25,887 bases of DNA, taken from a virus. The stretch lies in IMG/VR virus record IMGVR_UViG_3300047310_000298, positions 1 through 25,887 of that record. The stretch is one strand, 5' to 3'. The position numbers and the translations under genes are program-made. Positions within the stretch are counted from its first letter, which is position 1. Each line of letters begins with the position of its first letter. The notes below the pieces were generated by a model. That model made no database searches. It saw nothing but the letters and a program-made list of their open reading frames with translations, and was not told where the DNA came from. Shown here piece after piece: positions 1 to 25,887 of the stretch.

Positions 1-978
1 ACGATCAGCGGCCTCGGTGTAAAGCGAGGCCATCTTGCTCCCGGTCCACCCAAAAATAGCGTTGAGCTGGCTCACAGTCGCGCCGTTATAGGCCGCACGC
101 GTCGCGCCTATCTTGCGTAGCCCATGCGCCGATTTATTGACGCCAGCGGCTCTGCACGCGTCTGAGAAGGCATTGCCAAACGACTCTTTGGTCATCGGCT
201 TGCCGTTAATCCCACAAATAAACGCGAGCTCTGCAGTTGGACCGGCGTGCAAGGTTTTTTGCAATGGCGGCAACAACGGAATTGTCACCATCATTTTCCC
301 TTGGCTCTTTTCCGTGCGTAACCTGGCAACGCCGTTGCGGACATTTTGCTTGCCAAGCCTTACCGCGTCCCCACGGCGCAAGCCGGTGTAAAGCAAAACG
401 TCAAGCCAAACCCGCTGCCTGGTCCCGATCGGCCAGCGCGTTTCATAAGCCGCAACTTCTTCTTCCTCCCAAACCGGAAAACCGGCGCCGGATTTTAATT
501 CGGGGTATTTAACCGGAGCTGCCGGGTCATGTTTTACAAAACCGGCACCAAGCGCCCATTCAAAAAGTCCGCGCATAGTGTCGAGAAAATGCCGCGCCTG
601 AAATGGCGTTGCGGACCTGACATCGCGCCCTTTCGCGATTACTTTCGGCGTGATCGAAGCAAATCGATTATGTCCGGCTGTCCCAATCACCTGTTTAAAA
701 ATGTTTTCGCGTTGCTTGCGCGTTGCCAACGATAACGATCGCCACGCGTCAACTTCTCGATAACGCTCGATCAGCCACGCCAGCGTCCCGGCATTCGGTG
801 AACCTTTTTTCGGCGGCGGATTACCAGCCAACGCCGCCTCATATTCGGCGTCAAATTCCGGCGTTCCAAATTCCGCTTTGATCCGTATGCGCGGGCCGTC
901 GTCAATGCGAAAATACCAAACCAGCTTGCCGTGACGGGTACGCTGCTGCCTTAGGTGAGGCGGGCGCGGGCGGCTCAT
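1..978 (-). CDS. int: Tyrosine site-specific integrase (3' end beyond window)
   Basis: Phage integrase that would recombine attP with attB. The leftward frame is open for 326 codons from ATG at 978 to the window edge, so its last residues are missing. The catalytic set is visible in the C-terminal half: Arg in TGLRRGD, Lys in the following beta-hairpin (RTEKSQGK), HGLRK (HxxR box), a Trp in IFGW in the third His/Trp position, and the nucleophile Tyr in SLYTEA about 7 residues before the cut. The N-terminal ~190 residues carry a SAM-like core-binding domain (RKQRENIFKQVIG onward). The RBS AAGGGGA lies ahead of the ATG. It is the last gene of the leftward operon, 26 bp after a 58-residue protein. 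An attachment site would be expected left of the window. Only the exact C-terminus is unknown. Confidence 0.95.
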   Translation of the reverse strand, partial: MSRPRPPHLRQQRTRHGKLVWYFRIDDGPRIRIKAEFGTPEFDAEYEAALAGNPPPKKGSPNAGTLAWLIERYREVDAWRSLSLATRKQRENIFKQVIGTAGHNRFASITPKVIAKGRDVRSATPFQARHFLDTMRGLFEWALGAGFVKHDPAAPVKYPELKSGAGFPVWEEEEVAAYETRWPIGTRQRVWLDVLLYTGLRRGDAVRLGKQNVRNGVARLRTEKSQGKMMVTIPLLPPLQKTLHAGPTAELAFICGINGKPMTKESFGNAFSDACRAAGVNKSAHGLRKIGATRAAYNGATVSQLNAIFGWTGSKMASLYTEAADR

Positions 979-1004
979 GGTCAAATTCCCCTTGTTTATG
1001 AGCC

Positions 1005-1181
1005 TCACAGGATAATTTCCTCCTCTGATTCGGTCACATTGTTTTTGTCGGACGGCTCGAGCCGGACGACGATCGACGTCTCTCCGGTTTTTACGACAAC
1101 CGAGCTCGCACCTTCCTTTTTGGCCGCGCGGATCACACGGGCAACGTCAGCCTGGGTGAAACTTGCCGCGCGACGGCTCAT
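1005..1181 (-). CDS. Small integrase-adjacent protein, 58 aa
   Basis: Begins MSRRAASFTQADVARVIRAA and ends in an acidic tail (SEEEIIL). The N-terminal segment reads like a short helical/HTH region and is followed by a beta-like stretch (SSVVVKTGETSIVVRLEP). Small proteins of this shape often sit directly before integrases in rhizobial prophages. An excisionase or recombination-directionality role is possible but only inferred from position and size. It is separated from int by 26 bp carrying the int RBS and lies just downstream of an AGGAC-type operator-like site. Confidence 0.75.
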   Translation of the reverse strand: MSRRAASFTQADVARVIRAAKKEGASSVVVKTGETSIVVRLEPSDKNNVTESEEEIIL

Positions 1182-1205
1182 AAAAACCTCACAAACTCAA
1201 CTCTC

Positions 1206-1219
1206 TAGGACAAATCCTT
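1206..1219. promoter_or_regulatory. Operator-like dyad upstream of the integrase pair
   Basis: TAGGACAAATCCTT carries the arms AGGA/TCCT and differs only in the central three bases from the site in the Cro-side promoter (TAGGACTTTTCCTT at 4369). It lies between a small unknown gene and the 58-aa/int pair. Repressor control of int from here is inferred; no clear -35/-10 pair was found beside it. Confidence 0.45.
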
Positions 1220-1245
1220 CATTTTCAGGCACAGGTCTAAGAGCG

Positions 1246-1440
1246 CTATTTATTGCTCAACAGCCGCTGTCCCCAATTCCCCAAGGCGTTAGCGGCAACG
1301 CCGCTACGGACGTCCCGGCATAGCCTCGCCACGCCCTCGTGGAAGCGGACAGCCTCTTCGTGGTTGTCAAATTCCGCCGCCATCGTGACTTTATGGCCTT
1401 CGTCCTTGCCGGTGTAGATCGCCAGATTGAGGGCTTTCAT
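1246..1440 (-). CDS. Hypothetical protein, 64 aa
   Basis: No family recognised. The protein begins MKALNLAIYTGKDEGHKV and looks like a small alpha/beta fold with a helix rich in Glu, His and Arg (NHEEAVRFHEGVARL). It has a good RBS (GGAGG seven bases before the ATG) and follows the methyltransferase by about a dozen bases in the leftward operon. Confidence 0.7.
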   Translation of the reverse strand: MKALNLAIYTGKDEGHKVTMAAEFDNHEEAVRFHEGVARLCRDVRSGVAANALGNWGQRLLSNK

Positions 1441-1452
1441 GTTTTCCTCCGG

Positions 1453-2079
1453 TCATGCGACTTGCGCCAATTTCGGTGAATTTGCCTCAAAGACTGCCCG
1501 TGCAAATCCCATTGGCGTAGCCGATCTGAAATCAGCGCGGGCTTCGCCAGGCGAAGCAAAATGAATGCGGTTATCCGGCGTCGGAACACCTTGCGCCACA
1601 CTCGCTCTCGGCATGACAAAACCACCGCCAATCCACAGGCAAGTTTTTTTGGTAAAATTGTCGGACAACTCGAATTTGGTAAATTCCCAAGGATGAAAAC
1701 TGAAATCCGGCTTGCGCCAGTAGCTCGCTAAGGTGCTGACAGGGTTTTCGATCATCCAGGGAGCGCCCGATCCTTCGCAAATTTCTCTGCATCGCTCGAC
1801 AAGTTCCAAACCGTCAATCAAGCCGCGTAATCCCTTTTCCTTGAACCAGCGCGCGCCACTGACCGAAAGATTGGTACATGGCGGGAAAGCAAAGATGATT
1901 TTCGGCCGCTCGAGCCGCAACGGGTAGTGCCATTGGCGAATATCAGCGATGGTAGCCACAGCCCCGTTGCTACGAAATGGCTCCTTAATATCGATTGTAA
2001 GGGCCTCATAGCCAGCCTCGAGCCACGGCAAAACCATGTTGCCGGTTCGATCACACAAGCTGAGAACAACGCCCTTCAT
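1453..2079 (-). CDS. C5-cytosine DNA methyltransferase-like protein
   Basis: Predicted SAM-dependent DNA cytosine-C5 methyltransferase, 208 aa. A SAM-binding motif I region (VLSLCDRTGNMVLPWLEAGY, residues 5-24) is followed by motif IV with the catalytic cysteine in AFPPCTN (residues 64-70) and motif VI-like MIENP (109-113). KKTCLWIGGGF (~144-154) resembles the region following motif VI in short phage enzymes. It is shorter than classical M.HhaI-type enzymes (about 330 aa), with no obvious large target-recognition domain or C-terminal motif X, so specificity cannot be read. Its ATG overlaps the stop of the preceding winged-helix gene (ATGA), indicating translational coupling. The likely role is self-modification against host restriction or regulation, but it could also be an inactive relative. 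Confidence 0.8.
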   Translation of the reverse strand: MKGVVLSLCDRTGNMVLPWLEAGYEALTIDIKEPFRSNGAVATIADIRQWHYPLRLERPKIIFAFPPCTNLSVSGARWFKEKGLRGLIDGLELVERCREICEGSGAPWMIENPVSTLASYWRKPDFSFHPWEFTKFELSDNFTKKTCLWIGGGFVMPRASVAQGVPTPDNRIHFASPGEARADFRSATPMGFARAVFEANSPKLAQVA

Positions 2080-2393
2080 GCCGCCACCAGCCGATAGAAG
2101 CTGCCGGGGCCACCATGCCGCCCGCGGCTCGAGGTGATTTGCATCTTGATCGGCTCGAGTTTGTGGTTGGTATGAACGCGCTGGTTATGAACAACGCGGC
2201 GCGCGGTCAGCGGCGAATCGATCCCGACGTAAAGCCGCTCAAACAGCATTTCCGGCGTGACGCCAACGCGTGAAGCGGCGATCATTTCGAGCATCCGGTA
2301 TTGCATCGGGGATAGCGACACCTCGACGCCAAACCGCGCCACCATGTAAATTTCAGGGTAGAGCTCAACGCCGCTATCCTCGAGCACGCTCAT
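2076..2393 (-). CDS. Winged-helix (OmpR/PhoB-like) small protein
   Basis: 105 aa from ATG at 2393, chosen over a TTG 15 bases upstream because GGGAAGAG is correctly spaced for it. The central sequence (VSLSPMQYRMLEMIAAS ... VHNQRVHTNHKLEP) resembles the C-terminal DNA-binding domain of response regulators: L-SP-x-Q-Y-R-hydrophobic opening helix, then a recognition-helix-like RRVVHNQRVHTNHKL. There is no receiver domain. It is probably a stand-alone DNA-binding regulator in the leftward operon; its target is unknown. Confidence 0.7.
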   Translation of the reverse strand: MSVLEDSGVELYPEIYMVARFGVEVSLSPMQYRMLEMIAASRVGVTPEMLFERLYVGIDSPLTARRVVHNQRVHTNHKLEPIKMQITSSRGRHGGPGSFYRLVAA

Positions 2394-2395
2394 TT

Positions 2396-2587
2396 TTACT
2401 CTTCCCAAATCAGCCGAAAATCCGACTGAAACTCACTTGGTCGCTTTGTCTTTTCTTTGATCTCCTGCAGTGCCGCGGGCAGCTTTTGCGTAGTCGCTTT
2501 AACAGGCGCGTGCTCAAACAAAACGCAAAATGCCGACTGTGTTTCTGGATCAAACGTCCCGCCACACTTTCGGCATCGCAAGCGCAT
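2396..2587 (-). CDS. Small zinc-finger-like protein, 63 aa
   Basis: The N-terminus is MRLRCRKCGGTFDPETQ, with CxxC at residues 5-8 and a possible second ligand pair C21/H26 (CVLFEH). The C-terminal half is Lys/Glu rich. The RBS TGGAG sits just before the ATG and directly follows the upstream stop. Function unknown; DNA, RNA or protein binding is possible. Confidence 0.65.
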   Translation of the reverse strand: MRLRCRKCGGTFDPETQSAFCVLFEHAPVKATTQKLPAALQEIKEKTKRPSEFQSDFRLIWEE

Positions 2588-2598
2588 GGATTACTCCA

Positions 2599-2775
2599 TT
2601 AAAGCAATTCCGGCTTGTGGAACGGCCTCGACCACATTTCATGCCACTCGCTTTGTGCGCGTTTGCTCTCTTCGATCTCGTTTTCGGCGCAGCCTTCGCA
2701 CAACCAAAATCCCGGCTGATAGACGTCACTCGGTTCGTGGCAAAACGCGCAATAGGTGATCGGCTCAAAGCCCAT
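2599..2775 (-). CDS. Small zinc-ribbon protein, 58 aa
   Basis: Begins MGFEPITYCAFCHEP and has two CxxC knuckles, C9/C12 and C26/C29 (LCEGCAENE), the classic four-cysteine zinc ribbon, followed by an acidic/basic helix (EIEESKRAQSEWHEMW). It ends a few bases before the next leftward gene. The clean CxxC-x13-CxxC spacing supports a real gene although it is short. Role unknown. Confidence 0.7.
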   Translation of the reverse strand: MGFEPITYCAFCHEPSDVYQPGFWLCEGCAENEIEESKRAQSEWHEMWSRPFHKPELL

Positions 2776-2778
2776 GAC

Positions 2779-2994
2779 TTAAGCCTTTAGCGCCTGATCG
2801 ATGATCGGGTAGGGGTCAGGGCCGTCATAGGTTGGCGCGCCGACGCTGTGATTCATGAACAATCGCGCCAGCCGCAAGGCCTCGCGCAATTTTTCATTAT
2901 CGCGCGCCAGCTTGTCGGCGCGGCCTTCTGCAATGAGCTTGTCATTGTGCGGCTTGCAGATGGCGTTGATATCCTCAAGCGTCAGCCTAAACAT
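2779..2994 (-). CDS. Hypothetical helical protein, 71 aa
   Basis: Mostly helical with a coiled-coil-like centre (GRADKLARDNEKLREALRLA, residues ~24-43) and a Pro/Tyr/Asp-rich C-terminus (YDGPDPYPIIDQ). The start ATG overlaps the end of the upstream gene by 8 bases, indicating coupling. No family recognised. Confidence 0.7.
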   Translation of the reverse strand: MFRLTLEDINAICKPHNDKLIAEGRADKLARDNEKLREALRLARLFMNHSVGAPTYDGPDPYPIIDQALKA

Positions 2995-3163
2995 GGTTTT
3001 CCCCCTGTGCGTTCAATAGATGGATCACGCGATCGATCGCGCTGATATTTTGCTGTGCCAGCTCGGCATAGCGCGGGCGCGGGTACGTCTCGCCCGAAAA
3101 CGTGTCACGATCACTGACGTAATCGGCGCGGATCCGCTCGAGCGTTTGCACGATCTCACGCAT
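2987..3163 (-). CDS. Hypothetical protein, 58 aa
   Basis: Begins MREIVQTLERIRADYVSDRD and is predicted helical. It overlaps both neighbours by 8 bases (stop TAG inside the next gene's start region, start inside the previous gene's end), the pattern expected of a genuine member of this compact operon. No recognisable domain. Confidence 0.6.
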   Translation of the reverse strand: MREIVQTLERIRADYVSDRDTFSGETYPRPRYAELAQQNISAIDRVIHLLNAQGENHV

Positions 3164-3425
3164 GGCGGCTGTAACTCAGGTGGCGGGAAGGGCGGCTATA
3201 AGCCCATTCGCGATTGGCCTCTTCCTCGAGTTCCAATTCCGCCTGATCGATCAGCTCGGTAGTGACGTCTTTGACGGTGCCAGCATAAACCTGATCGATC
3301 CGCACGATATTGTCGTACTCGCGCGCCTTGATCATGCGGATAATTTGCTCGCGTGTGTGCGCGGGGTCGACCACCGCCTCGAGGCTGTTGTCACGAAATT
3401 GTCTAAACACAACAAAGTAGTCCAT
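3156..3425 (-). CDS. Hypothetical protein, first gene of the leftward operon
   Basis: 89 aa, begins MDYFVVFRQFRDNSLEAVVD. The central region looks alpha/beta; the C-terminal part has a Glu-rich helix (AELELEEEANREW) then a basic Ser/Arg/His tail. It is the promoter-proximal gene behind the putative PL promoter. The RBS GAGGA lies about 8 bases before the ATG. Not assigned to a family. Confidence 0.7.
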   Translation of the reverse strand: MDYFVVFRQFRDNSLEAVVDPAHTREQIIRMIKAREYDNIVRIDQVYAGTVKDVTTELIDQAELELEEEANREWAYSRPSRHLSYSRHA

Positions 3426-3455
3426 GAGCCATCCTCATTAGCGCCGGTTGGTATT

Positions 3456-3491
3456 GAGGACTTGTCTATAGGACTTTTCCGAACAGGTCAA
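3456..3491 (-). promoter_or_regulatory. Putative PL promoter with two operator sites
   Basis: Read leftward, TTGACC (3491-3486) is followed after 15 bases by TATAGA (3470-3465). The spacer contains the dyad AGGACTTTTCC (3470-3480, read as GGAAAAGTCC on this strand) and a second copy, GAGGACTTGTCT (3456-3467), covers the -10 and start. The two copies are 13 bp apart, about one helical turn plus. The layout mirrors the rightward promoter at 4359. The 15-bp spacer is shorter than optimal, so the exact -35 is uncertain. Confidence 0.55.
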
Positions 3492-3528
3492 ATCCTTTTC
3501 ACAAACAAATTATTTGGATAACCCATAG

Positions 3529-3557
3529 AAAAAACTCCCTAGGGCCAATGGCCCTAG
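3529..3557 (-). terminator. Rho-independent terminator of the repressor gene
   Basis: A perfect 8-bp stem CTAGGGCC/GGCCCTAG with a 3-base loop (3539-3557) is followed, in the leftward direction, by a T-rich tract (complement of the A6 at 3529-3534). It lies 26 bp beyond the repressor stop and separates that gene from PL. Confidence 0.8.
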
Positions 3558-3582
3558 TGGTCAGACCGGCAATGTGACGGGA

Positions 3583-4317
3583 TTAGTGACGGCTGTAATT
3601 GCCGACAACGGTATGGGCATCCTGCCATTCCGAACGTCTGAGCTCGAATTTCTTGGGCGGATTGTGCTGGCGGACAAACCAGCTCTGTTCATTCGATCGC
3701 ACAAGCACCTTGACGGTCGCCGTCATATCGACGTTGTCTTTCTTCGACCGGAATACGCAGGTATCGCCGTTTTTTGGAGGCAAATGGGGATCGACAAGAA
3801 CGGTCGAGCCGTTCTTGCATTCTGGATCCATCGAATCGCCGCTGACAATCAGGCCATAAGCATCTTCGCGGCGGGCCAGAAAATCAGGACGCGCCTCCCA
3901 ATCAATCGGCTTTGCTGTCACTGTGAACGCCCCGCCAGGCACTTGAGCTGTGCCATAAACAGGCAATTCCTGCCCTCTGATAATGCGAAAATCGCGGCGG
4001 TTTTCAATAAAATTCTGTGGATCAAACGTGACGCTTTCGCGACTTTCACGCCTTCGTGAATGATTGTTCCCGATCTTTGCATAACCGCGCGGCGGCAGCG
4101 GTGTCGAGCTACCGCGCAATTCATCCTCGGAGAGATTCAAAAGCTGCGCCAGCTTGCCGCGATCGCGTTCGTGCAGCTCGGTCGGTATCCCGCGCTTGAG
4201 GAATTGCTGCAGGTAAGACGCGTTGCGGTTAATGAGGTGCGAGGCCTCCGACATGGTGAGGCCCACCTCGCCAAGCCGCTTTAAAATCAATTCTCTCACA
4301 GCGTCCATCCTGACCAT
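3583..4317 (-). CDS. CI/LexA-type phage repressor with S24 peptidase domain
   Basis: 244 aa. The N-terminal HTH (residues ~8-45: TMSEASHLINRNASYLQQFLKRG) binds DNA; the C-terminal half is an S24-type peptidase/dimerisation domain with the serine in GDSMDPECKNG (Ser162) and the general-base lysine in TATVKVL (Lys203). Known relatives maintain lysogeny and are inactivated by RecA-stimulated self-cleavage. Here the expected cleavage region reads PVYGTAQVPGG (~119-129), with no canonical Ala-Gly or Cys-Gly pair. The start at 4317 gives only a weak upstream RBS; Met4 is an alternative. An operator-like site abuts the start codon, implying autoregulation. It is transcribed divergently from the Cro-like gene and ends at its own terminator. 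Confidence 0.9.
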   Translation of the reverse strand: MVRMDAVRELILKRLGEVGLTMSEASHLINRNASYLQQFLKRGIPTELHERDRGKLAQLLNLSEDELRGSSTPLPPRGYAKIGNNHSRRRESRESVTFDPQNFIENRRDFRIIRGQELPVYGTAQVPGGAFTVTAKPIDWEARPDFLARREDAYGLIVSGDSMDPECKNGSTVLVDPHLPPKNGDTCVFRSKKDNVDMTATVKVLVRSNEQSWFVRQHNPPKKFELRRSEWQDAHTVVGNYSRH

Positions 4318-4318
4318 T

Positions 4319-4330
4319 TAGGACATATCT
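4319..4330. promoter_or_regulatory. Operator-like site abutting the repressor start
   Basis: TAGGACATATCT, a member of the AGGAC-N3-TCY family, lies 2 bases upstream of the repressor ATG. A protein bound here would block repressor transcription or translation initiation, so autoregulation is likely. Confidence 0.5.
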
Positions 4331-4358
4331 GACTCGCACGCTTTAAGGAATTACACCC

Positions 4359-4387
4359 TTGACAGGGTTAGGACTTTTCCTTATCAC
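4359..4387 (+). promoter_or_regulatory. Putative PR promoter with embedded operator
   Basis: TTGACA (4359-4364), a 17-bp spacer and TATCAC (4382-4387). The operator TAGGACTTTTCCTT (4369-4382) fills the spacer. Transcription would start about 4394-4395, on or next to the ATG of the Cro-like gene. Confidence 0.65.
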
Positions 4388-4394
4388 TCCTATT

Positions 4395-4595
4395 ATGAGA
4401 TCACCCACCGAAGCCTTGCTCATAGAAGTCGAGCAATTCCTACGCAAAACCGGCATGGCGCAAACCTCATTCGGGGATTTGGCGCTAGGTGACCCCAACC
4501 TCGTTTCGAATCTGCGTAACGGGCGCGAGCTTCGCTACAAGACCTATCTCAAAGTGCGTGCTTTCATGTCGAACCACGAGCGCAAGTCTGCTTAG
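4395..4595 (+). CDS. Cro-like HTH protein, probably from a leaderless transcript
   Basis: 66 aa beginning MRSPTEALLIEVEQFL. Residues ~20-57 (GMAQTSFGDLALGDPNLVSNLRNGR) form an HTH of the kind common in rhizobial phages (S-F-G...GDPN-V--L--GR). An upstream in-frame TTG at 4359 was rejected because it is the -35 box of the promoter. With the -10 at 4382-4387, transcription should start within a base or two of the ATG and there is no room for an RBS. Its divergent position to the repressor makes it the Cro equivalent. The stop codon lies inside the stem-loop of a strong terminator. Confidence 0.8.
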   Translation: MRSPTEALLIEVEQFLRKTGMAQTSFGDLALGDPNLVSNLRNGRELRYKTYLKVRAFMSNHERKSA

Positions 4596-4619
4596 AGCAG
4601 CTTGCGCTTTCTTTTTTTT
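4580..4619 (+). terminator. Strong terminator after the Cro-like gene (tR1-like)
   Basis: GCGCAAG (4580-4586) pairs with CTTGCGC (4601-4607); an inner CTGC/GCAG extends the stem with one bulged T. A TTTC plus T8 tract (4608-4619) follows. It would separate cro from the downstream early genes unless read-through or antitermination occurs, as with lambda tR1. Confidence 0.85.
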
Positions 4620-4629
4620 GGAAAAGTCT
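4620..4629 (-). promoter_or_regulatory. Degenerate operator-like site
   Basis: GGAAAAGTCT reads AGACTTTTCC on the other strand, one base from the GGACTTTTCC core at 3471 and 4371. It lies between the terminator and the next start codon. It may be chance. Confidence 0.3.
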
Positions 4630-4643
4630 GACAGGGGACAACA

Positions 4644-4997
4644 ATGCGAGACGACGCGATTGAATTTAATTGGCGGTTATTGATCGGAGAGATCGCCGGT
4701 CCACAACGAATCGATGAAACGCGCGAACGCTGGCTGGAACGCGCGGCGCGAAAATCACAAACCTCATTCCGCCAAATCAAATCACTGTATTACGGGCAAA
4801 GCCGGGATCCCAAAACAAGCACGGCTGTCCGCGTGCTCGAGGCAGCAACCAAGGCGCGGGCGGAAGCCGCACGCCTGGCAACGCAATTCGAGAACGTAGC
4901 GGGTGCTCTCAATGCCAAGGATCAGGATTTTTATAGCTCGGACGTGCTTGCGCTTATCAACGCGGCTCGCGCGCTTCGCGGTCTTTCTCGCGCCTGA
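4644..4997 (+). CDS. Hypothetical protein with probable HTH, 117 aa
   Basis: Residues ~30-70 (RWLERAARKSQTSFRQIKSLYYGQSRDPKTSTAVRVLEAA) have the layout of a helix-turn-helix: -RAARKS--SFR-IK-L-YG-, followed by a basic helix. The C-terminal half is helical and Ala rich. The RBS AGGGGA is well placed. First gene after the tR1-like terminator, so possibly a CII-like or other early regulator. The DNA-binding role is inferred; no family was firmly recognised. Confidence 0.75.
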   Translation: MRDDAIEFNWRLLIGEIAGPQRIDETRERWLERAARKSQTSFRQIKSLYYGQSRDPKTSTAVRVLEAATKARAEAARLATQFENVAGALNAKDQDFYSSDVLALINAARALRGLSRA

Positions 4998-5005
4998 GAT
5001 TACCG

Positions 5006-5572
5006 ATGGTGCAAATGATGGTGCATGTGATCACAAAAAACTTTGAAGGCTTCGCGGGAAAGTCCCCTTGTACCGCGGACGCTGGCGCCGTGCCGTTGAC
5101 CATTCCCATTACTAACCCTCGGCACGGCGATCGGCGTTTTCAGGATGAGCACGCCGACAATCACAACCCGCTGACGTGGGAGACGCCGGGGCTCAACGAT
5201 CGGCTGGTCGCCTTGCACGGCGACAAGGGCGCGGATTTTTCGACGTTTGAGCAAATCGCTTGCCAGCTCTCGGACGAATTTGAAATGCACATCACCAAAA
5301 GCGCCTGTGTCGGACGTGCGCGACGTCTAGGGTTACCGCAACGGCTGTTGTTCGTGCGGCGCGTCAAGGTCAAGGCGCCACCGAAGCCGGTGACGGTCGC
5401 GCGCATCGAAGAGCAAACAAGCGAACCGCGGCTTGTCACGATATTCGAATTGGAGCACGGCGAATGCCGCTGGCCGTTCGGCGATGAAGCGCCGTTTTTG
5501 TTTTGCGGGCTTCCCGTCCACAAGCAATCCTCGTGGTGCCGCAAGCATCATAAAATGGTTTACCAGCGATGA
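5006..5572 (+). CDS. GcrA-family cell-cycle regulator homologue
   Basis: 188 aa. Residues ~58-112 match the GcrA HTH layout: a Trp-containing start (LTWETPGLNDRLVALH), then FEQIACQLSDEFEMHITKSACVGRARRLGLP, comparable to the xxIAxxL...T+xAVIGKxHRLGL pattern of GcrA. The C-terminus repeats the family's signature (ECRWPFGDEAPFLFCGLPVH, then SWCRKHHKMVYQR), with Cys/His residues as in host GcrA. Host GcrA recruits sigma70-RNA polymerase at promoters carrying methylated GANTC. The phage protein may redirect host transcription or read host methylation state. The ~55-residue N-terminal extension is unlike host GcrA and may be partly untranslated. The RBS is weak. ATGA overlap with the next gene. Confidence 0.85.
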   Translation: MVQMMVHVITKNFEGFAGKSPCTADAGAVPLTIPITNPRHGDRRFQDEHADNHNPLTWETPGLNDRLVALHGDKGADFSTFEQIACQLSDEFEMHITKSACVGRARRLGLPQRLLFVRRVKVKAPPKPVTVARIEEQTSEPRLVTIFELEHGECRWPFGDEAPFLFCGLPVHKQSSWCRKHHKMVYQR

Positions 5573-5745
5573 GCGAAATTGCACCCGTGCAATCCATTGC
5601 CGTGATCAAGCGTCCGGCCGATCCGGCTATTTTGAGCATCCAGACCAAGGAACAAAAAACTTTGCTGTTTTCGCTCGATGAGAATCTTTTGCTGCAGCTC
5701 AACTCCGATATTGTCGACGCGCTTTTGCACAGGGAGCAGCAATGA
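5569..5745 (+). CDS. Hypothetical protein, 58 aa
   Basis: Begins MSEIAPVQSIAVIKRPADPA. The start overlaps the GcrA-like stop and its stop overlaps the next start (ATGA at both ends), strong evidence that it is translated. No domain recognised. Confidence 0.7.
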   Translation: MSEIAPVQSIAVIKRPADPAILSIQTKEQKTLLFSLDENLLLQLNSDIVDALLHREQQ

Positions 5746-6104
5746 GATTGCTCCCGAACGAGCACGAGTTTCAGGCGACGTTGTGCTCGCTGCTGGCGTA
5801 CCGCGCCGATCCCGAGCTGTTCTGGTTTGCGATCCCGAACGGGGGCAAGCGTCACATCAGCGTGGCAAAGAAACTGCAAGCCGAAGGCGTCAAGCGCGGC
5901 GTGCCGGACCTTTGTTTTCTGCTTCCGGGCGGGCGTACCGCCTGGCTGGAAATGAAAGTCGAAGGCGGACGACTTTCAAATGATCAAAAAACATTCCGCG
6001 ACTACGCCTTTGAGCTCGGACACCCGTGGGCAATGGCGAAGACTCTCAATGAAGCAACTGATTTTCTCGCCTCGGTCGGGGCATTAAAGGGGACACCGAA
6101 ATGA
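5742..6104 (+). CDS. VRR-NUC domain nuclease
   Basis: 120 aa, about the normal size of a stand-alone phage VRR-NUC protein. Key elements of the PD-(D/E)XK fold are visible: acidic N-terminal helix (NEHEFQA), IPNGGKRH (31-38), GVPDLCFLLPGG (53-64, catalytic Asp56) and the E-x-K motif in WLEMKVEGGRLS (Glu70, Lys72), then DQKTFRDYAFELGHPWAMAKT. Family members are structure-selective nucleases for branched DNA; a junction-resolving or replication/recombination role is likely. Coupled to both neighbours by 4-base overlaps. Confidence 0.9.
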   Translation: MRLLPNEHEFQATLCSLLAYRADPELFWFAIPNGGKRHISVAKKLQAEGVKRGVPDLCFLLPGGRTAWLEMKVEGGRLSNDQKTFRDYAFELGHPWAMAKTLNEATDFLASVGALKGTPK

Positions 6105-6886
6105 CCATGAACGTACAAGACACAACCGATGCAAAGCCGGTCGTCTATGCCGCGGCGCCGACTTATATCCGGCACAGCCCAAGCGCCTTGAATTTATTCT
6201 GCGCCTCGCCCGCCATGTTCGTGCTCGAGCGGGTGCTGGGCTTGCGCCAGCCGGTCGGCGTGCCAGCCCACCGCGGCGTCGCGGTCGAGGACGGCGTGAC
6301 GTTTGGGTTGCTGAACCCAACGGCGGATTTCAAAGCCTGTAACGAAGTGGCGTTTCTCAAATACGACACGCTTTCCGCCATGTCGGTCGATGAGCGGCGC
6401 GAAAAGTACCGCGGCAACATTCCCGACATGGTGGCGCAAGCGCTTGAAGAGCTGCGCCCGTACGGCGTGCCGTCAGAGTGCCAGGGATCGGTCGAGTGGA
6501 AGCCGGATGGGCTCAAACTGCCGATCTTCGGCTACTACGATTTCCATTGGGCCGAGCACAACATCACGACGGACCTGAAAACAACCGAGCGCATGCCGTC
6601 AGAGATCAGGGTCAACCACGCCAAGCAGGTGTCACTCTACGTCACAAGCAACAACGCCGCGGCGCGCATCACCTACGCAACACCGAAAAAGTGCCAGACT
6701 TACACCGTCGAAAATATCGACGCGCACAGGGCAGCGCTTTACCAAACCGCCTTGCATGTCGAGAAATTCCTGAATCAATCCGACGATCCGCAATTCTTCG
6801 TCGATATCACCGTGCCTGACCTGGAAAGTTTCTATTGGACCGGGCCAGAGGCGCGCGCGCTGGCGTTCCAATACTGGCATATCTGA
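6101..6886 (+). CDS. PD-(D/E)XK nuclease of Cas4/RecB type
   Basis: 261 aa. The motif series fits the RecB/Cas4-like exonuclease family: N-terminal SPSALNLFCASPAMFVLERVLG (a serine-rich 'S-x-L-x-x-F-xx-CP' like entry), AHRGVAVEDG (His57, Glu63), GYYDFHW (Asp147), ITTDLKTTER (Asp158, Lys160) and QVSLY (Gln176, Tyr180). No four-cysteine cluster for an iron-sulfur centre is evident. The likely role is a phage exonuclease for recombination or genome processing. It precedes a candidate ssDNA-binding protein, the usual exo/SSB pairing. Confidence 0.85.
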   Translation: MTMNVQDTTDAKPVVYAAAPTYIRHSPSALNLFCASPAMFVLERVLGLRQPVGVPAHRGVAVEDGVTFGLLNPTADFKACNEVAFLKYDTLSAMSVDERREKYRGNIPDMVAQALEELRPYGVPSECQGSVEWKPDGLKLPIFGYYDFHWAEHNITTDLKTTERMPSEIRVNHAKQVSLYVTSNNAAARITYATPKKCQTYTVENIDAHRAALYQTALHVEKFLNQSDDPQFFVDITVPDLESFYWTGPEARALAFQYWHI

Positions 6887-6889
6887 AAT

Positions 6890-6933
6890 TTCCCCAACAA
6901 CGGGGAATGGCAACGCTGCAAGCCTATTGCAGC
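6890..6933 (+). other. Two short hairpins in the nuclease/SSB-like spacer
   Basis: TTCCCC/GGGGAA (6890-6907, loop 6) and GCTGCA/TGCAGC (6915-6933, loop 7) lie side by side just before the RBS AGGAGAG of the next gene. No T tract. They may be mRNA structure between two cistrons; function unknown. Confidence 0.35.
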
Positions 6934-6949
6934 CCTTTAGGAGAGTACC

Positions 6950-7654
6950 ATGAGTGTGTTTGGATTTTCCACCGAGACGGCGGAAAGCGGCGACTTTCTG
7001 CCGATCATAAAATACGATGCACGATCGGGGCGCTGGTTCCGCGTCGATCGAACCGAAACGGCCAACGGTTTTGTCGGTGAGCCGGTCGACATCACGGCAA
7101 TTTTCAAGGTCATCGCCGACTTTGAAAACGTCGAGGTCGGCTGGATCAATTTCGTGGCCGGGTCGGCGCCGGATTTCCGGCTGGTGCCGATCGGCAGCCG
7201 CTTGCCGCCGCGGCCGTCCGACGTCCACAAAAACGGGATCCGCTTCATGGTGAAGCTGTCGACCGAGTGCGCGGCCGGACAACCGCCGTTACGCGAGGTG
7301 GCGGGGACGTCAAAGGCGTTCCTGTCGGGGCTCCAGGCGGTCTATCTGCAGTACAAGGCAGAGGCTTCCAAAAATCCCGGCAAGCTGCCCGTGATCATCA
7401 TGGAAAAGTCGACGCCGGTTAAAAGCGGCACGGGCGAGCGGCAATCGACCAACTACCACCCGACGTTCAGGATCGTGGCCTGGGTTCCGCGCGGCGATCT
7501 GGAATTCTCGCCCAAGGCGGGCGCGACGGGCTTTGAGAACGAGACGGCACCAACAACGCAACCGATGGCGCCCTCGACCGGCTCGACAAGAGTTGCACCA
7601 CCACCGCCGCAAGCCAAAACCGCCGTGCCCGACGTCATGGCTGATTTCGGCTGA
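6950..7654 (+). CDS. Putative phage ssDNA-binding/annealing protein
   Basis: 234 aa. No named family is certain. The N-terminal ~190 residues look beta-rich, resembling an OB-fold-type layout (FLPIIKYDARSGRWFRVDR; VEVGWINFVAGSAPDFRLVP). The C-terminal 45 residues are a disordered Pro/Thr/Ala linker ending in DVMADFG, reminiscent of the acidic-hydrophobic tip of SSB proteins, though less acidic than usual. The position between a Cas4/RecB-like exonuclease and a prim-pol/helicase supports ssDNA binding. RBS AGGAGAG. The assignment rests mostly on context. Confidence 0.6.
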   Translation: MSVFGFSTETAESGDFLPIIKYDARSGRWFRVDRTETANGFVGEPVDITAIFKVIADFENVEVGWINFVAGSAPDFRLVPIGSRLPPRPSDVHKNGIRFMVKLSTECAAGQPPLREVAGTSKAFLSGLQAVYLQYKAEASKNPGKLPVIIMEKSTPVKSGTGERQSTNYHPTFRIVAWVPRGDLEFSPKAGATGFENETAPTTQPMAPSTGSTRVAPPPPQAKTAVPDVMADFG

Positions 7655-7664
7655 GTAAAAAAGC

Positions 7665-7698
7665 GGGGCCGGAAGAGGTCTGACGCTCTCCCGGTCCC
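7665..7698. other. Strong hairpin after the SSB-like gene
   Basis: A 13-pair stem with one mismatch (7665-7677 with 7686-7698, loop of 8) starts 10 bases past the stop codon. There is no T tract on its right, but an A6 run (7657-7662) lies on its left, so it is arranged as a terminator for leftward (antisense) transcripts or as a 3'-end stabiliser of the upstream mRNA. Confidence 0.5.
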
Positions 7699-7775
7699 TA
7701 CACCTGACAGAAACAACAGCGAGCGTCCCCATCATAGGTGCAAGCGTGGTTGTAACTGGCATTTCGATTCCTGTT

Positions 7776-7808
7776 GAGGGGCGGGGCCTATGATGGGCTC
7801 CGCCCCTC
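7776..7808 (+). promoter_or_regulatory. Hairpin enclosing the RBS and start codon of the primase
   Basis: GAGGGGCGG (7776-7784) pairs perfectly with CCGCCCCTC (7800-7808); four further inner pairs (one G-T) leave a loop of about 7 bases, 7789-7795. The two tandem ATG codons (7790 and 7793) sit in that loop and the Shine-Dalgarno GAGGGG is buried in the stem. This would repress translation unless opened. Confidence 0.65.
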
Positions 7809-9862
7809 ACATTGATTTTGATCCTGACTTTGCCGGTCCCGGTGAATGGGCGGCGATGTACCGCTCGCTCGGTCTGCAGGTGATCCCCTGCTACATGCCG
7901 GACGAGGCGCCGAAAGGCACGCCCTGGAAGCGGCCGAAGCTTGCGGAGTGGACCGAGTACCGCAAAAACCTGGCGCCGCAAGCCACCTTCGAGCGCTGGT
8001 ACGGCAAAGGCGGCGAACACGTCGGCCGCTCCAATATGGGCATTGTGACCGGCATGGCGTCCGGCAACGTGCTTGTGATCGACTTGGACGACCACAAGAC
8101 GCCAAGCGCCGCGGCGTGGTGGCATGACCTGATCGAGTCTGAAAATTCCGGCCTCGACCCCGAGACGGTCGAGCAGCACACAGGCGGCGGCGGACGGCAG
8201 AAACTCTTTCGCTTCCCCGAAGGCTTCCGGGCGCCAACCAACCGCACCTCGATCGGCGTCGATATCAGGGGCACCGGCGGCTTTGCCTTGTTGCCGCCAT
8301 CACGGCACGAATCCGGCCATGTCTACGAGTGGGCGAAAGGCCATGCCCCGTGGGAAACGGAAATAGCAACCGCGCCGCAATGGTTGCTCGACGCCGTTGA
8401 AATGCTGGTCGAGGCGCATGGCGGCGACACGTCCGTTCCTCGTGAAACAACCGCCTCTCCCGGCCATGACTTTGACGATTTCGGCCACCGTACGGACGGC
8501 CGCGAGGCCTACATGGCGCGGGTGGTGTGGGCCTCGATCCTCGATCACAAACGGGAAAACCCGATCGGCCGTCCGTCTGACACCGAACAGCAATTGCGCG
8601 CGTCGGTCGCCTATTCGACCTATGAGCGTTCCGTCGTTTCACGTCTAAGCGGCGCCGCTAAAACCGAGCTGTTGGAACGGGAAGGCCGCGGGCCTACGGC
8701 CTTTTTGGGCAAGTGGCGGGCCTCGATGCGCCATTGGGACGATCGGGTGGCTGAGGAAGCTGCAAAACCAAAGCGTCAATTGACGCCATCGCCAGCACCA
8801 ATTGACGCCAAGCCCACGATCGACCCCGCAACCGGCAAGCCGTTGCCGCTGATCCTGACGGCGGCTGAGTTCGTCGCCGGTTTTACCCCGCCAGCCTACC
8901 TTGTCGACGGGATCCTGCAGCGCGGCTATCTGTATTCGCTCACCGCCCGCACCGGCCACGGCAAGACGGCGCTGGCGATGTATATGGCGCAGTGCATCGC
9001 GCGCGGCCTTCCCATGCACGGGCGCGAGGTCAAATCCGGCACGGTCCTGCTGCTGGCTGGCGAGAACCCCGACGATATCCGGGCGCGGTTGCTGGTGCTG
9101 GCGGACGCCTACGGCTTTGCGGCTGAATCCCTCAAAATGCGGTTCGTGGCCGGCGTGATCAATATCGAGGCACAGTTGCCCGTGATCGAGGCGGCGGCGA
9201 AAGGGATCGACGATCTCGTGCTGGTGATCGTGGACACGGCGGCGGCGTATTTCCTGGGCGATGACGCCAATTCGAACGCCTTGCAGGGCGGCTACGCGCG
9301 GTTGCTGCGGCGGCTGACGTTCCTTCCCGGCAAACCGGCTGTGCTGGTCAACTGCCATCCGATCAAGAATGCCACGCAGGACAATTTGCTGCCGATGGGG
9401 GGCTCGGCATTCGTCAATGAGGTGGACGGTAACCTGACGCTATGGGCGGACGGCGAAAAGCAGATTGTTTTGCATTGGCTCGGCAAGTTCCGCGGGCCGG
9501 AATTTGAACCGGTCGCTTTCGAGATCAGGACGGCTGAAAGCGCGCGGGTGAGGGACGCGGAGGGGCGGCTGATGCCCTCTGTCATTGCAGTTCCGATCGC
9601 CGAGAGCTCGGTCGAAGCGGGTGAAGCCCGTATCGAGACGGATGAAAACCGCGTCCTCGAGATCATGGCAGCGAACGAGGACATTTCGTTTGCGAGCATC
9701 GCAATCAAGGCGGGGTTTGTGAACGAGGGGCGCCCAAGCAAACCGAAAGTGCAGCGCATCATGCGGGCGTTGCTCGCATACGGTTTCGTGACGCAATTTC
9801 GAAACAAGAAGTACCGGATTACCAAAAAAGGGGAGGACGCAATTGGCTACGAAGGTAAATGA
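7790..9862 (+). CDS. Prim-pol / AAA helicase replication protein
   Basis: 690 aa, a primase-helicase fusion. Residues ~15-200 are a bifunctional DNA primase/polymerase (prim-pol) domain: VIDLDD (96-101, metal-binding acidic pair), HTGGGGRQKLF (130-140, GG motif where relatives usually have GG-x-H) and GVDIRGTGGFALLPPS (156-171, third acidic residue). Residues ~365-560 form a RepA/AAA_25-like P-loop ATPase: Walker A ARTGHGKT (386-393), Walker B DLVLVIVDT (475-483) and NCHPIKNA (521-528), with a winged-helix-like C-terminus (DENRVLEIMAANEDISF onward). It should prime and unwind phage DNA at the origin. A candidate iteron cluster directly follows. GTP/ATP preference cannot be judged. Confidence 0.9.
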   Translation: MMGSAPHIDFDPDFAGPGEWAAMYRSLGLQVIPCYMPDEAPKGTPWKRPKLAEWTEYRKNLAPQATFERWYGKGGEHVGRSNMGIVTGMASGNVLVIDLDDHKTPSAAAWWHDLIESENSGLDPETVEQHTGGGGRQKLFRFPEGFRAPTNRTSIGVDIRGTGGFALLPPSRHESGHVYEWAKGHAPWETEIATAPQWLLDAVEMLVEAHGGDTSVPRETTASPGHDFDDFGHRTDGREAYMARVVWASILDHKRENPIGRPSDTEQQLRASVAYSTYERSVVSRLSGAAKTELLEREGRGPTAFLGKWRASMRHWDDRVAEEAAKPKRQLTPSPAPIDAKPTIDPATGKPLPLILTAAEFVAGFTPPAYLVDGILQRGYLYSLTARTGHGKTALAMYMAQCIARGLPMHGREVKSGTVLLLAGENPDDIRARLLVLADAYGFAAESLKMRFVAGVINIEAQLPVIEAAAKGIDDLVLVIVDTAAAYFLGDDANSNALQGGYARLLRRLTFLPGKPAVLVNCHPIKNATQDNLLPMGGSAFVNEVDGNLTLWADGEKQIVLHWLGKFRGPEFEPVAFEIRTAESARVRDAEGRLMPSVIAVPIAESSVEAGEARIETDENRVLEIMAANEDISFASIAIKAGFVNEGRPSKPKVQRIMRALLAYGFVTQFRNKKYRITKKGEDAIGYEGK

Positions 9863-9873
9863 CGTGGAACTAT

Positions 9874-10072
9874 CGTATCGATTTGCCCCGATACGAAAAT
9901 GGTCGTTTTTGTCAACGTATCAGCCCCGATACGGAGGCAAATACGACGTGACGAATTTCGACAAGGTGATGAGTTTGTTTCGAAATTTCGTATCACTCTA
10001 CGATACGAGGTTACTCATAACCTCGTCGTATCGTATTTCTTCCCTCTATAGGGGGTGTGGGGGGGAAATACG
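9874..10072. repeat. ATACG/CGTAT iteron cluster, candidate replication origin
   Basis: Ten copies of ATACG or its complement CGTAT in 200 bp: 9874, 9891, 9916, 9929, 9941, 9989, 10003, 10027, 10032 and 10068. Six are in the longer form CGATACG/CGTATCG or CGTATCA. Three occur as facing pairs (9874/9889, 9916/9927, 9989/10001). A large dyad spans 9999-10036: TACGATACGAGGTTA pairs with TAACCTCG...TATCGTA around the loop CTCA, with one 3-base bulge. Chance would give about 0.4 copies in this length. The gene-poor location directly after the primase-helicase suggests an origin or a regulator-binding array. The 77-codon frame running through it is probably not a gene. Confidence 0.6.
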
Positions 10073-10678
10073 ATGAGCAAAGACCCGTTAGCGAGTTCCC
10101 AATCCTGGGCCATGACGGCGGGAACTTACATCACGGCGCAAAGCTATATCGACGGCGCCGACCAGGTGGCTGTCGAGGCGGAACGCAAATGGGGCGTTGG
10201 CCGATTAAGGCTTTTGGTTAGCGCCGAGCTGCGCGAGAAATTCGACAGGCAGCGCTACCTTTTCAATCAGGCGATCTGGCATGGCGACCTTGAAGCAGTG
10301 CGGCGGGAAGCCGCGCGCATGGCAACGGCGTGGTGGGCGCTGGATAAGGCGGCGATGGCAGAAAACAAAAGTCCGCTGGCGCGCGAGGTCTGGGAGGTGC
10401 CGCTTGCGGACGGAACGGTTGCCGTGATTGTTCCCGATTCCCATCAAGCCCATGCCGCGGTAGCGGAGGGGCGCAAGGTCGCGGTTTACACGCTGGAAGA
10501 GATCGGACGTTTGCTGTCGGACTATCGTGCCACGGTCGACGCCAAGCTGACGTTTCCGGGTGCGACCGTGACGGCGGTGAGAACGCCGCACGGTGATCCA
10601 TTGGATCGGTTTGCCGATACCGATTTGCCGCTCGATGCACCTTTTGACGATCCGGTTCCGCATTTCGGGGGGGCATAG
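10073..10678 (+). CDS. Hypothetical protein, 201 aa
   Basis: Starts at ATG 10073 behind a G-rich RBS (GGGGGGGAAA); an upstream GTG is less likely. It has an Ala-rich helical N-terminal half (KWGVGRLRLLVSAELREKFDRQRYLF), then a beta segment (EVPLADGTVAVIVPDSHQA) and an acidic, proline-rich tail (DTDLPLDAPFDDPVP). Found beside replication genes; no family named. Confidence 0.75.
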   Translation: MSKDPLASSQSWAMTAGTYITAQSYIDGADQVAVEAERKWGVGRLRLLVSAELREKFDRQRYLFNQAIWHGDLEAVRREAARMATAWWALDKAAMAENKSPLAREVWEVPLADGTVAVIVPDSHQAHAAVAEGRKVAVYTLEEIGRLLSDYRATVDAKLTFPGATVTAVRTPHGDPLDRFADTDLPLDAPFDDPVPHFGGA

Positions 10679-10682
10679 GGTC

Positions 10683-11207
10683 ATGTCACGCCGGAAAGTC
10701 ATGGCGGTCAGGGAAGCGAGCGGGCGGGTCAAGCGTGAATCCCATTTGCCGTCGCCGGCCGAGGTGACGCGGTTACGGGACGCTGCATTGGCGGGCATGC
10801 GCGACGCGGTATGGGGGTCGACGCTGGGGTACCTGTTCCTGGCGGGCAAGATCAACGCGGTTCAGTTTGCCGCTGGCAAACACTGGAATGAACTGGCAGC
10901 GGACTATGCGCGGGCGACGCTGGCTCCCAGGTCGCCAAGATCGGCCAACCTTGACCCCAAGGGCGGAACACCCGCCGATCCCGATAGCGCGCAGGGGCGC
11001 AGGGAAGCCCGTAGGCAGGTTTTGACCTTAGAGGACTATGAAGAGGCCTTGAACGTTTTAAAACGTCTGGGTGCCCCGGTTGCGCGTGCCGTATTCGATA
11101 TTTGCGAGGGGGGTAGGGTTCCGGGTGGGGTTGCCGAGCTGCAAAACCTCAAAAGAGGACTTTCCGCACTGGCGGGGGCCGAGGGCCGGAAAGGTCAGCG
11201 GTCCTGA
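10683..11207 (+). CDS. Hypothetical protein, 174 aa
   Basis: Start at ATG 10683, 4 bases after the previous stop; an earlier in-frame ATG lies deep inside the upstream gene and was rejected. The N-terminus is very basic (SRRKVMAVREASGRVKRE), the centre has helices (RDAALAGMRDAVWGS ... AVQFAAGKHWNELAADYARAT) and the C-terminus a further helical region. DNA binding is possible from charge alone. Last gene of the replication block. Confidence 0.75.
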   Translation: MSRRKVMAVREASGRVKRESHLPSPAEVTRLRDAALAGMRDAVWGSTLGYLFLAGKINAVQFAAGKHWNELAADYARATLAPRSPRSANLDPKGGTPADPDSAQGRREARRQVLTLEDYEEALNVLKRLGAPVARAVFDICEGGRVPGGVAELQNLKRGLSALAGAEGRKGQRS

Positions 11208-11251
11208 CGCTTTACGAAAACCCGTTTTCCACATTTCCGTAAAATAATTCC

Positions 11252-11291
11252 ATACGCCCCCTTGACGTAATACGTCTGAGGGGCGTATACG
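11252..11291 (+). promoter_or_regulatory. Palindromic promoter element, copy 1
   Basis: The 37-bp core 11252-11288 has outer arms ATACGCCCC/GGGGCGTAT and inner arms GACGT/ACGTC around AAT, both centred on 11270. TTGACG (11262-11267) and TATACG (11286-11291), 18 bp apart, form a sigma70-type promoter, so a bound dimer would cover it. Transcription would begin near 11298, ahead of the 63-aa gene. A GATTC (GANTC) site starts at the last base of the -10. Confidence 0.75.
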
Positions 11292-11325
11292 ATTCCTATC
11301 GCAATGCAAACAAGGGAATTGAGCA

Positions 11326-11517
11326 ATGGATATCGACCAAATTCGCGACAGGGCGTCGCTGCTTTCGGAAAATGAATGGAGTTTTATCGTCAAGCTCCTG
11401 GCCTACGAGATCGAATGCAACGAAAACGCCACGGCGAAAACCGCGCTTGGCAAGCTGATCGCGCCGACAATCACAATGGCGGAACGTACCGCGCGTCAGC
11501 GGGCGGAACGTATTTAA
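11326..11517 (+). CDS. Hypothetical protein, 63 aa
   Basis: Begins MDIDQIRDRASLLSENEWSF and looks all-helical with an Arg-rich C-terminus (TARQRAERI). First gene behind palindromic promoter copy 1. RBS AAGGGA. No family recognised. Confidence 0.7.
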   Translation: MDIDQIRDRASLLSENEWSFIVKLLAYEIECNENATAKTALGKLIAPTITMAERTARQRAERI

Positions 11518-11528
11518 CCAAAAAGCGA

Positions 11529-11560
11529 ACCGATTGAGGGATTGCACTCCCTCAATCGGT
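11529..11560. other. Perfect 13-bp hairpin between two small genes
   Basis: ACCGATTGAGGGA (11529-11541) pairs perfectly with 11548-11560 around the loop TTGCAC. There is no T run to the right; an A5 run (11520-11524) lies to the left, so it would act as a terminator only for leftward transcripts. It may be an mRNA-stabilising or processing structure in the operon. Confidence 0.6.
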
Positions 11561-11592
11561 CCTGACCAAAAACCCCTGTTAGGAGGGATCAA

Positions 11593-11817
11593 ATGGCTAC
11601 CCAAGACTACAATTTTCAGGATCGCATGGCGAGCGGCAAGGACAATAATCACGAACGGCGTCAGCGCGGTTTGCCAGCCGGGACGAACGCAAAGGGCTGG
11701 CAGTTCGAACGGTCCTATGGCGGTCACGATGAATGGTTCGCCAAGTGGCGGACGCGCTGGATATCCGATTGCTACGAGATCCAGCGGACGTTTCTCAAGA
11801 CTGCGGAGGGGGTGTGA
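11593..11817 (+). CDS. Hypothetical protein, 74 aa
   Basis: The N-terminus is polar (MATQDYNFQDRMASGKDNNH) and the C-terminal half aromatic and basic (GGHDEWFAKWRTRWISD). Strong RBS AGGAGGG. Stop lies one base before the next ATG. Unknown function. Confidence 0.7.
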   Translation: MATQDYNFQDRMASGKDNNHERRQRGLPAGTNAKGWQFERSYGGHDEWFAKWRTRWISDCYEIQRTFLKTAEGV

Positions 11818-11818
11818 C

Positions 11819-12010
11819 ATGGCGATTTGCGGTTTGCCTGGACAATTCGATTTGCCGGGGACGGCAGGATCGAACGCGGATTTGCTGGCGCGCAGATCCG
11901 CTCAACCGCTGAGGCCGGCGCGCGCACAACTGGCGTGCGATGCCGGTCTTTTCGGAGACGAAAAAAACCAGCTCGATTTGCTCGAGCGGTTTGCTGATCC
12001 GGTTTGCTGA
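11819..12010 (+). CDS. Small protein with clamp-binding-like motif
   Basis: 63 aa beginning MAICGLPGQFDLPGTAGSN. Near the C-terminus is NQLDLLERF, whose QLDLL resembles the bacterial beta-clamp-binding pentapeptide QL(S/D)LF; GQFDLP near the N-terminus is a weaker echo. No fold recognised. Binding to the host sliding clamp is speculative. The RBS (GGAGGGGG) is inside the preceding gene. The stop codon is part of one of the CGGTTTGC repeats. Confidence 0.55.
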   Translation: MAICGLPGQFDLPGTAGSNADLLARRSAQPLRPARAQLACDAGLFGDEKNQLDLLERFADPVC

Positions 12011-12041
12011 TTTGCGTTTGCGGTTTGCTTCACCGGTTTGC
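11987..12041. repeat. Four CGGTTTGC direct repeats
   Basis: Copies start at 11987, 12000, 12021 and 12034 (spacing 13, 21, 13). Further single copies lie at 11667, 11830 and 15579. All point the same way. The cluster covers the end of one gene and the leader of the HTH gene, so it may be an operator or iteron set; it may equally be local duplication. Confidence 0.5.
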
Positions 12042-12070
12042 CGATTTGGCTGGAGGAAAGGAAAAGGGAA

Positions 12071-12286
12071 ATGAAAATGACACCGGCACAATTCCGAATT
12101 GCGATCGATAAATTCGGACTGTCGCAGCAGCGCGCGGCGGAATTTTTCGGGTATTCGCCGCGACAGGGGCAGCGATGGGCCTTGGGCGAAACGGAAATCC
12201 CCGTATCGGTTGCCTACCTGATCGCGGAAATGATCAGGCACAAGGTAACGCCCGAGGAACTGATCAAGCGCCATTCCAAGAAATAA
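12071..12286 (+). CDS. Cro/XRE-like HTH DNA-binding protein
   Basis: 71 aa from ATG 12071, with RBS AAAAGGGA; an upstream ATG at 12038 lacks a good RBS. Residues 3-45 (MTPAQFRIAIDKFGLSQQRAAEFFGYSPRQGQRWALGE) are a typical phage HTH: L-SQ--AA-FFG-S-R--QRW--GE. It lies between palindromic promoter copies 1 and 2, so it is a natural candidate for the protein binding them. That link is inferred from position only. Confidence 0.85.
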   Translation: MKMTPAQFRIAIDKFGLSQQRAAEFFGYSPRQGQRWALGETEIPVSVAYLIAEMIRHKVTPEELIKRHSKK

Positions 12287-12291
12287 ACGCT

Positions 12292-12331
12292 ATACGCCCC
12301 CTTGACGTAATACGTCTGAGGGGCGTATAAG
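12292..12331 (+). promoter_or_regulatory. Palindromic promoter element, copy 2
   Basis: The 37-bp core 12292-12328 is identical to copy 1, including TTGACG (12302-12307); the -10 is TATAAG (12326-12331). It drives the 85-aa/134-aa gene pair. Flanking sequence is unrelated to copy 1, so the conserved unit is sharply limited to the dyad. Confidence 0.75.
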
Positions 12332-12360
12332 CATGACAGTTGAAACAAGGGGAAAAGACA

Positions 12361-12618
12361 ATGTTGCAGATATTCAAGGCCTCGCTGGAAACACGCAATT
12401 TTTCATTCGAGGCGTACGGCTATAGCGAAGTGGAAGCGCACTACATCATGCGGCAGGTGTGGGCGAAGCATCGACGTCAGCTTGGCGCAACCGACACTTG
12501 GGCCGATGTTGAGGAAAGCGTGAACGTACAAGAGATCATCGTGAATGCTGGTTATCGTGACGGGACATTGATCCATCGACAGACAAAAGCGAGGGGAAAG
12601 AAAAATGAAAACGCTTGA
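12361..12618 (+). CDS. Hypothetical protein, 85 aa
   Basis: Start at ATG 12361 (MLQIFKASLETRNFSFEAYG) behind AAGGGGA; an upstream TTG was rejected. Mixed alpha/beta with a basic C-terminal tail (HRQTKARGKKNENA). It overlaps the next gene by 14 bases. Unknown function. Confidence 0.7.
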   Translation: MLQIFKASLETRNFSFEAYGYSEVEAHYIMRQVWAKHRRQLGATDTWADVEESVNVQEIIVNAGYRDGTLIHRQTKARGKKNENA

Positions 12619-13009
12619 ACAATTTATCACGGAACACGGTCTGAAAATGAACTGGCGTACCGTTGATACGAATCCGAATTTTGCCTCCGACGAAAAATGG
12701 ATGGCGAGTGCTCATCATTTCCGTTGCGTGATCCGCAAGGGCAAGCGGGGAATGACGGTAGGCTATAGTCAGGGGTCAGGCGTAACCACTGATCCGACAT
12801 TGCCGGACGTGTTGAACTGCCTCGCGATGGATGCCAGCGCATTGCAATCCTCTTTCGAGGAATGGTGCGGCGAATATGGTTATGACGTTGACAGCCGCAA
12901 GGCGGAAAAGATTTTCCGAATCTGCCGCCGTCAGGGGCAAAGCCTGTTGCGGATATTGGGTGGTCAAGCTGCGCTTGATGACCTGATGTACCAGACCGAA
13001 AGATTATAA
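12605..13009 (+). CDS. Conserved-looking phage hypothetical, 134 aa
   Basis: Begins MKTLEQFITEHGLKMNWRTV. The middle (FRCVIRKGKRGMTVGYSQGSG) is beta-like; the C-terminal half (EEWCGEYGYDVDSRKAEKIF onward) is helical. The layout resembles a widespread small phage protein of unknown role, often near early promoters. RBS AGGGGA inside the preceding gene. Confidence 0.75.
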   Translation: MKTLEQFITEHGLKMNWRTVDTNPNFASDEKWMASAHHFRCVIRKGKRGMTVGYSQGSGVTTDPTLPDVLNCLAMDASALQSSFEEWCGEYGYDVDSRKAEKIFRICRRQGQSLLRILGGQAALDDLMYQTERL

Positions 13010-13018
13010 ATAATTGCA

Positions 13019-13058
13019 ATACGCCCCCTTGACGTAATACGTCTGGGGGGCGTATATT
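13019..13058 (+). promoter_or_regulatory. Palindromic promoter element, copy 3
   Basis: Core 13019-13055 differs from copies 1 and 2 by one base (A to G at 13046), which makes the dyad longer by one pair. TTGACG is at 13029-13034 and the -10, TATATT (13053-13058), is the best of the three. It heads the seven-gene unit that ends at 15150. Confidence 0.75.
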
Positions 13059-13095
13059 ACCGGACATGGAAAAAGAGCAACACGGAGTTAGGAAC

Positions 13096-13836
13096 ATGAT
13101 CCGCAAGGGCGACAGGGTGAACATCAAGCCGCAATGGCAGGATGAGGGCGACAAGGGTTTTATCTGGGTCGCATTGAATGATGAGGAAAAGGGGCGCGTC
13201 GATATCACGCCGACAGGACCATCATGGGAAGCATGGCGTTTCCCGCCGTCCTATTGCGCCAAGGTTGAATGGCTCGAAAACATGGGGAGTGCAATGCCGG
13301 AATTTCATCCTGAATTTTCCGATTATCCGCTCGCTGATCTGCCCGCGATGCCCGAGGGGTTTTCGGATTCATCTTGGCATAATGACGTTTGCCCGAGTTA
13401 CAGAAGCGAAACACTTGGCTTGCAGATTTTCATGGATTACGTGGACAAGTCCTTGAGCGAAAGCGCGATGGGTACGCGTTTTTCAATCCATCGCGACATG
13501 CCCGATGGCTCAAGCGATGTCGTTTTTCAATCGGATGATTGGGCAGACATTGTTGAATTTGTCGAGGGTGAGAAAACCCGCGCGCCTATGCGGATTCTAT
13601 ACACCAGCGATGGCGAGGTGTCTGGCGTAATGACGCTTAATGAGCTGGTGCGGAATTTCGATTCTTCAAGCGCATGGTACGGGCCGAATGGCGAGGGCGT
13701 ACGTTACGCCGACAAGATGCAACGCCACTTGCGCGAGCGTGGCTGGTTCACGGGGCACCATGATTGCGGCGATTATCTTGTCGTTAATATCGACCTCTTT
13801 CATCTTGAATACCGCGACCCCGCGATGGACGCCTGA
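13096..13836 (+). CDS. Hypothetical two-part protein, 246 aa
   Basis: Start taken at 13096 (MIRKGDRVNIKPQWQDEGDK) because this opening matches a common small phage protein and TAGGA lies just ahead; an in-frame ATG at 13066 would sit at the transcription start and would be leaderless. Residues 1-45 form a small beta-rich module; the rest (IFMDYVDKSLSESAMGTRFS; GTRFSIHRDMPDGSS) looks like an unrelated alpha/beta domain, so this may be a fusion. Acidic overall. No catalytic motif recognised. Confidence 0.75.
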   Translation: MIRKGDRVNIKPQWQDEGDKGFIWVALNDEEKGRVDITPTGPSWEAWRFPPSYCAKVEWLENMGSAMPEFHPEFSDYPLADLPAMPEGFSDSSWHNDVCPSYRSETLGLQIFMDYVDKSLSESAMGTRFSIHRDMPDGSSDVVFQSDDWADIVEFVEGEKTRAPMRILYTSDGEVSGVMTLNELVRNFDSSSAWYGPNGEGVRYADKMQRHLRERGWFTGHHDCGDYLVVNIDLFHLEYRDPAMDA

Positions 13837-13838
13837 CC

Positions 13839-14084
13839 ATGACAAACCAAGAAATGATCGCACACTTTCAGAAACTCGCGGATATCGGCAAACCAATCAA
13901 TGACGATGATTGGGGGAGCGAGCGTCAAATCACGGCACAGAATTATTTTTTCGGGGAATTTGATATCAATTTTCCCGAATTGAATACCGCTGAATTTGAG
14001 CATTACTGTAACAAGGCGCGAACGGAAGAAATGTTCGACGAAGCGATGCGGCTTATTCGTAACAAACTCGACAAGGGGAAATGA
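13839..14084 (+). CDS. Hypothetical protein, 81 aa
   Basis: Begins MTNQEMIAHFQKLADIGKPI and is acidic with helical ends and a central aromatic stretch (NYFFGEFDINFPEL). It starts 2 bases after the previous stop and overlaps the next start (ATGA). Unknown. Confidence 0.65.
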   Translation: MTNQEMIAHFQKLADIGKPINDDDWGSERQITAQNYFFGEFDINFPELNTAEFEHYCNKARTEEMFDEAMRLIRNKLDKGK

Positions 14085-14290
14085 CAATGACGAAATCAAC
14101 TCGCTACATCGTGCGCGACAAGGCGACGAAAGGAGCGGATTTTTTAATGTGGGGCGACAATGACCCCGACGCCGCGCAAGTGACTTTGCAACAGTGCCAT
14201 GCGGACGGACTCGACGTCGAATTAGTGACAATGGCACCGGATGAAATGGACTCGCACACAAAAACACTGATTGAGGGGAAAACCAAATGA
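14081..14290 (+). CDS. Hypothetical protein, 69 aa
   Basis: Begins MTMTKSTRYIVRDKATKGAD. Short alpha/beta, acidic, no known motif. Both ends overlap neighbours by 4 bases, so it is translationally coupled. Confidence 0.65.
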   Translation: MTMTKSTRYIVRDKATKGADFLMWGDNDPDAAQVTLQQCHADGLDVELVTMAPDEMDSHTKTLIEGKTK

Positions 14291-14502
14291 GCGGCAGCAA
14301 TCTCGGAAAGAATGAAATCGATATCCTCGAAACGATTATCGACAAACGGGGAATCGATCAGGTGTTAATCGCGCTGTCTGAATTGTGCGGGGCAAAGGCT
14401 GAGCACATTCTCGCAAACTGGCAGGATCGAATCCTTGCGAAGCGATGGGCAACCGTCGAGGGCGCAATCGGTTGCGCCGTTCCACATGCAACAGGACTCT
14501 AG
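14287..14502 (+). CDS. Hypothetical protein, 71 aa
   Basis: Begins MSGSNLGKNEIDILETIIDK; mostly helical, including LIALSELCGAKAEHILANW. RBS GAGGGGAAA. Unknown role. Confidence 0.65.
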   Translation: MSGSNLGKNEIDILETIIDKRGIDQVLIALSELCGAKAEHILANWQDRILAKRWATVEGAIGCAVPHATGL

Positions 14503-14504
14503 CC

Positions 14505-14687
14505 ATGATCACAAACGAAAAAGATTTACGCCGCGCATTTTGGGAAAGTCACCCGAATGCGAGTAAGCGTACATTGCGCGATGGCGATTACGTCACCGAT
14601 ACGCGTATCGCCTTTGTCGAGTACGTCGACGCGCTGGCGCGTGATGGCGTGATTACCGAGGAACTGGCGCAACGGGTGACGTTATGA
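14505..14687 (+). CDS. Hypothetical protein, 60 aa
   Basis: Start at ATG 14505, 2 bases after the upstream stop; an earlier in-frame ATG lies inside that gene and was not used. Begins MITNEKDLRRAFWESHPNAS; helical, with a D-Y-V-T-D-T-R-I-A-F-V-E-Y-V-D-A-L segment. Overlaps the next start by 4 bases. Confidence 0.65.
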   Translation: MITNEKDLRRAFWESHPNASKRTLRDGDYVTDTRIAFVEYVDALARDGVITEELAQRVTL

Positions 14688-14926
14688 AATTCCGCGAATT
14701 GAAAATCGGGGACCGATTCGATTTTGTCAGTCCTAATCGAATGCTCAACAGTTATTTTGAGCGATGCGTGAAACGATCCGCGCAAACTTACACCGCTGAA
14801 AATGCCGACTCGCAAGTTGTCATGCGAGTCGGTTCAATCAACGTTGAGGTTTATCACGTCGAGACGCCCGAGGATCGCGAGGCGCGCACGGCGATTCATT
14901 GTGAACAAGATGAGCCAAACCGATGA
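14684..14926 (+). CDS. Hypothetical beta-rich protein, 80 aa
   Basis: Begins MKFRELKIGDRFDFVSPNRM, a small beta-barrel-like opening (KIGDRFDFV), and continues with a basic strand (YFERCVKRSAQTYTAEN) and an acidic tail. ATGA couplings on both sides. Unknown. Confidence 0.65.
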   Translation: MKFRELKIGDRFDFVSPNRMLNSYFERCVKRSAQTYTAENADSQVVMRVGSINVEVYHVETPEDREARTAIHCEQDEPNR

Positions 14927-15150
14927 GAAACTTTCTTCGCAATCTTTACGAGACGTTCGCTTGCATTGGGATCGTGTTCGCTGCTGCCGTGTTTGTCTGC
15001 AATGCGCCGACTCCTGCCGCTTTGTGGGAATGGGTCATTAGGACGATAGCAGTGCCGTTTGTGCTGGCCTCATCCGATCCGTTGACAGCTTGCGTGCTGG
15101 TCATTGGATTGATCAGCGCGCCAGTGCTTTTGTGGGCGCATATTGAGTGA
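14923..15150 (+). CDS. Small membrane protein, two transmembrane segments
   Basis: 75 aa. TM1 is about residues 12-27 (FACIGIVFAAAVFVCN) and TM2 about 55-72 (LTACVLVIGLISAPVLLW), with a weakly hydrophobic middle. It ends the third small-gene unit. A holin-like or superinfection-exclusion function fits the shape, but it is far from the peptidase gene and nothing shows which. Confidence 0.7.
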   Translation: MRNFLRNLYETFACIGIVFAAAVFVCNAPTPAALWEWVIRTIAVPFVLASSDPLTACVLVIGLISAPVLLWAHIE

Positions 15151-15253
15151 AAAGTGGCCGGTAATGTTACGCCGGCGGACCTGGTAAATTCGTAATAAAA
15201 TTGCGTATCATTGACATTCCCGCGCAAATCGACGTCAGATAGGTAATTGAGAG

Positions 15254-15282
15254 AATCCGGTTAAGTGGCCGGATTTTTCTTT
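15254..15282 (+). terminator. Terminator closing the early/middle genes
   Basis: AATCCGG (15254-15260) pairs with CCGGATT (15269-15275), loop of 8, followed by TTTTCTTT. It lies about 100 bp after the membrane-protein stop. Confidence 0.75.
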
Positions 15283-15462
15283 GGGCGGTTTCAATCCCGT
15301 ACCACTGCAAACGTCCACGCCCCCGCAAACACCCTCGCGCGGAATATAATCCGGCCAACGTTCGATGCTCGCGCGCTGTCATGCCCGCGCGCTAGCAAGT
15401 AATGTGCCGCACGATACGCGTCCTACAATTCCAGAATGCGGGAACACATGACGTGTTACCGT

Positions 15463-15502
15463 GCTCGTACGCTCGTACGCTCGTACGCTCGTACGCTCGT
15501 AC
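15463..15502. repeat. Five tandem GCTCGTAC octamers
   Basis: Perfect head-to-tail copies at 15463, 15471, 15479, 15487 and 15495, with a sixth at 15526-15533. Each junction creates CGTACG, so the block is also a string of 6-bp palindromes. Confidence 0.9.
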
Positions 15503-15620
15503 CTAGTACGCGCGCACGCGTGCCAGCTCGTACGCGTCGCACGCTAGGATGATAGTCCGCTAGGATTATTTTCGTTTGCGGTTTGCGCGCGTGATCGAAT
15601 CGTCGCCGGGAAATTCGCGA

Positions 15621-15688
15621 GGGGGTGGGGTATGTCCCCTTTTATGTGGGACTCCGTGGCTGGTCGGATGGAACCTTACCCCGCCCCC
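15621..15688. repeat. Long inverted repeat 90 bp before the small terminase gene
   Basis: GGGGGTGGGGTA (15621-15632) pairs with TACCCCGCCCCC (15677-15688), 12 pairs including one G-T, around 44 bases that contain a smaller TCCC/GGGA stem. No T tract. It could be a packaging signal, a late-mRNA leader structure or a cruciform. Confidence 0.6.
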
Positions 15689-15776
15689 GCCAACCGCCGA
15701 AAAACATTTCGGATATCGCCTAAGGGTCGCCCGCTCCAAAAATCTACTGCCCGCATAAAACATTCGGAGATATCCT

Positions 15777-16142
15777 ATGGCCTACAAGAAGGGTCAGTCC
15801 GGCAACCCGTTGGGTCGCATCATCACCGAGCGGCCTTTTGCCGACGCGCTGCGTATGGAGATCGCTGCCGCCGGCGGCGACTTCAAGCAACTGCGCGAGA
15901 TCGCCAAGAACCTCATCAGGCTTTGCACGGTCAAGTCGCGCCATGCGTTACCGGCGATTGTCGCGCTGGCCGACAGGCTTGACGGGCGCCCCGCGCAAAC
16001 TTCTTCGGTCACGGTGACAAAACATGACGCTTCCGATTGGACGCGGGAAGAACTGGAAGGTCTCATCCGTAACGCCATTGCAAGCGGCGCAGGAATTGCT
16101 GCAGCGCAAGACGGCGAACGAGAGCCTGATTCCGTTCACTGA
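15777..16142 (+). CDS. terS: Small terminase subunit candidate (DUF5681-like)
   Basis: 121 aa. It starts MAYKKGQSGNPLGRIITERP; the KGQSGNPxGR box is the signature of the DUF5681 N-terminal region found in proteins beside large terminases. The centre (LREIAKNLIRLC; ALPAIVALADRLDGRP) is helical, as in DNA-recognition subunits, and residues ~90-105 (DWTREELEGLIRNA) form a further helix. It would recognise the packaging site. Its 3' end overlaps the large subunit by 119 bases in another frame. The subunit role is inferred from position and box. Confidence 0.75.
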   Translation: MAYKKGQSGNPLGRIITERPFADALRMEIAAAGGDFKQLREIAKNLIRLCTVKSRHALPAIVALADRLDGRPAQTSSVTVTKHDASDWTREELEGLIRNAIASGAGIAAAQDGEREPDSVH

Positions 16143-17514
16143 ATACACCTTCGAGCGCTACCGCACGGCGGAGCATCATCGCCTGATCGCGGCCAAACTC
16201 GAGCAGGTCGAGCGCCGCGAGATCGACCGGCTGATGCTGCTGGTGCCGCCGCGGCACGGCAAGTCGGAACTGGCGTCGCACAGGTTCCCCGCCTGGTATC
16301 TCGGACGCCAGCCGGATCAGCAGTTTATATCGGTGTCCGCGACCGAGAGCCTGGCGTCCGACTTCGGCCGCGCCGTGAGGAACACGATCAACAGTTCCGA
16401 GTACCGCGCCATCTTCGAGACGACGACGCTGGCGGAGGATTCACAGGCGAAAGGCAAATGGCATACGAGCGGCGGCGGAATTTACTACGCACTCGGGATC
16501 GGCGGTTCCATCATGGGCCGCGGCGGCGACTGTATCCTGATCGACGATCCCTACGCCACGATGGCCGACGCAGAGTCGGAGCTGACGCGCAAGAACGTGT
16601 GGGATTGGTACACCGGCACGGCTTATAACCGCCTGATGCCGGGAGGGCGCATCGTCATTATCAATCACCGCATGCACGAGGATGATTTGTGCGGGCGGAT
16701 TTTGGCGCAACAGGCCGCGGGCGGCGACAGGTTCGAGGTGGTTGAATTACCGGCGATCAACGGGCAGGGCGAGGCTTTGTGGCCGGACGCCTATCCGCTC
16801 GAGACGCTCGAGCGGATCCGCAGGAACACGCAACCGCGCTTCTGGTCTGCGCTTTACATGCAGAACCCGACGCCGGATGACGGCACGTTTTTCAAGTCCG
16901 AGTGGTTGCGGCCGTACGATCTGCCGCCCGATCGCAAGACGTTGAGGGTTTACGGCGGTAGCGATTATGCCGTGACGGCGGACGGCGGCGACTACACGGT
17001 TCATGCCGTGGTGGGGCTCGACCCCGACGGCAAGATGTACCTGCTCGATATCTGGCGCAAGCAGACGGCGTCGGATGAATGGGTCGAAGCCTTCTGCGAT
17101 CTGGTCTTGAAGTGGAAGCCCTTGGGCTGGGCGGAGGAACAGGGACAAATTCGTTCCGGTATCGGGCCGTTCCTGGAACGGCGCCAGCGCGAGCGGCACG
17201 CTTATTGTTTCCGTGAGCAGTTTCCCACCCGCGGCGACAAGGGCGTGCGGGCGCAGTCGATCAGAGGCCGCATGGCATTGGACGGGCTCTACGTTCCCGA
17301 ATACGCCAAATGGTATCCGGCTTTCAGAAGTGAGCTGTTGGCATTTGACGCCGGGAAATATGACGATCAGGTCGATGCCATCGGGCTGGTCGGGCAATTG
17401 CTCGATCGCATGACCGGGGGGGTTAGACCCAAACCCGTCGCCAATGCCCCGATCGAGTTTTCGCACTACAAGACCATGAAAACCGGCACCGACGACGGCT
17501 TCAAGGCGTGGTGA
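16024..17514 (+). CDS. terL: Terminase large subunit (ATPase-nuclease)
   Basis: 496 aa. Packaging motor and headful/cos nuclease. The ATPase domain shows Walker A VPPRHGKS (74-81), Walker B CILIDDPY (170-177) and a coupling-motif-like INHRMHEDD (213-221). The RNase H-fold nuclease domain begins at ~309 with GGSDYA (Asp314), a second acidic region TADGGDYT (318-325) and the third, YDDQVDA (446-452). The ATG at 16024 lies well inside terS; a TTG at 16078 would give a more typical N-terminus (LQAAQELL), so the true start is uncertain and the overlap may be shorter. Confidence 0.95.
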   Translation: MTLPIGRGKNWKVSSVTPLQAAQELLQRKTANESLIPFTEYTFERYRTAEHHRLIAAKLEQVERREIDRLMLLVPPRHGKSELASHRFPAWYLGRQPDQQFISVSATESLASDFGRAVRNTINSSEYRAIFETTTLAEDSQAKGKWHTSGGGIYYALGIGGSIMGRGGDCILIDDPYATMADAESELTRKNVWDWYTGTAYNRLMPGGRIVIINHRMHEDDLCGRILAQQAAGGDRFEVVELPAINGQGEALWPDAYPLETLERIRRNTQPRFWSALYMQNPTPDDGTFFKSEWLRPYDLPPDRKTLRVYGGSDYAVTADGGDYTVHAVVGLDPDGKMYLLDIWRKQTASDEWVEAFCDLVLKWKPLGWAEEQGQIRSGIGPFLERRQRERHAYCFREQFPTRGDKGVRAQSIRGRMALDGLYVPEYAKWYPAFRSELLAFDAGKYDDQVDAIGLVGQLLDRMTGGVRPKPVANAPIEFSHYKTMKTGTDDGFKAW

Positions 17515-17515
17515 C

Positions 17516-17776
17516 ATGGCGAAAGATGCTTACGATCGAACCGCTGATTTAGTTCAGGACGCGCTGATCGATGGCGTGCTCAATGCCGCGCGTGAGGGCG
17601 TTGCCGATATCGTCAAGGAATATTCTGACGAAAAAACCAAAATGGCAAAGATCGTGAAGGTGCGTGACGCTGCCGCGCGCTTTATGTTTTTGATCGAGGG
17701 TATGATGGCGGATTTTGACAGCGAAGAGGTCGACGATGCCAGCGCCGATAACGAGCACGATCCCGCCAAGTCATAA
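17516..17776 (+). CDS. Hypothetical helical protein, 86 aa
   Basis: Begins one base after the terL stop: MAKDAYDRTADLVQDALIDG. All-helical, with amphipathic stretches (REGVADIVKEYSDEKTKMAK) and an acidic C-terminal tail. Location after terL suggests a minor head or packaging factor; not recognised. Confidence 0.7.
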   Translation: MAKDAYDRTADLVQDALIDGVLNAAREGVADIVKEYSDEKTKMAKIVKVRDAAARFMFLIEGMMADFDSEEVDDASADNEHDPAKS

Positions 17777-17822
17777 AGATTACGGTTGGGTCAACGGCAA
17801 GCCAGCGGGCAAAGGACGATAG
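17736..17822 (+). CDS. Possible 28-aa microprotein
   Basis: A short frame overlapping the previous gene's end by 41 bases, with a C-terminal HKDYGWVNGKPAGKGR that looks non-random. No RBS is obvious. It could be a chance frame. Confidence 0.25.
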   Translation: MPAPITSTIPPSHKDYGWVNGKPAGKGR

Positions 17823-17847
17823 TTTTCACAAACTTAAGGGAGTTTGT

Positions 17848-18396
17848 ATGAGACGATGGCAAGCAATTGCCGTTGCGATCATGGCGGTTACTGTGTTCGC
17901 AACGTCGCAAGTGAGTGCAAGAGTTCACCATCGCAATACCGTTGCCGATGGCAACGGCAATGTCGTTTCACATAAAACAGGTGCCAGCGCCCGCGTTGGC
18001 GTCGAGTTCGCCGCAAAGTTTCAGGGCTACGTCGACGCCATTGAGGCGACCGGGGCCACGGTTTATTTCATGGGCGGGATCAGGCGAGGCCATTGCTCAA
18101 ATTCTTCTTTGCATCCGTGCGGTAAGGCGCTTGATGTTTGCCAAACGGGCAGGGGGCGCGTCAGCGCGAAATGCCATTTACCGGATCGCTCGACATTAGC
18201 GCGGATTGCCGAGGCGCATGGGCTGTTCGAGGGCGGGCAATGGTGTCATTCGGATTTTGGTCACGCCCAGGTTGGCGTTACGGCGGAAGCGTGCGGCAAT
18301 AAGGGCTCGACCATGACGGCCAGCGCAAGAACAAGGCGCAATGAGGTAACGGCTTACGCCGATCCGATGTTTGCCGAGCGGCTGAACGTGCATTGA
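17848..18396 (+). CDS. Exported M15-type peptidase, probable endolysin
   Basis: 182 aa. An N-terminal hydrophobic segment (residues ~5-20) with a signal-peptidase-like VSA site at ~24 marks it as exported. The catalytic region matches the M15/VanY zinc peptidase pattern: SLHPCGKALDV (87-97, His89 and Asp96 as ligands) and WCHSDFGHAQV (132-142, with Asp136 and His139 in the general-base/ligand part). Such enzymes cut peptidoglycan stem peptides or crossbridges. Five cysteines (Cys83, 91, 98, 109, 133, plus 149) suggest disulfides in the periplasm. Unlike cytoplasmic endolysins, it carries its own export signal, so a signal-arrest or Sec-released lysis mode is likely. Good RBS (AAGGGAG). It is followed by microproteins at once. 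Confidence 0.8.
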   Translation: MRRWQAIAVAIMAVTVFATSQVSARVHHRNTVADGNGNVVSHKTGASARVGVEFAAKFQGYVDAIEATGATVYFMGGIRRGHCSNSSLHPCGKALDVCQTGRGRVSAKCHLPDRSTLARIAEAHGLFEGGQWCHSDFGHAQVGVTAEACGNKGSTMTASARTRRNEVTAYADPMFAERLNVH

Positions 18397-18485
18397 TGAC
18401 TTTCGAGAGTGAGGATCTGTGGGCAATCGCGGTGATCTTGATCGCGATCGTGGTGCTGATCATCTTGTTTATCATTAACCCCTGA
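18396..18485 (+). CDS. 29-aa single-pass membrane microprotein
   Basis: ATG overlaps the peptidase stop (TGATG). The sequence is MTFESEDLWAIAVI then an unbroken Ile/Leu/Val helix to residue 27. A short acidic N-terminus and a hydrophobic span fill the whole chain. Placed in the lysis cassette, it could be a pinholin or a spanin-like helper; inferred only. Confidence 0.6.
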   Translation: MTFESEDLWAIAVILIAIVVLIILFIINP

Positions 18486-18496
18486 GGAGAAAGACG

Positions 18497-18559
18497 ATGG
18501 GCAAAGTGAAAAAAGGCGGCAAGGGCGGGCGCAAGGGCGGCAAGGACAAGGACGATTGA
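18497..18559 (+). CDS. 20-aa Lys/Gly-rich microprotein
   Basis: MGKVKKGGKGGRKGGKDKDD. A strong RBS (GAGGAGA, overlapping the previous stop) is well spaced from the ATG, which is unusual for a chance frame. The basic repeat K-x-G-G-K-G-G-R ends in an acidic tail. It may bind nucleic acid or polyanion; function unknown. Confidence 0.5.
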   Translation: MGKVKKGGKGGRKGGKDKDD

Positions 18560-18635
18560 CGGCACCTTCCTACCGCCGCGTGGCAGCGGTTAAGGACTAT
18601 AACGGGCCGGGGCTGGTACCGATGAGGTGCCGGTT

Positions 18636-18722
18636 ATGGAGTCCAGATTTTCTCGCGGCATTGAGACGGCGTTTTTGATCGAGGCGCTGATCGTGTGCCT
18701 GATCCTAGCCGTGATCTTTTAA
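18636..18722 (+). CDS. 28-aa single-pass membrane microprotein
   Basis: Begins MESRFSRGIETAFLIEALIV and ends in the hydrophobic helix ALIVCLILAVIF. RBS GAGGTG lies seven bases ahead. Second small membrane protein of the lysis cassette; separated from the first by the Lys/Gly-rich microprotein. Partnering of the two is speculative. Confidence 0.5.
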   Translation: MESRFSRGIETAFLIEALIVCLILAVIF

Positions 18723-18761
18723 TCTCAAACCAAATCTACTCAAACAATGTGAGGCAATTCT

Positions 18762-19424
18762 ATGCGTAAAGCAGCAATGCTGGCCGGGGCATTTCTTTTG
18801 TGCGCTGGCGCAGCCAGGGCCGATCAATTCGACTACGGCAGTTTCGGCCAGATCAACGGCCAGAATATCACCATCACGTCACCGACAAGTATCGGTGTCA
18901 GCGCTGGCATGATCGTCCTCAACGGTACGGGACCGAATGCCGGTCAGACGTTGGACGCCTGGTGCGTCGACTTGTTTGATCATCTGCAAGCCAACGCGAT
19001 CTACAATATCGTGCCGCTCACCACCGCGGGCGTCGGCTTTCCCAATCCAATCCTGACCAACCAGCAAATTGCCGAGCTCGGATCCTTGATGATCCACGGC
19101 ACCTCGAGCACGCTTGGCAATACCTTTGGCCTCGACGGCTCGGCCGCGTTCCAGCTCGCGATCTGGAACGTCGAATACCAGGGCACGCTTTTGGATAACG
19201 CGTCTGGTGCATTGGCAACGCTGGTTGCGGCGCTTGTCGCCAACGTACAGCCGGGCGGGATCTGGGATTGTCCCGGTTGCTCGGTTGAATTGCTGGACGC
19301 GCCCGCACAAAATCAAATCCTGGCGTTTGGCGTCGATACAACGCCATTGCCGGGAGCGGTTTGGCTGTTCGCGGGCGGGCTCGGGCTGCTTGGCGTGTTC
19401 GGACGCAAACGAAAACTGGCATAG
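18762..19424 (+). CDS. Exported PEP-CTERM-like surface protein (probable moron)
   Basis: 220 aa. The N-terminal signal peptide (MRKAAMLAGAFLLCAGAARA, cut after ~20) and the C-terminus (TPLPGAVWLFAGGLGLLGVF, then GRKRKLA) have the three-part layout of PEP-CTERM/VPLPA-type sorting signals: proline motif, transmembrane helix, basic tail. In bacteria such proteins are processed by an exosortase and displayed or shed at the surface. The middle region is Gly/Asn/Thr rich, low in charge, with WCVDL and a CPGC pair, and may be beta-rich. It has its own RBS (GTGAGG) and interrupts the lysis-to-portal interval. It is not a recognised virion gene, so a host-altering cargo gene is likely. No exosortase is encoded here. 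Confidence 0.75.
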   Translation: MRKAAMLAGAFLLCAGAARADQFDYGSFGQINGQNITITSPTSIGVSAGMIVLNGTGPNAGQTLDAWCVDLFDHLQANAIYNIVPLTTAGVGFPNPILTNQQIAELGSLMIHGTSSTLGNTFGLDGSAAFQLAIWNVEYQGTLLDNASGALATLVAALVANVQPGGIWDCPGCSVELLDAPAQNQILAFGVDTTPLPGAVWLFAGGLGLLGVFGRKRKLA

Positions 19425-19571
19425 CGGGATTTTCGAGACAACCCCTCACCCCTCCCGCTGTCCGTCGCTTGTCTCCGCGGGTGTCATCCTCCCAAAGGCA
19501 CTCCCAAGGGAAGTTGGCGTCACAGCCCGCGGGGCAGGCGGCGGTTAAACATTTCTCGAGCGGACAAAAAA

Positions 19572-21611
19572 ATGGAAAGCCCGCAATATCTGCCGGTTGC
19601 GACGCAACAGGCGAAGCAGGGCTATGCCGTCGACGAAGAGGATGCGGCTGATATCCTCGATACGACAAAGCTGAGACGCCAGTACCAGGACTACGCCGCG
19701 GCCAAAAGCGCCGAAGGCTATGAAATGCTCGAGGCGCGGCACTATTACCACGGCGATCAGTGGACGCGCGAAGAGATCAGGACGTTACGCGATCGCAAGC
19801 AGCCGGTTGTGACGTCCAACCGCATAGTCCGCAAGATCGATGCGGTGGTGGGCCTGGTCGAACGCTTGCGGCAGGATCCAAAAGCGTTTGCGCGCACACC
19901 GATGCACGACCGGGGCGCCGAAATCGCCACGGCGACGATTCGCTATGTGCTCGATTCAAATGATTGGGCGTCGAAATCATCGCGCATTGCCAGAGGCGCC
20001 GCCATCGATGGCATTGCCGGGATCGAATACGATCTGGTGCCGGGAGACACCGGCGATCCGACGTTAGACCTGCATATCACTTACGGCGATGGATTTTTCT
20101 ATGACCCGCGTTCTTACGATGAGGGTTTCACCGATTGCCGGTTTATGGGTGTGGCAAAATGGTGTGATCTGGATCAGGCCAAGGAGATCGCGCCCGAAAA
20201 AGCCAACGAGCTCGAGGATCTGATCGAAACGGGATCGGACCTGATCAACGTCACTGAATTCGATCGCGAGAAAAACTGGGTCAACACCACGGCGAAGAAA
20301 GTCAGGCTGTGTGATCACTGGTACATCAAGGGCGGCAAGTGGCGCTGGTGCCTGTACGCGGGCAACGTCGTTTTGATGCAGGGGGTGTCGCCGTTCATCG
20401 ATGAGAAAGGCAAGACGTTTCCGCGTTACCGCATGTTTTCGGCCTCCGTCGACCACGACGGCGATCGTTATGGTTTTCCGCGCAATTTGAAATCGCCGCA
20501 GGACGAAATCAATCACCGCCGTTCCAAATCGCTGCATTTGCTCAACTCGCGCAAGGTGATCAGCGAAAAAGGCGCGGTCGACGACATTGAAGTGTCGCGC
20601 AAGGAATGGGCCAAGGCCGACGGCTGGATCGAGGTTAACCCCGGCCTCAAGATGGAACCCGACACAACCACGATGGCCGACTTTAAGGGCCAGCTTGAGT
20701 TGCTGCAGGAAGCAAAGAACGAGATTGAAAACTTCGGGCCGAATCCGGCATTGATTGGGCAGGGGCTTGAGGATTCAAGCGGGCGCGCGATTCAATTGCT
20801 GCAACAGGCGGGTATTGCCGAGCTAGGCCCGTACCTCACTGCGTTCAAGAACTGGAAAATCCGCGTTTATCGTGATTGCTGGAATATCGTGCAGCGCTAC
20901 TGGAAGGCCGAGCGCTGGATCCGTGTCACCGACGATCAGAATTTGGCGCAATACTTCCAGGCCAACAAGCTCACCATCGATCAGTACGGCCGTCCGCAGA
21001 TCGTCAATGCGTTAGGATCGCTCGACGTCGATATCATCATCGATGAGGGGCCGGATACGGTCAACCTGCAGGGCGACAGTCTGCAAGTGCTGCAATCGCT
21101 AGGCCCGCAATTCCTGCAAGAGTTCCCCGAGATCGCGATCCAGTTGGCGCCGCTGCCAGCGTCGGTCAAAAAGCCGATGATCGACAAGATTCAAGCCAAG
21201 CAGAACGCACCGCCGCCGCCTGATCCGAAAGTCATGGCGATACAGGCGAAAGCGCAGCTCGATCAGCAAACGGCGCAACAGGACGCCGCGCTGAAAGCGC
21301 AGGACGCGCAACGCGCCGACGCGCAAGCGCAGCAGGACATGGCGATGAAGGTGCGCGAGGCGCAAATGGATGAGGCGGCAGCGCAGCGCGACGACAACCG
21401 CGCCGCCATGCAAGCGCAGCAGGACATGATGCTCGAGCGAATGCGCGCCGCAAACGAGCAGCAGATCGCGCGCATGCAAGCGGTCATGGACATGCAGATC
21501 GAGCGCATGAAGGCCGCGGCCGCAATGCAGATCGATCGCGAGCAGCACGAACAGCAAATGGATATGGATCGCGAGCGCGCGGACAGTATGCCAGCGCAGC
21601 CTGCGGAATGA
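19572..21611 (+). CDS. P22-like portal protein
   Basis: 679 aa, in the size range of P22-type portals. N-terminal region: YYHGDQWTREEIRTLRDRKQPVVTSNRIVRKID (~59-91), the conserved portal opening. The core carries RLRQDPKAFARTP, DPRSYDEGFTDCRFMGVA and FPRNLKSPQDEINHRRSKSLHLLNSRKV, all typical of this family's wing/stem. The last ~130 residues are an Ala/Gln/Met/Arg-rich coiled coil (QAQQDMAMKVREAQMDEAA and similar), comparable with the P22 barrel helix. The portal forms the dodecameric DNA gate at one capsid vertex. No strong RBS is visible. The ATGA overlap at its end couples it to a 44-aa gene. Confidence 0.9.
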   Translation: MESPQYLPVATQQAKQGYAVDEEDAADILDTTKLRRQYQDYAAAKSAEGYEMLEARHYYHGDQWTREEIRTLRDRKQPVVTSNRIVRKIDAVVGLVERLRQDPKAFARTPMHDRGAEIATATIRYVLDSNDWASKSSRIARGAAIDGIAGIEYDLVPGDTGDPTLDLHITYGDGFFYDPRSYDEGFTDCRFMGVAKWCDLDQAKEIAPEKANELEDLIETGSDLINVTEFDREKNWVNTTAKKVRLCDHWYIKGGKWRWCLYAGNVVLMQGVSPFIDEKGKTFPRYRMFSASVDHDGDRYGFPRNLKSPQDEINHRRSKSLHLLNSRKVISEKGAVDDIEVSRKEWAKADGWIEVNPGLKMEPDTTTMADFKGQLELLQEAKNEIENFGPNPALIGQGLEDSSGRAIQLLQQAGIAELGPYLTAFKNWKIRVYRDCWNIVQRYWKAERWIRVTDDQNLAQYFQANKLTIDQYGRPQIVNALGSLDVDIIIDEGPDTVNLQGDSLQVLQSLGPQFLQEFPEIAIQLAPLPASVKKPMIDKIQAKQNAPPPPDPKVMAIQAKAQLDQQTAQQDAALKAQDAQRADAQAQQDMAMKVREAQMDEAAAQRDDNRAAMQAQQDMMLERMRAANEQQIARMQAVMDMQIERMKAAAAMQIDREQHEQQMDMDRERADSMPAQPAE

Positions 21612-21742
21612 GCTCGTCGGCGGCGAACGATATCGCCGTATTCCTGACGCAAGCCCGACGCGAGAGCAGGGCAAAACGCGAAGCCACTGGCGACACAGTG
21701 GGAAAGAAGGATGACCCATGCCTGACGAAAAAGAGGACTTAA
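21608..21742 (+). CDS. Possible 44-aa protein between portal and scaffold
   Basis: The start overlaps the portal stop (ATGA) and the frame runs 25 bases into the scaffold gene. Begins MSSSAANDIAVFLTQARRES; helical and basic. Coupling argues for translation; otherwise nothing known. Confidence 0.5.
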   Translation: MSSSAANDIAVFLTQARRESRAKREATGDTVGKKDDPCLTKKRT

Positions 21743-22560
21743 CGGAAGACTCATTGTTCGATAGCGCGGTCGAGCCGCCAGTTTCCGAACCGGAACCGGC
21801 AGCAAAACCCGAGCCCGAACCGCCCGTAGCGGACAAAGCGGCAGCGCCAGAGACACCGGCCGACAAGGAGCGGCCACCTGTCGATGACAACGCCCCGCTG
21901 GTTCCGTCATGGCGCCTGAGGGAGATCAGCGAGGAAAAGCGCGCGGCGCAAGCCGAGCGTGACGCCTTGAAAACGGAAAATGCCCGTCTTGCTTTTGAAC
22001 GGCAGGAATTTCAGCGCCGCATGGCGGCACTGGAAAACCCCGCCCCGAAAGCCGACGAGCCCGATCCGCTGATGGATCCCAAGGGGTATCGCGAGCACAT
22101 GGAAAGACGTTTTGAGGAACGTCTGATCGGTGAGCGGCGCGAAATGAGCCTCCAAGCAGCTCGCAAGACCTACAAGGAAGAGTTCGACCAGGCGTATGCG
22201 ACGGCACACGAGTTTCTGCGACAAGGTGCCGATCCTGCGCTGCAGATCCGCATGAACAATTCAACGGATCCCGGTGAAACTCTGATGCAGTGGTTTCGTG
22301 AGGTGAAAGTGCGCGCTGAGGTCGGCAATGATCCTGCCGCCTACAAACAAAAAGTGCTCGCTGAGTCCCTCAAGGATCCCGAGTTCCGTAAAAGCGCAAT
22401 GGAAGCGTGGCGGAACGAGGCGCAACAGAATCAGAATCAAGGCAAGGGCCGTCCTATGCTCGCTCCCTCGATGAACGGCGTTTCCCGTCAAAGTGCTGCA
22501 CTGAGGGCGTCACAGGAAGATTTGTCCGACGACTCCCTTTTCGATTCAATCGTGACCTGA
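21718..22560 (+). CDS. Capsid scaffolding protein candidate
   Basis: 280 aa, acidic and disordered N-terminus rich in Pro/Glu (residues ~15-55), then long coiled-coil-like helices (REISEEKRAAQAERDALKTE; FERQEFQRRMAALE; YREHMERRFEERLIGERREM) and a Gln-rich C-terminal part. This composition and position between portal and major capsid protein are standard for P22-like scaffolds. The same motif bookends the chain: EDLTEDSLFDSAV (6-18) and EDLSDDSLFDSIV (267-279). RBS AAGGATGA region, overlapping the 44-aa frame. Role inferred from position and composition. Confidence 0.8.
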   Translation: MPDEKEDLTEDSLFDSAVEPPVSEPEPAAKPEPEPPVADKAAAPETPADKERPPVDDNAPLVPSWRLREISEEKRAAQAERDALKTENARLAFERQEFQRRMAALENPAPKADEPDPLMDPKGYREHMERRFEERLIGERREMSLQAARKTYKEEFDQAYATAHEFLRQGADPALQIRMNNSTDPGETLMQWFREVKVRAEVGNDPAAYKQKVLAESLKDPEFRKSAMEAWRNEAQQNQNQGKGRPMLAPSMNGVSRQSAALRASQEDLSDDSLFDSIVT

Positions 22561-22569
22561 TCGTTTTCG

Positions 22570-22585
22570 CGTTTCATGTGAAACA
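22570..22585. promoter_or_regulatory. parS-like 14-bp palindrome
   Basis: CGTTTCATGTGAAACA matches the bacterial ParB site TGTTTCACGTGAAACA at 14 of 16 positions; GTTTCA/TGAAAC arms are perfect, with TG instead of CG at the centre. It lies 10 bp after the scaffold stop and touches a terminator. It may be a coincidence. Confidence 0.35.
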
Positions 22586-22611
22586 ACCCGCCCTCTTGTG
22601 GCGGGTTTTTC
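22585..22611 (+). terminator. Terminator between scaffold and capsid genes
   Basis: AACCCGCC (22585-22592) pairs with GGCGGGTT (22600-22607), loop of 7, followed by TTT. It would lower but not abolish downstream capsid transcription, unless another promoter serves it. Confidence 0.8.
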
Positions 22612-22655
22612 ATTGACCGTGAGGCGATCCGGTTTGTCTTGAAAGGATCGGCCAC

Positions 22656-23852
22656 ATGGCCCTCACGGCTAATCATGTCAATAATGAAGTCATTAAATTC
22701 CGCAAAGACGCGGCGATTGACTTCCTGCGAGCATCGCGATTCGACCCCTTCATGGGGGCCGATAGCACCTATCCGATCGTGCGGATGAAAGACCTTGCCG
22801 CGGACGGCAAGGAAATCAACGTCCCGCTCGTTACGCAACTAAGCGGTCCTGGCGTTGGCGCTGGCACGTTGCGCGGCGCTGAGGAACAGATCGATAGCTA
22901 CGGCTTCCCGGTCTGGGCCGATTGGGCACGCAACGCGGTTGCCAATAACCGCGCCGTGAACAAGGAAAGCTCGTTTTCGATCCGCTCGACAGCACGTTCT
23001 TTGCTCTCGGGCTGGTCAAAGCGGGTGGTGCGTGACGACATTGTAGACTCGTTGCTGTCGATCCCGACGTCAGCCGTGCAAGCGGGGCGCCTCACAGCTC
23101 CCGGTTCTCGCGTCAACGGCGTCAAATGGTCGGCGGCGTCAACGGGGCAGAAAAATAGTTGGACGACGGCAAACTACGATCGCGTGGTTTTCGGCAGCGT
23201 GATCGGTAACTACAATTCGACGTTTGCAACCGCGTTGCTTAACGTCGATAGCACTGCCGACAAGATGACGGCGGCGGTTGGTTCGCTGATGAAAAACGTG
23301 GCGCAGCAAACCGGTGTCGATGCTTCCAATCCTGGCGTCTATAACGGGCGCCCGAAAATCAGCCCGTACCAGCTCAAAGGCGCTGACCAGGAATGGTACC
23401 TGTGCCTGATCGGGTCGCGTGCAATGCGCGACTTGAAAGCCGATCCGCCGATGTATCAGGCGAATCGAGACGCGCGCGAGCGTGAATCATCCCCGACGAA
23501 AAACAACCCGATCTTCACGGGCGGCGGGCTGGTTTACGATGGCGTCTATTACCTCGAAATCCCCGAAATCACGCAACGCCTTCTGCTCAAAGGGCAGGGC
23601 ACGGCCGGTATCGACGTCGAGCCGGTATTCCTGCTTGGGCAGGGCGCGATCGCGTATGCGCTTGGGCAAATGCCGCGCCCGACGCAGCTCGAGGACGGTG
23701 ATTACGACTTTATCACCGGCATGGGGATCGAGGCCCAATACGGCACCGCCAAAATTGCCAAGGCACCGCTCTCGGTGGTCGGGGCAACGGTCGGTGATCT
23801 TGTCGATTGGGGCATGGTCACGGCGTTCGTGTCTGGTGTCGCCAACGCCTAA
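22656..23852 (+). CDS. Major capsid protein (N4-gp56/P22-coat-like)
   Basis: 398 aa. It begins MALTANHVNNEVIKFRKDAA; conserved-looking regions include NVPLVTQLSGPGVGAGTLRGAEEQIDSYGFPV (~55-86) and WARNAVANNRAVNK, followed by a long helix-rich segment and C-terminal beta strands (LVYDGVYYLEIPEITQRL; AIAYALGQMPRPTQ). Such an N-arm plus the position after portal and scaffold fits an HK97-fold coat of the N4-gp56/DUF4043 type. RBS AAGGA. It self-assembles on the scaffold to make the capsid. Confidence 0.85.
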   Translation: MALTANHVNNEVIKFRKDAAIDFLRASRFDPFMGADSTYPIVRMKDLAADGKEINVPLVTQLSGPGVGAGTLRGAEEQIDSYGFPVWADWARNAVANNRAVNKESSFSIRSTARSLLSGWSKRVVRDDIVDSLLSIPTSAVQAGRLTAPGSRVNGVKWSAASTGQKNSWTTANYDRVVFGSVIGNYNSTFATALLNVDSTADKMTAAVGSLMKNVAQQTGVDASNPGVYNGRPKISPYQLKGADQEWYLCLIGSRAMRDLKADPPMYQANRDARERESSPTKNNPIFTGGGLVYDGVYYLEIPEITQRLLLKGQGTAGIDVEPVFLLGQGAIAYALGQMPRPTQLEDGDYDFITGMGIEAQYGTAKIAKAPLSVVGATVGDLVDWGMVTAFVSGVANA

Positions 23853-23869
23853 TTCCCCCCAACTCAAAC

Positions 23870-23900
23870 CGGGAGGGTGAAAAGCCCTCCCGTTCCTTTT
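23870..23900 (+). terminator. Terminator after the major capsid gene
   Basis: CGGGAGGG (23870-23877) pairs with CCCTCCCG (23885-23892), loop of 7, followed by TTCCTTTT. Placed 18 bp after the capsid stop; moderate T tract. Confidence 0.65.
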
Positions 23901-23914
23901 GAAAGGAGGGAGCG

Positions 23915-24334
23915 ATGGCGTATCGCAGGGATTGGGCTTCGACGCCCAACACTGGCGGGCAAGGCAATTCCGGCACCCGTAAATTTCTTGGGCGCCGGGT
24001 TCAACTCAGCACAACCGATCTTGGCACCTCGGCGAACACGATCGGCGCCTTCACGGTGCCAGCCGGGTTTACTGTTGACGGTTGCGCGGTTGCCTATTCC
24101 GACATGGATGGCGGCACCTCGCTATCAATCAGTTTGGGCGATGCGGCGTTGCCGACGCGTTATCTCAACGGTGACGTGACCGGGCGCACGGGCGGCACGA
24201 CTGTAGCGGTCGCATCTACCGGGTTGCTCTACAAAAATCCTGCCGAGACTGAAATTCTCATAACGATCGGGGTCGCGGCAGGAACGCCGGTTGCCGGGAC
24301 TATGGACGTCTTTCTCAGCGGTTTCGTGACGTAG
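23915..24334 (+). CDS. Putative head decoration protein, paralogue A
   Basis: 139 aa, beta-rich, starting MAYRRDWASTPNTGGQGNSG. Repeated alternating hydrophobic strands (TIGAFTVPAGFTVDGCAVAY; TSLSISLGDAALPTRYLN) and a C-terminal strand MDVFLSGFVT suggest a small beta-sandwich. The next gene is a clear paralogue. Location after the coat protein suggests an outer capsid or decoration/fibre protein; not assigned to a named family. RBS GAAAGGAGG. Confidence 0.7.
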   Translation: MAYRRDWASTPNTGGQGNSGTRKFLGRRVQLSTTDLGTSANTIGAFTVPAGFTVDGCAVAYSDMDGGTSLSISLGDAALPTRYLNGDVTGRTGGTTVAVASTGLLYKNPAETEILITIGVAAGTPVAGTMDVFLSGFVT

Positions 24335-24378
24335 CGAAGCCTTAAACTTAACAATCCATTTGTCAGGAGAAATCGCAA

Positions 24379-24780
24379 ATGGTCTATCGTAAAGATTGGG
24401 GTCAGCCCCAGGTTGGCGGTCAAGGTTTTGCCCGCACAATGAAAACGATCGGTCGTCGTGTGAATGTCAGCGCGACGGATGACGTTACCGGCAATACCGT
24501 CGGCGCCTTCACGATCCCCGCGGGGTTTGTCGTGACCGGTATTCTCTGTGTCTCGAGTGCCTTCGCGGCAGGTTTGGCGTTCACGGTTGGCGATGCCAAC
24601 AGCGCCAACCGCTATCTCACGACGGGCGTGGCGGCAGCAACCAACGTCACGCTCGCTGCGGCGGGCTTGCTCTACAAGGCGCCTTCTGAAACTGAGGTGC
24701 TGGTTACGATCGGCACACAAGCCGCGGGTAACGTCGTTGGTACGCTCGACACTTATCTCACCGGCTACATTGACAACTAA
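24379..24780 (+). CDS. Putative head decoration protein, paralogue B
   Basis: 133 aa, starting MVYRKDWGQPQVGGQGFART. It shares with paralogue A the opening M-x-YR-K/R-DW, the GRRV-x-(L/V)-S-x-TD segment, GAFT(V/I)PAGF and G-LLYK-P-(A/S)-ETE-(I/V)-L-(I/V)-TIG, over nearly the whole chain. A tandem duplication is the likely origin. It has its own RBS (AGGAG), separated from A by 44 bp. Function as for A, inferred. Confidence 0.75.
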   Translation: MVYRKDWGQPQVGGQGFARTMKTIGRRVNVSATDDVTGNTVGAFTIPAGFVVTGILCVSSAFAAGLAFTVGDANSANRYLTTGVAAATNVTLAAAGLLYKAPSETEVLVTIGTQAAGNVVGTLDTYLTGYIDN

Positions 24781-24817
24781 CGGTATCGCAAGCGCGATGC
24801 CCCAGGAACGAAACAAG

Positions 24818-24853
24818 TTAGCCACTCGTTGATATGCGGGTGGCTAATTTTTT
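24818..24853 (+). terminator. Terminator with RBS downstream
   Basis: TTAGCCAC (24818-24825) pairs with GTGGCTAA (24840-24847), loop of 14, followed by T6. The next gene's RBS (GGAGG, 24854-24858) begins directly after the T tract. Confidence 0.75.
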
Positions 24854-24866
24854 GGAGGAAAACACA

Positions 24867-25133
24867 ATGGCGAGCATGCAGGTTACCTACCACGGCAAGG
24901 ACGGCAACAAGGTCTGCGAAATGAGCGGGTTCAGGTTTGTCGAGGGCGAAATGGTCGACGTTACGGTCAACGAAGCCAATGCGGCTTTGCTGGCTGAAAT
25001 CCAGAAGGACAAGGCCTTTACCGTGAAGGCAGCTCCACCTCCTCCCGAGCCGGAAGTGGCTGCGCCGCGTGAAAAGCCTCATCTAAAAGCGGATCCGAAA
25101 GCGGATACAAAAAAAAATCAGCACGAGGCGTAA
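24867..25133 (+). CDS. Acidic/proline-rich structural-region protein, paralogue A
   Basis: 88 aa from ATG 24867 (MASMQVTYHGKDGNKVCEMS), chosen for the GGAGG RBS; an upstream ATG at 24834 would start inside the terminator. An N-terminal beta module (VTYHGKDGNKVCEMSGFRFVEGEMVDVTVNE) is followed by a Pro/Glu/Lys linker, and the frame stops soon after a run of nine A (25109-25117). Removing one A continues the frame for 29 basic residues to a stop at 25204-25206, just before the terminator. The downstream gene is a paralogue with such a basic tail, so this gene is either truncated by slippage or expresses two forms. Confidence 0.75.
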   Translation: MASMQVTYHGKDGNKVCEMSGFRFVEGEMVDVTVNEANAALLAEIQKDKAFTVKAAPPPPEPEVAAPREKPHLKADPKADTKKNQHEA

Positions 25134-25207
25134 GCTTGCCGTCAGGCGGACGACGGTGAAAAAGGCAGCGCACCGCGGCAGAAACAAAAAACGCAAGGCT
25201 CATTAAG

Positions 25208-25244
25208 AAACAAAACTCCGTCCCGATCGGGCGGAGTTTTGTTT
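25208..25244. terminator. Bidirectional terminator between paralogues
   Basis: A 13-bp perfect stem (AAACAAAACTCCG, 25208-25220, pairs with 25232-25244) around an 11-base loop. T-rich on its right (TTTTGTTTT) and A-rich on its left, so it can act in both directions. Confidence 0.85.
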
Positions 25245-25257
25245 TGAAGGGTGACAG

Positions 25258-25704
25258 ATGGCAACAGTTTCCGTGATTTATCGCGCGCCGAAAGGTGACG
25301 CCAAGGTATGCGAATGGGGCGAGTTCACGTTTTTTGACGGCGTGGCGGTCGAAATCGAGGAAAACGAAAATACCGCGCACATGATCAAAAAAATGGCCGG
25401 TAACAAAAATTTCGAGCTGTCGGAAATGGGGACGGTTAACAAGGCGATGGATCAGGCGGCATTGCAAAAACCGGCACCCGAAGCTGAACCCGAGCCAGAT
25501 CCCGAGCCTGTGCCCGAACCGGTACCAATACCGGAAGAAGATCCCGTGACGGATCCTGATCCTGGCCCAGTATTTGAGGATTATGTACCCGAGCCGGTAA
25601 AACCAAAAACCGTCCCGGCGCGGGCAAAAACGCCCAGGAAAACCGCCGCGGAGAAAACCGTCAAAGAACGCGTGATGGCAAAGCGCACACGGGCGGGCTG
25701 GTAA
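25258..25704 (+). CDS. Acidic/proline-rich structural-region protein, paralogue B
   Basis: 148 aa beginning MATVSVIYRAPKGDAKVCEW. Residues 1-55 match paralogue A (V-x-Y-x-x-x-x-G-x-x-KVCE-x-x-x-F-x-F-x-(E/D)-G). A long linker of Pro-Glu/Pro-Asp repeats (~75-120) leads to a Lys/Arg-rich tail (PARAKTPRKTAAEKTVKERV). Probably a virion or assembly protein because of position; not recognised by family. RBS AAGGG. Confidence 0.75.
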   Translation: MATVSVIYRAPKGDAKVCEWGEFTFFDGVAVEIEENENTAHMIKKMAGNKNFELSEMGTVNKAMDQAALQKPAPEAEPEPDPEPVPEPVPIPEEDPVTDPDPGPVFEDYVPEPVKPKTVPARAKTPRKTAAEKTVKERVMAKRTRAGW

Positions 25705-25887
25705 ATGTCGAAAACGCGAGCGCAAATCCAGTTCAAGGTCTTGATGATTCTGACGGGCGGTGACGTCGGCACGAATCCGTCGAATGAGGACGCCAACAAT
25801 ATCGACGGCTATATCGACAGCATGGTTGCCGAGCTGGCGTCTGATTCAATCTACATCGCGGACCCCGACACGCTCGATGAGGATATT
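25705..25887 (+). CDS. Putative neck/head-tail connector protein (5' part)
   Basis: 61 codons are visible to the window edge. It begins directly after the previous stop: MSKTRAQIQFKVLMILTGGD, then GTNPSNEDANNIDGYIDSMV. This opening resembles the small helical tail-accessory (gp4-like) proteins that follow coat genes in P22-like phages. The assignment is tentative because the gene is cut. Confidence 0.6.
   Translation, partial: MSKTRAQIQFKVLMILTGGDVGTNPSNEDANNIDGYIDSMVAELASDSIYIADPDTLDEDI

Follow-up and report, generated by a model that had tools for sequence, protein, structure and literature searches.

Aca proteins are helix-turn-helix (HTH) repressors of anti-CRISPR operons; their binding sites are one or two inverted repeats that lie within the core promoter or next to it, and the regulator is encoded at the end of the operon (PMC9410906). 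The minimal operator of Aca10 from Pseudomonas citronellolis, defined by EMSA, is ATACGCTCATTGAGCGTAT, which overlaps the -35 and -10 boxes of the acrIC7-acrIC6-aca10 promoter (PMC9410881, 7XI5). Residues Q22, R34 and Q37 of Aca10 are implicated in reading DNA (Q22 and Q37 were mutated), and R44 is its most critical DNA contact (PMC9410881). In archaeal viruses, too, many small early genes have one regulatory sequence in common, their presumed repressor being an Aca-type protein; new anti-defence genes were discovered through the sequence shared with Aca8 (PMC11065993).

The present analysis concerns a 25,887 bp virus record from IMG/VR, the whole of which is called the window. From its sequence, and from a structural model, we consider it likely that three early promoters of an accessory regulon, which may serve anti-defence, are silenced by an autorepressor resembling Aca10. 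The closest parallel is the Aca10 system, with a 19 bp operator of the same 7-5-7 layout (ATACGCT-N5-AGCGTAT) lying over -35 and -10, and an HTH gene downstream of small genes. That system has one operon and one functional site, whereas here there are 3-5 dispersed promoters with two sites each, the proteins share about 27-29% identity, and there is no known acr gene. The autorepression circuit of Aca1-Aca10 is proposed here by analogy; their sites lie at the aca-containing operon, while in the present case sites also precede operons without an HTH gene. As far as the literature searched shows, no bacterial Aca protein has been described that serves several promoters, each with tandem double sites, instead of a single operon. 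The archaeal Aca8 system differs in its archaeal promoters, its winged HTH family and a regulatory sequence that is not an Aca10-type dyad.

Judged by its genes (P22-type portal, Phage_capsid_3 capsid, terminase, Prim-Pol/AAA protein and S24-peptidase repressor), the phage is temperate and podovirus-like, of the P22-portal type. The chromosome of Afipia clevelandensis carries a terminase 76% identical to that of the window, which suggests a host in the Bradyrhizobium family. A blastn search with 4.6 kb of the window against 50,697 phage records gave no match. Elsewhere in the window, a predicted secreted protein (18762-19424) has by eye a PEP/VPLPA-CTERM-like sorting tail, TPLPGAVWLFAGGLGLLGVFGRKRKLA, which is unusual in a phage, and two pairs of adjacent paralogues, also recognised by eye, lie downstream of the capsid gene (23915-24334/24379-24780 and 24834-25133/25258-25704).

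Tandem dyads in the promoter elements

The earlier note described three copies of a 37 bp element, and all three are present on the plus strand, at 11252-11288, 12292-12328 and 13019-13055. Each stands in front of a run of small plus-strand genes, and the three runs occupy the region flanked by the replication genes on one side and the terminase on the other. A search with the outer-arm pattern, allowing up to three mismatches, found exactly these three matches in the window (0.00 in shuffles), and alignment shows that copies 1 and 2 are the same over the full 37 bp while copy 3 has a single change, A to G at position 28. The -35 and -10 boxes are also as described: each copy has TTGACG, an 18 bp spacer, and then TATACG, TATAAG or TATATT. 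These boxes are at 11262-11267 and 11286-11291 in copy 1, 12302-12307 and 12326-12331 in copy 2, and 13029-13034 and 13053-13058 in copy 3. Copy 2 starts 6 bp past the stop codon of the HTH gene. The flanks were thought to be unrelated, which is only partly so, as copies 1 and 3, and most copies in relatives, have an A/T-rich tract (AAAATAATT-like) in front of them. This tract, just upstream of most copies, may correspond to an UP element, which it resembles.

The anatomy of the element was determined from ten aligned copies of three phage lineages: three from the window, five from contig L022 and two from contig L028. Each is made up of four copies of the half-site ATACGYC that form two tandem 19 bp dyads (O1 and O2) with a 7-5-7 layout. 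The consensus of O1 is [A/T]T[A/G]CGCC-N5-GAC[G/A]TA[A/T] and contains the -35 box TTGAC[G/A]; that of O2 is AT[A/G]CG[C/T][C/T]-N5-GGCGTAT, and it covers the spacer and runs into the -10 box. In copy 1, O1 (11252-11270) reads ATACGCC-ccctt-GACGTAA and O2 (11270-11288) reads ATACGTC-tgagg-GGCGTAT. The corresponding dyads are at 12292-12310 and 12310-12328 in copy 2, and at 13019-13037 and 13037-13055 in copy 3, where the centre of O2 is tgggg.

The spacing within dyads (half-sites A to A' in O1, B to C in O2) is 5 in all ten copies. The distance between the centres of O1 and O2, which equals the -35/-10 spacer, is 18 in the window and in one L022 copy, and 17 elsewhere. All four half-sites are conserved over the ten copies, with C invariant and B nearly so, while the 5 nt centre of O2 varies (0.6-1.5 bits, compared with mostly 2.0 in the flanking half-site columns). 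A variable centre between fixed half-sites is as expected of a dimer reading two half-sites. When the whole window was scanned with the 7-5-7 matrix, the six known sites scored 21-23 and nothing else exceeded 11.5.

The element had been read as a single concentric palindrome. This symmetry is a by-product of the two tandem dyads, which are built from the same half-site, and the diverged copies speak against a single palindrome because they do not retain GACGT/ACGTC as a pair and their A-to-C arm distance shifts by 1, while the dyad spacings hold. The change in copy 3 does add a base pair, as proposed, but it falls in the variable 5 nt centre of O2 and is probably neutral for that reason. A hairpin in transcribed RNA was considered and rejected, as the palindrome is upstream of, or on, the -10 box and so would be absent from its own transcript.

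The element recurs, in diverged form, in two relatives and each time upstream of small genes. L022 (longer copy, L029) was found by a search with the Prim-Pol protein, has a terminase 89% identical to that of the window, and carries five diverged copies at 5509, 5856, 6366, 6918 and 7487; its copy 1 contains the dyad ATACGCT-ttacg-GGCGTAT. L028, with a terminase 90% identical, has two. With a matrix built from the copies, true sites score 41-48 and the best shuffled score is 16. Exact matches among viral contigs were confined to near-identical contigs (L004-L006), which are not independent. Distant terminase relatives (49-80% identity), some of them short fragments, have no copy. Other viral sequences that match just the outer arms are G+C palindromes with no relation to the element; they lack the TTGAC core, and some look like terminators by eye. 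The suggestion that host genomes be searched led to no host element: in 249 Afipia-family genomes the core pattern had 0 exact matches, and matches with one mismatch were below the reversed-pattern control, ruling out this origin. The primase-helicase of the window (7790-9862) and that of L022 (1674-3785) form a mosaic, being closely similar in the N-terminal part and replaced in the C-terminal part; the tblastn match stops at residue 494.

The candidate repressor and the Aca10 operator

The HTH protein encoded at 12071-12286, between copies 1 and 2, had been labelled Cro-like. By fold and profile it is instead Aca10/MqsA-like. The 71 aa protein is modelled by AlphaFold2 (five sequences) with a pLDDT of 90.7 and five helices, and its small, dimer-type fold matches Aca10 (7XI5) in Foldseek with a TMt of 0.81, an rmsd of 1.3 Å and 29% identity. 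The best solved structures were the MqsA C-terminal domain, marginally ahead, and Aca10, with E-values of just 5e-3, followed by HigA2, Aca2 and, lower down the list, Aca1. At the sequence level a family profile picks up both Aca10 and Aca1 (E 0.001-0.009; 7XI5 at 0.0014-0.0037), while phmmer with the single protein did not find Aca10. Pairwise, the protein is 27% identical to a plasmid Aca10 homologue (E 5e-5). L022 encodes an orthologue directly after its copy 1, with 59% identity across the aligned region. The Aca10 contact residues Q22, R34 and Q37 are conserved, as Q19, R31 and Q34 of the window protein; R44 is not, its position being occupied by Thr in the window and Lys in L022. We class the protein as Aca10-like rather than as a member of the Aca proteins: none of the known anti-CRISPR genes is found alongside it, and its role as a repressor is a prediction.

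The motif ATACGYC-N5-GRCGTAT was set down from the copies before it was compared with the published Aca10 operator. The latter reads ATACGCT-CATTG-AGCGTAT, a 7-5-7 dyad with half-site ATACGCT and the same geometry as the window dyads. O1 agrees with it less well, because half of O1 is also the -35 box. In a blind scan, only the 14 half-site positions of the Aca10 operator were scored. Out of 17,231 positions in L029, ranks one to five went to its five O2 sites (13, 12, 12, 11 and 11 of 14), and in L028 ranks one and two likewise went to the two O2 sites. The result for the window is modest: the highest score, 11, is reached by the three O2 sites and by a fourth position, against 0.9 positions expected at that score by chance.

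Two plasmid homologues, found from an Aca10 fragment, have the best-scoring site upstream. On Comamonas aquatica plasmid pB1A (L104, 470-1371), ATACGAA-caatg-AACGTAT lies just before an antirestriction gene, with the HTH gene next in line; this is probably an anti-restriction operon that is controlled in the Aca10 manner. On a Paracidovorax plasmid (L107), ATGCGCT-cattg-GACGTAT lies upstream of the Aca10 homologue and uses the half-site variants ATGCGC and ATACGTC, which also occur in the phages described here.

Specificity was surveyed in the 950 bases upstream of 30 HTH homologues. Exact TACG-type dyads were found only in the window and L022, both with Gln34, like Aca10. Exact TAGG-type dyads, without the C-type, occur at L076, L077 and L095, all with Arg34, and TAGG-type dyads also occur at L083 (Tyr). 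Most other homologues of the 30, many with Arg34 included, have neither dyad type, and in the majority of the Arg homologues no dyad can be recognised. These few loci suggest a simple recognition rule for this HTH family in which Arg at residue 34 pairs with a half-site changed from C to G. Arg reading G at half-site position 4 is chemically sensible. Homologues from 517 genomes are mostly remote and mostly lack a recognisable dyad. At L077, Bradyrhizobium phage ppBeUSDA76-2, the TAGGGC dyads (1335-1372) have the same 7-5-7 layout, the second one being weak, and lie upstream of a gene of unknown function and the HTH homologue WAX24438.1 (45%). Near the distant HTH homologues of L041 (His) and L073 (Asn) there are palindromic promoters, repeated or divergent, whose half-sites are TGTC-like; these operators were assigned by hand (L041, 2500-2550 and 3200-3275; L073, 3440-3535) and include TTGACAGGG-TGTC... 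and TTGACAGCCCTG-C-GGCTGTC.

A proposed circuit and its alternatives

With its Aca10 likeness and the match to a measured operator, the HTH protein is the best-supported candidate for the binder that the earlier note proposed, and binding, dimerisation, repression and timing by this protein are what we infer. Each element would be a strong sigma-70-type promoter, with O1 over the -35 box and O2 over the spacer and -10 box. On infection, the phage DNA would be naked and the three promoters would fire together, producing the small genes and the repressor. As the Aca10-like dimeric repressor from operon 1 accumulated, it would fill O1 and O2 at all three promoters and occlude RNA polymerase, shutting off the whole block, its own gene included. 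Two dimers on O1 and O2 would sit on different faces of the helix, since the centres are just 17-18 bp apart.

The block might instead be kept silent in the prophage by the main lysogeny repressor (S24, 3583-4317, minus strand), with the elements as its operators. Repressor sites repeated across a phage genome are known (cluster A stoperators, PMC6550527; SPbeta operators, PMC8270828), and a temperate phage may benefit from having the block off in lysogeny. Stoperators are asymmetric, bound by the immunity repressor and mostly outside promoters, and the SPbeta operators come from another type of phage and differ in sequence. Such sets also differ in that no element site is found at the S24 repressor's own control region: around 4317-4395 no ATACGYC dyad rises above chance, and 4318-4379 has a different repeat, TTAGGAC. 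As the Aca10 operator match points to the HTH protein, we regard control by S24 as unlikely. The direct repeat in this S24-repressor/Cro-like intergenic region, TTAGGAC(A/T)T(A/T)TC in full, is unrelated to the 37 bp element and may possibly represent immunity operators. An MqsA/HigA-type antitoxin, with a toxin-antitoxin pair in the block, would account for the MqsA C-terminal domain being the closest fold and for the hit to the NCBIfam MqsA model (E 2.6e-4, below its cut-off). It is nonetheless very unlikely, given that no toxin family occurs among the neighbours, that such pairs do not usually have an HTH protein acting on several separate promoters, and that Aca10 shares these fold relatives.

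Repression does not follow from the mere presence of a palindrome over a promoter, and the sites could serve an activator, or a host regulator that times phage expression. The near-consensus -35 box, 17-18 bp spacers, good -10 boxes and A/T tracts make an activator unnecessary, sites over -35 and -10 occlude polymerase, and the 249 genomes of the nearest host family hold no exact match, so that we find this quite improbable. It is least probable that recombination or duplication simply spread a strong promoter with an unbound palindrome. The window copies are nearly identical, and promoter parts alone would keep TTGAC and TATA, but half-site B, which lies in the spacer and is dispensable for sigma-70, is conserved across diverged copies while the adjacent 5 nt vary, and it agrees with a repressor site that has been measured. 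The best-supported reading is broadly that of the earlier note, a regulon of small genes with operators embedded in its promoters, the element being upstream of small genes in all three lineages.

Genes behind the promoters

All of the genes that follow are on the plus strand. Operon 1 runs from its promoter through small genes to the HTH gene, which is last, as in acr-aca operons (PMC9410906). Its first gene, orf63 (11326-11517), has no family; orf74 (11593-11817) has a homologue in L022 (70% over 40 aa), located after L022 copy 2; and a 63 aa ORF (11819-12010) is by eye like the small ORF that follows the orf74 homologue. Operon 2 begins with an 85 aa ORF without a family (12361-12618), followed by a 134 aa ORF (12605-13009) matching PHROG 4273 (function unknown, E 5.5e-22). 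The first gene of operon 3 was called at 13066-13836, but as a start at 13066 leaves almost no leader, the ATG at 13096 (ribosome site GGAG) is more likely, giving a protein of about 246 aa (13096-13836). Further small genes of this operon are at 13839-14084, 14081-14290, 14287-14502, 14505-14687, 14684-14926 and 14923-15150.

Gene content after the copies is reshuffled among relatives while the promoters are retained. The orf74 homologue has its own element in L022, and two operon 3 genes (orf71, 55%, and orf60, 50% identical) have homologues downstream of an L028 element, a different copy. By this reshuffling, the element marks interchangeable cassettes.

PHROG, Pfam and NCBIfam searches assigned no function to the small genes; for the neighbours tested in these databases no hit names an Acr, and no small gene matches a known anti-CRISPR. 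By guilt by association, and with the archaeal Aca8 case as a precedent, the genes behind the promoters may be anti-defence genes, an assignment we offer tentatively; it is a better-motivated guess than the host takeover raised previously. It is conceivable, though doubtful, that the locus represents a multi-operon Aca-type regulon in which a single Aca10-like repressor governs 3-5 modular operons with tandem double operators, its small genes forming a new anti-CRISPR or anti-defence reservoir in phages of Rhizobiales-type hosts. To our knowledge, very few anti-defence genes are known in phages of alphaproteobacteria; if the reading is true, the operator alone would be a search handle for candidates in these phages. 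A repeat that was unknown is now tied to a measured repressor site, and each gene behind it gets a testable hypothesis. Between orf63 and orf74 (11527-11562) there is a strong 15 bp hairpin with a T-run on the minus-strand side only, which in the plus-strand transcript may be an attenuator or a processing site.
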